A DNA stretch of 64,000 nt from Nakazawaea peltata (taxonomy: Eukaryota; Ascomycota; Pichiomycetes; Alaninales; Pachysolenaceae), in NCBI GenBank assembly GCA_001599355.1, contig BCGQ01000006.1, forward strand, positions 124,001 through 188,000, read 5' to 3'. Numbering within the stretch: position 1 is the stretch's first letter; each line of letters begins with the position of its first letter. Made by a program: the position numbers and the translations under genes. Under the pieces are notes generated by a model that saw nothing but the letters and a program-made list of their open reading frames with translations, had not been told where the DNA came from and did no database searches. Shown one piece after another: positions 1-64,000 of the stretch.

Positions 1-228
1 ATAGTTGAGAAAAATAAAAATTTTCTTTTAAAGTGAGAATATTATTGACACGTGTATTTTGGGTTAAATCAAGCTGGCAGAACGGACCTCCCGCGCGCTT
101 TCGATCTGCCCCCTTTCTGAGCCTCTCTGTAAAGGAGCTTTTTAATGACGGCGCTTAACTTTAGACACGGATTAGTTATAGATCTAGGAGATTCAAGGAC
201 AAGATCAAGGTTCAATTCATAACACATT

Positions 229-2181
229 ATGGCTGCTCCACCTCCACCACCACCTCCGCCTCCACCTCCAATGGGTGCTCCAAGTGGCGATCTCCCCTCT
301 AGACCTCCTCCTACTGCTATGGCTGGAAGGGATGCGTTACTCAAGTCTATTCAACAAGGTAAAAGGTTGAAGCTGACCACTACAAATGACCGTAGTGCTC
401 CTCAGGTAAGTGGATCATCATCATCATCGAGTTCACCGGCTCCCGGAATTCCTCTGTTCCCAATGGGCGGTCTTCCTAGCCTGCCTTCGATCCCGTCGGC
501 TCGACCATCAAAATCAACACCTGGATCATCAGCCCCACCAGTGCCTTCTGCACCTCAATTGGGGGACATATTTGCTAATGGAATGCCTCAATTGAAACAT
601 AGAGCTGGAGGTGCTTCCACTGGGGCTCTGTCGACCCCATTAAGTGCTCCTCCTATCCCACCATCGTCACTGCCTCTGATTCCATCAATTCCAAGTTCGA
701 GACCGGGTAAATCTCTGCCTTCGGCACCAGCAATGCCAACTCATAGACCTAATAAATCGGTTTCATCAACTCTGCCGCCCATTCCTGGGAGTCTGGCACC
801 ACTGCCCCCACCAATACCATCTGCTGCAGTTCCACCAATACCAAGCTCAGCGGTTCCTCCTCTTCCAAGTGCTTCGGTACCTGCTATTCCAAGTTCGCTG
901 GCCCCACCAGCACCACCAGCACCACCAGCACCAGCTCCGGTATCAGCCAACTCTTCAAGTCCTCCTAAAGCACCAGCTTTGCCTTCTGGAGGTTTACCGT
1001 TCTTGGCTCAGATCAACGCTAGAAGAGATGAAAGTCATGTGGTAGATGAGACAAGTGCAACAGCTACACCTTCACCTCCACCTCTTCCATCCACTGGAGT
1101 CCCTGCCCCACCACCTCTTCCATCCACTGGAGTCCCTGCCCCACCACCTCTTCCTTCCACTGGTGCCCCTCCCCCTCCACCACTTCCATCTACTGGGGCA
1201 CCACCTCCACCACCACTTCCTTCAACACTGGTACCCCCACCACCTCCTCTTCCATCATCAGGAGCTCCAAAACTGCCTTCGATTCCTCTGGCTCCAGCTT
1301 TACCGACTGCTTCTGCTCCGCCACCGCCACCTCTTCCTCAACAATCGCTGCCGTCAGCTGCTCCTGCAAAACCAAGTGCTCCAGCTCTGGGAGGCTTACC
1401 TTTCTTGGCTGAAATCAATGCCAGAAGAGATGAATCCAATGTGGTGGATGGTTCCTCAACTCCAAAGTCTTCAAACAGTTCTCTGAAACCACCATCACTG
1501 CCTCTGCCACCATCAATCCCAGCTCCTGTATCAATTCCAGCACCGGCAATTCCACAATCAGCACCACCACCACCTAAACTGCCAGCTCCTATATCAATTC
1601 CGGCTCCTATTATTCCACAGTCTACCCCACAACCTCCAAGACTGCCAGCACCACTGATAGTACCTTCGCTGCCTCTGATTCCTGTCTCTGCAGCACCTCT
1701 GTTGCCTTCAGCACCTCCACCTCCAACATCGGCAGCTCCACCATCACTTCCTCCTTCATTACCTCCTTCGTTACCATCACTGCCAGCTCCGACCCCTCAA
1801 AGGAACACTTCTCAAACTAAGGCAGCTCCACCGCCACCACCTCCAACTACTCAATCCACCCCAGCTACTGCAGGACATAGCAAACAAAGGATCTTTGGTC
1901 ATAACAATGCACCTGCACCGTCTCAACCAGACCTGTCTACAATGCAAGCCGGTTCAAGCTTGAGAAAAATTGACGCTTCTCTGTATACTATTGGAGGTGC
2001 TGCTGAGATGAGCTCGCATCTGGGAAATGGCCTGCTGTCTCATATTGTGATCGATGACAGTAGATTCCATTTCGAAAACGCAAAAGAAATCCCTAAACCA
2101 AGAAAATTCAGCAACAAAGAGAAACTTTACCCAAGTGGAAGAGGTTCTTCTGTCCCATTAAACCTTGCACTGTTTGTATAG
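229..2181 (+). CDS. VRP1: Verprolin (WIP family), actin/Las17-binding protein
   Basis: A 650-residue proline-rich protein that links G-actin to the Las17/WASP-Arp2/3 machinery in cortical actin patches. The N-terminus has a poly-Pro run followed by a WH2 actin-binding motif at about residues 34-57, ending TNDRSAP as in yeast verprolin. Two near-copies of a GGLPFLAxINARRDE segment lie at about residues 254 and 388; this is a known verprolin element. About residues 283-342 are a 12-residue repeat (PPPLPSTGxPxP). The C-terminal 60 residues carry the Las17/WASP WH1-binding signature (RFHF, then KLYPSG and SSVPL). Start is the first ATG before the poly-Pro run. CTG is very frequent in the linkers and should be read as Ala, so many apparent LPS repeats are really APS. 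Identity is secure from the two end motifs. Confidence 0.93.
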   Translation: MAAPPPPPPPPPPPMGAPSGDLPSRPPPTAMAGRDALLKSIQQGKRLKLTTTNDRSAPQVSGSSSSSSSPAPGIPLFPMGGLPSLPSIPSARPSKSTPGSSAPPVPSAPQLGDIFANGMPQLKHRAGGASTGALSTPLSAPPIPPSSLPLIPSIPSSRPGKSLPSAPAMPTHRPNKSVSSTLPPIPGSLAPLPPPIPSAAVPPIPSSAVPPLPSASVPAIPSSLAPPAPPAPPAPAPVSANSSSPPKAPALPSGGLPFLAQINARRDESHVVDETSATATPSPPPLPSTGVPAPPPLPSTGVPAPPPLPSTGAPPPPPLPSTGAPPPPPLPSTLVPPPPPLPSSGAPKLPSIPLAPALPTASAPPPPPLPQQSLPSAAPAKPSAPALGGLPFLAEINARRDESNVVDGSSTPKSSNSSLKPPSLPLPPSIPAPVSIPAPAIPQSAPPPPKLPAPISIPAPIIPQSTPQPPRLPAPLIVPSLPLIPVSAAPLLPSAPPPPTSAAPPSLPPSLPPSLPSLPAPTPQRNTSQTKAAPPPPPPTTQSTPATAGHSKQRIFGHNNAPAPSQPDLSTMQAGSSLRKIDASLYTIGGAAEMSSHLGNGLLSHIVIDDSRFHFENAKEIPKPRKFSNKEKLYPSGRGSSVPLNLALFV

Positions 2182-2246
2182 AAATGATTACGAATTAGAA
2201 CTATAGTGTAGTTGATTTATATATACAAGATTTTTTATATGGAGAG

Positions 2247-2923
2247 TCAGTCACAAGACTTGTCATCCCAACCGTCCTTCCATCTTTGTTTCCAAAGATT
2301 ACAGTCGAATTTCGGTTTGCCCAACTTAACATTAACTTCATTATGAGCCTCACATAACCATTTACCAAACTCTTCTTGAGTCTTCACCTTTGGCTTCTCT
2401 TTCAGAATGTACTTTTGGAAATCTTCAGCACAGAACCAACATGGATAGAATTTACTGAAAAGACCAATGAAAGTGGACAAATCCTTCTGTTGTTCTTGAG
2501 ATGGAGACAGAGGGTATTTGGCAGCAATGGAATGTAAAAGAGTCCAAGAAGATCTACCTAATTCAACCACATCAGGAGGACAAGATTTATCGAAAACAGG
2601 TTGATTAGTGGTGGTAGAGGTAGAGGTAGCGGCAGCAGCAGCTCCAATAGCAGCACCAGCAGCACCAACACCCGCAACAACACCACTAAATCCCTTCCCC
2701 TTATCATTCTTCCCCTTAGAATCACCACCCTGTGTAACCAGTCTAAAATCTAAAAGCGTATTACAAGTACGGCATCTAAATCATTAGTAATCTAGTCCAA
2801 GAATACACTGGATATCCATACTTACGGTTTCCCATCCTTGTCATATACAATCTTACGTCCACTTGGACCAACAACAGGTCTGGAACCTGAGCTCAGGTCA
2901 GATCTCAGATCTTCCACACTCAT
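2247..2923 (-). CDS. ERV1: FAD-linked sulfhydryl oxidase of the mitochondrial intermembrane space (spliced)
   Basis: Two exons, 2923-2826 and 2775-2247, give 208 residues. The 50-nt intron (2825-2776) has GTAAGT, a TACTAAT branch site at 2789-2783 and a TTTAG end. Erv1 reoxidises Mia40 in the intermembrane-space disulfide relay and passes electrons to cytochrome c. The exon junction rebuilds a proline followed by CRTC (Cys34, Cys37), the shuttle disulfide. Then come an Ala/Thr-rich linker and the ALR core with CPPDV, LGRSSWTLLHS, the active CWFC (Cys145, Cys148), the CEAHN motif and the KPKFDC/RWKDGWD end. All redox cysteines are present. The linker is longer in Ala/Gly than in S. cerevisiae. 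The gene is divergent from EPT1; start codons are about 245 bp apart. Confidence 0.95.
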
Positions 2924-3006
2924 CTCTCTTAACCTTCAACTCTTTCACCCCATCTCTTGTCTTGTCATTTTGCCCTCGGGATTTTTCAACCCCCCGGTCC
3001 TCAAAA

Positions 3007-3015
3007 GTCGTGCAC
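3007..3015 (+). promoter_or_regulatory. GTCGTGCAC composite promoter motif between ERV1 and EPT1
   Basis: GTCGTGCAC preceded by CAAAA and followed, five bases on, by CCCCAAAA. The same arrangement occurs before UTP22, NUP84, RPN6, TOM7 and ATP3. It is 154 bp before the EPT1 start and 84 bp before the divergent ERV1 start. The binding factor is not known to me. Confidence 0.5.
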
Positions 3016-3168
3016 ACCTCCCCAAAAATAACCCCTTTTTTCCCCCCAGCAAACTTCCCCTACCGCACATGCTCCATTTCTTTCTATTTTGTTCTTTTGC
3101 GCCTAACTGAAAAAAAAGATCCATCCTGTTGGGAAGATCTGACTAGAAGAGCAACTGCAATTCACAAG

Positions 3169-4344
3169 ATGGGTATCTTCATCCCTCACCTGGCGTTAGA
3201 CAACTTGAAGAAATACAAGTACCAAGGTGATGACCGCTCTATAATCACCAAATGGGTCTTGAAACCTTTTTGGTTGAAGTTTGTTAACATCTTCCCATTA
3301 TGGTTGGCGCCTAATGTGGTCACCTTATCTGGGTTTGGGTTTATCATTATTAATTTGTTGATTGTGTTCTATTTGAACCCAAATTTGGACTCCGAGGTGC
3401 CATCCTGGTGCTATGTTTGCTTCGCATTGGGTTTGTTTTTATACCAAACTTTCGATGCTTGCGATGGAATTCAGCTGAGAAGAACTGGTCAAAGTGGTCC
3501 ATTGGGTGAATTATTTGATCATTGTGTTGATGCTATCAATACTTCTTTGAGTGTATTGGTATTTGCATCGGTCTTTAGATTGGGATGGGGTTGGTACTTA
3601 TTTGTTACCCAATTTGCAACTTTGGCAAACTTCTATTTATCCACATGGGAAGAATATCATACTCATGTCTTGTATTTAAGTGTCTTCAGTGGACCTGTCG
3701 AAGGTATTATAATGATCATTGTTGCCTTCTTGATCACTAGTGTCACAGGTTCTGGCATTTGGCTGAAAAAATTGTTCGACTTAGACTTATCTTTCTTGGG
3801 TTTAGAAGAATTGGATACTTTCTCAGTTTCCATCACTGAAGTATTCATGATTTTCAGTGCATTTGGTTTATATTTCAACATTGATACTGCTCAGAGAAAT
3901 GTCTACAAAGCTGTCACTTCTCCAGAACTTCGTTCTAAGGCATTAGAAGGATTACTCCCATTCTGTATCTTCTACATGACAGTATTCTCTGAGTTATTAC
4001 TGTTCCCAGACATTTTACCTAGCTTTGGTCTCCCATTCTTCCTCACCATTGCATCTAGTATGGCATTCGCTGTGGGAAGAATCATCGTAGGTCATCTTAC
4101 CCTCCAAGAATTCCCTATGATCAACCCTCCAATGTTGATCCCATTAGGAGAGATGTTCCTCATCAAGATTTTAAGCTCAATCTTCGGTTACAATGAATCT
4201 CTGGTGATTGGACCTGTCATTTATGCTGGTTTCGGTCTCAGTTTAGGTATCCATGCCATGTTCATCACCGAGATCATCTACGAAATCACAACCTACTTGG
4301 ATATTTATGCCTTATCTATCAAACACCCAAAGAAGGATTTATAA
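3169..4344 (+). CDS. EPT1: sn-1,2-diacylglycerol ethanolamine-/cholinephosphotransferase
   Basis: Transfers phosphoethanolamine (or phosphocholine) from the CDP-alcohol to diacylglycerol, the last step of the Kennedy pathway, in the ER membrane. The 391 residues match the family length. The start is the ATG giving MGIFIPHLALDNL; the reading frame is open further upstream but that part is promoter and low complexity. The CDP-alcohol phosphotransferase motif is at residues 96-121: DACDG, then two residues, then a CTG codon (residue 103), then RR, and GELFDHCVD. The family demands Ala at residue 103, so CTG reads as Ala. WEEYHTH and several hydrophobic helices follow. EPT1 and CPT1 are paralogues in S. 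cerevisiae; a single pre-duplication gene would serve both roles. Confidence 0.92.
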   Translation: MGIFIPHLALDNLKKYKYQGDDRSIITKWVLKPFWLKFVNIFPLWLAPNVVTLSGFGFIIINLLIVFYLNPNLDSEVPSWCYVCFALGLFLYQTFDACDGIQLRRTGQSGPLGELFDHCVDAINTSLSVLVFASVFRLGWGWYLFVTQFATLANFYLSTWEEYHTHVLYLSVFSGPVEGIIMIIVAFLITSVTGSGIWLKKLFDLDLSFLGLEELDTFSVSITEVFMIFSAFGLYFNIDTAQRNVYKAVTSPELRSKALEGLLPFCIFYMTVFSELLLFPDILPSFGLPFFLTIASSMAFAVGRIIVGHLTLQEFPMINPPMLIPLGEMFLIKILSSIFGYNESLVIGPVIYAGFGLSLGIHAMFITEIIYEITTYLDIYALSIKHPKKDL

Positions 4345-4514
4345 ACTATTAATAGATCTACATTTTAGCTTTTAAAAAGAAATAAGTTGAAATATAATCA
4401 TTCGAGTATATAGTTGTAAATATCTACATGATCAATCACATGACTGATGGGGTCGATCCTCCAGTCACTGATGCTGTTTTTTTATCTTTCATGAGTTCAA
4501 ATAGTCGTAATAGT

Positions 4515-4955
4515 TTAAGCGGCAGATGGCTTTGGTTGTTGGAAAGCAGAATCAGAACCTGGGGCTAATACTTCTTGAGAAGATTGTTGCAAAGTCATTT
4601 CTTTCTCCATCTCGATCATTTGTTGTTCACTCAAAATACTCAACGATAATGGGACACCTAACAAAAGAGCAGTAGATGTGACAGCCCACAACAAGTTACC
4701 AGTCTTGCTGAAGAAAGTAGCAGCCTTCGATGAGACAATTTCGTTAATCGATGCAAGGCTAGCTCTTTGTTGAGGTGGAATGATATCCTTCAAGGCAACC
4801 AATCTGTCCATCAAAGTCTCCTCTTCATCAAACTCGTCATCAGATTCTTCTTCTTCAGAGGAGGACAGGTACTCCTCGTTCTTTGGGATCGACTCATTAG
4901 CAGTCTCGGAAAATTGAGCAACGTTCTCGTCTTCGATTTGGGTTAACTTGACCAT
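4515..4955 (-). CDS. TOM22: Mitochondrial outer-membrane import receptor Tom22
   Basis: Central receptor and organiser of the TOM complex; its acidic cytosolic domain receives presequences from Tom20. The 146-residue protein has a long acidic stretch (residues 27-47, Ser/Glu/Asp), then RLVALKDIIPP, which is nearly invariant in yeast Tom22. A single membrane segment at about residues 88-108 contains ALLLGVPLSLSIL, also near-identical to the family. A short Gln/Ser-rich tail faces the intermembrane space. Start is the only good ATG. It is read convergently with EPT1. With TOM7 at 36 kb, this window encodes two TOM subunits, though far apart. Confidence 0.95.
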   Translation of the reverse strand: MVKLTQIEDENVAQFSETANESIPKNEEYLSSSEEEESDDEFDEEETLMDRLVALKDIIPPQQRASLASINEIVSSKAATFFSKTGNLLWAVTSTALLLGVPLSLSILSEQQMIEMEKEMTLQQSSQEVLAPGSDSAFQQPKPSAA

Positions 4956-5157
4956 TGTTTCAGCTCCTTTTATAAATAGCGTCTACTATTCCAATTGTCT
5001 CGTAACTATTAACTTGCTTCTACTCGACAATCTCATTCCGCTTAGATTTTTCGTCCAAGGGCAAAAAAAATTTTTTATTCCGTTTTGGGGTAATTGGGAT
5101 TTGGTGAACGACTTTTACAATTGGGGGTTAAATTGGGGATAATTATTTCTATATACA

Positions 5158-7962
5158 TTAATAACTTCCATCTACAGCCAAAAGGTCATCCATAGCTTCA
5201 CAAAGACGATCACAACCCCAGGTTACTCTCCGTTTTTGTTTTCTACCACTGATAAATTCACTCTCCAGTACTTTCTTTTGTAAGAAATATTGTAAACCTC
5301 TTAATAAGGTTGGTTGGTCTTTTGGAATTTTAGAGATCAAGATATTATCATTGAATCTCAAATCTTCTGCTTTTGCTTTGGATTTCCCCTTCTTTCCAGT
5401 TCCGAAAGTCTCGATCTCAGATAATTTCAGGGTGTTGTCTAGGAAGGTGACTAATAAAATCTCGGTAAACAAGGCTGTATCTTCGGATGCCGTCAAGAAA
5501 TTGATGGTCTTCAACACGGCAAGAGGCAAAGATCCTTGACCAATTAAAAATCCATACAATTTACCCAAAGTTAAGATTTTCTTCAATTTGGATTCTTCAT
5601 CGTTATCGGAAGTTCCACTTTGATTCAATAAATTTAATCCACCCTCATCATCGCTATCAGAATCATTCCCATCCACACCATCGAATTCCTTGATCAAATC
5701 CCAAAGATTGAACTGGAATGTTTTTCTCATATCATGGTCTTTACATAACTCTTTAGCTACGTAACCATAGAAGGGATTATAGTGTGACTCAATGGAACAA
5801 CAAATTAAAAGAATCTTTGGCACTTCGAATTTCTGGCTTCCTTTCAATGACAATTTGTAGATCTTTCTAGATGCTTCCGCAAAATCTTCACTTGACATAA
5901 TTGCAATGAAGATAGCTCTTCTTACAGATGTGTTCATTCTATAGAAATCAGCGAGTTCTCCCCAATTAGGCAGCTCTGTGTCGATTAAATCCATGATCAG
6001 ATCATCATCGGCATCTTGATTTCTCTTTGTATTACTATTTCCATCATGACCTTTCCAAGCAGCACCAACAAGCCACCACTTACCTTTCGTTTCGATATTA
6101 CTAATATCATCCAAAGTTACCTGGATTGGGTCTGCGGATGTCTTACCCAATAACTGATGCTGCTTCTTTAACGAGGTCATGATTTTGGTATTGTTCTCCA
6201 TCTGCTCAGAGACTTTGACCTTATTGTTCTTGACATTCTGTAAAGTCTCGAGTAAGAATTTGGCTCTAGTATTGTTTTGAGTTTCTTTTGATTCGTTCAC
6301 AGCCTTAGTGGCCAATGAAACTATGTCTCTCAAAGAAGAAGGATCATCCAGTCTCATTTTAAATCCGGAAATAGTGATCATCTTCAAAAGAACCTCAACT
6401 CTGATTTCGGTCATCTTTTTACAAACCAACTTGACAATATCAAATGACAAATTGGACGAGAACATATTGAAATCATATAAGAATCCAAAGAGTGTCATTA
6501 AGTTTGCCAACTCCTTTCCCTCAATAGATGATTCATCACTCAAATATCTTTGGATCATTTCAACAAGTTTTTGAATGAAATATGCAGCAAACTCAATCCC
6601 TTGTAATTTGTACATGGCACTGATGGTGGCAGCGTATACAATGATAAAGGAGTCAAGTAATCTTGAGGATGTCTTAATATTGTTTAAGATAAACTCAGTT
6701 AAAGTCTCTGTAACTGTCTGTCTTGCATTCTCTGAGTAGATGACATTCAACTCATTGTTGATAATACTGACGAAGTTGGCATCAGACAACTTGTTAAGAG
6801 AACTGTTGATTGATCTTTTGATTTTCTTGATCTCTTCAGACTCAGTGTCATCCCCCAGGAGTTTCTTACGTAATGCAGGTGGAACATAAGCTGTTCCAGA
6901 GCTGGCCCTTGCTGGAGCAACATATGGGTTCTCTTTCTCTCTAGGAGAATCAGATTCTTCGCCTGATCCACTCAGGTCAGATTCATCCATGAGAGAGTCC
7001 ATATCATCTTGATCATCATAGTCGTCTTCATCATTTTCATCTAAATCTTCATTGCTCTCACCTTCAGAACCATAATCAAAATCTAAACCGTCTAAAAGAT
7101 CATCTAACCCATCACCAACATCTGCAAGTTTATCTGACTTTTTCATTCCTAACTTCTTAGCATAGTATGCCATATCATCTTCGTCTCTCAACATCAGTTG
7201 TGTTTTTAAGTTCAATGTTTTGGTGCTCGATTTCTTCGACTTCTCAGTCTCTACAGATTTAGCAGATTTAGATTTACTTTTTGCCAGTTTCAAAGCTTTT
7301 AAAGCAGCCATAGTATCTTCTACAGATTGTGGCTCATCTTCGACCAATTCCTCATCGTCATCTCCATCAAAATCTGATTCATTGATATCTTGATCATCAC
7401 TGGAAAACCCGCCAAAATCATCACCATCGTAATCTTCCTCAACCTTGTCATCATTAGCAGAAGAAACAGACGCTTTGTGATCTACTTTAGCTGATCCTAC
7501 AGTCTTCTCTTTCTTCAGTTTAAGTGCCTTCAATGCAGCCCAAGTATCATCTTCATCCATATCGACTTCATCCAAGTCATCTGAACCTTCCGAAAGTAAT
7601 TCGTCATCACTAAATTCCTCCTGATCTTCATCGTACTCTTCCTCCTGCTTCTTAGATGAGCTTGATCCATTCTTCAGCTTCAGTTTCTTGAGTGCCAGAT
7701 AAACATCTTCTTCAGTCTCCAGATCACCTCCCACTCTTCTATCCACTACCTTATTATCAGCGCCACTTCTCTTCTGTTTCTTAGACTTCCTTTGCTCTTT
7801 ACGCTTCTCCTTCCGACTCACCTCTTTGCCCTTTCTCTTCTTCCCCTTCTTAGAGCTTGGGTTAGCATATTTCTGATCTTCGTATTCTCCCTTGTCAGAC
7901 CGTTCCCTGATCTGGTCCAATATGGACCCAGGCATCTGAATCGACCTCTGTTGTTTCGACAT
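5158..7962 (-). CDS. SGD1: Nucleolar MIF4G/MA3 protein Sgd1 (NOM1 family), 40S biogenesis
   Basis: A 934-residue essential nucleolar protein of the NOM1/Sgd1 family, needed for early 18S rRNA processing with the helicase Fal1, which is also encoded in this window (50.5 kb). The N-terminus is lysine-rich (KKGKKRKGKE), followed by several Asp/Glu runs alternating with a repeated ALKKLKLK/ALKALKL segment to about residue 350. A MIF4G domain follows at about 370-590 and an MA3 domain at about 690-810. Length is close to S. cerevisiae Sgd1. The gene is divergent from the Cwf19-type gene at 8175. Function is inferred from the domain order and the end-to-end similarity. Confidence 0.88.
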   Translation of the reverse strand: MSKQQRSIQMPGSILDQIRERSDKGEYEDQKYANPSSKKGKKRKGKEVSRKEKRKEQRKSKKQKRSGADNKVVDRRVGGDLETEEDVYLALKKLKLKNGSSSSKKQEEEYDEDQEEFSDDELLSEGSDDLDEVDMDEDDTWAALKALKLKKEKTVGSAKVDHKASVSSANDDKVEEDYDGDDFGGFSSDDQDINESDFDGDDDEELVEDEPQSVEDTMAALKALKLAKSKSKSAKSVETEKSKKSSTKTLNLKTQLMLRDEDDMAYYAKKLGMKKSDKLADVGDGLDDLLDGLDFDYGSEGESNEDLDENDEDDYDDQDDMDSLMDESDLSGSGEESDSPREKENPYVAPARASSGTAYVPPALRKKLLGDDTESEEIKKIKRSINSSLNKLSDANFVSIINNELNVIYSENARQTVTETLTEFILNNIKTSSRLLDSFIIVYAATISAMYKLQGIEFAAYFIQKLVEMIQRYLSDESSIEGKELANLMTLFGFLYDFNMFSSNLSFDIVKLVCKKMTEIRVEVLLKMITISGFKMRLDDPSSLRDIVSLATKAVNESKETQNNTRAKFLLETLQNVKNNKVKVSEQMENNTKIMTSLKKQHQLLGKTSADPIQVTLDDISNIETKGKWWLVGAAWKGHDGNSNTKRNQDADDDLIMDLIDTELPNWGELADFYRMNTSVRRAIFIAIMSSEDFAEASRKIYKLSLKGSQKFEVPKILLICCSIESHYNPFYGYVAKELCKDHDMRKTFQFNLWDLIKEFDGVDGNDSDSDDEGGLNLLNQSGTSDNDEESKLKKILTLGKLYGFLIGQGSLPLAVLKTINFLTASEDTALFTEILLVTFLDNTLKLSEIETFGTGKKGKSKAKAEDLRFNDNILISKIPKDQPTLLRGLQYFLQKKVLESEFISGRKQKRRVTWGCDRLCEAMDDLLAVDGSY

Positions 7963-8174
7963 CTTCTCTCAATACCTCAACTCCAATTCTTGTCTTTGTC
8001 CTGCTCTTCCTATCTCTTCTCTCTAAGTAAGAAATTTTTCACTGCAATTTTTTCTTTTTTTTTAAGCTTTCTCTTTTTGGGAAGGAGATGAGCCCTCGGA
8101 GGGGCCTTTTGCTCGATTAGGATAACTAAGGGAGATAATACCGGTGGTTATTGGTAGTGGGGTATTGAGGTAAA

Positions 8175-9836
8175 ATGAGTGGAAAACCGTCGAGACTTAA
8201 GTTTAAGTCGTCTAAGAAGAGATCAGGGGGAACATCGGGTGAGTCAGGGGTTAAGAAGGCTAAAGTAGAGGGGGCAGGTACTCCTCTGTCTGTTCTGACA
8301 GCATCAGCGGTACCTAAGAGAGACCAGTGGATGATGGGTAAACTGATTCATAATGGGAATAATAAGAAACCTGGACTTCCAAGTGAGGCTGAACTGTCTG
8401 AATCTGAGAAGTTTGTGAAAGAAATCTCGGTAGATCCCGTTAATGAGCAGGATATCGCACCAGAGACAACTCAGCCGTCTGTTCTGCCGAAATTGAAGCC
8501 TGTTTTGATGGATGAATATCCGGTTACATACGAGTTTGGAGACTCTGGATCTAATTGGAGAATGATGAAATTGGATAAAATATACAGAACTGCCAAAGAA
8601 GAGAACAAGCCAGTTGAGATCGTAGCTTTACAGAGGTATAGTTCACTTTTGGATTTTGATATTGCAAGAGAGGAGAAGAAGGAATTGGAGGACAGAAAAG
8701 ACCCAAACCATGTTAAAAAGTTGAAGCCAACTGGTTACTTTTATCATCAGCGTGAATTTGAGAAGGAAGAAGATGTTACTTCTACCCCAGTACTGTTATC
8801 CGAGAAGGTTGATCTTAATGAATTAAGGGCCAAGGTTTTGAAAGCCAAATTACAAAAGTCACCAGACTATGAGAAGCTTCAAAAAAGCTACGACCTGTTA
8901 GTTGCTGAGCAAACAGCTGATTCTAATTCTGAGTCCTCAACTTCATCATTCGCTAAGTATGGTGAAAGTATCGATTCCTTAGTAAAAGAAGAAGATTCTT
9001 CCTCTAATTATAAAGATGTCATCAAACAATCAGTCAAGTCCATTTTGGGAGACAAGAAATACTCAACTGATTTGGACGAACAAGATGAGAAACTTTCAAT
9101 GCTCTCTCAAAATATCCGTGATGGAAAGATAAAATTCGACGGCACTGATGTTTCTCATCTTCTGAAATTGAACAAACTGCTCAACTCATGTTCATATTGT
9201 CTTGAGAATAACAGGAAAATGCCATTGTTGGGTCAAAGCAAATCATTTGCTCTTTCACTTCTGCCTCATCCTGCTATAGTTAAGAACAGTGTAGTGCTCA
9301 CACCATTGAGGCATGTACCAAACTCGTTACAGTTCAACGATGAAGAAAGAGCAGAATTCCGTAGAATGATGATGAAGTTGACTCAGTTTTATCACCACAA
9401 ACTCAATAGAAGAGTGGTTTTCTGTGAAACTTCCAGCAACCCTCTTCATCACACCAAAATCTATGTAATTCCCCTCCCGAAGTCTATTCCTGAGGATGAA
9501 ATCTTTGATTATTTCAAGAACTCCCTCATTGAGTTATCCAATGATCTTGACCAACAACATAGAATCATCTTGGATACCAGAGACCAAACGTATGACCATT
9601 TCATCCCTAAACAAGCTCCATATTTCCATCTGTGGATATCTATCAATGGAGGTATAGGCCATATAATAGAGGAAGAGGAGTGGCCTCAAGGAGAATTATT
9701 CGTTCGTCGTGTCATTGGAGGTATAATGGAGCTTGATAAGTTCCATGTTGAAAAGAAGACGGTGATATATGCCGATGAAACCGACAAGTTGTTACAAGAC
9801 TTTAAAGCCCAATTGGACAATGACTTATTTAAATAG
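8175..9836 (+). CDS. Cwf19-type (CWF19L2) spliceosome disassembly/lariat factor
   Basis: A 553-residue protein. Residues 1-25 are basic. A conserved fungal Cwf19 segment at about residues 120-185 has FGDSGSNWRMMKL and a following ALxRY...AREEKKELEDRK helix. The C-terminal half carries the two CwfJ domains: a CxxC (CSYCLE) start, an LTPLRHVPNS HIT-like motif, then PYFHLWISINGGIGH and a WPQGELFVRRVIGG segment. Such proteins bind the late spliceosome and aid intron-lariat release with Dbr1. The protein lacks the N-terminal phosphoesterase-like domain of S. cerevisiae Drn1, so it is the CWF19L2 class, which I believe S. cerevisiae has lost. Its presence fits a genome that keeps many introns. Confidence 0.82.
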   Translation: MSGKPSRLKFKSSKKRSGGTSGESGVKKAKVEGAGTPLSVLTASAVPKRDQWMMGKLIHNGNNKKPGLPSEAELSESEKFVKEISVDPVNEQDIAPETTQPSVLPKLKPVLMDEYPVTYEFGDSGSNWRMMKLDKIYRTAKEENKPVEIVALQRYSSLLDFDIAREEKKELEDRKDPNHVKKLKPTGYFYHQREFEKEEDVTSTPVLLSEKVDLNELRAKVLKAKLQKSPDYEKLQKSYDLLVAEQTADSNSESSTSSFAKYGESIDSLVKEEDSSSNYKDVIKQSVKSILGDKKYSTDLDEQDEKLSMLSQNIRDGKIKFDGTDVSHLLKLNKLLNSCSYCLENNRKMPLLGQSKSFALSLLPHPAIVKNSVVLTPLRHVPNSLQFNDEERAEFRRMMMKLTQFYHHKLNRRVVFCETSSNPLHHTKIYVIPLPKSIPEDEIFDYFKNSLIELSNDLDQQHRIILDTRDQTYDHFIPKQAPYFHLWISINGGIGHIIEEEEWPQGELFVRRVIGGIMELDKFHVEKKTVIYADETDKLLQDFKAQLDNDLFK

Positions 9837-9933
9837 GTGAAGTTCGTATATAAAAAATCTATATCTAGTTAAACTATAAATAGGCATGAATTGATGAGGT
9901 ACTTATTTACAGGTAGATGGGGATCATCATAAA

Positions 9934-11205
9934 TCATTTTTGTTCTTCTTTTTCGACAGGTTTCGATTCTGTCTCGTCATCCAAACTCTTATCATCCTTA
10001 ACTGGGATCTCAGCAGTTTGTTTGTTTTCAGTTTCGATCAAGGTTTCTTGTTCTTTGATAACCTCAAGACGTTGTTGATGAGTGATCTCTTGGTCACTAG
10101 AAACATTCAATTGAGTCTCATGGTAAACAACATCAGGCAAACTAGTCAACACCTCTTGTAAAGCATCATATTGTGACTTATAAGTTTGAGGCAGGGACGA
10201 ATAGTTGTATGCAGAGGAAAGAATAAGTAAAGTAGATGGCAATTTGTCTACTAATCTCATTCTCAACCAAGTCAGCAAATCCTCACGTAATACAGCAGGT
10301 GATACACCATGTACTCTAATACCACGAGACATACAAGCTAATTGTAATTCTGGAATGGTCAAGTTATCAACACCTTCATAGTTGATCGACTTGTCATCGG
10401 CCTTAATTGTCAACATCTTGTTTCTAATTAAGTATCTTAAAATGTTATCGGTACCGAAAGGTTTCAAGTTAATGTAACGAGCCATAGCAACGAGCTCCGA
10501 TCTGGACAAATTGTCCAAGATCAGATCATCTTTGAATAATCTGGCTACTCTTGTAAGCTCCTCTCTAGAAATCTTGGACTGTGTATCGTTAGATTTCACC
10601 TTGGAATAGAAATCTTGAAAGAGTTTAGACTCTTCTTCAGTGATATTTGTAGGTAATTTGACCTTTAATCTCATCTGTTTCATAGTTTCACTCACTTTAG
10701 TTCTGGTCTTTCTCAATAATTTGGCCTTCTTTTCCTTGTCCAACTTAGATTCATAAGTAGAAGGTAATAAGTTAGGGAATAACTTCAAAGCAACGGGCAA
10801 CAACAATTCCAGGAAAGGAATAAGAACAAACATCAGGAATGGGAACAATCTCAAGATATCCGATATTGTTCTTTCCAACTGCTTATTCTCTCTTCTGGAC
10901 AACTCATAACCAGTGGCCATCTTGAACAACAACTTGGAGGAAATCTTGATTTCCAATCCCAAAAGTTTAGTACCGTCTCTGTAATGGATCAGTTCATGCT
11001 TGATTTTCTCCCATAACGTCAACTTTGCAGGAGGTGTTTTATTTTCATCGGCGCTTACCTCGGATCCTTTGTTAGTGGAATTGAATCTAAGGGGTTGGGC
11101 ACGATGCGAAATCCATGGCAGCGACAACACGGGATTCAGGTGTCTTGTAGGGGTGAGAATTGGGCGATGGACTCCTTTTCTCAAGGCAATCCTAGGTACA
11201 AACAT
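9934..11205 (-). CDS. MDM38: LETM1-family mitochondrial inner-membrane protein (Mdm38/Ylh47)
   Basis: Inner-membrane protein of the LETM1 family, involved in K+/H+ exchange and in docking mitochondrial ribosomes. The 423 residues begin with a basic, acid-free presequence. A conserved block follows (WEKIKHELIHYRDGTKLL), then a single membrane segment at about residues 119-145 rich in Phe, Leu and Pro, and the LETM1 ribosome-binding domain to about 370 with LPSTYESK and the MARYINLKPFGTDN block. The tail is acidic and Lys-rich. S. cerevisiae has two paralogues, Mdm38 and Ylh47, and the length here is nearer Ylh47; I cannot say which the gene represents, so the symbol is a family label. Confidence 0.82.
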   Translation of the reverse strand: MFVPRIALRKGVHRPILTPTRHLNPVLSLPWISHRAQPLRFNSTNKGSEVSADENKTPPAKLTLWEKIKHELIHYRDGTKLLGLEIKISSKLLFKMATGYELSRRENKQLERTISDILRLFPFLMFVLIPFLELLLPVALKLFPNLLPSTYESKLDKEKKAKLLRKTRTKVSETMKQMRLKVKLPTNITEEESKLFQDFYSKVKSNDTQSKISREELTRVARLFKDDLILDNLSRSELVAMARYINLKPFGTDNILRYLIRNKMLTIKADDKSINYEGVDNLTIPELQLACMSRGIRVHGVSPAVLREDLLTWLRMRLVDKLPSTLLILSSAYNYSSLPQTYKSQYDALQEVLTSLPDVVYHETQLNVSSDQEITHQQRLEVIKEQETLIETENKQTAEIPVKDDKSLDDETESKPVEKEEQK

Positions 11206-11576
11206 ATTTTTCTACCTTGTAATACCCTTTGGATCTTTACTCAATACACCTAACAACCAACTTTTCACTTTATCGACGAGCCTATACTAAATTTTCGTTT
11301 CCAGAGAGTGATTTGCCTTCGGGTTTTTACTCCGGAGCGTGCCCTTTTTTTTGCCCTTGAAATGAGCGATGACCGGTCGATGGGGGAAAATTTTTTTGTT
11401 AAGCCGGTAAAGGACATCGTTACACCAACAACAAGCTAGAGCACTAATAGTGGGTAAAGCAGACATGGCAGGGACAGACATGGCAGGAGACGGACAAGCC
11501 GGGGAGGTTTAATAGACTTTAATATTGGTTAGTGTAGTTTAGTACACTTCACTGAATCAGTATACTCATCTTACCT

Positions 11577-11625
11577 ACTATACTTACTATACTGACTATA
11601 CTGACTATACTGACTATACTACTAA
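11577..11625 (+). repeat. Short tandem repeat, unit CTATACTGA
   Basis: Three perfect and several decayed copies of the 9-bp unit CTATACTGA, flanked by more TTACTATAC-like sequence on both sides. Non-coding. Confidence 0.75.
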
Positions 11626-11790
11626 GCTTACTATACATACACGTACTACACATAAGTGCAGCTGTCTACAGCTGACTATACCTTACTACAGCATGCTGGA
11701 CTTTGTATCACTGTAACAATTTTCACTACCCCTGCTCACCATCCTTCCTATTGCCTAGCTCAAAGCACCTCGCGCCATCCCTCGAGCCAC

Positions 11791-11846
11791 CCCTAACTCT
11801 ATCCCTAACACTAACTCTATCCCTAACACTACCTCCTATCCCCTAA
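11791..11846 (+). promoter_or_regulatory. Cluster of CCCTAA (telomere-like, Tbf1-type) sites
   Basis: CCCTAA occurs at 11791, 11803, 11821 and 11841, spaced 12-20 bp, within a C-rich strand. CCCTAA is the core of the Tbf1 site that replaces Rap1 control in many non-Saccharomyces yeasts. It lies 270-325 bp before UTP22, a ribosome-biogenesis gene. The factor is inferred, not shown. Confidence 0.4.
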
Positions 11847-11879
11847 TCACCCCCAATCCTCATCCTCCCTACCCAAAAA

Positions 11880-11888
11880 GTAGTGCAC
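11880..11888 (+). promoter_or_regulatory. GTAGTGCAC composite motif before UTP22
   Basis: CCCAAAAA, then GTAGTGCAC, then ACCCAAAAAA. A second shorter copy, CTAGTGCA followed by AAAAA, is at 11930-11937. Both are in the same orientation as UTP22, 180-230 bp before its start. Confidence 0.5.
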
Positions 11889-12116
11889 ACCCAAAAAACC
11901 CATCTGACCAGAGAAAGGGAAAAAATTTTCTAGTGCAAAAAACAGAGAAAAAAAAGGTAGCGCTCCCTCAAAAAGAGACGGCGGTTAAAAGGCTTAAAGA
12001 TACAGAGGGGGGATTATCACACGCCTACACCATAAATATAGATCTATTGAGTGGAAGCTACACTGTTTCCGGGGTTTTTATTTAGTTCTGTGTGTTAGGT
12101 TGTACTACTTTCCAAG

Positions 12117-15100
12117 ATGGTGAAGAGACTGAGGCCAACCGAAGACACCACCAGTAGCGATGCCACCGAGGATTCGTCCACTTTGAAATCTATTCAAAGC
12201 TTGAATGAGTTGGAATCTGAATCCTCTGCTGGTTCCGCTTCTGAGATGGATGAGGATGAGGAGGAAGATGACGATCAAGAAGAAACTCCAAAGACTCCTC
12301 AGTATCCGAAAGGCTCAAAAAGACAGAAGAGACTGATATCAGCTCAAGAAGTTCAAGTACTGAGAGAGACAGCCGAGTTATTCAAGTCTAATATTTTCAA
12401 AATGCAGATCGATGAATTAGTAGCAGAATTGAAATTGAAAGAATCACATACCGCTTTAGTAGAGAAGGCTTTACATAAGTTACATGACCTTTTACAACAG
12501 ATCCCGGATACTAAAGAGTTGTCTTTACAAGAAGCTGAAGATTTGTTCACCAAATCCAAGATTGCCATTCCATTCCCGGATCCAAAGCCATCCAAAGTTA
12601 ATTACAAATTCCAATTCAAACTGCCTGAACAAGTATCGCTTGTTGGAAGTTTCGGTTTGAAGACCGGGATTCAAAACCCTAAAGGTGTATCTGTTGACAT
12701 GGCCCTTACTATGCCAAAGGATTTATTCCAACCAAAGGATTATTTAAATTACAGAGCTATTTACAAAAGATCATTCTATTTGGCATACGTCTGTGAACAT
12801 TTATTGGCTCTCTCCAAGAAGAACAAATTCCCTATCAAGATCTCCTATCAATTGCTTAACGGAGATGTTTTATGTCCTATTTTGACCATCGAGAGTGTTA
12901 ACACCAAATCAGAATCCGATTTGATCTTCGCCAAAACCAAAATACGCATCAACATTCTTGTCGGCTTCCCATTCGGCATTTTCGAGAGCAAAAAATTGAT
13001 CCCTGACAAAAACTGTATTCGTATTCACACCACCAACGAAAACGAAGAATTACCGCCTACTCCGTTGTACAATTCGTCAATTTTGTCGTCCACGCTGTAC
13101 GAATATTACTTGAAATATTTGTACACTTCGAAAAAATCGGCCGAACTGTTCAGAGATGCGTGTGTCTTGGGAAAATTATGGTTGTCCCAAAGGGGATTTG
13201 ATTCGAGTTTCCAAAACGGGGGTTTCGGTCATTTCGAATTTGCCGTATTGATGGGTGCCTTGTTACAAGGAGGAGGAGTCACCGGAAATAAGATCTTATT
13301 ACATGGATTCTCATCTTATCAATTATTCAAGGGAACTATCAAGTTCTTGGCTACTCAGGATTTATCACAGAAGGGTTATTTGTCATTCAGTTCATTAATT
13401 GGGGAAGTCAACTCTGTATATAAGGAATCCAATCCTAACTTCCTTACAATGTTTGACAAAAACACAAAAATAAATTTATTATGGAAAATGACCAGATCGT
13501 CTTATGAAATGTTACAAAAATTGGCTCAAGAGACTTTGAATTCATTGAATGACGTTGTTCGTGATCAATTTGACTCTATATTCTTAAAGAATTTGAAAGA
13601 TGATAATTTGATGTTCGATTTGGTTTTAACGTTCCCACTCGCTCAATTCGCTAATACTAATGAATTTGGTCCTTTGGAAAAAATCTCTTTCTTAACTTTT
13701 GAGCATTTCATCAAGACCAAGATCTACAAGATTTTGAAGAGAGCTTTGGGTGACAGAGTTAAGGAGACCGTAGTCAAGATTCCTTCACAATCGAATACTT
13801 TCAGTATTAATAAGAGAAAACTTACTACTGATGTCGACGATATGAAGATTGTCGTTGGATTGTTCTTGAACTCTTTAGAGGCAGAGAAACTCGTCACTAA
13901 AGGTCCAGATAACTCCGATGAGACTGGAGGACTGAAATTCAGAAATTTCTGGGGATCCAAACTGTCCCTTAGAAGATTCAAAGACGGTTCGATTCAACAT
14001 TGTTGCATTTGGGAAAACAGTTCGACCGAACTTGTAGTTTTAAATATCATTAAATATGTTTGTAGAAAGCATTTGCTTGATGATGAAGAAGATGTTAAGT
14101 TTGACTGTTCCCTGAAAAAATTCCAGTCATTATTACCATCACCCTTACTCCCAGCTGCTACAAAACAGCCAGTCACATCTCTTCAGTCATTCCTGCTGTT
14201 GAAAAGCTCGTTTGAAGAATTCTCCAAGGTTGTCTCCACCTTGGATCTTCCATTGAGTGTCAGATCAATGACTCCTGTTTCACCAGCTATGAGATATACA
14301 TCCGTACTTCAACCAGTGCCGTTTGCTGTCTCGAATCCTGATTTCTTCAATGAAATCATTTTACAATTTGAAACTTCGACAAACTGGCCAGATGAATTAA
14401 CTGCCGTTGAGAAGACAAAGACCGCATTTTTATTGAAGATCCAAGAGCTTCTTAAATCTCAAACTGCTTACAAAACAATGTTGAGAAAAGACACATCTAT
14501 CCCACTTGTGGATTGTATTGTATTATTAGACGTTTTAACACCTGAAGGTTTTGGATTTAGACTTCGAATCCTCAGTGAAAGAGATGAGTTGCTTTACTTA
14601 AGAGCCATTGAGAATGCCACCGAGAAGGACAAACCATTCTTAAAAGATGCTTATGTGAAATTCAATCAAAAATATACTGCCTCCATCAAGCATCATAGAA
14701 CTGTCACAGTCATGGCTCATCATTTCCCACTATTTTCACCTGCTGTCCGTCTTTTCAAAAAATGGTTGGACTCACAGCTTTTGTTATGCCATTTAACAGA
14801 AGAAGTGGTAGAATTGATCACATTAAAAGTTTTCACAGACCCATCCCCATACTCCGTTCCTGCCAGTGTTGAATCTGCATTCTTGAGGATTTTGTCATTC
14901 TTAAGTACTTGGAATTGGAAAGAGACTCCGTTGATTTTAGACCTTTCCAAGACCGATGAAAATGATACCGATGCCATTTTCACCAAATTATCCGAGAGAT
15001 TATCTGTCCAAAGCTATAACTCAATTGCAGCTAATTTCGATAATTTGAGAAAACAAGATCCATTAGGGGCTAAGGTTCAATATTTCGTTGCGTCTAAAGA

Positions 15101-15656
15101 TGATAATTCCGGAATCATTTGGACCTCGGATATCATTTTACCTATTGCTACCAGATTGACTGCTTTGTCTACAGTTGCTATGAACTTTGTCAAACAACAA
15201 GGACTCAGTAATAAGACTATTGATCTCTTGTTTAAACCAGCTTTAGGTGATTTCGATTTCGTGTTGCACTTGAAATTGCCTTACAAATTAGACTCACTTT
15301 CTGGTGTCATGCCTGAGGGATCTTTCAAGAATTTGGTAAATTTGAGTACTTATCCTGAAGATTTCAAATTCGATCCCGTTTTGAAATTCTTTGCTGAATC
15401 TAAAAAGAAATTTGGTAATGTGATCATTTTCAGTACCAATAAATATACAGCATTGAGTGGAAATGGTGATGAGAATGTAATCACAGGATTATTCATCCCA
15501 TCATATTTATCGGATACGAAGTTTAAGGTTGATTGTGGATTTAATTTCATGCCTTGTGCTGATTCTGAGGATCATATCAGACTTAATAAAGATGCGATTA
15601 TTAATGAGATTCATACTTTAGGGGGTGATCTTATTAAGAAGGTTGAGCATAAATAG
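12117..15656 (+). CDS. UTP22: SSU processome protein Utp22 (Nrap family)
   Basis: A 1179-residue nucleolar protein of the Nrap/nucleotidyltransferase-like fold, part of the UTP-C complex of the 90S pre-ribosome, where it works with Rrp7 and CK2. S. cerevisiae Utp22 is 1237 residues. The N-terminus is acidic (residues 15-60). The body is collinear with Utp22, with recognisable blocks such as GKLWLSQRGF, SSYQLFKGTIKFL, HRTVTVMAHHFPLFSPAVRL and DPSPYSVPASVESAFLRIL. The start ATG is in a GTCCAAG-ATG-type context directly after a C/T-rich leader. It stands alone on a long divergent promoter with A/T tracts typical of ribosome-biogenesis genes. Confidence 0.92.
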   Translation: MVKRLRPTEDTTSSDATEDSSTLKSIQSLNELESESSAGSASEMDEDEEEDDDQEETPKTPQYPKGSKRQKRLISAQEVQVLRETAELFKSNIFKMQIDELVAELKLKESHTALVEKALHKLHDLLQQIPDTKELSLQEAEDLFTKSKIAIPFPDPKPSKVNYKFQFKLPEQVSLVGSFGLKTGIQNPKGVSVDMALTMPKDLFQPKDYLNYRAIYKRSFYLAYVCEHLLALSKKNKFPIKISYQLLNGDVLCPILTIESVNTKSESDLIFAKTKIRINILVGFPFGIFESKKLIPDKNCIRIHTTNENEELPPTPLYNSSILSSTLYEYYLKYLYTSKKSAELFRDACVLGKLWLSQRGFDSSFQNGGFGHFEFAVLMGALLQGGGVTGNKILLHGFSSYQLFKGTIKFLATQDLSQKGYLSFSSLIGEVNSVYKESNPNFLTMFDKNTKINLLWKMTRSSYEMLQKLAQETLNSLNDVVRDQFDSIFLKNLKDDNLMFDLVLTFPLAQFANTNEFGPLEKISFLTFEHFIKTKIYKILKRALGDRVKETVVKIPSQSNTFSINKRKLTTDVDDMKIVVGLFLNSLEAEKLVTKGPDNSDETGGLKFRNFWGSKLSLRRFKDGSIQHCCIWENSSTELVVLNIIKYVCRKHLLDDEEDVKFDCSLKKFQSLLPSPLLPAATKQPVTSLQSFLLLKSSFEEFSKVVSTLDLPLSVRSMTPVSPAMRYTSVLQPVPFAVSNPDFFNEIILQFETSTNWPDELTAVEKTKTAFLLKIQELLKSQTAYKTMLRKDTSIPLVDCIVLLDVLTPEGFGFRLRILSERDELLYLRAIENATEKDKPFLKDAYVKFNQKYTASIKHHRTVTVMAHHFPLFSPAVRLFKKWLDSQLLLCHLTEEVVELITLKVFTDPSPYSVPASVESAFLRILSFLSTWNWKETPLILDLSKTDENDTDAIFTKLSERLSVQSYNSIAANFDNLRKQDPLGAKVQYFVASKDDNSGIIWTSDIILPIATRLTALSTVAMNFVKQQGLSNKTIDLLFKPALGDFDFVLHLKLPYKLDSLSGVMPEGSFKNLVNLSTYPEDFKFDPVLKFFAESKKKFGNVIIFSTNKYTALSGNGDENVITGLFIPSYLSDTKFKVDCGFNFMPCADSEDHIRLNKDAIINEIHTLGGDLIKKVEHK

Positions 15657-15984
15657 GTTAGCATGTAAGAATAGATAATTGATTAATCAATGTAAACGAT
15701 GTAGGGGTTTGTAGGAGTAGATACTGTCTTATGGGTGATGTTGAGTGATCTGAACTGATCTTCAATCTCCAATGATATTCAGTCGTATTCAACCAACCAC
15801 CAACTCTCAGTGTATCCCTTCTTGACTAGGGGGTACGCTTATTACGTTTCGTACTTTGCTCTTCAGAGTAGCCCCTCTTATTTTCGTATTCCGCTCTTCT
15901 TCAGTCCCCCCTTCATACCCTGCGCACTAAAAGATCTCTCTTATTAACAGTCATGGCGGAGTAAAAGCCGGAGTGGTAACCATA
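15657..15984. other. Intergenic region between UTP22 and the Dsc4-like gene
   Basis: 328 bp, C/T-rich on the + strand near 15800-15930. I see no gene, repeat or clear control site in it. Confidence 0.5.
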
Positions 15985-16758
15985 ATGGAATCCAATGAAA
16001 TCAAACTCAACGATAACAGAATCTTGAAGAAACGGACTCTGTTCTTCAACAATCAACTTATACGAAATTTAGAATGTCTATCGTTCATTCTCATCATAAT
16101 AGGCTACCTCAACACTTGCTCACTATTTGATTTCGTACTAAGGTTATCACAGCAGGTGGTGATAACTAGACCATTCCCCAAGACATCGACTGAAATGAGG
16201 ATAATGTCAGATAATGTGAAGAAACTCGTCACCAAGACCATATTTCATACGTTGATCGCTGTGAATATATTGATAATTACTAGGCATTTATTTTTCACCT
16301 CCATAGTTAACGGTGGTAACAAGGGAATCGAATATTCGCATGGAGGCTGGACCCTTCAAATTATTGGTGAGAAACAATTCACAAATTGGTTTTTCTTCAA
16401 GCTGTTTGTCTTGATGAACGATAGCATGATTTTCCTGACTCATTGTATCATATCTTTTATCACCTGTATCAAGAATGAGAATTTAGAAGACCAAGTGCTA
16501 GATGAGGTGGTGGTGGAGACGTCACCTGATACGATGCTGGAAGAAGAATTACCTTACGATGGATATACTGGTAATGTGGTTGTGACCGAGTTGGATCCAA
16601 TCTCACTTATTAAACAGATCAACAAATTCAAGTTCGATCGTGAATCTCAAGACTCAACGACTCCTTCTACAGATGGAGGTAGACAATCGTCTTCTACTCT
16701 TAATATGCCTGGAGGGTTCCAAGTTTTATCTAATTTCTCGGTTGATGATTTCGTCTAA
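15985..16758 (+). CDS. Dsc4-like (DUF1746) multi-pass membrane protein
   Basis: 257 residues from the ATG at 15985; the frame is open 12 bp further up but only from GTG. The N-terminal two thirds hold three or four hydrophobic stretches (about residues 28-52, 84-108, 134-162), with an RNLECLSFIL segment followed by a CSLFDFVLRL segment that resembles the fungal DUF1746 domain, and HGGWTLQIIGE between the later helices. The C-terminal 90 residues are acidic and Ser/Thr-rich. DUF1746 is the domain of S. pombe Dsc4, a subunit of the Golgi Dsc ubiquitin ligase whose catalytic subunit (Dsc1/Tul1) is encoded at 25.8 kb. I assign this from memory of the family pattern; a plain membrane protein of unknown function is the alternative. 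Confidence 0.5.
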   Translation: MESNEIKLNDNRILKKRTLFFNNQLIRNLECLSFILIIIGYLNTCSLFDFVLRLSQQVVITRPFPKTSTEMRIMSDNVKKLVTKTIFHTLIAVNILIITRHLFFTSIVNGGNKGIEYSHGGWTLQIIGEKQFTNWFFFKLFVLMNDSMIFLTHCIISFITCIKNENLEDQVLDEVVVETSPDTMLEEELPYDGYTGNVVVTELDPISLIKQINKFKFDRESQDSTTPSTDGGRQSSSTLNMPGGFQVLSNFSVDDFV

Positions 16759-16792
16759 ATAATAAATGACTTCAATTTCTTTATACAAATCT

Positions 16793-17806
16793 CTACAAGT
16801 TTCCAATTGGACAGTTCTTTAAGTAGGATGCCTTGTTCTTCAAGACACGAACACTCTTAAAGAAGATCTCTTCAGGAGACATAGCTCCGGTACTTTCCAC
16901 GTTGAAAACAAAGTAGTCTCTTCTACGGCCCAACTTGACTTTACCTTCGAATTCTGGATGTCTTAATACTTCTCTAGAAACAGTGTCCTTTCTGGCGTCC
17001 TTGACAAAAGCTTTTCCCTCTTCATCGATACCAATGACACCGGATGGGAAACATTTCTGGAACTTCTTGGCGTCTTCACCGGTAATAGGCTTGAGGATAT
17101 CAATGACTGGTAATAATCTATAAGATGCAGTAGAAACAGGAGAGAATTTAGCATGGTCAGCTCCAACACCCAAAACACAGTGGGCTCTTAAAGAAATCTC
17201 TTGTCTTGGTCTCAATTTGGCAATCAAAATATCAGGATCAGTGGCACAAACTGGATTGTCTTTCAAAAGTTCTATTTGTTTCCCTTGTGGCTCGAACTTC
17301 AAGTCCTTAGCATACACATTCGAGTTTCTGTACAAATTATTAGGATCATTATTACCCTTCTCGGCATTAGGGTTTTCAGTGCAAGCGATATCCAAGTTCA
17401 AAACAATGGTGTTATCATCGGTGAATCTATCAGCCTCATCTACAGATGGGTCGACCCAGTTCAAAATCTCCGGGTCAACCTTCAATGGGATCAAACCAAT
17501 TCTATGGGCCAAAACTTCATCATGTATTACCGAAGTGTTGTTGAAAATGTAGATATTCTCAACAGCTATTGTTGGTACCTCGGCGATCATGATTCTTCTG
17601 AAGGCATTGGCGATCGAAGTGTCGATATTTATAAGATCAAAGTTGGCAACTCTGCCTGCAATATAAGAAATCTTGACATCGAAGGTTTGCTTGAACTTGT
17701 CTAAACTCCAAGCGTAGTCCTCTGACGTATTGGCGCTATAACCAGGGAAATCGGTCGATGTGGTATTAGTGACCCTGTTGTATTCAATCCCTACAATATT
17801 CGACAT
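16793..17806 (-). CDS. RPC40: RNA polymerase I and III shared subunit AC40
   Basis: 337 residues. Forms the alpha-like assembly heterodimer with AC19 in RNA polymerases I and III. Start is the ATG at 17806, giving MSNIVGIEYNRVTNT, which is identical to S. cerevisiae over its first 15 residues; an ATG ten codons upstream in the same frame is not needed. Typical RpoA/D blocks are present: NFDLINIDTSIANAFRRI, DEVLAHRIGLIPLKVDP, FEPQG, AKLRPRQEISL, HAKFSPVSTASYRLLP and NVESTGAMSPEEIFF. It is convergent with the Dsc4-like gene, with only 34 bp between stop codons. The promoter has two long A/T tracts (about 17863-17900). Confidence 0.95.
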   Translation of the reverse strand: MSNIVGIEYNRVTNTTSTDFPGYSANTSEDYAWSLDKFKQTFDVKISYIAGRVANFDLINIDTSIANAFRRIMIAEVPTIAVENIYIFNNTSVIHDEVLAHRIGLIPLKVDPEILNWVDPSVDEADRFTDDNTIVLNLDIACTENPNAEKGNNDPNNLYRNSNVYAKDLKFEPQGKQIELLKDNPVCATDPDILIAKLRPRQEISLRAHCVLGVGADHAKFSPVSTASYRLLPVIDILKPITGEDAKKFQKCFPSGVIGIDEEGKAFVKDARKDTVSREVLRHPEFEGKVKLGRRRDYFVFNVESTGAMSPEEIFFKSVRVLKNKASYLKNCPIGNL

Positions 17807-18141
17807 CGTCTGTTCTATCCAACCGAATCTCTTCACTTAACCGCTGACAAAGCTCCTTTTTCAATTAAAAATTTTTTCTAAGGGAAAAAAATTTTATTTC
17901 TTTTTTAACGATGGGAGGGTTTCCTAATTGGGAAATATAGGCAATTACGAACGACAGAGTACAGATCAGAATTGGGGGAGAGGAGGGAGATGAAGGGAGA
18001 TGGTCAGGAAGTGTTGGGGGAGTGCGGCAGTGGAGTAAGAATTATGGTCTGTAGGAAGGATATAAAAGACGTTGAACTGGAATACGGGTCTGGGTGAAGG
18101 GCTCTGAGTATTTTTATTAGGATTAGGTAGTTGAGTATATA
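17807..18141. other. Divergent promoter region RPC40 / GATA factor
   Basis: 335 bp holding AAAAATTTTTT-type tracts near 17865-17900, facing RPC40, and a purine-rich strand near 17970-18010. No gene seen. Confidence 0.5.
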
Positions 18142-19110
18142 ATGGAATCTAGTGCTGTTAAAGAGTCTCAGCTTAAGCTTAAGCCTAAGAATGGAGGATT
18201 GAGAACTAGACAAACAGCAAGTAGATCTAGAATTGAAAAACTGAAACCAATCCGTCCATCATTCAGACTCAATCAACTTCCAAAAATAATCAGAATTTCA
18301 TCTTTAAATACCGAACCTCAAAATCAATTAGCCCCCATTTGTTCCAATAATCCGCTCACAAATAAAACCCCCCAAATTCAACTACACCGTACGAATGAAT
18401 GGGATATATGGGATAACGAGTATAGATATAAGCTTAAACGGACATCATTTAAGAATTTGGAGTGTCTGAGTAAGTCTAATAACTTGGATAAATCTTTAGA
18501 CCCCGACATCAAACTGTTCTTATATCATACTGAACGAATCTCATGGTACTTAAAACTCACCTCTCATTTGTATGGAGAAATATACATAGAGTTTGAGAAT
18601 CATTACAATGCACTCAAATTAAAAATGGAAACAGCCACCAATCAAACCTTCAAAGATTTCAAATCTATATCATCCACTATCGACTCATTCAATCCACCAG
18701 CAATCCATTTCCATTCATTATTCATTTCCGAAAATGTCAATGCCTGGCTAAAAGAGAAGACTCAACTTGTAAAGAAATACAGAAATAAAAGCACTTCAAG
18801 AAACAACATCAAACCCAAAACAAAGGCAACCCCAAGTACTACCACCAATTACTCAAGACCAAATACCATTAAACGACCTATATCATGTGCTCATTGCTCA
18901 GCTACAGAGACTCCAGAATGGAGAAAAGGCCCTTACTCCAAAGGCTCTATCTGTAACGCATGTGGACTCTTCTTCAAAAAACTATCTATAAGATTTGGGA
19001 GGGACAACGCTTCAGAAATCATGTTTCATAGACATACTCTGAATGATAGTCTCAATAGAGCTCTCCCATTGAACTTGTCTGAGCTCGCCAACCCATCCCC
19101 TTCATCCTGA
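18142..19110 (+). CDS. GATA-type zinc-finger protein (Gat2/Srd1-like)
   Basis: 322 residues with one C-terminal GATA finger, CAHC (residues 249-252), an 18-residue loop with TPEWRKGP, and CNACGLFFKKL (from 271). Fungal GATA fingers have 17- or 18-residue loops; the ETPEWRKGPYSKG loop is closest to the Gat2/Srd1/Ecm23 group rather than to the nitrogen regulators Gln3 or Gat1. The N-terminal part is basic and lacks a recognisable domain. It probably binds WGATAR sites in nuclear promoters. Three such sites stand before the aminotransferase gene at 42.4 kb, but any link is speculative. Confidence 0.8.
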   Translation: MESSAVKESQLKLKPKNGGLRTRQTASRSRIEKLKPIRPSFRLNQLPKIIRISSLNTEPQNQLAPICSNNPLTNKTPQIQLHRTNEWDIWDNEYRYKLKRTSFKNLECLSKSNNLDKSLDPDIKLFLYHTERISWYLKLTSHLYGEIYIEFENHYNALKLKMETATNQTFKDFKSISSTIDSFNPPAIHFHSLFISENVNAWLKEKTQLVKKYRNKSTSRNNIKPKTKATPSTTTNYSRPNTIKRPISCAHCSATETPEWRKGPYSKGSICNACGLFFKKLSIRFGRDNASEIMFHRHTLNDSLNRALPLNLSELANPSPSS

Positions 19111-19149
19111 ACCCCTTCCTCAAACACCCCCTCCATCACCCCCTAAATA

Positions 19150-19157
19150 GTCGTGTA
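19150..19157 (+). promoter_or_regulatory. GTCGTGTA composite motif before NUP84
   Basis: CCCCTAAATA, then GTCGTGTA, then TCCCCAAA; 127 bp before the NUP84 start and in the same orientation. Belongs to the recurring motif described in the findings. Confidence 0.4.
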
Positions 19158-19283
19158 TCCCCAAATTCCCATTTAGGCATTGTTTACTTAAAATTTTTAA
19201 CTGAGAAAATTCAAATACTTAAGCAGATTGTAAGGGCGGTAAAATTGTTTGACGAGCATCACATTAGGGCCAGGATATAAGAC

Positions 19284-21656
19284 ATGTCGCTCGATGATAT
19301 GGACATAGAAGTTGATGGGACACCTATTTCTTCGGTTTCCACCTCTTATTTCGTCGAAGATCCCGATGTTTTGACCTCTTTTGCTCAACTGTTACACGAC
19401 TTCAAACAGACCTCGGAGACGACCGACGATGCCGACTTATTTGACATCCCGAGGAACTTCAAGGACATCGCAGCTAATGAGCTTTTGAAGAGGATTGATC
19501 CTAATAACAATATCTCCACGTCTGACGATGAAGTGCTGGAGAACTGGCTGTTAGAGACCAAGCTTTGGAATTTGATTGAGGTTTTGATCGGGTTCCGTTG
19601 CTCAGATGAATATAATGACTCAATTACGGTCAATATCAAGGAGACTGCTTCACATGTACTGATTAAGAATGGAATTTTGACAAATGACAAGAAATTGAGG
19701 GAATTGGACTTATTAACTTACTGGTTGGTGTACAGTTTACAGTTAGATGATGATGATCTGGGTGTCACTGAGGATGATTTACCCTCCACTAAATGGTTAA
19801 ATACAAAATTGGATTTGCAATCAAATTCCAGTGCTCCGTCTTTGGTAAGTGATTTGGATTCTGATGCTGCATTGAGATCATCTATTGGTTCGAAATTCGC
19901 AAAGAAAATCAACGATAAAGACCTGAAAAATGATGAGCTTTTTTTCAAACAAGTATTCAAGCTTTTATTAGAGGAGAAACAAGATGAACTTAAACAACTT
20001 TGCGAGGCCACCAACAATTGGACTTTCTCTGCCATACTTTCAGGTTATCATGATTACATTGACCCAGAAACTGATATGTCATTACTTAAAGATGAAGATG
20101 AATCGATGAATCTCGATACTGTTGACACTACGGGAATTAAAAATAAGGTACTCTGGAGAAGAACGGTGTATCTGTTATCATTGAACCCAAATATTGGGAA
20201 ATATGAAAGAGCTGTGTATTCCTACTTGGCTGGAGATTTCATCAGTTACGAATTAACCGATTCATGGGAAAGACAATTGTTAATTTTCACCACCAATATC
20301 GTTCAGCATGATTTAGAAGAGCAGTTTATCGATATTGTGGGGTCTAATAAGTTTGGTAGTGCTTTAAAACTTGCCAAACCGGAGAAAAAATTCAACACAA
20401 TTAATGAAGTATTGAATTTCCTTGCCAATTCATCCAGTGAATTAGTTAGAAGGAAGAGTACTCACTCAATTAGAGTGTTAATGGGATCCATTATAAGCAA
20501 TAACATTTCGAAATTGATCCAAAATTCGATTCAAATGTTAGATCTGTTAATTTTAGCCAATGATGATTTCAGAAATGATAAGAATTTATCCGCTACCAAT
20601 GCTTCAAAATTAGTTCAAGAATCTTATCTTTTGAGGATTTTAGTACATTTCATCATCTTCATGAAATTCATAGATGATAACATCATTTCTGATAATGATT
20701 TGGTTAAATTGATCAAAATTTACATCACCAGATTATCTCTTTATGAGTTGAATGGTTTGATTCCGATCTATGTGTCATTCATCCCATCAGATAACGAAAT
20801 CGTAGAGAACTATTCATTCTTCTTATCGAATATCATCACGCGCAGAGAGGACAACAATAACCAAATATCTCATATGAGGCAACTTGGACTCCCATTGGAA
20901 GATATCTTAAATAGAACTGTAGAAAGAATCTTACAAGATACTGAGTCATATTACAAACCAGCAAAAGAACTTCAATTTGAAATTTCCAGTGTGACTCCAT
21001 TAGACACAAAATTAATTGGATCAATCGGATGCTTAGTCGATGCGAAAATGATTCCAGAAGTCGTGCAAAATATCATCATTTTATCAAGGAGATTTGCCAG
21101 TAGTGGAAAAATCCAGGCCTTGGTTCAATTGTATAACAGTTATGACGTAGTACTGTTGACTAATGAGTTCAAGATTCAAAAGGATATAATGCTGGACTAT
21201 TATTCGGCTGGATCTGACACTCTTGTAGCAAGTCTTCAAGTTGAAGAAATCAGTCAATATACCTTGTTAATCGACAGTTTCGTTGTGATTGAGAAATTTG
21301 TTCAAAATCCTGAAAATGCTCAACTTCTGGCTCTGTCATTCGAGTCTATTCATAATTTGATGACAACATGGTTCTCTGTTTTACTTAAAATTTCACCTGA
21401 AGATCTGGAGTTATATGAAACTTATAGAGCACTTTATTTACCCCCATTGTTATTCAAGATCTTGGACAGCATCAAATCTCATCCTTATAAAGAATATCTG
21501 AAGCAAGTTGGTAACTTGGTCAATATAATAGCGGATGAGAAGTATGCATTATATCAAGTTTTCATGAAAAATGGAGATTTGAGATCATTCTTACAGTCGG
21601 TGTCTGATATTAGTGTGGAATTTTTTGCCGTATCTGACAATGGTATTTATCTGTAA
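19284..21656 (+). CDS. NUP84: Nuclear pore Y-complex subunit Nup84 (Nup107 family)
   Basis: 790 residues, all-helical, of the Nup84/Nup107 family; scaffold of the Y complex on both faces of the nuclear pore. The best-conserved block is LWRRTVYLLS with YERAVYSYLAGD (about residues 290-320), the equivalent of the Nup107 WRRxxY/YERAIY segment. Further collinear blocks are PIYVSFIP, YSFFLSNI and the ILNRTVERILQDTESYY helix. The N-terminus is acidic. S. cerevisiae Nup84 is 726 residues. Start is the first ATG after an A/T tract and the promoter motif at 19150. Confidence 0.88.
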   Translation: MSLDDMDIEVDGTPISSVSTSYFVEDPDVLTSFAQLLHDFKQTSETTDDADLFDIPRNFKDIAANELLKRIDPNNNISTSDDEVLENWLLETKLWNLIEVLIGFRCSDEYNDSITVNIKETASHVLIKNGILTNDKKLRELDLLTYWLVYSLQLDDDDLGVTEDDLPSTKWLNTKLDLQSNSSAPSLVSDLDSDAALRSSIGSKFAKKINDKDLKNDELFFKQVFKLLLEEKQDELKQLCEATNNWTFSAILSGYHDYIDPETDMSLLKDEDESMNLDTVDTTGIKNKVLWRRTVYLLSLNPNIGKYERAVYSYLAGDFISYELTDSWERQLLIFTTNIVQHDLEEQFIDIVGSNKFGSALKLAKPEKKFNTINEVLNFLANSSSELVRRKSTHSIRVLMGSIISNNISKLIQNSIQMLDLLILANDDFRNDKNLSATNASKLVQESYLLRILVHFIIFMKFIDDNIISDNDLVKLIKIYITRLSLYELNGLIPIYVSFIPSDNEIVENYSFFLSNIITRREDNNNQISHMRQLGLPLEDILNRTVERILQDTESYYKPAKELQFEISSVTPLDTKLIGSIGCLVDAKMIPEVVQNIIILSRRFASSGKIQALVQLYNSYDVVLLTNEFKIQKDIMLDYYSAGSDTLVASLQVEEISQYTLLIDSFVVIEKFVQNPENAQLLALSFESIHNLMTTWFSVLLKISPEDLELYETYRALYLPPLLFKILDSIKSHPYKEYLKQVGNLVNIIADEKYALYQVFMKNGDLRSFLQSVSDISVEFFAVSDNGIYL

Positions 21657-21807
21657 TTAAATAATTGAAATGAATAATTAGAGTAAATCACCCCCTTTGT
21701 AAGATAATGGTGAGCAATATACGAAATAATCCACCTGCCAACCTTCCCCCGACCTGCGCGATTCCTCCGCCTTTTCTCTGTCTACCCTCCGCCTAACGCT
21801 CACCCAT

Positions 21808-23070
21808 ATGAAAAATTTCGAAGTCAGAATTTTTCACCCATCACTGAAGAGACTACACCCCATCATGATCGGCTCAAGGACTCTTTTATTCAACAGAAGA
21901 GTCTGTCTAAGTTCTCGTTTACTAACCAGATCTTATTCTATCCCAATAAGTCCCGATAATTCCTTGAAATTCAACGATATTCATCCAGCCTTACTTAAAA
22001 GAGCTGAACAATTGGGGGATGAGCTTAAAGGTTTGGAAGATAGTCTTTCGTCAGGGTCGGTTTTCAAGGTTGAAGACTCCAAGAGATACTCAGAACTCTC
22101 AAATATCGTAGGGGTGTATAATGAGTACACAGAACAGAAATCCAACTATGAATATTTACTACAGATGTTAAGCGATGCCTCTCTCAAAGAAGAAGCGATG
22201 GAAGAATTGACCACCGAGGCAATCCCATCTCTCAGCCAAACAGTTTCCAAATTATCGACTAAACTTTTACCTCCGGTGGATTTCCATGACAAAGAATGTA
22301 TTTTGGAGTTAAGACCTGGTGTCGGAGGCAGTGAAGCTACCTTATTCACCGGTGATTTATTACAAATGTATGTGAAATATTGTCAGTCCAAAAAATGGAA
22401 TCATGAGCTCTTGTCAATTACTCGTAATGAGTCTGGAACTGGAGTATTAGAAGCTTCTTTACTGGTAAATGAACCATATCTGTATAATAGGTTGAGATTT
22501 GAAGCCGGAGTTCATAGAGTCCAGCGGATTCCAGAGACAGAAACTAAAGGTAGAACTCATACTTCCACAGCAGCTGTAGTAGTGTTACCTAAATTTGAAG
22601 AACGAGATGGGAACATTGAAAGAGAATTTAAGAAAGGTGAATTAAGAATAGATGTGATGAGGGCCAGTGGATCTGGTGGTCAACATGTTAATACCACGGA
22701 ATCTGCCGTAAGAATCACTCATATCCCTACAAATATCGTCGTGGTGATCCAGGATGAAAGATCTCAACATAAAAATAAGGCCAAGGCATTGACTATTTTG
22801 AAATCCAGATTACTGGAAAGAGAAAGACTTGAACGTCTTGAGAATGAACGTTCGATGAAGAAATCTCAGGTCACCTCTGCTGACAGATCTGACAAAATTA
22901 GAACCTACAATTTCTCTCAAAATAGAATCACCGATCATAGGTGTAGTTTCACCTTGTATGATCTTGAAGGATGTATGCAGGGAGAGAGATTAGATGAGAT
23001 TATTGATCTGGTTGAAGCCATGGAAACTGAAGAGAGATCAAAAGATTTAATAGCAGAGTTAGAAGCCTAA
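21808..23070 (+). CDS. MRF1: Mitochondrial translation release factor 1
   Basis: Class I release factor that ends mitochondrial protein synthesis at UAA/UAG. The GGQ motif is at residues 290-292 within RASGSGGQHVNTTESAVRIT, followed by IPTNIVV and a basic QDERSQHKNKAKAL stretch. The FEAGVHRVQRIP block precedes it; a CTG five residues before this block lies where the family usually has Ala or Val. 420 residues from the ATG at 21808, or 401 from the in-frame ATG at 21865; the latter starts directly with a basic amphipathic presequence (RTLLFNRRVCLSSRLLTRSY) and may be the true start. Confidence 0.93.
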   Translation: MKNFEVRIFHPSLKRLHPIMIGSRTLLFNRRVCLSSRLLTRSYSIPISPDNSLKFNDIHPALLKRAEQLGDELKGLEDSLSSGSVFKVEDSKRYSELSNIVGVYNEYTEQKSNYEYLLQMLSDASLKEEAMEELTTEAIPSLSQTVSKLSTKLLPPVDFHDKECILELRPGVGGSEATLFTGDLLQMYVKYCQSKKWNHELLSITRNESGTGVLEASLLVNEPYLYNRLRFEAGVHRVQRIPETETKGRTHTSTAAVVVLPKFEERDGNIEREFKKGELRIDVMRASGSGGQHVNTTESAVRITHIPTNIVVVIQDERSQHKNKAKALTILKSRLLERERLERLENERSMKKSQVTSADRSDKIRTYNFSQNRITDHRCSFTLYDLEGCMQGERLDEIIDLVEAMETEERSKDLIAELEA

Positions 23071-23106
23071 ATACTTGTACATAATTAGATAAAACTTTAA
23101 CATTTA

Positions 23107-24396
23107 TTAGTTCAAGGCAGAAGCCTTCTCATACAAATAGTCCACCGATACATTCATGTGTTTGATCAAATCCAATGCCAAAGAGTAATTTTCATCCACT
23201 TGAGGTTCATCGTAGATTATTAACCAGCCATTTCCTTGGTCTAAAACTCCGTAGAAGATACCATCCAAGATCATTTGACTCAATTTTTGTTCGATTGTTT
23301 TAATGGCCAATCCGATTTTGTTACTGATATATGAGATTTCAATAGTTGAATATGGTTCGATCAATTTCAACAAGTTTTGTTCCAAAAGAGACTCGTATAA
23401 TTCCTTTAAATGAGATCTGATAATTGGATCTTTAGTCAATTCTTTTTGGTAGGCTGTCAAACATTCTTCGAATTCTTTCAATGATCTATTAGCATACAGT
23501 TTTGATACGTCTTTCATGGCCTCAATTTCCTTGGAATCGATGAATTTGCTCACATTTTTGTTGTTCAAGATGTTGTTCACATCATCTATCAGGCTCAACA
23601 TGATCTTACATAAGAGCATATACTTCAAGACATTGATACATTTGGCATCTTCGGTGGCCGACAAGTTGAAACTTTCGAAACTTTCATAGAAGTATGAGTA
23701 TGCTGTATTGAAATCTTTATCCTCAGCATTCAAAATACCACTCATCAAATCTAAATCGGCTTGAACAGAAGATGGACAGTAGATCGAATTAGCCGAGGTT
23801 CTAGCTGAGGTCAACGCAGCTCTAGATTTGGCATAATTTCTCAACGAGAAATACACTTTAGATTCCAAAAGTTGTACATCCACCAATGAGGACTTGTCGT
23901 CTAATTTCTTGTATTCTCTAACCAAGGAGTTTATCAATGCTAAGGCATCATTGGATTGTTGTTTTTCGTAGTGTAAAGAAGCCAATCTCAATTGCAATGA
24001 TTGTCTCAAGAAGGATCTCTTTTCAGTCTTGGCCCATTCGATGCATTCCTTAGTGATTTCAATGGCCAATTCGATCGCGTTGTCATTTGGTAACGATCTG
24101 AATACCTCGATCAATGATCTGATAATTTTGGACGTCTTGGATTTGGCGAAATTGGTCTTTACCAAGTCCTGTACTTTAGGAACAAGGGCCTTCAATTCTT
24201 CAACCTCATTCTTACTTCTCAACAATTCACATAACTCGGCAATCGCGGTCTCTTGGGTCAGTACAAGCTTATCGTTTTTACCTGAGGAGGAGACCAGTGA
24301 TCTATCCGATAAGATGTCTTCGTAAATCTTTTTTGCGGCCGCGGTGTTTCCAGCAGCTGCCTCTTTTCTAGCTTCATCAATTGATCCGACAGACAT
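23107..24396 (-). CDS. RPN6: 26S proteasome lid subunit Rpn6
   Basis: 429 residues (S. cerevisiae 434), the TPR-like/PCI clamp that holds the lid to the 20S core and ATPase ring. Start is the ATG at 24396 giving MSVGSIDEARKEAA; the longer open frame upstream is promoter sequence. TPR-like helices fill residues 1-290; the PCI domain follows, with LKELYESLLEQNLLKLIEPYS and ISYISNKIGL, then the C-terminal LIIYDEPQVDENY and the LYEKASALN helix. A proteasome-type element lies 53 bp upstream (see 24449). Convergent with MRF1, only 36 bp apart. Confidence 0.95.
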   Translation of the reverse strand: MSVGSIDEARKEAAAGNTAAAKKIYEDILSDRSLVSSSGKNDKLVLTQETAIAELCELLRSKNEVEELKALVPKVQDLVKTNFAKSKTSKIIRSLIEVFRSLPNDNAIELAIEITKECIEWAKTEKRSFLRQSLQLRLASLHYEKQQSNDALALINSLVREYKKLDDKSSLVDVQLLESKVYFSLRNYAKSRAALTSARTSANSIYCPSSVQADLDLMSGILNAEDKDFNTAYSYFYESFESFNLSATEDAKCINVLKYMLLCKIMLSLIDDVNNILNNKNVSKFIDSKEIEAMKDVSKLYANRSLKEFEECLTAYQKELTKDPIIRSHLKELYESLLEQNLLKLIEPYSTIEISYISNKIGLAIKTIEQKLSQMILDGIFYGVLDQGNGWLIIYDEPQVDENYSLALDLIKHMNVSVDYLYEKASALN

Positions 24397-24448
24397 CGTC
24401 ACAATGTTGAGTATTGGTTGTCTTTTGATACCTCCCTTTTGTACAAAA

Positions 24449-24457
24449 GGTGGCAAT
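24449..24457 (+). promoter_or_regulatory. PACE-like proteasome element before RPN6
   Basis: GGTGGCAAT matches eight of nine bases of the Rpn4-bound proteasome-associated control element (GGTGGCAAA). It is 53 bp upstream of the RPN6 start codon. Its orientation is opposite to the gene, which Rpn4 sites tolerate. Confidence 0.5.
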
Positions 24458-24513
24458 TCGCTACTGTTTTGAAAGAGGACGGGAGAAAAAAAGACGGGAT
24501 ATTTTGGGGAAAT

Positions 24514-24522
24514 GTGCACTAC
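24514..24522 (-). promoter_or_regulatory. GTAGTGCAC composite motif before RPN6
   Basis: On the minus strand: ACCCCAAAG, then GTAGTGCAC, then ATTTCCCCAAAA; 118 bp before the RPN6 start, same orientation as the gene. Confidence 0.5.
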
Positions 24523-24663
24523 CTTTGGGGTAAATAGGGGCGGTGGAAGAGGGTCGACAGGGTTGGGTTGACGGGATGGGGTAACGACCACACGGGATAT
24601 ATACTACAAATGAAAACTAATAGTATCAATAAAGTCTCTTACATTCATTCCATACTAATCTTA

Positions 24664-25452
24664 TTATAATCCAAATCTAGACTTATCTAATTCATCCAAA
24701 TCTTTAAGAATAATTCCATATTCATGATTCTTTCCAATAACTTCTAACTCTGATTGGGGCATGACTTCAACTGCACGTTGATCCGGAACCCAAATGACAT
24801 AAGCTCCAGCAGCTTTCCCAGAGACAACTCCTGGTAATCCGTCTTCGAATACCAAACATTCATCTATAGTTATTTCGTCATCTCCTCTTTCCTTTCTCTC
24901 CTTGTTAATCTTCTTCAAACATTCAAGGTAGATATCTGGTTGAGGCTTTCCCCTGCCCATTGGGAGGTCATCTCCAGTCATGATTTTCTCTCCAAACAAT
25001 TGGAATCCATGTTGAAGATTCTCGGTCTTCAACTTGAATGTGTTTCTTGAAGAAGAAGTGGCCAATCCAATCTCAATGTTATGATCTACCAAATAATTCA
25101 ACAATTCCAAAGCACCTTTCATGAACTGACAGTGAGGGAATAATTCTAATTGTCTCTTATAGTTGGTAGCTAATATCTCCTCTGGGGTGAGCTCAGCTGG
25201 GAGCTTATAATGATCGATGACGATCTGCGCAGCTTCTTTACCTGTTCTTCCTTGGAGTCTGTATTTTACGTCCCAAGTTAAAGGGCCTTTTCCGTACTTG
25301 GCTAAGAGCTCAGTGTACACAATAGTGTAAACGTCCTCGGAATTGATGAGGAGCCCATCCATATCGAATAAGCATGCTCTAATAGGTCTGAAAGGGTTAG
25401 TGAATCTGAAATGGGGGAGTCGTTGCTCTTCCACTTACTTGCTGATGGTCAT
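24664..25452 (-). CDS. HAD-superfamily phosphatase (YKL033W-A / HDHD1-like), spliced
   Basis: Two exons, 25452-25439 (14 nt) and 25387-24664, give 245 residues. The 51-nt intron (25438-25388) has GTAAGT and CACTAAC seven bases before the CAG end. Splicing yields MTISKPIRACLFDMDGLL, which matches the S. cerevisiae YKL033W-A N-terminus; the unspliced frame would instead add a spurious leader. HAD motifs: DMDGLLINSED (motif I), ATSSSR (II), GKPQPDIY (III) and VFEDGLPGV (IV). Relatives dephosphorylate small phosphosugars or pseudouridine 5'-phosphate; the substrate here is not known. Confidence 0.88.
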
Positions 25453-25769
25453 ATTGTCAATAGCTGGATATACCACAAGATCACGAAATCGATATTCAAC
25501 TAGACCTCTTGAATAAATGAAGATTATTCTCCACAATTACTGCCGATGAAGACCGTTGGGTGATGTGTGAGCATTTTACAAAATAAAATGGGAAAGAAGA
25601 AGGAAAAAGGAAAAAGAAGAAAGATCTAAAGGGGTAAGAAAAATATAGTAAGGGGTAAAGGGGTAAAGGGGTAGAGGTTTAAGGTTAAAGGGGTTAGGGG
25701 TTAGGGAAAGGAAAAGGCCCTTTTGGACAACTAACTACACACACATAAAACAATAACATTCATGACTAA
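25453..25769. repeat. Intergenic region with GGGGTAAA and GGGGTTA repeats
   Basis: 317 bp between TUL1 and the HAD gene. From about 25630 to 25710 the + strand is a degenerate array of AGGGGTAAA units ending in GGGGTTAGGGGTTAGGG. On the HAD gene's strand this reads CCCTAACCCCTAA, again a Tbf1/telomere-like site about 200 bp before its start. Confidence 0.6.
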
Positions 25770-28115
25770 CTATAACGGTGGAAGCGGATTTCTACATGTA
25801 GGACATTGTAATTTATATCTCATCCATCCTTCCAAACAATTGGTATGGAAAATATGACGACATGGTGTCACCATATAAGCTCTTCTCAGTAAAATACTAC
25901 TTGGATTGACCGAGGCAGTAGTGCTCGTCTGGATTGGCAACTCCACTTCAGTCATACATATAGCACAATCTACTTTACATTTACCATCCTCGTGATGGTT
26001 AATTAAAGGTTGACTTTCATCGTGTTCAATACCAAATCCATTCTCCAAATCCATCTCGGTGAGTATAGGATGGTAATTGTAGGATTTAGGCAAATATTTG
26101 TCAGGAAGGAGGAACCGAGGGCCAAAGAATTCCTGCAGTACAAGTAATCCTATCTGGAACAGCAACCATAACGCAATAATACCAAACAACATCGGATCAT
26201 AATGGTGGTGGAAAGGATTCTCCTTATACAAACAAACATACGAGATTGGCGCAAGTCTCAAAAGGGTAGTTCCAAAGATAAACTTCCATTTGAAGGATTT
26301 CCTAGAGCCTCTGATGACATTTCTGTAGATTTGGGGCAGCCAGAATGAGCTTAATATGAACAAACATAAATATTCGAAAATAAGTCTTGATTTTCTAGGC
26401 CAAATCACCGAATTCAAAATCAAGAAAGTGAATCCAACTAACATGAAGAAAAACTTGGTGTAAATCTGGCCACTTATAGTCTGTTCATCGTCAGGAAGTT
26501 GAGGTTGCTGTTGTTGGTCATTAGGTCTTTGGGTCGTAGGCAAGATGGTTCCATTATTGGTATCAACTTGGTCATCTAAAGGAGTTCCTTGAAGAGCGAC
26601 ACGAGCCGAAATATTCCGTTCATTCACCTGAGATGAGTAAATTAAAATCATATATCTCATTTCAAACACACTAGCCAATGTAAATGCCAAAAGAGAGCTC
26701 ACCAGTAATGGAAGATACAATTCTTCAACTACCGTACTACAAAGTAAATACAACATACTAAGAGAACCATCAACTAAGTTGATGATCAGAATTGACCAAA
26801 ATGAAATTCTCGATGTTGTTGATGGGGTATTGGTAGAATTCATTTGGTCAATAGATAAGAAAATTTGGCAAAAAAGTAAAATAATACCAATTAAGACAAC
26901 TTTTCTTATTTCCTTTAATTGTACTGGTCTCTTAACACCTGATAATTCTCCGATATTGATCGAAATACCACAATCAGGAGAGTAGATCAAAGCCTGTTCG
27001 ATCTCTAATTTAGGAATCTCGGGTATTGGTCTTCCTAATGGGTGGTCCAACTCGTCCTCAATTTCTTGTAATTGTCTCTTGGACAAAGTGTTTGGTTTGA
27101 ATTGGGCATATACCACGTATTCACATTGCAGATTTGCCTCGTCGATCAAAGTCTCCATTGCATTCAAGTCAATATCATCTAAATTAATCTTATTAACACG
27201 TGAAGTAGTCAAATTCTTAGTCTTGTAAAAAAGAGACTCATCTAAAACTAAGTGTGGTAAAGCATACAACCCAGCAAACTTAGCAGTTCTGGTGGCAGCC
27301 ACTAAACGTCCCGAATTTTGATAATATACACCATTCAATGATAAAGAATGATCGGAAAATTCATCGAAATCTTTTAAATTCAATTTCATAGCCACGGCCA
27401 CCAGATCTTGTTGTTCTAATTCGACCGGTTTATTTGCTCCCACAATATCAAGTTTGACATTTCCAATCGATATATCGGTGACATTACCAACCTTTGGAAT
27501 CATTCCTTTATAATTATCATCCAAATCTGAATCTTCACCGTCATGGAATCCATTTGAAGATTCCTTGAAATTACTGTTCCGGAGTATATCATTATTACCG
27601 CCTCCGAACCCATTTCTACTACGATCATGTTCCATATACTCAGGAAGTGTCAAATTGATAGGGGTCAAAGACGAGTTTGGTACGGTGAAGGTACCCCTCA
27701 ATGAACCCGTAATATTAAAGAAGTAATTCAAACCTTCATCTCCAGTATATGCCTCCATATGTGATCTCCACATCTCCTTCAGTAGTGAGCTTATCAGATT
27801 GGGAAGGATAGAATACTTCTCGTCTTCAATCCACGGATGATCCGGGGAAAACTTATGCAAAGGCCATTCAGATACGTTCTTCTGTTTGAGGTTATCGTCA
27901 TAACTCAATTTGAAACCAGTCAAATTCCCATAACCCTCATACCATTCGGTCGAATTGGCGGCGCTTATAGAAGTTGCAAGCTCATCTTTGAAGAGCCTCA
28001 ATCTCCTTCTATTAGAGGGCGAAGCCAATCCATCGGACCGGTCATGTGGGCTTGGAAGAATCAACGTCAAGAATATGATGATAATTATTAACTGACTGAC
28101 ATTCACCTGTGGCAT
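25770..28115 (-). CDS. TUL1: Golgi Dsc E3 ubiquitin ligase, RING subunit Tul1
   Basis: 781 residues (S. cerevisiae 758). Multi-pass membrane ubiquitin ligase that marks misfolded or wrongly placed membrane proteins in the Golgi, endosome and vacuole. An N-terminal hydrophobic signal (IIIIIFLTLILP) leads into a luminal domain of about 350 residues. About seven membrane segments follow between 395 and 650. The C-terminal RING-H2 begins CAICM at residue 717, continues TPCRHIFHTNCLEGW, and closes CPTCRNPLPPL, almost identical to Tul1. It is downstream of FMS1 on the same strand. A probable Dsc4-like partner is at 15985. Confidence 0.93.
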   Translation of the reverse strand: MPQVNVSQLIIIIIFLTLILPSPHDRSDGLASPSNRRRLRLFKDELATSISAANSTEWYEGYGNLTGFKLSYDDNLKQKNVSEWPLHKFSPDHPWIEDEKYSILPNLISSLLKEMWRSHMEAYTGDEGLNYFFNITGSLRGTFTVPNSSLTPINLTLPEYMEHDRSRNGFGGGNNDILRNSNFKESSNGFHDGEDSDLDDNYKGMIPKVGNVTDISIGNVKLDIVGANKPVELEQQDLVAVAMKLNLKDFDEFSDHSLSLNGVYYQNSGRLVAATRTAKFAGLYALPHLVLDESLFYKTKNLTTSRVNKINLDDIDLNAMETLIDEANLQCEYVVYAQFKPNTLSKRQLQEIEDELDHPLGRPIPEIPKLEIEQALIYSPDCGISINIGELSGVKRPVQLKEIRKVVLIGIILLFCQIFLSIDQMNSTNTPSTTSRISFWSILIINLVDGSLSMLYLLCSTVVEELYLPLLVSSLLAFTLASVFEMRYMILIYSSQVNERNISARVALQGTPLDDQVDTNNGTILPTTQRPNDQQQQPQLPDDEQTISGQIYTKFFFMLVGFTFLILNSVIWPRKSRLIFEYLCLFILSSFWLPQIYRNVIRGSRKSFKWKFIFGTTLLRLAPISYVCLYKENPFHHHYDPMLFGIIALWLLFQIGLLVLQEFFGPRFLLPDKYLPKSYNYHPILTEMDLENGFGIEHDESQPLINHHEDGKCKVDCAICMTEVELPIQTSTTASVNPSSILLRRAYMVTPCRHIFHTNCLEGWMRYKLQCPTCRNPLPPL

Positions 28116-28255
28116 CCTGACGTTGTGTTCTACTCTACTCCTCTCTTTAGATCACCTCTTAGCTACTTATCTACAGCTTGCTATTGCGCCATTATAGAAA
28201 AAAAATTGTATTTTACTTTTTCGTTTGCCTTTTTAGTCGGGAGGGCGCGCGCGGT

Positions 28256-28276
28256 GCGCAGAGCCTCTGCGCAGAG
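28256..28276. repeat. GC-rich inverted repeat before TUL1
   Basis: GCGCAGAG-C-CTCTGCGC is a perfect 8-bp inverted repeat with one central base, overlapping the 12-bp palindrome CTCTGCGCAGAG. It sits in a GC-rich island 141-161 bp before TUL1. The same core recurs before FAL1 (50149-50239). Confidence 0.6.
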
Positions 28277-28300
28277 TATGCGCGTACAGATGCAGGGCAA

Positions 28301-29692
28301 CTATTTAAGCAGGTTTATGACATATTTTGCCTCTCTTTGACCACTAATCCATGCCCCATGAACACATCCATGCCCTTCGTAGATGGTGTGCTCACCAGCA
28401 AATCTGATGTTGTCCCAACCTTGGATGAACCCATCGTTGACGAAGAGTCCTTCAGGCTTGACTGACGATACGGCTCCTCTGCTGTAAGGGTCATCATTCC
28501 AGCTAGTAGTGAAGATGTTAAGGGGTTGCTTAACTTGTCCTAACTTATCGAACAAAGGCTTAAAGATCTCCCAGATCTGCTCGGACTGCGCATTCTCAAG
28601 TTGAATGGAGAAAGGTGTTGGGACTAAGCACAATAATGTAGGGACACCCTTGACAGCTTGTAAATTGACACATAAGAAGGGGAATTTCCATGGTTGGGCC
28701 TTCAATTGGTCATTTGGCTGATTGAAGGGGATCACTGGGACAGTAGAGAGATCCAGTGTAGTGAGGCTCGATACTTTTTCACTGAAATCTTTATCAGGCT
28801 CTCCAATGTAGATGAATTTCTCGATATCTTTAGGCCAGAAACATTCATCAAATTCAAAGACTACTTTGGCCAAAGAAACTGAGGCAAGTTTACTGAAATT
28901 GTCACTAATTGAGGCAGGTAACTGAGGAGTAAACGAGATAGACCCTTCTTCACCAACTGGCAGGGTGATAACACTTTGTGGGATTGTTATAATACAATAA
29001 TCACAAGTATACTCAGTTCCATCAGTGGTTGTAATAGAGATCACTTTCTCCTTATTAATGGATTTAACAACTTGATTAAGCTTGATCTTATCCTCAGGAT
29101 ACCCTTCGAGTTCCTTCTTCAATACTGAATCATAATGACTAACTACAAAGGCATCTCTACCTCCATAAGGACCATTACTCTTACTACCATTTGACATATC
29201 CCATGATCCAGCCATGATCTCAGACATTCTCAACAATTGAGGAGCATACTCAATCTGTTCCTTGCTAAGAATATCCTTATTCTCAACAATATACTTATTA
29301 GACAACGTATGTAAGTTGATACTTTGATCTGTCTCCTTAGAAGCAAATAATTTCATCTCGTTTACAACTTGATCCAATTTGTACGACCCTGGGATCTCAC
29401 CTTCTGGTCCAATTAACATCAGAGATGCATCATCAAATGTGTAAGACAAATCCTTCATTCCCCGCATCTTCTTAAATAATGGATTGAATGCGCACTCATG
29501 GTACCAACTGGCTCCAATGTCATACTTTCTCTTAGTCAGTGGAGATTCATAAGTGAAGATCCGGCCACCGATTCTGTCTCTAGCTTCTAAGATTAAAGTC
29601 TCGACACCATTGGCATGTAAGTCAATGGCGGCCTTGATACCAGACACACCAGCACCAACAATGATCAGTGTGGAATGCTTACTCGAACTCAT
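28301..29692 (-). CDS. FMS1: Polyamine oxidase (Fms1-like flavin amine oxidase)
   Basis: 463 residues. FAD-dependent amine oxidase that converts spermine to spermidine and 3-aminopropanal, the source of beta-alanine for pantothenate and coenzyme A in yeast. The dinucleotide fold is at the start: IIVGAGVSGIKAAIDL then EARDRIGGRIFT. Also seen are the YDIGASWYHE substrate-site block, YCIITIPQSV and, near the C-terminus, the second FAD-binding block IRFAGEHTIYEGHGCVHGA. S. cerevisiae Fms1 is 508 residues. No peroxisomal C-terminal signal, so probably cytosolic. Confidence 0.88.
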   Translation of the reverse strand: MSSSKHSTLIIVGAGVSGIKAAIDLHANGVETLILEARDRIGGRIFTYESPLTKRKYDIGASWYHECAFNPLFKKMRGMKDLSYTFDDASLMLIGPEGEIPGSYKLDQVVNEMKLFASKETDQSINLHTLSNKYIVENKDILSKEQIEYAPQLLRMSEIMAGSWDMSNGSKSNGPYGGRDAFVVSHYDSVLKKELEGYPEDKIKLNQVVKSINKEKVISITTTDGTEYTCDYCIITIPQSVITLPVGEEGSISFTPQLPASISDNFSKLASVSLAKVVFEFDECFWPKDIEKFIYIGEPDKDFSEKVSSLTTLDLSTVPVIPFNQPNDQLKAQPWKFPFLCVNLQAVKGVPTLLCLVPTPFSIQLENAQSEQIWEIFKPLFDKLGQVKQPLNIFTTSWNDDPYSRGAVSSVKPEGLFVNDGFIQGWDNIRFAGEHTIYEGHGCVHGAWISGQREAKYVINLLK

Positions 29693-29877
29693 ATCTACTC
29701 TACCCTCGTTAAATTCTCAATCGTAATCGTATATTTTTATTATATAAAGTGGGGGAGGGGGTCCTTAAATCGGGTTAACATTTGCGCGGGTAACGAAAAA
29801 AAAACTATGTATGGGGCAGCAGAGAAAGGGAAAAATAGGCTGTTTTGGGAAATGGTAAGCACCAAAGGGGGGTGGAA

Positions 29878-30798
29878 TCAATGTTTCCTGGCACTCTTTT
29901 CGGCTTTAGCCTTCATTCTTCTTTCTCTAGCCAACTTCAGTTCTGGTCCAGATTCGGTATCTAAAGTATAATCCCACCATCTGAAACTACTGGCGTAATT
30001 CCCGATGAAATAATGATGGTGTAAATCATGATGCTCCAGTCCTGCCCAGAAGGGTATGAACTTATTCAAAGACCAAGGGAAATCATAACCACTATGAGAA
30101 TCGACAGCTTGGAATAATCTTAATACAATCCAGCATGTCACTGTAAAAAGGTGCAATTGATGAGTTATAGCAGCGTAGATCATTGGAAATCCAACTGTTC
30201 CAAAGCCAAGACTCATCGTCTCGATTGGATGCAGGTACTCAGCAGCTAATCCAAATGGTGCCAGATATCTGTGGTGTTGTTTATGTATATATTTGTAGAA
30301 TGGACCATAATGGAACAATCTGTGAGCCCAGTAATGCCACATATCTTCTAACACAAAGAATAAAGCCCATTGCATAAGCATAGATTTCAATGGTGGGAAT
30401 GGGACACTCACCGAGATCCCTAAACTTTTGCACATTGGGTGGAAAGTCCAGATTGGCAAGGCCTCGACTAACAAATGCGATTTTAAAACACTTTTCAAGC
30501 ATTCCCATTGTTCTTTATCACTTGGAATGTATGTAGGCTGGATTTTCCATCTATTGAAGAATGGGATCTTGTCTATTATGTACCAAGGAACACATCTTCC
30601 AAAGTACATAATTTCATGAGTGAGGAAGAATAATAATCCGGTAGCCAAAGTATCATTAGCCATATAGATATACCAAGATGCCCATAATTTTTCCAGAATA
30701 TTCAACTGAGGTTGAGTTTCATAGACATTACTCAACACCTGGTTGAATGATTTTGAGGAGATATACTCCAAAGTAGTGCTATTGAATATTTCTGTCAT
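29878..30798 (-). CDS. ERG25: C-4 methylsterol oxidase
   Basis: 306 residues, ER membrane di-iron oxygenase that starts removal of the two C-4 methyl groups in ergosterol synthesis. Start is the ATG at 30798 ([11 protein letters not shown]). The three His boxes are HRLFH, HKQHH and HHDLHHH. Four CTG codons occur in the C-terminal half (at 30264, 30234, 30039, 29940 reading downwards) and all fall on alanines of the S. cerevisiae protein: HHRY-A-APFG, EY-A-HP, WAG-A-EHHD and GPE-A-K. The C-terminus is Lys-rich ([12 protein letters not shown]), as in ER-retained relatives. Confidence 0.96.
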
Positions 30799-31773
30799 AC
30801 TCGACCACAATAAAAGGGGATGTTTTTTACTTAGGAGATGGGTGTATGATTATTTATATAGATTAGCATCTGATTTAAAGGAGAGCTCCTACAAACTACA
30901 CTTGCATCTTATACGCGACCGTATATAAAATATGCATGGAATCTCTTTACACCACTTGTCTGACTGGGGTTCATTTCCCATTATTGCCTAACTGTAAACA
31001 AAATCTACATACAAAAAATGGTATGATTTTTCCTACTGAGTTATTTGATGAGTCGATGCAGTGCATTTCGGGGCACCCCCTGATAAGGCTGCGTGGGAAT
31101 GATCTTGGGAGGGATATCGGTCGTTTATAATAAAGTTTAAGCGATCTATACATGTCTATTTAAGTTTACGTCGTATATAAATTGGTTCTAGTTAACATTG
31201 GTGGTTCTATTTTTACCTACAAACAATCTATCAATGTGTATGTTAATATAGTAGAGACTATGATGATCCATAGATATATTAGTCAATATTGGAGTTTTCG
31301 ATGAGGTCAGATCACCCAGGTCACCCAGATAAACCATTCTGGAAAGATTTAAACCCTACCATCGTCTTCGTATCTAATTCTACTCCCTCCCCTCCATTTA
31401 ACTAAAACTAAAAAGGGGTTATTTATAACTTGGTGTTCTGATGTTCAATTCTAATCCTCCATGTCAGGGCTCCCAACCCTAGCCCTTACAGTCTAATAGA
31501 CAGTCACGCGCAATACACTCATTTGCTCATGTTTTACCAATTATTTAATAATTTTATGCAGCGCATTGCTCAAAATCTCTATGAAAAAGTAAGTGCATTC
31601 CACCCAATATTCCCAATTAGGAAGCTCTTTTTGTTCAAATAACACACTACCCTAAAACCAAAAATTTTTCCCATTCACACTCTTTGATGAAAAAAATCAA
31701 ATAGAAAAAAATTTATAAAAAAATCTTTCTATATATTTTTCATAAGACTTTAAGATAAGTAACGATTTCAAAA
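30799..31773. other. Long divergent promoter ERG25 / RPL20
   Basis: About 975 bp. It holds TCGTATA at 31171-31177 (the core of the yeast sterol element bound by Upc2/Ecm22, 373 bp before ERG25), AACCCTA at 31352-31358 and 31475-31481 (Tbf1-type sites, used by ribosomal-protein genes in many yeasts), and A/T tracts near 31660-31725 before the RPL20 first exon. No gene seen. Confidence 0.45.
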
Positions 31774-32656
31774 AGTAAGTTATTGATAGACGATATAGTT
31801 TTATTGGTTTTCATCATATTCAGACCAGTTGGAGAGTCCGTATCATTAGATTGGTGTTTTTAATAATCAAGAAGTATGTTTCAGTAATCATTTTATTCAA
31901 TCATGGTTTTCCAAGAAAATGGCTTGTCCAGTAGTGAGATGAGAGCGAGCATATATGACCATATGGGCAGAGAGTGTACCAGAATGATTCAGTGACATTC
32001 AGGAGATTTCCAGATGAACTAGAATGAAGTAGGATGAGAATATAGTACAAATTTCATGGACATGGTTTGACTGATAAGAGACCGATGGAACAAACAATAA
32101 ATTCAACCAAACTTTCATACTAACAATCGATTTTCTAGTGTCCCGTCTTAACGAATATCAAGTTATTGGTCGCCGTTTACCAACTGAATCTGTTCCAGAG
32201 CCAAAGTTGTTCCGTATGAGAATCTTTGCTCCAAACGTAGTTGTTGCCAAGTCTCGTTACTGGTACTTCTTGCAAAAGTTGCACAAGGTCAAGAGAGCTT
32301 CCGGTGAGGTTGTCTCTGTTAACGTCATCTCTGAGGCCCACCCAACCAAGGTCAAGAACTTCGGTATCTGGATCAGATACGACTCCAGATCTGGTACCCA
32401 CAACATGTACAAGGAATACAGAGATGTTACCAGAGTTGGTGCCGTTGAGCAAATGTACCAAGATTTGGCTGCCAGACACAGAGCCAGATTTAGATCTGTT
32501 CACATCTTGAAGGTTGTCGAATTGCAAAAGACCGACGACGTCAAGAGACAATACGTTAAGCAATTCTTGTCCAAGGACTTGAAGTTCCCATTGCCACACA
32601 GAATCCAAAAAACCAAGAAGGTCTACGCTTACAAGAGACCAACTACTTTCTACTAA
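31774..32656 (+). CDS. RPL20: Ribosomal protein eL20 (L18a), start codon split by an intron
   Basis: 172 residues of the large-subunit protein eL20. The second exon (32139-32656) begins TG TCC CGT and has no in-frame ATG before conserved sequence. A GTAAGT donor at 31775 preceded by AAAAA, and TACTAAC at 32118-32124 before TTTTCTAG, define an intron 31775-32138 (364 nt). Splicing joins A and TG to give ATG TCC CGT, so the start codon itself is split. The protein is almost identical to yeast Rpl20 ([43 protein letters not shown]). The gene uses no CTG codon, as expected for a very highly expressed gene that favours TTG for Leu. Donor choice rests on consensus only. Confidence 0.92.
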
Positions 32657-32961
32657 ATTGGTTTTTTAAATATCATGTGTAATTAAAAATATATATCAGT
32701 TTTTAATAGTCGATCATAAATCCTCCTCTTAGTTCTTCTGCTCTCTTTTTGCCCTATAAATTTTCCCATACTAAAAATTTTCCAATAAAATTTTTCCTCC
32801 ATAGTTAAGCTGCCATAGAATTTTGGTAAGGGGAAGTTCGAGCTTGGAAATTTGAGGTTGGAGAAATTTGATTTTTTGCACTACCTTTCCGCGTATGTTT
32901 ATAAGTTTACGCGTAAATAGTCAAGGTGAAGGTTAGTGAGAGATACAGAGTGAAGACGAAT
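32657..32961. promoter_or_regulatory. RNH201 promoter with MluI box and GTAGTGCA motif
   Basis: 305 bp. ACGCGT at 32909-32914, 48 bp before the RNH201 start, is the MBF (MluI cell-cycle box) site. GTAGTGCA followed by AAAAAA lies on the minus strand at 32877-32884. Several AAAATTTT tracts lie between 32755 and 32800. Confidence 0.5.
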
Positions 32962-33900
32962 ATGAGTGAGACGAAGTTAATTGACGAAGAATTTGTACCT
33001 CCATCGGTAATTGTTCCTGTTCTCAAGGAATCATCATCTTATCTGTCGTCGATTCCTGAGCTGATCGCTGCTGATCCAACTGCTCCAGTTGTATTGGGAG
33101 TCGATGAGGCAGGAAGAGGTCCAGTATTGGGGCCAATGGTGTATGGAATTGCATATTGTTTGAAAGAATATGAAAAAGAATTGTCAACTTATGGATTTGA
33201 TGATTCTAAAGTATTGAAAGAGGATTTTAGAACTATATTAATGAAACAAATTTGTGAGCCTGAATCTGAGTTACTTAAGAATCTTGGTTGGTCGACAAGA
33301 ACAATGACTCCAAGGGATATAAGCAGTGATATGTTGAGTCACCATGTGAATTTGAATGATCAAGCTCATGATGCTACTATAAATTTGATCAAAGGAGTAC
33401 TTCTGCAGGGAGTTAATGTGACTGAGGTTTATGTCGATACTGTAGGACCTCCTGCTTCTTACCAGAAGAAATTACAGGGGTTTTTCCCGAAACTCAAGAT
33501 CACCGTAAGTAAAAAGCTGGATTCTTTATTCAAAATTGTAAGTGCAGCATCAGTTTGTGCTAAAGTTACCAGAGATATCACTTTACAGTTGAGTAAACCG
33601 AATCCAGAAGATAAATTAGGATCCGGATACCCTTCAGATCCTAACACTAAAGAATGGCTTAAGTCTAATATGAATAATTTCTTTGGATGGACTGATATTG
33701 TTAGATATAGTTGGTCAACTCTGTCAAATTGTTTAGATAGTAATGGAGGAGTCAAGGTAATATTTGCGGATGATGTTCTGGAGAAATTTGAATATGGAGA
33801 TATTATGGGGATGTTTAATTCTAAAAGAGATAATAGGGCTATGGAAAATTTAGATAGTAGTACATTATGGTGGGGTACGAATGAGGGTATAGATTTATAG
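32962..33900 (+). CDS. RNH201: Ribonuclease H2 catalytic subunit
   Basis: 312 residues. Removes ribonucleotides misincorporated in DNA and RNA:DNA hybrids. Start is the ATG at 32962; the frame is open for 12 codons before it but only from GTG. The catalytic DEAGRGP motif is at residues 48-54, with DDSK (about 90), VYVDTVGPP, and a C-terminal D in the ASVCAKVTRD block. A CTG at 33517 sits in KK-x-DSLF, where the family has KKADSL; reading it as Ala restores the consensus. The MluI box in the promoter fits S-phase expression. Confidence 0.95.
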   Translation: MSETKLIDEEFVPPSVIVPVLKESSSYLSSIPELIAADPTAPVVLGVDEAGRGPVLGPMVYGIAYCLKEYEKELSTYGFDDSKVLKEDFRTILMKQICEPESELLKNLGWSTRTMTPRDISSDMLSHHVNLNDQAHDATINLIKGVLLQGVNVTEVYVDTVGPPASYQKKLQGFFPKLKITVSKKLDSLFKIVSAASVCAKVTRDITLQLSKPNPEDKLGSGYPSDPNTKEWLKSNMNNFFGWTDIVRYSWSTLSNCLDSNGGVKVIFADDVLEKFEYGDIMGMFNSKRDNRAMENLDSSTLWWGTNEGIDL

Positions 33901-34284
33901 TATTGTATAGAAGAATTAATATTTGATTCTGTTAGTCTTTTCAGTCAAACGATATCAATGTAATGTCCAAACTACTGAGCCGACCCCCCTCCTTCAGCAT
34001 AACCCCATCATAACCCCAAGTATCTCACCAATTATCACCCCCAATAACCCCTCCCCCTATTATTCCAAATCCGGATTTCTCCTTACACGACCTTCTTCAC
34101 TTTCATAATTCGCTCCCCCACCTGCACCGGACAACTCTTTTCCAAACCCAGCGCAAATGGTACTGTTTTTTTCTAATTTTTTTCCAGTTAAAAAAATAGC
34201 AGTAGCACCACACCGATTGGATATTATTGATCAAGAGTTCTTTCAGAGAATCAAATTCGCATCAATTATCGATACTTATAGGAG
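33901..34284. other. Intergenic region RNH201 / LAT1
   Basis: 384 bp, very C/A-rich on the + strand (33985-34055, repeated AACCCC), then an A/T-rich promoter for LAT1. No gene seen. Confidence 0.5.
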
Positions 34285-35770
34285 ATGTCTGCTTTAGCTG
34301 CCTTCAGAATCCATGCTCGCCCAGCGGCCATGAGAATTAGCCAGTAAGTAACCGCCCATGCCATCCCGTGGTATTTGCTGCTTAAAATCATTAGACTAAC
34401 GTTATTTTTATAGATACCAAAGATTGTCTTTGACTGCTTTGAACTTGGCCAGAACTTATGCTGGTAAATCTTTCCCACCTCACACTGTTATTAACATGCC
34501 TGCATTGTCCCCAACCATGACTCAAGGTAACATTGTCTCTTGGAGCAAGAGCGTTGGTGACCAATTGGAGCCAGGAGAAGCCATTGCCGAGATCGAGACC
34601 GACAAGGCTTCTATGGATTTCGAATTCCAAGAAGATGGTTACTTGGCTAAGATTATTTTGGACGGTGGTGCCAAGGATATTCCTGTAGGAAAGCCAATTG
34701 CTGTTTACGTTGAGAATGCTGAGGATGTTCCAGCCTTTGAATCTTTCACTGCCGAGGATGCTGGTGAAGCCGGTGCTGCTCCAGCTGCCACCGAGGCTGC
34801 TCCAGAAAAGACTGCCGATGCTCCAGCTGCTCCAGCTTCTTCTTCTGCTCCAGCCTCCTCTGGTTCTTCCAAGTCTGCTCCAGCTCCAACTGACAGAATC
34901 ATTGCTTCTCCATTGGCCAAGACTTTGGCTTTGGAGAAAGGTATCTCTTTGAAGCAAGTCAAGGGATCCGGACCAAACGGTAGAATTGTCGCCAAGGATG
35001 TCGAGAACTTCAAGGCCCCAGCTGCTGCTCCAGCTAAGGCTGCTCCAGCTTCTACTCCAGCTGCCGCCTCTTTCGAAGACGTTGAAATCACCTCCATGAG
35101 AAGAACTATCGGTAGAAGATTATTGGAATCTACCCAAAACTTACCAACTTACATTGTTTCTTCTTCTGTTTCTGTTTCTAAGTTATTGAAATTGAGAGCT
35201 TCTTTGAACTCCACTGCCGATGAACGTTACAAGTTGTCTGTCAATGACTTGATGATCAAGGCCATTGCTCTTGCTGCTAAGAGATTCCCATCTGTTAACT
35301 CTGCTTGGTTAGAAAACGAGGGTGTCATCAGACAATACAACAATGTCGATGTTTCTGTTGCCGTTGCTACCCCAACTGGTTTGATTACTCCAATTGTCAA
35401 GAGTGCCGAATCCAAGGGTTTGATCGATATCTCTAAGGAGATCAAGGACTTGGGTAAGCGTGCTAAGGAGAACAAGTTGAAGCCAGAAGAGTTCACCGGT
35501 GGTACTATCACCATCTCTAACTTGGGTATGAACCCAGCTGTCAGCTTATTCACATCTATCATTAACCCACCTCATTCTGCTATCATTGCCATTGCTACCG
35601 TTCAAAAGGTTGCTGTTGAAGACAAGGCCAGTCCAAATGGTATTTCCTTCGATTCCAGAATTAACTTGACCGGTACTTTCGACCACAGAACTGTTGATGG
35701 TGCTATGGGAGGTGAATTCATGAAGGAAGTTAAGAGAATTATTGAGAATCCTTTGGAATTCTTGCTTTAG
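34285..35770 (+). CDS. LAT1: Dihydrolipoyl acetyltransferase, E2 of pyruvate dehydrogenase (spliced)
   Basis: Exons 34285-34343 and 34414-35770 give 471 residues; the 70-nt intron (34344-34413) has GTAAGT and GACTAAC before TTTTTATAG. Exon 1 supplies the mitochondrial presequence (MSALAAFRIHARPAAMR). The lipoyl domain has ETDKASMDFE with the lipoyl lysine at residue 84. An Ala/Pro-rich linker leads to the E1/E3-binding domain (IIASPLAKTLALE to GPNGRIVAKDV) and a catalytic domain ending in FDHRTVDGA with the active His. No CTG codon occurs in the gene, a sign of high expression. Forms the PDH core in the mitochondrial matrix. Confidence 0.96.
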
Positions 35771-36121
35771 ATGTTGTGAATTGACAAAAAAGATCATGAG
35801 ATATAGTCTAATAAGATAAAGAATACTAAGTGTAGTGTTATAACCCTGTCCTCCGTCTGTCCTCCGTCTGTCCTCTACACACTGCCCTCTCCTCCACCCC
35901 TCCTTGCTCATCTATCTTCCTCTCTTACTCTGCTAGCTCCCCCTTCTATCATACCCCTTCTATCCTACCCCTCCTACCGTGCCCCTCCTATCCTACCCCC
36001 AAAAGTCGTGCAAAATTTACTAATGTGAAAATTTTTTGACCGACGAACCCTCCTAATAAAGATCTTAAAGATCCAATTAACAAGCTATTAGTGACAAGAT
36101 TGATATCGCGTAAATATTAAG
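35771..36121. repeat. Intergenic C/T-rich repeats before TOM7
   Basis: 351 bp. CCGTCTGTCCT repeats at about 35847-35875 and CCCCTCCTATCCTA-type repeats at about 35937-36000 precede GTCGTGCA at 36005-36012 and an AAAATTTTTT tract. The motif is 110 bp before the TOM7 start. Confidence 0.6.
36005..36012 (+). promoter_or_regulatory. GTCGTGCA composite motif before TOM7
   Basis: CCCCCAAAA, then GTCGTGCA, then AAATTTAC; same orientation as TOM7, 110 bp upstream. Confidence 0.5.
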
Positions 36122-36414
36122 ATGTCTGGTTATAACTTATCTGAAGAGTCTAAGGTATGTGAGGATGATTGAATGATGGGATATTTGTGGGGGATGAGAG
36201 GAGCGATGGGACGTGATGGAGTTGTTCCTCGTCTTGCCCCTCAGCGCTAAATGGCAATACTAACAATTAATAGGAGAGAATCGTCAAGGTGTTGAACATC
36301 TCTAAGACCGTTGCTCATTATGGTTTGATTCCATTTGTCTTGTATTTGGGTTGGAAATCGACCCCAAATAGACCAAATCTCGTTGCTTTATTGTCTCCAT
36401 TACCTTCTGTTTAA
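36122..36414 (+). CDS. TOM7: TOM complex small subunit Tom7 (spliced)
   Basis: A 57-residue tail-anchored subunit of the outer-membrane import pore that tunes TOM and SAM assembly. Exons 36122-36154 and 36274-36414; the 119-nt intron (36155-36273) has GTATGT, the only non-GTAAGT donor in the window, and TACTAAC at 36258-36264 before AATTAATAG. The product begins MSGYNLSEESKERI and contains VAHYGLIPFVLYLGW and the ending NLVALLSPLPSV, almost identical to yeast Tom7. Too short and too split to appear as an open frame, so it is easily missed. Confidence 0.95.
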
Positions 36415-36872
36415 GAGGGATATTAATGAATTAAGATTTAACATGGTGGTTCAATTGTGAAAGACTGTTTGTTTCTGAGAAACTTAAGATTCATGTATAT
36501 ATGATAGGATGTAATACAGTCGTTTGATGAAAGTGAGGAGTATGTAGAAGTGGTAGTGTAGTGTAGCATAGTAGGGTAGTAGGATAGTAGAAGAAGTAGT
36601 AGGAAAAGTATGGTAGGAGAAGTAGTAGGAGAAGTTTAGTAAGAGAAGTTTAGTAGAAGAAGTAGGAGAAGTAGGAGAAGTATAGTTGGAGAAGTAGTAG
36701 GTAGTACTGCTGGTATGTAGTGGTGGTGGTATTGTGGTGTAGTGATGGTGGTGTACCTTACTATGTAGTTCCCCCATCTTTGCCCCCACACCTTTTTCCC
36801 TAATTTTTCACCTTGAAATTTCCATCGACAAATCGATCCTCACCCTCCATTACTCTCCCTTGTACAATATAT
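36415..36872. repeat. Purine-rich degenerate repeat GTAGTAGGAGAA between TOM7 and FLX1
   Basis: From about 36537 to 36760 the + strand is a degenerate array of AGTAGTAGGAGAAG-like units followed by GTGGTGGTA. The opposite strand is open for 101 codons but codes only Tyr/Ser/Thr repeats with no homologue, so I treat it as a microsatellite. Confidence 0.7.
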
Positions 36873-37820
36873 ATGAGTCTACCGGTGACACAGAGTCGAC
36901 ATGACTCTCCTAAGAAACTAACAAACCTCTCACCGACTCAAAAAGAGATCGTTAGTGGATTAACTGCCGGGTTCATCGTCACCTTAACTACTCATCCATT
37001 AGATGTGTTAAAAATTCGACTCCAATTGGACACCAGCTCCAAACTTCAAAGGGAAAGTTACGCCAAAATCGTCCAGGATCTCCGTAAAGATGCTGTATAT
37101 GATGGAAAATTGAGTCCCAACTTACTACTAAAAGGTTTATATAGAGGTATTGGGCCCAGTATCGTAGGAAACACTATCGGTTGGGCTTCATATTTCTCAT
37201 TGTACAGATTCTATAAAGATTTGGCATTCAAGATGACTTATGGCAAAGATGAGACGTCTTTCAAGTCCAATGACGCAAATTTACAATCTTATCATTATTT
37301 ATTAAGTGCATATTCAGCAGGATTCACAGCCCTGCTCATTACTAATCCCATCTGGGTATTAAAAACTCGAATCTTATCCACTTCCAAGAGCCATCCAGGT
37401 GCTTACCAATCACTTCTAGATGGAGCTAGACAAATATTCAAACAGGAAGGGATCTTGGGATTCTGGAAAGGGATGGTGCCGTCGTTATTCGGGATTCTGC
37501 AGAATTCGATCCAATTTAGCATTTATGACACTTTCAAACATACTCTCTTCCAAGGCGATGACCTCAGTTTATGGCAATCGATTTATTTAAGCGCAGGTAG
37601 TAAGGTCGTGAGTAATGTAACGATGTATCCATTCCAGGTGATCAAAAGTCGGTTACAAAATTATGGGAATAAACAAACAATGAAAGAGATAATTTTGTCT
37701 ACGTATAATTCTGTTGGTATAAGGGGGTTTTATAAGGGGTTGATACCTAATGTTATTAGGGTACTTCCTCTGACGTGTATAACTTTTGGATGTTATGAGC
37801 AGATGAAGAATATATTATAA
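36873..37820 (+). CDS. FLX1: Mitochondrial FAD carrier Flx1 (SLC25 family)
   Basis: 315 residues, six membrane helices in three repeats. The signature motifs are HPLDVLKIRLQ, NPIWVLKTRI and YPFQVIKSRLQ; the Trp in the second motif marks the NAD/FAD/folate branch of the family. IVSGLTAGFIVTLTTHPLD at the start and GFWKGMVPSLFGI are close to yeast Flx1, which moves FAD across the inner membrane. Start is the ATG at 36873; open sequence before it begins at a TTG. The CTG codon in GFTA-x-LITNPIW fits Ala, which is what the family has two or three positions before TNP. Confidence 0.88.
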   Translation: MSLPVTQSRHDSPKKLTNLSPTQKEIVSGLTAGFIVTLTTHPLDVLKIRLQLDTSSKLQRESYAKIVQDLRKDAVYDGKLSPNLLLKGLYRGIGPSIVGNTIGWASYFSLYRFYKDLAFKMTYGKDETSFKSNDANLQSYHYLLSAYSAGFTALLITNPIWVLKTRILSTSKSHPGAYQSLLDGARQIFKQEGILGFWKGMVPSLFGILQNSIQFSIYDTFKHTLFQGDDLSLWQSIYLSAGSKVVSNVTMYPFQVIKSRLQNYGNKQTMKEIILSTYNSVGIRGFYKGLIPNVIRVLPLTCITFGCYEQMKNIL

Positions 37821-38290
37821 TAATGAGAGGAAGTGTATTTTGAGGATTGTTTGGTGTATCATAGTGTAATACAGGATAGTAGTGTGGGTGGTGTGGGTGG
37901 TGTAGGTAGTGTAGGTAGTGCACTGTGGTAGTGTAGGTAGTGCACTGTGGTGTATCCTTAGAATTTCCTTAGAGAATCCTTAGCGTAGCGCAGCGCATCT
38001 CGTTCCTTTCCTTGCCCTGCCCTCTCTGCCTTCTCATTTCTCCTGCTTTCCCTCCTTTTGCCTGCCCTCCCTTCCTTTCTTCCCCTTTTTTCTTCCCTTC
38101 GCTCCCTGTGCTCTTTCCCTTAGCTCTTTTCCTAAGCTCTTTCCCTCTGTGCTTCCCTCTCTTTTTCCCTCTTTCCCTCTCTGCTTTACTCTGCCCTTTT
38201 CCTCAGCAAAAATCAATTCCAACTTGGTACCATAAAAAATCTGTACCTGTCCTTCTCTTCCTCTCATTCAACCCCCTCCATACCATCGCC
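37821..38290. repeat. GTGTAGGTA repeats and C/T-rich leader before the synaptojanin gene
   Basis: GTGTAGGTAGTGCACTGTGG-type repeats at about 37878-37955 contain GTAGTGCAC twice (37916, 37937). A long pyrimidine tract (38010-38205) follows. The tract is open in the frame of the downstream gene but codes only low-complexity residues, so I do not include it in the protein. Confidence 0.6.
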
Positions 38291-41200
38291 ATGAAATTGG
38301 TTATCAACGACAAAACAAGAGTCATTGCTCTTATCTCAAATGACCACGTCTTACTATTGCATTCAGATGATCAAAAAGTCCAAATCGAATTGATCCACCG
38401 TGATAGTTTTAACCCCCTGCACTATAAGCCTTTATCTCAACGGTTCTCCAAGATTCATGGTTTCATCGGACTCATTAAAGTTAATGATGGCATATTTTTA
38501 GGTACCATCACGGAAAAAGCCGAAGTCGCCTCGCCTCTCCCAAAAGAGACCGTCAATAAGATTCTCGGCGTCGAATTCCACTGCTTAAATAAAGATACGT
38601 GGGATTTCTTAGATATAGATGCCAATGGGTACCCAAGTATACACAACGAGACGGCCACCGACACGGAAAATCTCCCAGGTCAAATCCAACAAGGTGTAGA
38701 TCAGCAATATGAGCAACATCCATGCTATGAGTTAAGAAAATTGTTGTCTAATGGGTCCTTCTATTACAGTTCGAACTTCGATCTCACCACGAACCTTCAA
38801 AAGAGAGGAGTCGGGGCCAATTCTTTGAGTTTCGACAAATTCGAGCAAGAATATATGTGGAATCACTTCATGATGGACGAAATCATCACTTTCAGGAACA
38901 GGTTGGGGACTCTGCAGAAGGAACTGTTGGATGACAATGGGTTCTTGACTACTGTGATCAGAGGTTTCGCCGAAAGTTTCCAATCTCATATCAAATCGTT
39001 GAAGACCAGAATCACCATTGTCTCGAGACAATCTTGTAGAAGAGCAGGTACCAGATTCAATGCTAGAGGTATGGATGATGATGGTAATGTAGCCAATTTC
39101 GTAGAAACTGAGTTCATTTTATACTCGGCCAAAGTAGTTTATTCTTTCACAGAGATAAGAGGTTCGGTGCCTATATTTTGGGAACAGGATACTGCTCTTA
39201 TTAATCCGAAAGTGACGGTGACGAGGTCCAAAGAAGCCACCCAACCGGTTTTCAACAAACATTTCCAGACATTGTTGCTGAAGTATAGCTCAGTCCATGT
39301 AGTCAATTTATTGTCTACTAAAGCTAATGAGATCGAGTTGACTAAAAGATACAGAGCTCATATAAAGACATTACATGAAACAACAAACGATGTTTTGTTG
39401 ACAGAGTTCGATTTCCATCATGAAGCTGGTAAGAATTTCGAGATGGCTGGTAAAATTGTCCCATTATTGAAGGACTCGATTGAGAATTTCAACTATTTCG
39501 CTTATGATATGACTAATAAAGAAGTTATTAGTGAACAAGTTGGTACTTTCCGTACTAATTGTTTAGATTGTTTGGATAGAACCAATGTTATTCAACAAGT
39601 GATCTCTTCAGCTATGTTGAATCTCTTCTTTAAAGACAACAACATCCCAACTAGTTATGATATGGATATCTTAGTCAAGCACAACACTTTATGGGCCGAT
39701 CATGGTGATGCTATAAGTCAAATTTACACCGGTACTAATGCATTGAAGTCGTCGTTCTCCAGAAATGGAAAGATGGGTTTCGCCGGTTTGTTATCGGACG
39801 CTACCAAGTCCGTCAGTAGAATGTACATTAACAATTTCGTAGACAAGAGTAAGCAACAGACAATTGATATGTTATTGGGTAAATTAGAAGGGCAAGTCCC
39901 AGTCCAAGTTTATGATCCTCTCAATGATTACGTTTTAGAGGAGTTGAATAAAAGATCGGGTGACTTCACTACTTATGGAAATATAGTATTATTCACAGGG
40001 ACATATAATTTGGCCGGAACTAGTAGAGTTGGTGATTTAACAGATTGGTTATTCCCAGCAGAGAATGGAGGTGCTCAATTCAGTCCAGACTTGATTGTCT
40101 TGGGATTCCAAGAAGTTGTAGAACTCAATGCTGGTAATATTTTGAATTCAGATAAATCTCAATCGGTTTATTGGCAAAAATTAGTATTAGACCAATTAAA
40201 TTCAACCTCAAGTCATCAATATATAATGTTAAGACTGGAACAGATGGCTTCGTTGATGTTGCTTTTCTTTGTTAGAAGTGATAAGATTGGGAATATCAAG
40301 CAAGTAGAAGGAGCTACTAAGAAGACAGGTTTAGGAGGGATGACTGCTAATAAGGGAGCTGTAGCTATTAGATTTGATTATGGAGAATCTTCATTCTGTG
40401 TAGTTGATTGTCATTTAGCTGCTGGTATGACCAATGTTCTGGAAAGATTCAATGACTTCAATACTATCATGAACGGTACTACTTTCAGTAGAGGAAAGAA
40501 GATTAAAGATCATGATTCGATTATTTGGTTGGGAGATTTGAATTTCAGAATCAATTTGGAGAATGAGATGGTGAGATCGGCTATTGAGCAACGTCAATTC
40601 AACAAATTGATCCAACATGATCAATTGAAACTGGAAATGAATACTAAAGGTGCTTTTAAACAGTTCAATGAGATGGCTATTGATTTTAAGCCTACTTATA
40701 AGTATGACAAGGGGACTAATACCTACGATACTTCAGAGAAACAAAGAGTTCCTTCATGGACTGATAGAATTTTGTATTATGGCCGTAATTTGAGTCAATT
40801 GAATTATAATAGTGTTGATAGTGTGATGTTTTCTGACCACAAACCTGTTTTCGGAACTTTTGAAAGTACTGTTCAATTCATTGATCAAGTTTTGAGACAC
40901 AAATATAAAGATGAGTTATACAATCAATTTAAGCAGAGTCATAAGGATGAGGGGAGCTCATTAATTGATTTAGATGATTCATATTCGTCCAATTCACCTG
41001 TTTCTCAGAATATTTCTTCGTCGAGTCGTTCATCTACTCCGGCTTCTTTCAATCCACCGTTACCGGTAAGGTCTCAGACCCAGCAACAATTAGTGACACC
41101 TGCTCTGTCCCTGCCCCTGCCCCCACTGCCTAGACGTCGTCAAGCTACTGCCACCCCAGACCCTCCATCTTTACCTACAAGACCTACTCAGATGGATACT

Positions 41201-41503
41201 TTAAAACTGCCAGCTCCTCCACAACCAAGAAAAGCTGTTCAAACTCCTATTGGATTCTCTACAGTGGCTTTAGTACCTAACAGATCATCGTCTTCAACTC
41301 CAATTCCATCTCCTCCACCAAGACAATCTACTTTTGGTTCAATTTCTACTGAAAACCAACCCCAAAAGACTGCCCCAATGGTACCAAAGAAACCCTCAAC
41401 TTTATCAAATTTCTCTGTCTCGGAGCCTGAAAGATCAGTAAGTCCTAGCCTGCAGCAATTTGCCTCTAGTATAGATCAATGGGAACCTTTGAAGCCAAAA
41501 TAA
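38291..41503 (+). CDS. Synaptojanin-type polyphosphoinositide phosphatase (Inp52/Inp53-like)
   Basis: 1070 residues from the ATG at 38291 (MKLVINDKTRVIAL). The Sac1 domain, about residues 1-510, keeps the catalytic CLDCLDRTN (about 424-432), so it should be active as in Inp52/Inp53, unlike Inp51. The 5-phosphatase domain (about 560-880) has TGTYNLAG, WLGDLNFRIN, VPSWTDRIL and SDHKPVFGTF. The tail (about 900-1070) is Pro-rich and Ser-rich. The enzyme removes phosphates from PI(4,5)P2 at endocytic actin patches. CTG in YIMLR-x-EQM stands where relatives have Ser or Ala. The CTG-rich part of the tail loses Leu under the alanine code. Confidence 0.9.
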   Translation: MKLVINDKTRVIALISNDHVLLLHSDDQKVQIELIHRDSFNPLHYKPLSQRFSKIHGFIGLIKVNDGIFLGTITEKAEVASPLPKETVNKILGVEFHCLNKDTWDFLDIDANGYPSIHNETATDTENLPGQIQQGVDQQYEQHPCYELRKLLSNGSFYYSSNFDLTTNLQKRGVGANSLSFDKFEQEYMWNHFMMDEIITFRNRLGTLQKELLDDNGFLTTVIRGFAESFQSHIKSLKTRITIVSRQSCRRAGTRFNARGMDDDGNVANFVETEFILYSAKVVYSFTEIRGSVPIFWEQDTALINPKVTVTRSKEATQPVFNKHFQTLLLKYSSVHVVNLLSTKANEIELTKRYRAHIKTLHETTNDVLLTEFDFHHEAGKNFEMAGKIVPLLKDSIENFNYFAYDMTNKEVISEQVGTFRTNCLDCLDRTNVIQQVISSAMLNLFFKDNNIPTSYDMDILVKHNTLWADHGDAISQIYTGTNALKSSFSRNGKMGFAGLLSDATKSVSRMYINNFVDKSKQQTIDMLLGKLEGQVPVQVYDPLNDYVLEELNKRSGDFTTYGNIVLFTGTYNLAGTSRVGDLTDWLFPAENGGAQFSPDLIVLGFQEVVELNAGNILNSDKSQSVYWQKLVLDQLNSTSSHQYIMLRLEQMASLMLLFFVRSDKIGNIKQVEGATKKTGLGGMTANKGAVAIRFDYGESSFCVVDCHLAAGMTNVLERFNDFNTIMNGTTFSRGKKIKDHDSIIWLGDLNFRINLENEMVRSAIEQRQFNKLIQHDQLKLEMNTKGAFKQFNEMAIDFKPTYKYDKGTNTYDTSEKQRVPSWTDRILYYGRNLSQLNYNSVDSVMFSDHKPVFGTFESTVQFIDQVLRHKYKDELYNQFKQSHKDEGSSLIDLDDSYSSNSPVSQNISSSSRSSTPASFNPPLPVRSQTQQQLVTPALSLPLPPLPRRRQATATPDPPSLPTRPTQMDTLKLPAPPQPRKAVQTPIGFSTVALVPNRSSSSTPIPSPPPRQSTFGSISTENQPQKTAPMVPKKPSTLSNFSVSEPERSVSPSLQQFASSIDQWEPLKPK

Positions 41504-42396
41504 GTATATAGTAATGAGATGCATTTTACAGTCAAGATAAGTAGTAATAAGATTTCCTAATTGGGGATATTGTGTGTGCACGACTCATCATAACTCTTGA
41601 GGATTAACTTTATAGTACGTTTCAACAGGATAGAATATAGCAATATGTAGGAACGTCTTCTTAGTGTGTCCGATGATGCTATTTAGTGATCTCGATTTGA
41701 TTTTTGTATCATTACCGAGAGATACTCTTATCAATAATGTATTATATAATGAATTTTTCACCAATAAAGAAGAGAAATGACAGATAATTATTGAAATTTA
41801 AATGTGATATAAAACTTGATAAAAAGACCATGATCATGTCTTCAGCACAAGTCAATCATGTCTTTACTATCTACTAAGATTCATGCTATTGAATATAATT
41901 CATCTCTTTAGTTATCCCCCCATTTAAACCACCCCAATTTTAGGATCCCACTTAGTTAGAATAAAATCGTAGATCGCTCACTAATCAAATCTCCCAATTC
42001 GGAAACTTGCCCGCCAAGGAAAAATGATGTAAAAGATCCGTTGCGCGCGCGTCCACATCGCCTTATCGCAGCGGTAATGAAGGGCATCAAGAGAGGATGA
42101 GATGATGAGATGGCAGAGCGATCCTGACACCTAGAAAGCCCCGGAAAGCCGGAATTCAACAGCCCAATGATACTAAACTGTAATCTGAAACATATCACCC
42201 CTCTCTCTTTCCTTGGGTTGCTCTATCCCTTCCCCCCACCTCCTTTTCCTCTTATCGCACCCCCCGATCTCGTATCAGATAAGCCTTTTATTTTTCCCTT
42301 CGCATTATTTTTCGGCAGAGCCATACGATATAAATGAGTCGAATCCCGAAACAACCCAAAGTTGAGTGAGAGACGATAAAATCAGTACACATCAAT
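41504..42396. promoter_or_regulatory. Aminotransferase promoter with three GATA sites and TATA box
   Basis: 893 bp. CTTATC at 42062-42067 and 42251-42256 and GATAAG at 42278-42283 are GATA-factor sites; TATAAAT is at 42329-42335, 62 bp before the start codon. GTCGTGCA is on the minus strand at 41577-41584 near the upstream gene's 3' end. A GCGCGCGC run is at about 42043. No gene seen. Confidence 0.5.
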
Positions 42397-43773
42397 ATGA
42401 CCCAAACAAAGCCATTCAAAGCATCCGACTACTTCTCTGACAGAGTCAAGGAGAGAGTAATGCCAGAGTGGGATGTAAAAGTCGAAGGAGCCAAGCCGCA
42501 CCCAAACCCTATCTCTTTAGGTGGTGGTATGCCAAACCATGGATTTTTCCCTATCAAATCTCTTGATGTTCAATTGAAGTCTGGTCCATTTGCCGCTCCT
42601 GGTGACAAATACGAGATCTCCAGTGTCGACGAAAAGACTGTAGACATCAAGAATGGTTTACAATATTCTAACCCAGTTGGTATTAATTACATGCACCTGT
42701 TCTTGGAAGACTTGGTCAAGACTGTTCACACTCCAAAGTACGACGACTATTCTGTCATTATTTCTAGTGGTAACGCCAACTCCATCAACAAGATTTTAGA
42801 CACCGTTACCAACCCTGGTGACGTCTTGTTGGTCGACCAATACAACTATGCCCCAGTTGTTTCTCACCTGGAAAACTTCAAGGTCACCGTTGTCCCATTG
42901 AAAATTACCAACGGTTTAACCGACATTGAATACTTGACTTATCTTTTGGAGCACTGGTCCGAAGTTTACCCAGACTTGAAGACCCCAAGTCTGTACTACA
43001 CTATTCCAAACGGATCCAACCCTTACGGTATTGTCGCTCCTGATGCTGACAAGAAGGCTATTTACCTGTTGCTGGAACAATACGACTTCTTCTTGATCGA
43101 AGACGACCCTTACGGATACATCGACTTACCAAAATACGAGGAAGGTAAGGAGCCAGAAGCCGATACTCCTGAAGAGTTCATCAAGAAGGTAGGTGCTTCC
43201 TATTTGAAGTACGATACTTGCGGTAGAGTCTTCAGAATCGAGACTTTCTCCAAAGTATTCGCTCCAGGTTTAAGATTAAGTTTCATCGTAGGCCACAAAG
43301 ATTTACTCAAGGCTATTAACCTGTACAGTTTCGTTGTTACTGGTCAATTACTGTCTGGACCTTCTCAAATGTTACTTTCTAACGCTATCCAAAAGTTGGG
43401 TGGTGTTCCAGGTTACATCGAATGGATCTGGAAGGTTAGAAACGAATACGTTAAGAGAACTAACTTGGTCTTGAAAACTTTGTACGCCTCTAAAGCTTAC
43501 AAAGAGGGAAAATTCACCGTTTTGGAACCAAATGCGGGAATGTTTATCACTGTGCACTTTAACACATCTATCGATCCGATCATCAGAAAAACTATCGAGA
43601 CCGGTGTCAATGTGGTATCGGGTGCCAATATGAAGATTGGTGAGTTGGGCATTAAAGAGGAAGAACTGAAATCATCTGGTAACTTCATTAGAATCACTAC
43701 TGCTTCATTGCCAATGGAAGATTTGACCGAAGCTATTGACAGATTCACCTTAGCCATCGACACCGCTATCTAA
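42397..43773 (+). CDS. Aromatic/2-aminoadipate-type aminotransferase (Aro8 family)
   Basis: 458 residues, PLP fold type I. Visible: LGGGMPNHGFFP at the N-terminus, SSGNANSINK, LVDQYNY, YTIPNGSNPYG, FLIEDDPYGY, and TFSKVFAPGLRLSF with the Schiff-base lysine at residue 286; near the end GMFITVHF. The pattern matches Aro8/Aro9 and kynurenine/aminoadipate aminotransferases, but it is shorter than S. cerevisiae Aro8 (500), so the precise substrate is open. A CTG pair at 43066 and 43072 lies in IY-x-L-x-EQYDF; the second is the family Ala (IAQKYD). The well-formed TATA box and strong codon bias point to inducible high expression; GATA sites suggest nitrogen control. Confidence 0.82.
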   Translation: MTQTKPFKASDYFSDRVKERVMPEWDVKVEGAKPHPNPISLGGGMPNHGFFPIKSLDVQLKSGPFAAPGDKYEISSVDEKTVDIKNGLQYSNPVGINYMHLFLEDLVKTVHTPKYDDYSVIISSGNANSINKILDTVTNPGDVLLVDQYNYAPVVSHLENFKVTVVPLKITNGLTDIEYLTYLLEHWSEVYPDLKTPSLYYTIPNGSNPYGIVAPDADKKAIYLLLEQYDFFLIEDDPYGYIDLPKYEEGKEPEADTPEEFIKKVGASYLKYDTCGRVFRIETFSKVFAPGLRLSFIVGHKDLLKAINLYSFVVTGQLLSGPSQMLLSNAIQKLGGVPGYIEWIWKVRNEYVKRTNLVLKTLYASKAYKEGKFTVLEPNAGMFITVHFNTSIDPIIRKTIETGVNVVSGANMKIGELGIKEEELKSSGNFIRITTASLPMEDLTEAIDRFTLAIDTAI

Positions 43774-44196
43774 ATTATTTAAATCAGAATACATATAGAC
43801 CTTGAATTGTACCTTATTGTACCTTAGTTGGGCCGAATACCCTAAATCGATTTATGATTTTCGCTCTTCACTTTGCCCCTTAATCAACTGCTTCCTTATT
43901 TTTCCCCTTTATTATTGATTAGTTATCATTTTCTCCCTTATTGCTTACTTAATCAATTTTTTCTTGCGCATTACGTAAAATCGACATTACTAAAATGAGT
44001 TACATAATCAAATTGGGGGTGATTTGTCAGAGGGGGCTTTAAGTAGGGAGATCAATTAAAGATTACTAAATTGAAGAAGGGATGTTAATAATTATGAATA
44101 ATATAAATAGAGGTGGAAATGACTTGTTTCTGGTCAATTTAATCATCATCAATCAAACAGATTAACACAGCAATCAATTATAAATTACAATCAAAA
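43774..44196. promoter_or_regulatory. Intergenic region with TATA box of the short-chain dehydrogenase
   Basis: 423 bp, A/T-rich. TATAAATA at 44102-44109 stands 88 bp before the next start codon. No gene or repeat seen. Confidence 0.5.
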
Positions 44197-44934
44197 ATGA
44201 ACTCTACTACTTATTTAGTTATCGGCGCCAACAGAGGTATTGGACTTGACCTTGTCAAGGAACTTATTGCTAGACCAGACACCATGGTCATTGCTACCAC
44301 CAGATCTGACTCCGAGGATTTGATGGAATTGGCCAAGACCGGTAAGGTTACCGTCTATAAGTACAAGGTCGGTGATGCTGGCAGTACTGTTGAGTTTGTT
44401 TCTAAGTTGGCTGCTTCTGGTAAGACTGTCGATGTTATTCTTGCCAATGCTGGTATTGCTAACTCCGAGGCTTACGGAGCTCTTGCTACTGTTCCAAAGG
44501 AATCCTTTGTTGAGCACTTCACTGTTAACAGTTTGGGTCCAGTTCTCTTATACCAAGAATTGAAGAAGCATGAGCTGTTATGGAAGGGTATTAAGAAGTT
44601 GATTTTCACTTCTTCTATTGTCGCTTCTGTTTCCACTTTCGACCAATTCCCATTCAGAACTTCTCTGTACGGTACTTCTAAGCTGTACTTGAACTATGCC
44701 ATGAAGCAAATTGCCGTTGAAGAGCCAGACAAGATCATCGCTGCTTACCACCCAGGTGTTGTCGACAGTGGTATGTTCCCTCAATTATTGAAGGGATTGA
44801 ACATCACCAAAGCTGATCTTCCATTTGCTCCAATCAGTACTTTAGAAGCTGCCAAGTCCCAATTGCAAATTATTGATGACCTCAAGGAGACCGGTAAGTT
44901 CCTTTCTAACGATGGTACTGAAATTCCATGGTAA
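44197..44934 (+). CDS. Short-chain dehydrogenase/reductase (SDR), YIR036C/IRC24-like
   Basis: 245 residues, classical SDR with Rossmann fold. The NAD(P) motif is GANRGIG (residues 10-16), NAG at 84-86, a Ser-rich strand (IFTSSIVAS), and the catalytic YGTSK with Tyr158 and Lys162. CTG codons flank the catalytic motif at 44665 and 44683: x-YGTSK-x-YLN. SDRs typically read AYGxSKAAxN there, so both are Ala. The closest yeast relatives I can recall are the small carbonyl/benzil-reductase-like proteins Irc24 and YIR036C; the substrate cannot be told. Strong TATA box and Lys/Leu codon bias suggest good expression. Confidence 0.85.
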   Translation: MNSTTYLVIGANRGIGLDLVKELIARPDTMVIATTRSDSEDLMELAKTGKVTVYKYKVGDAGSTVEFVSKLAASGKTVDVILANAGIANSEAYGALATVPKESFVEHFTVNSLGPVLLYQELKKHELLWKGIKKLIFTSSIVASVSTFDQFPFRTSLYGTSKLYLNYAMKQIAVEEPDKIIAAYHPGVVDSGMFPQLLKGLNITKADLPFAPISTLEAAKSQLQIIDDLKETGKFLSNDGTEIPW

Positions 44935-45309
44935 TCGGTTTAAATAGTCAAATAAAAATAGACAATTATTTACACTAATCATCGTAAGTGACTAAAAAAT
45001 ATTTCACCATATGCATGTCATATGCATTCGATATGCCTCGAACCGACTCAATAGATGCATTTACACTACCAACCGAATTGCATATGCTCTTTAATCGATT
45101 GCGTCAACCCCGGGATTTTTGATTTTGCTCCCCTTGAAAAATTATCCCCGGCAGTGCGGAGAAGCGCACCCCCTTACAAAATAGCCTTTTTTCTTGCGGG
45201 AAAAAAGGAGCGGAGATGTCACGCTGAGAGCAATTGGAGTGGTGATATAAAAAGCCAGTGGATGAGCTATTAGGAAACGATTAAGACGAACAAAAGAGAA
45301 TTACGAACC
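44935..45309. promoter_or_regulatory. MLS1 promoter with CATATGCAT cluster and TATA box
   Basis: 375 bp. CATATGCAT occurs at 45008 and 45019, with related GATATGC, GATGCAT and GCATATGC at about 45030, 45053 and 45080. TATAAAAA is at 45246-45253, 57 bp before the start codon. Confidence 0.5.
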
Positions 45310-46968
45310 ATGTCGAACAATATCCCATTCCCAAAGGCAGTCGACGCCTTGAGCAATGTTGAAATCAAGGGGGTTATCCATGACGAAAGAATTAAGAGCC
45401 AAATTTTGAACCTGGAGCTGTTGGCATTTGTGGCCACTTTGCACCGTACTTTTAACAAGCAAAGATTAGGTTTGTTGGAGAACCGTAAAAAGTACCAAAG
45501 AGAAAGGGATCTGGGAAAATTACCAGATTTTCTTCCAGAGACCAAATATATCAGAGATGATAAAACTTGGGTTGGGGCTAAATTAGCCCCAGGATTAGTC
45601 GACAGACGTGTTGAAATTACGGGACCTACCGACCGTAAGATGGTGATCAATGCTTTGAATTCGAAAGTTGCCACTTACATGGCAGATTTCGAAGACTCAT
45701 TGACCCCAACTTGGTACAATGTGATTGATGGTCAATTGAATCTTTATGATCTGGTGCGTAAGCAGATCAAGTTGGTCACTCCTAAGAAAACTTACCAATT
45801 GAGTGGTAAACATACTCCAACTTTGATTGTCAGACCAAGAGGTTGGCATTTGACTGAAAATCATTTCATCGTTGATGGTGAACCGGTCAGTGGCTCATTA
45901 TTTGACTTTGGATTGTATTTTTTCAATAATGCCAAAGAGACATTGAAGCAAGGCTTTGGTCCTTATTTCTATTTGCCAAAAATGGAACATCATTTAGAAG
46001 CCAAATTATGGAATGATGTCTTTGAGTTTGCTCAGGACTACATTGGAATTGACCGTGGAACTATCAGAGGTACTGTATTGATTGAGACCATACCAGCTGT
46101 TTTCCAAATGGATGAGATTATTTATCAATTACGTCCTCATATTGCTGGATTGAACTGTGGTCGTTGGGATTATCTCTTCAGTTATATCAAATGTTTCAGA
46201 CAAAACAAGAACTTTATTTTACCGGACCGCGCACAAGTCAACATGAAGGTTCCATTTATGGCTAACTATGTCAAGTTATTAATTAAGACATGTCACTCCA
46301 GAAAAGTACATGCTATGGGAGGAATGGCTCTGTTGATTCCAATCAAGAATGACCCTGAACTGAATCTGAAGCTGATGGACAGTGTCAAGAGTGACAAATT
46401 AAGAGAAGTCACTGCAGGCCATGACGGAACTTGGATCGCTCACCCTCTGTTACTGGATATTTCTTTGGATATTTTCAACAAGCACATGCCAGGGAAAAAT
46501 CAAATCAATGTGTCTCGTTACGAGGATTTACAAGTGACCAACTTTGATTTATTGACACCATTTGTCGATGGTGGAGCCATCACCGACGCCGGTGTCAGGG
46601 TAAATATCAGAGTCGGACTCATCTACATTGCTAACTGGTTGAAAGGTATTGGATGTTCTCCAATCAATTGGTTGATGGAAGACGCAGCTACAGCGGAAGT
46701 TTCAAGATCCCAATTGAATCATTGGTTCAAACATGGAATCGTCACTCAAGAAGGTTACAAAATAGATGCAGCTTATTTGAATAAGCTGTTGAAAGAAGAA
46801 GGAGCCAAACTTCAAAAAGATTTCGACTCTCGTATCTTGAATAAGACGATCAAATATTACCAAAAACAAATCTTGGATCACAAATTCGACGATTTCTTGA
46901 CCTTGGAAATGTATGATGAGTATTGTAAAGCTGACACTACCAGGTCCATTTCTGCCACCAAATTATAA
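45310..46968 (+). CDS. MLS1: Malate synthase (glyoxylate cycle)
   Basis: 552 residues, condenses glyoxylate with acetyl-CoA. Near-identical family blocks: [73 protein letters not shown] and [16 protein letters not shown]. At least seven CTG codons stand on alanines of S. cerevisiae Mls1, including NLYD-A-(V/I)R, GMA-A, and HP-A-L-A. The protein ends ATKL: TKL is a weaker form of the SKL-type peroxisomal signal found on most yeast malate synthases, so import may be partial or depend on a partner. A TATA box precedes the gene, as expected for a strongly regulated glyoxylate gene. Confidence 0.95.
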
Positions 46969-47457
46969 GCCAATTTAATTCGATAGCCCCCTTTTTTTTC
47001 GCTCCACGTTGTAAATTTCGAACCCCCTTTTTCTCTAATTAATTTTCGTAGCATGTGCTTTCTCACCTTGAGCATATGCGCATTTTTGGGGAGCGCTTAA
47101 CTATGTAGAAACTCCGCTCCGTTTACGCACGCACGCACCCGATCCTCATCTCTCGTATACAAAAGACTCAACAAAAAGTAAAGGGGGGTCATGGAGGGGA
47201 AAGGGGGATGGCACTGAGTCGGGGACGTTTCCGACCACCTCCAAACCACCGCGATTGCACCAACCCACTCCAGTTCCTCCTTCTCCCATCCGCAGTTTCT
47301 CCTCACCCCCCCTCTATCCCGTTACCGCTCCCTGTTACGCTCCCCCTCCATCTCCTCGATACTAAAGATCGAAGGGGAAAATTTTTTTTGTTGGAGTAAT
47401 TTTTCAGTCATCTTCAGTTAACATTAAATCGTTAAAAGGAGTAACAGTTTATACACG
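46969..47457. other. Intergenic region MLS1 / MET13
   Basis: 489 bp. Contains a CGCACGCACGCAC run near 47127, a C-rich stretch (47215-47350) and an AAAATTTTTTTT tract at about 47380 just before MET13. No gene is supported; frames on both strands here are low complexity. Confidence 0.5.
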
Positions 47458-49224
47458 ATGAAGATCACAGACAAGTTGCAAAGCGCCCATGAGAGTCATA
47501 ACTTGCCGGCCACATTCTCGTTCGAGTTCTTTGTTCCAAAGACTTCCCAGGGTGTCCAAAATTTGTACGATAGAATGGATAGAATGTACAATTTGAACCC
47601 TCAGTTCATCGATATCACTTGGAACGCTGGTGGTGTCTTGAGTGACTTGACGACCGAGATGGTTAATGTCTCTCAGAGTGTCTTGGGCCTCGAGACTTGT
47701 ATGCACTTGACTTGTACTAACATGTCTTTGGAGATCATCGATAACGCTTTGAAACAGGCCTACGATTCTGGGTGCCAGAACATCTTGGCTTTAAGAGGTG
47801 ATCCGCCATTAGATGGAAGTGAAGACAAAGGTGAATTCAAGTATGCTAAGGATTTGATCAAATACATCAGAAAAAATTATGGTGACCATTTCAACATTGG
47901 TGTCCTGCTGTACCCAGAAGGTCACCCTGAAGAACACGATGCCGATATTTTAATCGATTATCTTAAAGAAAAGCAAGATTGTGGAGGTGATTTCATCGTC
48001 ACTCAAATGTTTTACGACGTTGAGAATTTCATCTCTTGGTGTGCCAAGCTTCGTCAACGTGGTGTTCATATCCCTATTATCCCAGGTATCATGCCTATTA
48101 GTACCTACGCTTCTTTCATGAGACGTGTTAAATGGTGTGAGATCAACGTTCCTGAAGCTTTCATGAAGGAGTTGGAGGCTATCAAGGACGACGATCTGAA
48201 GGTCAGATCTAAGGGATGTGAATTAGTATCCAAAATGTGTCAACAATTGTTAGATTCTGGCTACGTTAACCATTTACATTTCTACACTATGAATTTGGAG
48301 AAATCCACTTTGATGATTTTGGAATACTTAAATTTGATCACTCCAAATGTCGATGTTTCTCAACAGAAGACTCCATGGAGAAAATCTTTGAAGCCAAGTC
48401 GTTTGAACGAGTCTGTCAGACCTATTTTCTGGGCCAACAGAAAGTTCTCTTACATTGAGAGAACTTCCACTTGGGACGAATTCCCTAACGGAAGATGGGG
48501 AGATTCCAGATCTCCTCTGTTCGGAGAAATCGATGGATTCCATGGTGGTTTGCTTAGACATTCTAAGACTAAGACTTTGGAAATGTGGGGTGAACCAACT
48601 TCTACTGAAGAATTGAGTACTATTTTCATTAAATATTTAAAGGGCGAGTCTAGAACTTTGCCATGGTGTGATGATCCAATCAACCCAGAAACCAATCCAA
48701 TTTTGGATTCTTTAGTCAACTTGAACTCCAAGGGATTCTACACCATCAACTCTCAACCTTGTATCAATGGGTTGAGCTCAAATGATAGAGTCCATGGATG
48801 GGGTCCAGCCAAGGGTTATGTCTACCAAAAACTGTACTTAGAATTTTTATGTCCACCAGATAAACTCACTGCCTTATTGAACAAGATTAACGATGTTAAT
48901 GAACAACAAGGTGGTCAATTATCTTTCTTTGCTACTAACAAAGATGGTGAGTTATTGACTAACGCTGGAGACGACATCAACGCCGTCACTTGGGGTGTAT
49001 TCCCTAACTCCGAGGTCTTACAACCAACTATTGTAGAAAAGATCTCCTTCTTGGCTTGGAAAGACGAGGTATTTAAGATCATCTCCGAATGGGAATCAAT
49101 GTTCGATGAAGGAGCTGCCAAATCATTTGTTTCTACTTTGAATGGTTACTATTTATTCAATATCGTCGACAATCTCTTTGTCGATGGTAAGAGTGACCAA
49201 AGAATCTTTGATTTATTCGACTAA
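47458..49224 (+). CDS. MET13: Methylenetetrahydrofolate reductase
   Basis: 588 residues. Reduces 5,10-methylene-THF to 5-methyl-THF for methionine synthesis. The FAD-binding TIM barrel comes first, with FSFEFFVPKTSQGVQNLYDR, ITWNAGG, LETCMHLTCTN, NILALRGDPP, GGDFIVTQMFYD and PIIPGIMPI. The C-terminal regulatory half has HGWGPAKGYVYQK and the EKISFLAWKDE block. A CTG-CTG pair at 47905-47910 lies in GV-x-x-YPEGHPE, which relatives read GVAAYPEGH or GVAGYP; a CTG at 48517 lies in SP-x-FGE, the SPAFG of Met13. S. cerevisiae has two paralogues (Met12, Met13); the match here is with Met13. Confidence 0.93.
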   Translation: MKITDKLQSAHESHNLPATFSFEFFVPKTSQGVQNLYDRMDRMYNLNPQFIDITWNAGGVLSDLTTEMVNVSQSVLGLETCMHLTCTNMSLEIIDNALKQAYDSGCQNILALRGDPPLDGSEDKGEFKYAKDLIKYIRKNYGDHFNIGVLLYPEGHPEEHDADILIDYLKEKQDCGGDFIVTQMFYDVENFISWCAKLRQRGVHIPIIPGIMPISTYASFMRRVKWCEINVPEAFMKELEAIKDDDLKVRSKGCELVSKMCQQLLDSGYVNHLHFYTMNLEKSTLMILEYLNLITPNVDVSQQKTPWRKSLKPSRLNESVRPIFWANRKFSYIERTSTWDEFPNGRWGDSRSPLFGEIDGFHGGLLRHSKTKTLEMWGEPTSTEELSTIFIKYLKGESRTLPWCDDPINPETNPILDSLVNLNSKGFYTINSQPCINGLSSNDRVHGWGPAKGYVYQKLYLEFLCPPDKLTALLNKINDVNEQQGGQLSFFATNKDGELLTNAGDDINAVTWGVFPNSEVLQPTIVEKISFLAWKDEVFKIISEWESMFDEGAAKSFVSTLNGYYLFNIVDNLFVDGKSDQRIFDLFD

Positions 49225-49436
49225 GGAGAACTTCAACTTCTCCAGTCACCTAAAAAACTACAGGTAACTCACCTGATATCACGTCTAATGTTCAACCTTT
49301 CATTCTTTTAATCACGTTTACACGGGGGAAAAAAACTTGCTAACTTAAACTGCATTATCTTTATATTCAAAAATCTCTGCATAACTTCAACAGTATATGA
49401 AGATGGATCTCTATATAGTTGAATCCGAAAACTACT

Positions 49437-50033
49437 TTAGTTGAGTTCGTAGAATCTCTCGATATTTTCACGGAGGTTAATTTCTCCCTTGTCAAGACCT
49501 TTACCATCGTTTGTGTCCAATTGATCCATTAAGAAGTTCATGATCAACTCCATGCTGGTCTTACTCTTGGTACCGTCGGTCAGATCAGTCTTGATGATCA
49601 CATCGGAATCGAATCTCCCGATCAAATCTGATCGTGTCTGTAAATGTACATCGATCATCTTCTTTATTTGGTCATGGGATGGAGTGTCTTTTTCTCTCAT
49701 CAAAAATCTGGTCAATCTGGTGTCATTATCACAGTCGATGAATAATTTCAAGCTCAGTTTCAAACGAAGGGCTTTGTTGTACAACACGTAGATACCATGG
49801 ATCAACACTACGTCTTCAGTGAATGACTCGATGTCTTTTAAAAGTTGTTCAAATTGATATTGTTCAGCTTTCAATGGGTACTTTTCACCGTCGTTAACCG
49901 TGTAATATTCGGATTCGAGGTTGATTTCTCTGACTTTGAGCGAAGAGTCGTTTGTTAAAAGACCTTCTTTGATCATTTGACAGTAGGTCTGTTTTCCACT
50001 TGCATTACCGCCCCCGATGAGTATTAAAATCAT
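49437..50033 (-). CDS. Uridine-kinase-like P-loop protein (Das2-like)
   Basis: 198 residues. The start MILILIGGGNASGKQ is a P-loop close to uridine/cytidine kinases, and the fold continues with VVLIHGIYVLYN and FIDCDNDTRLTRFLMREKD, the equivalents of the kinase ADP-lid region. The residue after GK is Gln, where kinases have Ser or Thr, but a Thr follows directly, so nucleotide binding is likely altered or shifted. Length and divergence suggest S. cerevisiae Das2 rather than Urk1. Convergent with MET13, and divergent from FAL1. Confidence 0.6.
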   Translation of the reverse strand: MILILIGGGNASGKQTYCQMIKEGLLTNDSSLKVREINLESEYYTVNDGEKYPLKAEQYQFEQLLKDIESFTEDVVLIHGIYVLYNKALRLKLSLKLFIDCDNDTRLTRFLMREKDTPSHDQIKKMIDVHLQTRSDLIGRFDSDVIIKTDLTDGTKSKTSMELIMNFLMDQLDTNDGKGLDKGEINLRENIERFYELN

Positions 50034-50262
50034 GACAAATAGTGGTGGAGTGTAGTTTTGGCTGGGTCTGAGAGGCCTTGTCTTCAGATCTCTTCACCTC
50101 TTCTCGAGAGAAGATCTTTTTTTCTGGTATTTTTTCGCTGAGAGCTCAGCGCAGAGGCAGAACAGGAAGAGCAGGCAGAGGAGAGGCAGCGCAGCGCAAG
50201 CTCCTCACTACAAAGCTTCTCAGTGTACGGCCTCTGCGCAGCTTCTCTTCCTCTGCTTCTGC

Positions 50263-50293
<31 letters not shown>

Positions 50294-50464
50294 CTTCTCT
50301 TCTCTTCCTCTCTCTCTCCGATTCTCCATTTTTCGCTCCTCTTCACCAGCTACCCAAAGCTCTGCTCCAACCTCTTCTCCTCAAGCAGGGAAAATTTTTC
50401 CCCTAAAATTCTTATGCAGAACCTTTAGAGATGGACTAAACCACCTAGCTTATCCAAAACTACC
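50034..50464. repeat. Divergent promoter with hairpin repeat and CTTT microsatellite
   Basis: 431 bp between the Das2-like gene and FAL1. GCGCAGAGGC at 50149-50158 and its exact complement GCCTCTGCGC at 50230-50239 form the core of an imperfect hairpin extended by GAGCAGGCAGAG/CTCTGCTTCTGCTC. A (CTTT)n microsatellite at about 50264-50294 runs into CTTCT and CT repeats. An AAAATTTTTCCCC tract precedes FAL1. Confidence 0.7.
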
Positions 50465-51655
50465 ATGGAATTCGATAGAGAACTGGACCTGGAATTGTCT
50501 TTCAAGACTTCCAAAAAAGTACCTATTGTGTCATCGTTTGAAGAACTAAATTTAAAACCAAACTTATTGAAAGGTATCTATAACTATGGATTCGAAGCGC
50601 CATCGGCGATCCAATCTAGAGCCATATTACAGATCATTAGTGGGAGAGATACCATCCTGCAAGCCCAGTCCGGTACAGGTAAGACTGCTACGTTCACTAT
50701 TGGAGCTTTAGAGGTGTTGGATTCTTCAATGAAAGATTTACAAGTATTGGTCTTATCACCTACTAGAGAATTACTGGTGCAGATAGAGAAAGTGGTGAAG
50801 AACCTCGGTGATTACATGAATATCCAATGTCATGCTTGTATTGGAGGTACCAATTTGAAGGAGGATTTGAAGAAATTACAGAAAGGTCAGCAAGTCATCA
50901 GTGGTACCCCTGGAAGAGTATTAGATTTAATCAAGAGACAAAATTTGAACTTGAGAAATGTTAAGATGTTAATTATGGATGAACTGGACGAGTTATTATC
51001 AAAAGGTTTCAAGGAACAGATATATGAGATCTACAAATATTTACCTGGGAAGACTCAGATTGTCGTGGTTAGTGCCACTTTACCCAGAGAGGTGTTGGAG
51101 ATGACCAGGAAATTCACGGTGGATGCTGTCAAGATTTTAGTGAAAAGAGACGAGATCTCCTTGGACGTCATTAAACAATTCTATGTGAATGTAGAGAAGG
51201 AAGAATGGAAGTTCGATACATTGTGTGATCTATATGACTCTTTGACCATCACCCAACTGATTATATTCTGTAATACAAAGAAGAAAGTGGATTGGTTGCA
51301 GAAGAAATTGACCGAATCAAATTTCACAGTGGTTCTGATGCATGGAGATATGAAACAAGAAGAAAGAGATAAAGTTATGAGCGAGTTCAGATTAGGAAAT
51401 TCTCGTATCCTTATAAGTACCGATGTTTGGGCCCGTGGTATCGATGTTCAACAAGTTTCCTTAGTCATCAATTACGATCTTCCTTACGATCGTGAGATGT
51501 ATATTCATAGAATTGGTCGTTCCGGTAGATTCGGTAGAAAAGGTGTACTGATCAACTTCATCACCAAAGATGATATGGAAGAGTTACATAACTTACAAAA
51601 ATATTATAGCATTAAGATTCGTGAAATGCCTGCAAATGTGAATGATTTATTATGA
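50465..51655 (+). CDS. FAL1: DEAD-box RNA helicase Fal1 (eIF4A-III family)
   Basis: 396 residues (S. cerevisiae 399). Nucleolar helicase for 40S biogenesis, activated by Sgd1 (encoded at 5158). Motifs: QAQSGTGKT (I), PTREL (Ia), GTPGR (Ib), the DEAD box itself at residues 172-175 (codons GAT GAA CTG GAC), SAT (III), [10 protein letters not shown] (V) and HRIGRSGR (VI). Six CTG codons all fall on alanines invariant in the family: before QAQSG (50657), PTREL-A-VQI (50774), DE-A-D (50984), TITQ-A-IIF (51257), TVV-A-MHGD (51335) and KGV-A-INF (51548). Its stop codon overlaps that of the convergent gene at 51650 by a few bases. Confidence 0.96.
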
Positions 51656-52060
51656 AGATATCGATTGTTCGATTTGTCCGTTTCGCGTATTAAATAAACT
51701 GATCAAATTATTGATGTATTGTAAGTCCGGCTTAACATAGAGATCATTTTGGGTCAATTTCATTTCTCCATTTGTAACTTTGATGATATAATTGGTCACT
51801 TCATGACCACCGACGTCCCACTTCTGTTTCTCGGTGGTCATCACATGGTTGCTCAAGTTGAGATGAGATATCACATCAAAATCACTATTAAGTTCTATCA
51901 TCAGCAGCAGATTGGCATCTATTTCTTCATCTCCAAATACTAATTGGATATCCAGTAATTGTAAGTTCTCATTATCTAAGATATTGCCTTCGAACTGAGA
52001 GTTTAAAATATCAGATTTAATCTTTGAGTTATCTTGTATGAGCAGGTTAATCAATGACAT
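51650..52060 (-). CDS. Hypothetical protein, 136 residues
   Basis: I do not recognise this protein. It begins [17 protein letters not shown], is acidic and Asn/Leu-rich, and has a possible beta-rich middle ([19 protein letters not shown]) and a C-terminal [16 protein letters not shown] helix. There is no signal peptide or membrane segment. Its C-terminal six bases overlap the end of FAL1. A GTAGTGCA motif lies on its own strand at 52326-52319, about 260 bp before its start, as for recognised genes. Codon choice is like its neighbours, so a real small gene is likely but not proven. Confidence 0.55.
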
Positions 52061-52327
52061 GATGATGTGTTGATGGAAATTGACTGTGGATTTTGTGGTA
52101 AATGGTAATAGTAAATGAGCAGGGTGGGAAAAGAATCAGCACGCGGGCACAGGGAGCACAGAATGAGCAGGCCACAGGGAGAGCAGAAGGTCCAGGACTT
52201 GTCTGGAGTAGGGAGAGTATTGCCAAATAGGGGCTGTAAACAGTGAACTAAATCGGAGCTAAAACAGGGGCTGTCCAGACTACTCTTTCCAATGAAATTT
52301 AATATATTAGTTATATATTGCACTACC

Positions 52328-53713
52328 TTATTTCTTCTTTTGAGAAGTGGAGTTCTTTGGTAATTCTTTTACGAATGGGATGAATTCTGGATCACCTGGA
52401 ATGTACTTTCTCAAGACTTCTGGAATCTTCAAACCATCTTCGGTTTGATAGTTCTCCAAAATACAACACAAAGCTCTTTCAGTAGCACACAAAGTAGAGT
52501 TCAAACAGTGAACGTATTTCTTCTCTCTTTGGTTAGCGGTCTTGATACCACATCTGATCTCCAAGTTTCTGGATTGATAATCGGTACAGTTAGAACATGA
52601 GACCAACTCCTTGAATTCTTGTTGGAATGGGAACCAAGCTTCCAAATCGTATTTCTTAGCAGCAGCATTGTTCAATTCACCACTGACAATACCAACGACT
52701 CTGTATGGTAATCCCAAAGATTGGTAGAACTCTTCACTTAATCCGATCATTCTGTCGAACTCATCCCAGGACTTTTCTGGCTCGGTGATACAGAATTGTT
52801 CAATCTTCTCGAAAGCATGGACTCTGAAGATACCCCAAGCATCCTTACCGTGGGAACCGGCCTCTCTTCTGAAACAAGAAGAGTAACCGGCGTATCTGAC
52901 AGGTAATTGTTCGGATGGTTTTTCGAACCATTCACCAGAGTGATAAGCACTGATTGGTTGTTCAGAGGTGGCAATAAGATACTTCTCATCATCACCATCG
53001 ATGACCTTGTATAATTCCTCATCGAATTGAGATAATTGAGCAGTCTTGGCCATGACGTCCTTGTTCATCATGACTGGGGCTTGCAATGGAGTGTAACCTC
53101 CCTTACCGGCCAAGAAGTGCAATCCGTAGTTGATAAGAGCTTGGTTCAAGAAGACACCGTATTGTCTCAAGAAATAACCTCTGTGACCAACGATCTTAAC
53201 ACCACGTTCTGGGTCATAACCGTCCAATCTCAACAAGACCTCGTGATGAGACAACTTAGCTGGAGCACCAGTGGCAGTGGCAACATTGGTGATAGTCTTG
53301 ATATCGTAACCTTCTGGAGCCCAAGTTCTGACCAAATCATTGTTGTCCTCGTTATCACTGACAACAACCGATGGGTGAATAATGTTACCCACCAAGTTAA
53401 CCTTAGCCTTAAGCAGTTGATCGGCTTCTTGTTCTTTGGCGGTCAACTCCAGCTTCTTCTTAGCGATCTCATCCTTCTTCAGTAACAATTCAGTGGCATC
53501 TTCCTTGGCCTTGAATTTCAAACCAATCAGTTTTTGAACAGAGTTTTGCTCCTTGTTCAAAGCGTCCAAATCAAATCTAATCTTGGTCCACTCTTTGTAG
53601 TCGGCGATAATCTCATCGACAAGCTCTACAGAGTCACCTCTGGCCTTTTGAGAGGTCTTAATCAATTCAGGGTTACCTCCTTTCTCTTCGATGAACTGAG
53701 TGATATCCAACAT
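52328..53713 (-). CDS. SES1: Cytosolic seryl-tRNA synthetase
   Basis: 461 residues. The N-terminal coiled-coil arm (about 1-115) begins MLDITQFIEEKGGNPELI. The class II core has motif 2 (SSCFRREAGSHGKDAWGIFR), the serine-site TSEQPISAYHSGEW, and motif 3 near the GTERALCC-like ATERALCCILENYQ block. The C-terminal extension ends NSTSQKKK, as in yeast. Two CTG codons are in the coiled-coil arm at positions where S. cerevisiae has Lys and Asp, not Leu. In CUG-reassigned yeasts the serine enzyme is of interest because tRNA-Ser(CAG) serves the CUG-Ser clades, but nothing here suggests an odd enzyme. Confidence 0.95.
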   Translation of the reverse strand: MLDITQFIEEKGGNPELIKTSQKARGDSVELVDEIIADYKEWTKIRFDLDALNKEQNSVQKLIGLKFKAKEDATELLLKKDEIAKKKLELTAKEQEADQLLKAKVNLVGNIIHPSVVVSDNEDNNDLVRTWAPEGYDIKTITNVATATGAPAKLSHHEVLLRLDGYDPERGVKIVGHRGYFLRQYGVFLNQALINYGLHFLAGKGGYTPLQAPVMMNKDVMAKTAQLSQFDEELYKVIDGDDEKYLIATSEQPISAYHSGEWFEKPSEQLPVRYAGYSSCFRREAGSHGKDAWGIFRVHAFEKIEQFCITEPEKSWDEFDRMIGLSEEFYQSLGLPYRVVGIVSGELNNAAAKKYDLEAWFPFQQEFKELVSCSNCTDYQSRNLEIRCGIKTANQREKKYVHCLNSTLCATERALCCILENYQTEDGLKIPEVLRKYIPGDPEFIPFVKELPKNSTSQKKK

Positions 53714-54080
53714 ATTATCTATTTACTTTATTAGAGTCCTACTTATTTCCTCAAACACGTCAGCGTCTAACTTGTTCGCCTAGCTAAAAAATTTTCCTCC
53801 AAATTGTCCAATTGAGGTGACAAATAGAGAAGCAAAATACGAAAAGCGACATCCCGCGCACTTTGATAACAAATTGGAAAACGCCTCACGACCATCGCAA
53901 CGTATGAGCTGACATAATTGCCTGCATACAAAATCCACACTTTGTCTTGTGTGACTCTTTTGATCGTTCTGCTTATCGGTTGATTTCCGTAAATATTATG
54001 CAGATACTAAGCGCAAAAAAGTGGAGACCTATTAATAAATATACAACTATTAGTTGGAGGTAATTATTAAATATTTCAAT
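53714..54080. other. Divergent promoter region SES1 / Ser-rich unknown
   Basis: 367 bp, A/T-rich with an AAAAAATTTTCC tract at about 53785 facing SES1. No gene, repeat or known site seen. Confidence 0.5.
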
Positions 54081-54776
54081 ATGGACGATACCGCTGAACA
54101 CTCGGAGATGGACAATACGCTTTTAGGCAATAGCTTGGATTTCAGTATCAAGACATCTGCTATATCGCCTAGAATTAAGGCAAGGTCGACTACTTCTACT
54201 ACTTCAACTACTCCTAATAGTAGTGGTAGTCGTCATCATATGAGACATTCATACTACCAAATCCAAAGAAAGATCAGATCCAAGTCATTTACTCATGCTT
54301 CTACTCAGAGTTCACCATCGCCATCTCCACTGCAACAACAACAACAACACACATTTGTTAGATCTGCCTCTGTTTCAAGTCCGATGGTTCCGAAACAACG
54401 CCGTGCATCTTCATTCTCTTCGACATCATCGCCATGGTTCCGTAGAAATTCATTCTTATCGTCATCCATGGTATCAAATGACAAGTCTTCGGTTTATGAG
54501 TTGACTTCGTATTCATTTGAAGACTCTACTCCTAGTTTTTCTCTCAGCTTGAAAGAAAGCCAGGGATTCATTTTCAACCAAGATTTGTTCGCCTCACAAT
54601 ACCAGCAATCTAGAGTTGTGTTACAAGATGATCATAGAGGTACGATCTTACGGGATTTTAGAAATCTGCAGTCCATCTTTAACGGTCATTCCCTGTATAC
54701 TGAAGACTACGGAATAGAAACTACAGAAGTATTCATCGATTCAGAAGATGAAGAGGCCATGGAGGAGGTATATTAA
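54081..54776 (+). CDS. Hypothetical Ser/Thr-rich protein, 231 residues
   Basis: I do not recognise it. Start is the ATG at 54081 (MDDTAEHSEMDN). The middle is basic and very rich in Ser, Thr, His and a Gln run (residues 46-145), with several RxxS/RRxS sites (RRASS, RRNS, RSAS) of the kind used by basophilic kinases. The C-terminal 85 residues are better ordered: FSLSLKESQGFIFNQDLF, then a LRDFRNLQSIF helix and an acidic end (FIDSEDEEAMEEVY). The last four bases overlap the end of FRG1. It looks like a rapidly evolving regulatory protein. Confidence 0.6.
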   Translation: MDDTAEHSEMDNTLLGNSLDFSIKTSAISPRIKARSTTSTTSTTPNSSGSRHHMRHSYYQIQRKIRSKSFTHASTQSSPSPSPLQQQQQHTFVRSASVSSPMVPKQRRASSFSSTSSPWFRRNSFLSSSMVSNDKSSVYELTSYSFEDSTPSFSLSLKESQGFIFNQDLFASQYQQSRVVLQDDHRGTILRDFRNLQSIFNGHSLYTEDYGIETTEVFIDSEDEEAMEEVY

Positions 54777-55576
54777 TCCACTGACCGTAACAATTTTATT
54801 TTCTTTGCATTTACCGTGTTTTGAATTTGTACTCTAATGATGAAATTTTGCTCTAACAAATCTTCATCATCTTTGATCAACTTGAAACACATTTTAGCTC
54901 CAACATTATTCAATAAATATAACTTGCGACCATCATTACTTTTGATCTGCCACCGTATTTGGTAATCTTTCGTCACCACTCTACTTAATTCGAAAATTTC
55001 TGAGTCGGTTATCACCCGACTTTCACATATCACATCATCATTAGGTCCACATCCAATATAAAACCCGTCCTTTGACTTTAGACTCACTTTAACCTTATCA
55101 GATTTATTCAATTTGGTATCTTGGATTTCTTTCTTTGAGCCCACGAGGTGAAGTACATTGCCTAGTACTAGTACTTGTAGAGTATTCTTTGGTGCTGAAC
55201 GATGATAAGGTGTGAGCTCTTCACTCTCTTCATAACCGTTAAAGTTTAAACAGTCTTCTTCTATGTCCAAGTCATTATCACAAACAACCTTTCCATCCAG
55301 GGTGACTTTCACACATAGAGGTCTGTCTGGATCTTCTAAAAGTGGTAAGAGCACTGCTGGCCCATTAAGATCACCAATGACATTAGCTGTTGTCCATCTA
55401 TGCTCAAGCTCTTCCTCATCGATGGCCCTAATGTTAGTCAACTTATTATTGACCATCATGAAATCTTCATCTTTGAACTCATTTTCGGTCGGTTTTTTCT
55501 TCTTACGTGGTTCGCCAGACCCAAGTCTCTTCTTATTTTTGGTCTTATCGCCTTTGAAGCTCAACTTTGACACCAT
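54773..55576 (-). CDS. FRG1: FRG1-family protein (fascin-like fold)
   Basis: 267 residues. The N-terminus (KLSFKGDKTKNKKRL) and the RWTTANVIGDLNGPAVL block match FRG1 (FSHD region gene 1), followed by the beta-trefoil-like VKVSLKSKDGFYIGCGPNDDVICESR and the QNFIIRVQ C-terminus. Family members are nuclear/nucleolar, bind RNA and F-actin and co-purify with spliceosomes. S. cerevisiae appears to lack it while S. pombe and other yeasts keep it; its presence alongside Cwf19 fits a genome with a fuller splicing apparatus. Confidence 0.78.
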   Translation of the reverse strand: MVSKLSFKGDKTKNKKRLGSGEPRKKKKPTENEFKDEDFMMVNNKLTNIRAIDEEELEHRWTTANVIGDLNGPAVLLPLLEDPDRPLCVKVTLDGKVVCDNDLDIEEDCLNFNGYEESEELTPYHRSAPKNTLQVLVLGNVLHLVGSKKEIQDTKLNKSDKVKVSLKSKDGFYIGCGPNDDVICESRVITDSEIFELSRVVTKDYQIRWQIKSNDGRKLYLLNNVGAKMCFKLIKDDEDLLEQNFIIRVQIQNTVNAKKIKLLRSVD

Positions 55577-55835
55577 CTCACTAACCCTTCAAAATCTGAT
55601 CTTTGGCTGAGAGTGTTTTTCTAAGCGCTTAAAGACCCCAAAACACACCCACGCACAGAGTTAAAAAAACACCAAACAGAGTCAAACAAATTCGAACAGA
55701 GTCAAGATGCGAAAAATAACTCTGTAGTTATGCACTGTATACACAAGGCTAAATCAGCCGCTATATAAAGATAACAAGGTACGTCGGGGAAGTGGATTTT
55801 AATTCGAGGTAGTCGAGTAGAAAACATCGTTCATA

Positions 55836-57023
55836 ATGATCAGAGCCAGAGTCAGAAACTATGCCACTGCCAGTCAGCAGTTATTGAAAACCCCTTTAAA
55901 CGAAGTCCACCATAAATATGGGGGAACAATGGTCCCTTATGCCGGCTTTGAGATGCCAGTTTTGTACAAGGGCCAGACTCACATCGAGTCCCATAATTGG
56001 ACTAGATCCAAGTGTGGATTATTCGATGTTTCTCATATGTTACAACATCGTTTAGAAGGTGCAGGTGCCACTGGATTTTTGGAGAAATTGACCCCTACTG
56101 ATCTTCACTCTTTAGAGCCTTTTTCCAGTACTTTGAGTTGCTTGTTGAATAAAGAGGGAGGTGTCATCGATGACACTATCATCACCAAACATGGAATTGA
56201 TGAATTCTACTTTGTCACCAATGCTGGTTGTAGAGAGAAGGATTTGGTCTTCATCAAGAATGAATTAGCTGCTTACCCAGGTGGTAACTCTAACATCGTA
56301 CATGAGACTTTCGAAGGAGCTTTGATTCTGTTGCAAGGACCTATGCTGAAGGATGTACTTGCCAAGTTCACTGACCATGACTTATCCAAATTGTACTTTG
56401 GTAACTCTGTTTTCGCCAAATTACCAGGTTTCGGTGCTGATAAAGTACATATTCTGAGATCGGGATACACCGGTGAAGATGGTTTCGAAATCAGTATCAG
56501 AGATTCTAAAGAAGCTGTAGAATTCACCTACGCATTGTTAGAATTGGAAGACATTGTCAAGCCTATTGGATTGGCTGCCAGAGATTCTTTGAGATTAGAG
56601 GCTGGTATGTGTCTTTATGGTCATGAATTGAACGAGCAAACTACTCCTGTAGAGTCCTCTTTGAACTGGTTGGTCAGTAAGAGCAGAAGAGAGGGAGAAA
56701 GTGCCAACTTCAATGGTGCTGAAAAGATCTTGAAACAAATTGCCAACCCTAAACAAGAAGTTTCATTCAAGAGAGTTGGTCTTGTTTCCAAGGGTCCATC
56801 TCCAAGAGAAGGATTCAAAGTTTTCAACGAGAACAAAGAACAAGTAGGTGTCATTTGCAGTGGATCTCCAAGTCCTACTTTGGGAGGAAACGTTGCTCAA
56901 CTGTTCATCAATAAACCATACAACAAAAATGGATCCAAGGTCTTTATTGAAATCAGAGGTAAGCTTAAGGAAGCCACAGTTTCCAAACTTCCATTTGTTG
57001 AGCCAAACTTCTACAGAGGTTAG
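55836..57023 (+). CDS. GCV1: Glycine cleavage T protein (aminomethyltransferase)
   Basis: 395 residues, mitochondrial matrix; transfers the methylene group from the H-protein aminomethyl arm to THF. The presequence is MIRARVRNYATASQQ. Conserved blocks: YAGFEMPVLY, CGLFDVSHM, GGVIDDTII, SGYTGEDGFEIS (a CTG precedes RSGYTG, usually Ser/Ala), PIGLAARDSLRLEAGMCLYGHEL and the C-terminal FVEPNFYRG. Two CTG codons at 56328 and 56346 lie in I-x-LQGPM-x-, which the family reads IALQGP(K/Q)A. Short TTTGAGTAACCA and CCCCCAATTGA repeats follow the stop. Confidence 0.95.
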   Translation: MIRARVRNYATASQQLLKTPLNEVHHKYGGTMVPYAGFEMPVLYKGQTHIESHNWTRSKCGLFDVSHMLQHRLEGAGATGFLEKLTPTDLHSLEPFSSTLSCLLNKEGGVIDDTIITKHGIDEFYFVTNAGCREKDLVFIKNELAAYPGGNSNIVHETFEGALILLQGPMLKDVLAKFTDHDLSKLYFGNSVFAKLPGFGADKVHILRSGYTGEDGFEISIRDSKEAVEFTYALLELEDIVKPIGLAARDSLRLEAGMCLYGHELNEQTTPVESSLNWLVSKSRREGESANFNGAEKILKQIANPKQEVSFKRVGLVSKGPSPREGFKVFNENKEQVGVICSGSPSPTLGGNVAQLFINKPYNKNGSKVFIEIRGKLKEATVSKLPFVEPNFYRG

Positions 57024-57498
57024 GTATATAATTGAATAAGCTAATTGAATAAGCCGTTTGAATAACCATTTGAGTAACCATTTGAGTAAACCCCCAAACC
57101 CCCAATTGATAAACCCCCAATTGAGTAAGGTTAGCAAAATACGAATACTCACATCTAATACGCAAATTACTTAGACACAATTTATGCACAATTTATGCAG
57201 CGAATTACAAAATTTAATGCTGCAATTTTAGTCGTGTACTCCCAAAATATCTCCCAAACTGCCCAATTAAATCACAGAATTTTCTTTTCCAATTTCAATT
57301 TTTTCAAAAAAGCGACAAATCCTGTGCCAGCGTGAGCTTGACCGGTGTTAATTTTCTATGGGGAGGACCCAGTTTTTAGTATGGGAAAAAATTTTTTGTC
57401 AACAAAATTGAACAAAGTTTTGAGAGAATTGAAGAATTCGAATTAGGATATATTAACCTATATTTATCGAGTTATCTAATATTCAGAAATCAGTCAAG
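57024..57498. repeat. Intergenic repeats after GCV1 and ATP3 promoter
   Basis: 475 bp. TTTGAGTAACCA/CCCCCAATTGA-type repeats at 57031-57130. GTCGTGTA at 57231-57238 (followed by CTCCCAAAA) and an AAAAAATTTTTT tract at about 57385 precede ATP3. Confidence 0.6.
57231..57238 (+). promoter_or_regulatory. GTCGTGTA composite motif before ATP3
   Basis: AATTTTA, then GTCGTGTA, then CTCCCAAAA; same orientation as ATP3, 261 bp before the start. Confidence 0.45.
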
Positions 57499-58765
57499 AT
57501 GTTCAGATTAGGTGTTAACGTTGCTAGAACCTCGGTTCAAGCTAGGTAAGTAATGCATTGAAAGGGCGGTTAGGCGTATGGCTCGATCAGCCGGCGGGAC
57601 TAGGGAGGAGACAGCGAAATAACGGGGGAATCCATCAAGTTTCGGGAGGAATGTAGTCTATCAATGGGTAGAGCGTTGTCAGCGATCATCAATTTATCCC
57701 TGTGGGTCATCAATTCATCGGTACAGGTGGCCAATTCATCTCTGGTAGATCATTACACCACTGAGTAAAATCTTATTCATTTGCGGCCAATACAAGGCTT
57801 GTTAATTTTATACGGCGCTAATCATTAATCACTTAAATTGAATCAACTGGAATACCTCATCAGAGAACTGGATCACCGTGCCCAAAACCGTGCCCAATTT
57901 AATCCACTTAAAGTACTTATACTAACTCTATTACAGCAGAAACTATGCTACCTTACGTGAAATTGAATCCCGTTTGAAATCCATTAAGAATATCGAGAAG
58001 ATCACCAACACCATGAAAGTTGTTGCCTCCACCAAATTGACCAAGGCTCAAAAATCCATGCAAACTTCCAGAGCTTACTTGGAAGGTGACAAGGAGTTCT
58101 TCACCAATGCTGCTGCTGCCGCTCCAGAGTCTCCAGAGAAGACTTTGTTCATTGCTGTCTCTTCCGACAAAGGTTTATGTGGATCCATTCACTCTCAAAT
58201 CGCCAAGTTCACCAGAAACAAGTTGGCCGAAGACCCAAATGCCAAGGTTGACATTGTTACCATCGGTGACAAGGTCAAGACCCAATTGTTGAGAACCCAT
58301 GCTGAGAACTTGGTTTTGTCCTTCAACGGTGTTGGTAAGGAGCCACCAACCTTCTTTGAGGCTTCTATGATCAGTGATGAAATCATGAAGTTGGGTGCTT
58401 ACGACAAGGTTGAAGTTTTCTACAACAAGTTTGCTTCTTCTGTTTCTTTCGAGCCAGCTGCTTTCCCAGTTTACAATGCTGCTTCCGTCGAATCTTCTGA
58501 GAAGTTGTCTCAATATGAGGTTGACGAAGAAGTTGAGAGTGTCCCAGCTACTCTTTCCGAGTTCTCTTTGGCTAACACCATTTACGCTGCTATGTCTGAT
58601 GGTTTCGCTTCCGAAGTTTCTGCTAGAAGAAACGCCATGGACAATGCTTCCAAGAACGCTGGTGACATGATCTCCAAGTACACCATCTTGTATAACAGAC
58701 AGAGACAAGCTGTCATTACCAACGAGTTGGTCGATATTATTACCGGTGCTTCTTCTTTGGAGTAA
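57499..58765 (+). CDS. ATP3: Mitochondrial ATP synthase gamma subunit (spliced)
   Basis: Exons 57499-57545 and 57937-58765 give 291 residues. The 391-nt intron (57546-57936) has GTAAGT, TACTAAC at 57920-57926 and a CAGCAG acceptor. Both AGs keep the frame, so the presequence may end in QASRNYATL or QARNYATL. The mature protein is the F1 rotor shaft: REIESRLKSIKNIEKIT at the N-terminal helix, SSDKGLCGSIHSQI, IVTIGDKVKTQLLRTHAE, and the C-terminal helix SARRNAMDNASKNAGDMI to NELVDIITGASSLE. No CTG codon in the gene. Confidence 0.96.
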
Positions 58766-59084
58766 GAAGACAATTAAAAGAAAAAAAAATATCATTTTAT
58801 GATCAAAACATTATCCAAATCACGATCTCATTTACTTCCACAAGATAAATTTACTTTGAATGTTTTTGATAGCGAAGTTGAGGGTAGAGGGTAAGGAAGA
58901 TATAAAACATTAGAAATGGGGAAGGACTTTGTTGAACTTAGAATGCCTCGTTGTCCTAGCGCTTTAATCTCACTTCTATCAGGGACTATTTATCTAAATA
59001 ACTAAAGTAAAGTTTTTAACGTTTTTATATTGTGTAGGCACTCCATATGTTGGTGAAGGTCGATCTCGACAGCACAAGTAAGAT

Positions 59085-59335
59085 GGTCCATAGTAAGACG
59101 GATAGTCCATGGTGAGGATCTCTGTAAAAAGTCCTTAGTTAAGGCAGTCGACAGTGAAAAGATCTACAGTGAAAAACTTAGGGAAAACCTCATAGTAAAA
59201 AGCTCCATAGTAAAAAGCTCCATAGTGAAAAACTCCATAGTGAAAAACTCCATAGTGAAAAACTCCATAGTTAAATCAGTCCATAGTAAAGATACTCCAT
59301 AGTAAAGACAGTCCATAGTAAAGACACTCCCTAGC
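59085..59335 (+). repeat. Minisatellite, unit CTCCATAGTGAAAAA
   Basis: Tandem, degenerate array of a 14-16 bp unit. Three copies (about 59217-59265) are almost perfect; variants carry CCATAGTAAAG or CCATAGTTAAA. At least ten CCATAGT-like units occur here and a few more scattered to about 59530. Non-coding in all frames. Confidence 0.85.
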
Positions 59336-59591
59336 TAATACAATCCTTCTCTTTTACAATCCATAGTAAATCAATTCGTCGTTACCAATCAAGTTAAGAA
59401 TTCTAATACCGAGAAATTGAGACCCCCAACAGCCCCACCCTATTGACCATAGTTAAGATCTTCCATAGTAAAACGCTACAAAAAACTATAAATTTTCACA
59501 GTTAATTTCCCTTCCCAAATTTTCATAGTAAATTTCGTGAGTTTCTTAAGAAAATTTCCTTCCAAATCAAGTAATAATCATCACATCTCAA

Positions 59592-59597
59592 ACGCGT
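59592..59597. promoter_or_regulatory. MluI cell-cycle box before SMC3
   Basis: ACGCGT inside AAACGCGTCT, the strong MBF (Mbp1-Swi6) site of budding yeasts, upstream of a G1/S cohesin gene. The other non-coding copy I found in this window is before RNH201. Confidence 0.55.
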
Positions 59598-59763
59598 CTA
59601 ATATAACTTTTTTAAGAATTTAAAGGGGCAAAGAATAAAACGTTAAGCGCTGAGTGAATTGTGAACGAAGTGGGCGGTAATTAGTGATAAACACCGGGCT
59701 GAGCATTGAACTGTTAGTGATTGACACTTAATACTTGACACCCGTCGGTTATTCAATACCACA

Positions 59764-62700
59764 ATGTATATCAAAAGGGTAAGTACACCACCCCTCCCCC
59801 CTTTTAATTCCTTTACTAACAATTTTACAGGTGGGGATCCAAGGTTTCAAAACCTATAAAAATACCACAATAATCGACTCATTCTCACCTCATCATAACG
59901 TGATAGTTGGTCGAAATGGGTCTGGAAAGTCAAACTTCTTCGCCGCCATTAGATTCGTCTTATCTGACGCTTATACTCATATGAGTAGGGAAGAAAGACA
60001 GAGTTTGATCCATGAAGGCTCGGGAACCGTGATGTCTGCGTACGTTGAGATCGTCTTTGATAACATTGACAGACGTTTCCCCATTGACCGCGATGAAATC
60101 ACCATAAGAAGAACTATCGGATTAAAGAAAGATGACTACTCTCTTTGTCAGAAATCTTCTACGCGTTCTGATATTATGAATCTTTTAGAGAGCGCGGGCT
60201 TCTCTAAATCGAATCCTTACTATATTGTTCCTCAAGGAAGGATCACTAGTTTGACCAATGCAAAAGATACTGAGAGATTACAGCTTTTGAAAGAGGTGGC
60301 GGGGGCCAAGATATTCGAGGTCAAACTTAAAGAATCTCTTAAGGAGATGAACAGTTCTAACAAGAGGAGGGAGAAAATCGACGAAATGTTGACTTTTATA
60401 GAGAGTAGGTTGAGTGATTTACAGATGGAGACGCATGATTTGAAGAATTTCGAGAAATTGAGTAACTTGAAGAAGATGTTGGAGTTCAATATCTTTGATA
60501 AAGAGTTGACAAAGTTGAATGAGGCTATAGAGGAGATCGATGTCAATCATAATGGTTTGATTGAGAACACTAATGAGTATATTCAAGATTTGATGTCTAG
60601 GGAGAATACGATCAAGAAGTTGAATGAAGATTTGATTAAAATTAAATCGGGTATTCAGATGACTCAGCTTGAGAAAAATGAGACTGACACTGATCTTAAT
60701 GATTTAATGGCAAGAATAGCTACTGTGAAATTGAAATTATCTGAAACAAGGCAGCTGGTTTCTTCGGGGTCTCGTGTTTCTTCTGATCAACTGGTATTAG
60801 ATGATATTAAACAACTTATTGATGATCGTGAGGCAGAGTTGATGTCACTTGATCCTTTAATTGAGGATTTGAAGTTGAAAGAATCTCAATTGAGGAAGGA
60901 TTTGACAAATTTCAAGTCTAGACAAAGAATCCTCTTAGGTAAACAGGGACGTTTTGATCAATTCAACTCCAAATCTGAACGTGATCAATGGCTTAAACAA
61001 AATATCGAAAAGATGAGCAAATCTGTATCTACTAAAGAACTTGAATTGCAAGACCAAGAAACCATTTGTCAAGATCTTGAGTCTAAATTGAAGAAATTGG
61101 AAGAGGAGATCAATTCTCATGACTCTAAAATCACTTCTAAACAAAGCGAAGAGAACAAATCGTATCGTGAATTGGATCTGTTGAAACAGAGATACACTAC
61201 ATTGTTGGACGAACGTAAATCTTTATGGAGAGAGGAATCCAAATTACAGTCTGGTCTTTCCAATTATGAGAACGTACTCAGTACAACAAGACAGCGTATA
61301 AATGAAACTATGGATCGACTGACTGCTAGAGGACTTGAATCTGTGAAAAGAATAGCCAAGAATTTGAAACTTGACGGAGTTTATGGTCCTCTTGGAGAGT
61401 TAATAAACGTTAGTCATAAATATAAAACCGCAGTTGAAGTGATTGGAGGTACATCTTTATTCCATGTTGTGGTTGATAATGATCAGACTGCTTCATTATT
61501 GATGGACGAATTGATACGTGAGAAATCGGGAAGAGTCACTTTCATTCCGTTGAACAGAATCAAACCTTCTAATCCAACATATCCAGATACCAATGATTGT
61601 GTTCCTCTTATTAAAAAGATTGCCTATGAATCGCATTTTGAACCAGCTGTAAAACAAGTATTTGGTAAGACGGTTGTAGCTCAGAGTTTAGAGCGTGGTT
61701 CTGCAATCTCTAGAGATTATCAATTGACTGCAGTCACTTTAGATGGTGATAGATGTGATAAGAAAGGTGTATTGACAGGTGGATTCAGAGATTTCAGTAA
61801 ATCTCGTTTGGATGGTTTAGCTGAATACGCCAAATGGAAGAAAGAATGCGATCTGATTGAAGTTAAGATTGTCGAGATAAATGCTCAATTACAAGTCGAG
61901 GAGAAAGAAATCAATTCTGTTAATGAAGAGATTAGTTTGAAGAGAAGAAATATCGAGGATCTTAATAATGAAAGAGAGTCAATGAGAAGTTCAATGCAAG
62001 GTGTCATGATTCAAAGGAATGGACTTGTTGAGGATCTCGCTAGTAGCAGAAGGTCAATGGAATCTCTTAAGGAATCCATTGTCACTCTTGAAAACAGTAT
62101 TAATGAATATCAATCGGAGATGGGAAAGCCTTTCCAGAGATCGATTTATGAGGAGGAACTTGTTGAGTTGCGTGAATTAAATGATAAGATCCCTGGTCTC
62201 GAACTGGAATTCAACGAGATTACCAATACATTAGTTGAGAAAGAGTTTAATCATTCCAAGATATGTTCTGAAATCGTTGATAATTTAAGACCTAAACAAC
62301 AAAGACTTAGTCTCAGAATAGCTAGACTGCAGCATTCAGAAGAGACTGATGAGTCTATTGATGGTGCCCAAACTGATTTGGTCTCGTTGAACGAAACTTT
62401 AGCTGAAATCACGGAAAGATCTGATTCATTGCAGTCCAAATTGGATAAATTAAATGATGAATTAAAAGATAAAGAGCAAGCTCTTCTGAAATCCAATGAA
62501 AGACAGCAATCAATTTTGAATAAAATAGGACATCTCACCAAGAGTTCCGAGAAGAACTTGAATAAGAAGTCGATATTGACATCTAGAAGAGATCAAATTA
62601 ACAAAAAGATCAGAGAATTAGGTGCTCTTCCTGAAGAAGCATTCTCTAACTATGTGAACGAGTCCTCCGACACATTATTGGTCGAGTTGAACAAAGTGAA

Positions 62701-63448
62701 TGAAGATTTGAAGAAATATAATCATGTGAATAAGAAGGCATTAGAACAATCGATCACGTTTGCCAAACAAAGAGATGAGTTGGTGGAGAGAAGATCTGAA
62801 TTGGATGAAGGCCGTCGGTCTATTGAGGAATTGATCAGCGTTCTTGAACAGAGAAAAGATAATGCTATTGTTACCACTTTTAAACAAGTGAGTGAAGGGT
62901 TCAGTGAGATATTTGAGAAGTTGGTTCCAGCTGGAACAGGTAAATTAGTAATTCAGAAGAAACACACTGAGGCCGAGGATCAAGACGATGAAGAAGACTC
63001 AGGAAGTGAAGATGAAGATATGATGGATATTGATAGCAGTCCGGATATTGGCACCTCATCTTCTGTATTGGACAACTACAAAGGTGTATCTATCAAAGTG
63101 TCATTCAACTCAAAAGAAGATGAACAACAAAAGATTGAACAACTTTCAGGTGGTCAGAAGACTTTATGTGCTATTGCATTGATCTTAGCCATCCAGAAGT
63201 ACGATCCTGCTCCATTCTACTTATTTGACGAGATCGACGCTGCTTTGGATACTCAATACAGAACCAGTGTCGCCAAATTGATCAATGAATTGAGTAGAGA
63301 CGGCAAACAATTCATTTGTACTACATTCCGTCCGGAGATGCTCGCCGTTGCCGACAAGTTCTACGGAGTTTTATTCAACAACAAGGTCAGCAGTGTGTCT
63401 GAGATCGATCGCGACGATGCCATTGGCTTTATAGAAGGTCAAAAATGA
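59764..63448 (+). CDS. SMC3: Cohesin ATPase Smc3 (spliced)
   Basis: Exons 59764-59778 and 59831-63448 give 1210 residues. The 52-nt intron (59779-59830) has GTAAGT, TACTAAC at 59814-59820 and TTTTACAG. Exon 1 encodes only MYIKR, which continues into VGIQGFKTYK as in yeast Smc3. Walker A is NGSGKSNFFAAIRFVLSD; two long coiled coils flank the hinge (about 520-640, with VFGKTVVAQ and TLDGDRCDKKGVLTGG). The ABC signature LSGGQKT lies near residue 1108 and Walker B is FYLFDEIDAALD. The acidic insert before the signature (DDEEDSGSEDED) is also found in other yeasts. Confidence 0.97.
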
Positions 63449-63511
63449 TTAATGAGATCTAAATAATGAATGTATTTTAGTTGCTTTATGCTATAAATGC
63501 GAAATTAAAAA

Positions 63512-64000
63512 TTAAACTTTTCTGAGGTCATTCATCAAGTCCAGGAAACCGCTTTTCTTCTTACGTTTCTTGTCTTGTTGAGAGATGGATGAGACAAGTT
63601 GTTTCAGGGCCTTTGCGTTCATGAAACCGTTGGATTTTTTGGATTTTTTGGGGGTTGAATCTGAAGATGAGTTGGAGGAGGAGTCGGAATCGGAATCAGA
63701 ATCGGAATCAGAGTCAGAATCAGAGTCAGAGTCAGAGTCAGAGTCGGAATCGGAATCAGACATCAATGCAGGGTCAATATTAGATGGAACAGATTGCTTC
63801 AGTTTTGAATCTACTGACGGTTTCATAGAAACATCTTTAACATCTGGTAATCCACGAGATGCCAATTCTAATAAAGATGGTAAAGCAGTTAAAGATGGGG
63901 GTTTGTTGGATGTTTTAGGGATTGACAGTTGATCTGATTGCACCTCCGATTGTGTGTCTGATTTGATTTCCGATGGGGTCTTTATCTTTGTCGATTTCAG
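63512..64000 (-). CDS. C-terminal part of a Ser/Asp-repeat nuclear protein (runs off the window)
   Basis: The frame is open to the right edge with no start, so at least the N-terminus lies beyond 64000. Visible are 162 residues: a region with SLTALPSLLELASRGLPDV, a Ser-Asp dipeptide run of about 11 units (microsatellite of GAATCN/GACTCN codons at about 63685-63760), a Lys-rich stretch and a conserved-looking end (NGFMNAKALKQLV and KKSGFLDLMNDLRKV). The ASRGLPDV segment recalls the nucleolar Net1/Tof2 proteins, but only from memory and weakly. It is convergent with SMC3 (63 bp between stops). Confidence 0.6.
   Translation of the reverse strand: MKSTKIKTPSEIKSDTQSEVQSDQLSIPKTSNKPPSLTALPSLLELASRGLPDVKDVSMKPSVDSKLKQSVPSNIDPALMSDSDSDSDSDSDSDSDSDSDSDSDSDSSSNSSSDSTPKKSKKSNGFMNAKALKQLVSSISQQDKKRKKKSGFLDLMNDLRKV

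Follow-up and report, generated by a model that had tools for sequence, protein, structure and literature searches.

CTG at the alanine of a FAL1 DEAD box and an alanine-type tRNA(CAG) point to the CUG-alanine code in a Nakazawaea genome

The window, a stretch of 64,000 nucleotides from a contig of Nakazawaea peltata, contains a gene for a FAL1/eIF4A-III-type DEAD-box helicase with eight CTG codons (codons 7, 9, 65, 104, 174, 265, 291 and 362; Table 1). Its product aligns over nearly its full length with eIF4A-III/FAL1 proteins, the best solved relative being DDX48 (E about 1e-179, residues 9-396 of 396), and carries both helicase domains, PF00270 (DEAD, 162.2 bits) and PF00271 (Helicase_C, 130 bits). 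These two domains and the end-to-end similarity to eIF4A-III assign the protein to the FAL1/eIF4A-III family, and the open frame agrees with an earlier sequence-only reading that had described the gene as intact. Two further genes of the window, encoding malate synthase and a synaptojanin-type phosphatase, were included to read the meaning of CTG.

Table 1 FAL1, its helicase-core CTG codons and the two additional test genes (positions in the window)
Feature	Position	Strand	Description
FAL1/eIF4A-III-type DEAD-box helicase	50465-51655	+	396 aa, intact ORF; 8 CTG codons
FAL1 codon 65, CTG	50657-50659	+	Ala directly before QAQSGTGKT; A113 of 113 rows (invariant)
FAL1 codon 104, CTG	50774-50776	+	Ala of PTRELA; A112 L1 of 113 rows
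FAL1 codon 174, CTG	50984-50986	+	DEAD-box Ala, third residue; A112 L1 of 113 rows
FAL1 codon 265, CTG	51257-51259	+	Ala of TQAIIFCNT; A104 S7 G2 of 113 rows
FAL1 codon 291, CTG	51335-51337	+	Ala/Ser before MHGDM; A79 S34 of 113 rows
FAL1 codon 362, CTG	51548-51550	+	Ala of RKGVAINF; A112 S1 of 113 rows
Malate synthase	45310-46968	+	552 aa; independent test of CTG meaning, with 11 CTG codons
Synaptojanin-type inositol phosphatase (INP5x)	38291-41503	+	13 CTG codons; third test gene

Residues at the CTG codons were counted in alignments in which CTG was read as X, made with 120 (malate synthase), 114 (FAL1) and 119 (synaptojanin) homologues, that is, 120 listed per protein and then filtered by length. 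The row of the closest relative was excluded from the pooled counts, leaving 119, 113 and 118 rows, respectively. The FAL1 residue counts of Table 1 come from 113 of the 120 rows listed, after a length filter, and the single leucine at codons 104 and 174 belongs to that relative. Alanine was the commonest residue at all six CTG columns of the helicase core. The sequence-only reading had placed all six at invariant or nearly invariant alanines; this holds for five of them (92-100% alanine), among which are the alanine of PTRELA and that of the DEAD box, written Asp-Glu-CTG-Asp as it had proposed, but not for codon 291, where alanine makes up 70% and serine 30%. Codons 7 and 9 lie in the variable N-terminus, where leucine was the commonest residue at codon 7 (L53 A14 Q12 of 111 rows) and asparagine at codon 9 (N37 K27 A17 of 112 rows).

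Over the three proteins there were 32 CTG columns, one of which was dropped as too gappy, so that 31 were scored. Twelve were conserved at 60% or above, eleven for alanine, one for leucine and none for serine; at 90% or above there were nine (eight alanine, one leucine). The whole signal comes from FAL1, with six alanine columns, and malate synthase, with five alanine columns and one leucine column among its 11 CTG codons; a further malate synthase column, codon 382, fell just below the cut at 59.7% alanine. Synaptojanin was picked as an adverse test because its Pfam scores leaned towards serine, and its CTG columns, of which none reached 60% conservation, were variable (Q, N, I, D, V, S, L and P being the residues most often seen) and decide nothing. 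As controls at the same 60% threshold, TTA/TTG codons fell on leucine in 99 of 123 conserved columns and on alanine in one (synaptojanin codon 500), CTT/CTC/CTA codons on leucine in 14 of 17, GCN codons on alanine in 39 of 54, and serine codons on serine in 50 of 71 and on alanine in three. Chance is ruled out by the pooled test, since CTG stood on alanine in 11 of 12 columns versus one of 123 for TTA/TTG (Fisher P 3e-14; 3e-10 versus serine codons). The one exception, malate synthase codon 493 (46786-46788), is a CTG at a 92% leucine column, which represents either an ordinary leucine-to-alanine change, a relic, or an ambiguous site.

Ten of the 26 main open reading frames that contain CTG were used to compare Pfam domain scores with CTG read as alanine, leucine or serine. 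Summed over these proteins, the alanine reading scored highest (4595.5 bits), followed by serine (4557.1) and leucine (4499.6). Alanine exceeded leucine in every protein (+95.9 bits) and serine in eight of the ten (+38.4 bits); serine was ahead in synaptojanin (by 1.5 bits) and Nup84 (by 0.2), and came within 1 bit of alanine in Nrap and seryl-tRNA synthetase. Single domains that favoured leucine over alanine include MS_C (2.9 bits) and RF-1 (0.2 bits). Minor or overlapping families were kept outside the sums: ResIII (30.4 bits with alanine, 30.6 with leucine, unlisted with serine), AAA_30 (listed under the alanine reading only) and DUF6919 (37.0, 35.7 and 36.6 bits with alanine, leucine and serine). 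The seryl-tRNA synthetase gene (52328-53713; domain scores 223.3, 222.5 and 215.9 bits with alanine, serine and leucine) is located on the opposite strand, some 0.7 kb downstream of FAL1.

No tRNA gene was found in the window by ARAGORN run without introns. A pattern search of the assembly for anticodon CAG plus a B box gave 14 places (eight for the backward control), and in one of these, outside the window, ARAGORN recognized a CAG tRNA (G000:C4:81426-81498, equal to L008:1469-1541), which it labels leucine because the program follows the standard code. By DNA search the gene is present in a single copy in the assembly. Against Rfam RF00005 it scored 50.9 bits (E 2e-10; gathering score 29) in permissive mode; in gathering mode it was unlisted, with no matches, presumably due to the fast filters. 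The tRNA has G3:U70, A73, A35 and G37, and its variable region of five bases forms no long variable arm, a structure unlike that of leucine and serine tRNAs. Alanine identity in tRNAs is determined mainly by the pair G3:U70. In a comparison of 26 distinct class I tRNA rows from this genome, a set without the Lys, Trp, Phe, His, Ile and Tyr isotypes, G:T at 3:70 was confined to Ala(AGC), Ala(TGC) and tRNA(CAG). Thus, the search of the assembly that the sequence-only reading had proposed, for a CAG-anticodon tRNA with alanine identity, yielded one that qualifies by its sequence features. A T6-T67 mismatch was read by eye; folded by itself to minimum energy, the tRNA gave no cloverleaf and was not better than shuffles (z 0.15).

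Leucine tRNAs with anticodons CAA, TAA, AAG and TAG and serine tRNAs with AGA, CGA, GCT and TGA were found, and no class II tRNA with CAG was seen among 17 exact class II A-box matches and the other loci examined. One A-box match, labelled Val(cac) by ARAGORN, was interpreted as a Leu(CAA) gene with an intron. Fourteen of the 70 matches with one mismatch were read beyond the printed match; one of the fourteen, C2:1271236, is not a tRNA. Most A-box matches are attributable to chance, because the backward pattern gave 158 versus the 87 found. A relaxed class I pattern gave 52 matches (control 25); ARAGORN without introns detected no tRNA in the 30 that were cut out, and 21 of the remaining 22 were read as the printed match only. 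A class II pattern gave 80 matches (control 72). On visual inspection of the strings as printed, one of these is Leu(AAG), and a further three, all the same, resemble a tRNA-Tyr with an intron. The tRNA family search listed 63 matches of 608 candidates, and the CAG tRNA is not among the matches listed. Within these non-exhaustive pattern searches, a tRNA-Leu(CAG) is likely absent from the assembly.

The tRNA-Leu(UAG) gene also lies outside the window (G000:C4:804518-804725; L009:1490-1697, minus strand, also in L027). It contains a 120-nt intron after base 37, predicted without a shuffle control to form a strong hairpin (-37.9 kcal/mol). In a different clade, the tRNA-Leu(CAG) introns of 134-318 nt are described in one report as the largest known of the canonical kind (PMC5951914). 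A literature search on long tRNA introns in CUG-Ala yeasts returned nothing relevant among the matches listed, and a long intron in a possible CUG competitor of such a yeast is worth a look.

As regards its origin, tRNA(CAG) as a whole has 50 matches to tRNA-Val(UAC) and 49 to tRNA-Ala(AGC). Its inner half (D and anticodon arms) is closest to Val(UAC) with 24 matches, followed by Gln(UUG) with 23 and Ala(AGC) with 17, and its outer half (acceptor stem, variable region and T arm) has 32 matches to Ala(AGC) and 26 to Val(UAC). Such a pattern might suggest a mosaic, or a tRNA-Val(UAC) with an acquired alanine acceptor stem, instead of the anticodon-changed tRNA-Ala that has been published for the clade, and CUG would then have been captured through an identity switch or gene conversion. 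Sites shared only with Ala or only with Val do cluster by arm (Fisher P 0.027, with paired stem sites that are not independent). In a calibration with 21 of the 26 class I rows (near-duplicates and an initiator make up the other five), however, inner versus outer discordance was 8/6 for Val(tac), 9/5 for Pro and 7/7 for Thr(cgt), compared with 7/6 for tRNA(CAG). Because stem sites are not independent and equally discordant tRNAs are common in this genome, a mosaic origin is not claimed, and we regard it as improbable.

The sequence-only reading had also named the Pachysolen group, as the one with this code. Among the 120 homologues listed per protein, the best organism-named matches were from Pachysolen tannophilus (malate synthase 71%, synaptojanin 68% identity). 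A closer relative was present among the matches listed (malate synthase 81%, synaptojanin 74%, FAL1 86% identity); the 120 homologues listed included no Pachysolen FAL1, and none of the matches listed was identical to a protein of the window. Trees were built with CTG columns excluded and taxa hand-picked from the listings (22 for synaptojanin, 17 for malate synthase). In both, the window, the close relative and Pachysolen tannophilus were split from the rest, with ultrafast bootstrap support of 100% (synaptojanin) and 99% (malate synthase). The two trees support membership of the Pachysolen/Nakazawaea/Peterozyma clade, for which Pachysolen is the member sampled by name; in the NCBI taxonomy, Pachysolen and Nakazawaea belong to the Pachysolenaceae, order Alaninales.

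The closest relative (proteins P0127 and P0006, with the source tag lgn, which probably stands for Logan) has leucine at FAL1 positions 104 and 174, the latter in the DEAD box, and at malate synthase positions 37, 351 and 382. All five are CTG in the window and alanine in most other homologues. It has leucine also at four further alanine, near-alanine or leucine columns. At the five positions the standard code was probably applied to CTG codons; drawn from the protein sequences, this reading is only suggestive in view of the four further columns.

Taken together, the conserved columns (11 of 12 alanine), the summed Pfam scores and the CAG tRNA with alanine features support the earlier proposal that CUG means alanine, and the nuclear genome of this yeast almost certainly follows NCBI table 26, in which CUG encodes alanine. 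With CUG most likely read in this way, the FAL1 DEAD box is intact. In the proposed mechanism, CUG would be paired by the anticodon CAG of the single tRNA gene found. Alanyl-tRNA synthetase should charge this tRNA regardless of its anticodon, because G3:U70 and A73 are located in the acceptor stem, and alanine would be put in at CUG. CTG codons would in this way have come to occupy sites that require alanine, including the DEAD box of FAL1. The other CUN codons would be served by tRNA-Leu(AAG), read as IAG by wobble rules, together with tRNA-Leu(UAG), whose wobble pairing could bring it into competition at CUG.

That competition, or weak charging of the CAG tRNA by leucyl-tRNA synthetase, could make CUG ambiguous, mainly alanine with minor leucine. 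The tRNA-Leu(UAG) gene is present, one CTG falls on a leucine column (malate synthase codon 493), and the CAG tRNA has A35 and G37; in a passage of one study G37 is held responsible for 3% leucine mischarging in Candida albicans (PMC5951914). Saccharomyces, according to the same source, reads CUG by a tRNA-Leu(UAG) that lacks its former U34 modification (PMC5951914). Eleven of the 12 conserved CTG columns being alanine speaks against ambiguity in the present genome. Minor leucine at CUG is possible but unlikely, because Pachysolen CUG is stated, in the part of a later report consulted, to be unambiguously alanine (> 99%), and the earlier figure of 10% leucine to have been a mistake arising from de novo peptide sequencing (PMC8645108).

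A serine meaning, as in the Candida or Saccharomycopsis clades, might be read from the Pfam comparison, in which serine beats leucine overall and rivals or slightly passes alanine in four proteins; yet alanine leads across the ten proteins, none of the 12 conserved columns is serine while ordinary serine codons mostly fall on serine, and the CAG tRNA is without the long variable arm that serine tRNAs have. The columns, the Pfam scores and the tRNA all led to rejection of this reading, and we consider it barely credible. The usual leucine meaning, with FAL1 as a variant or decayed helicase carrying a DELD box, can be dismissed with near certainty on the same three lines, for its support is confined to codon 493 of malate synthase and the variable codon 7 of FAL1, while alanine outscores leucine in all ten proteins, CTG occupies invariant or nearly invariant alanines in two unrelated enzymes, no tRNA-Leu(CAG) was found in the tRNA search hits read, and decay was rejected on the intact FAL1 frame and the same pattern in malate synthase.

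Reassignment of sense codons in nuclear genomes is very rare, and to our knowledge CUG as alanine is known from one yeast clade only. The genome studied here agrees with that clade (table 26) in its CTG codons at conserved alanine columns, its CAG tRNA with alanine features and its grouping with Pachysolen tannophilus; no essential difference was seen, the case here being known from sequence alone. With the CUG-Ser1 code (Candida albicans, table 12) it shares a reassigned CUG and a CAG-anticodon tRNA with G37. The tRNA(CAG) of that clade is, in contrast, serine-type with a long variable arm, and its CUG means serine, whereas here the tRNA is alanine-type and CTG stands on alanine columns, with none of the 12 conserved columns serine. 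The CUG-Ser2 yeasts (Ascoidea, Saccharomycopsis) likewise have a reassigned CUG; as described in part of one report, they possess a tRNA-Ser(CAG) with A37 and mostly also a retained tRNA-Leu(CAG) (PMC5951914), neither of which was seen here. Decoding of CUG as alanine was described in 2016 in Pachysolen tannophilus, and Nakazawaea and Peterozyma were added to the clade in 2018 (PMC5951914, PMC11415595); the paper that publishes the clade as CUG-Ala used mass spectrometry (PMC5951914). The present genome is an expected member of this published clade, and the rare code it uses is already known, not new.

Codon use was counted in 30 main open reading frames of the 39 listed in the window, nine overlapping or unconvincing ones having been dropped. 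CTG makes up 210 of their 15,215 codons and, if it means alanine, 210 of 998 alanine codons. It is densest in a WH2-domain protein (229-2181; 32 CTG of 650 codons), which we take to be verprolin-like. A dihydrolipoyl acyltransferase-like gene (34496-35770) has 60 GCN codons but lacks CTG altogether (P 7e-7 given the average CTG share in the window, for a gene picked after the fact from the 30 frames), and CTG may therefore be avoided in some genes. Three more frames without CTG have few alanine codons (0/24, 0/11 and 0/9; chance 0.003, 0.07 and 0.12).

Table 26 is the code to use for translating the proteins of this genome; the standard one would introduce false leucine at about 14 codons per thousand and make FAL1 look broken, an error that the database protein P0127 of the close relative seems to show in its own DEAD box. 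The assembly (11.6 Mb in 11 contigs) provides a further genome in which ambiguity, codon turnover and tRNA competition can be measured.
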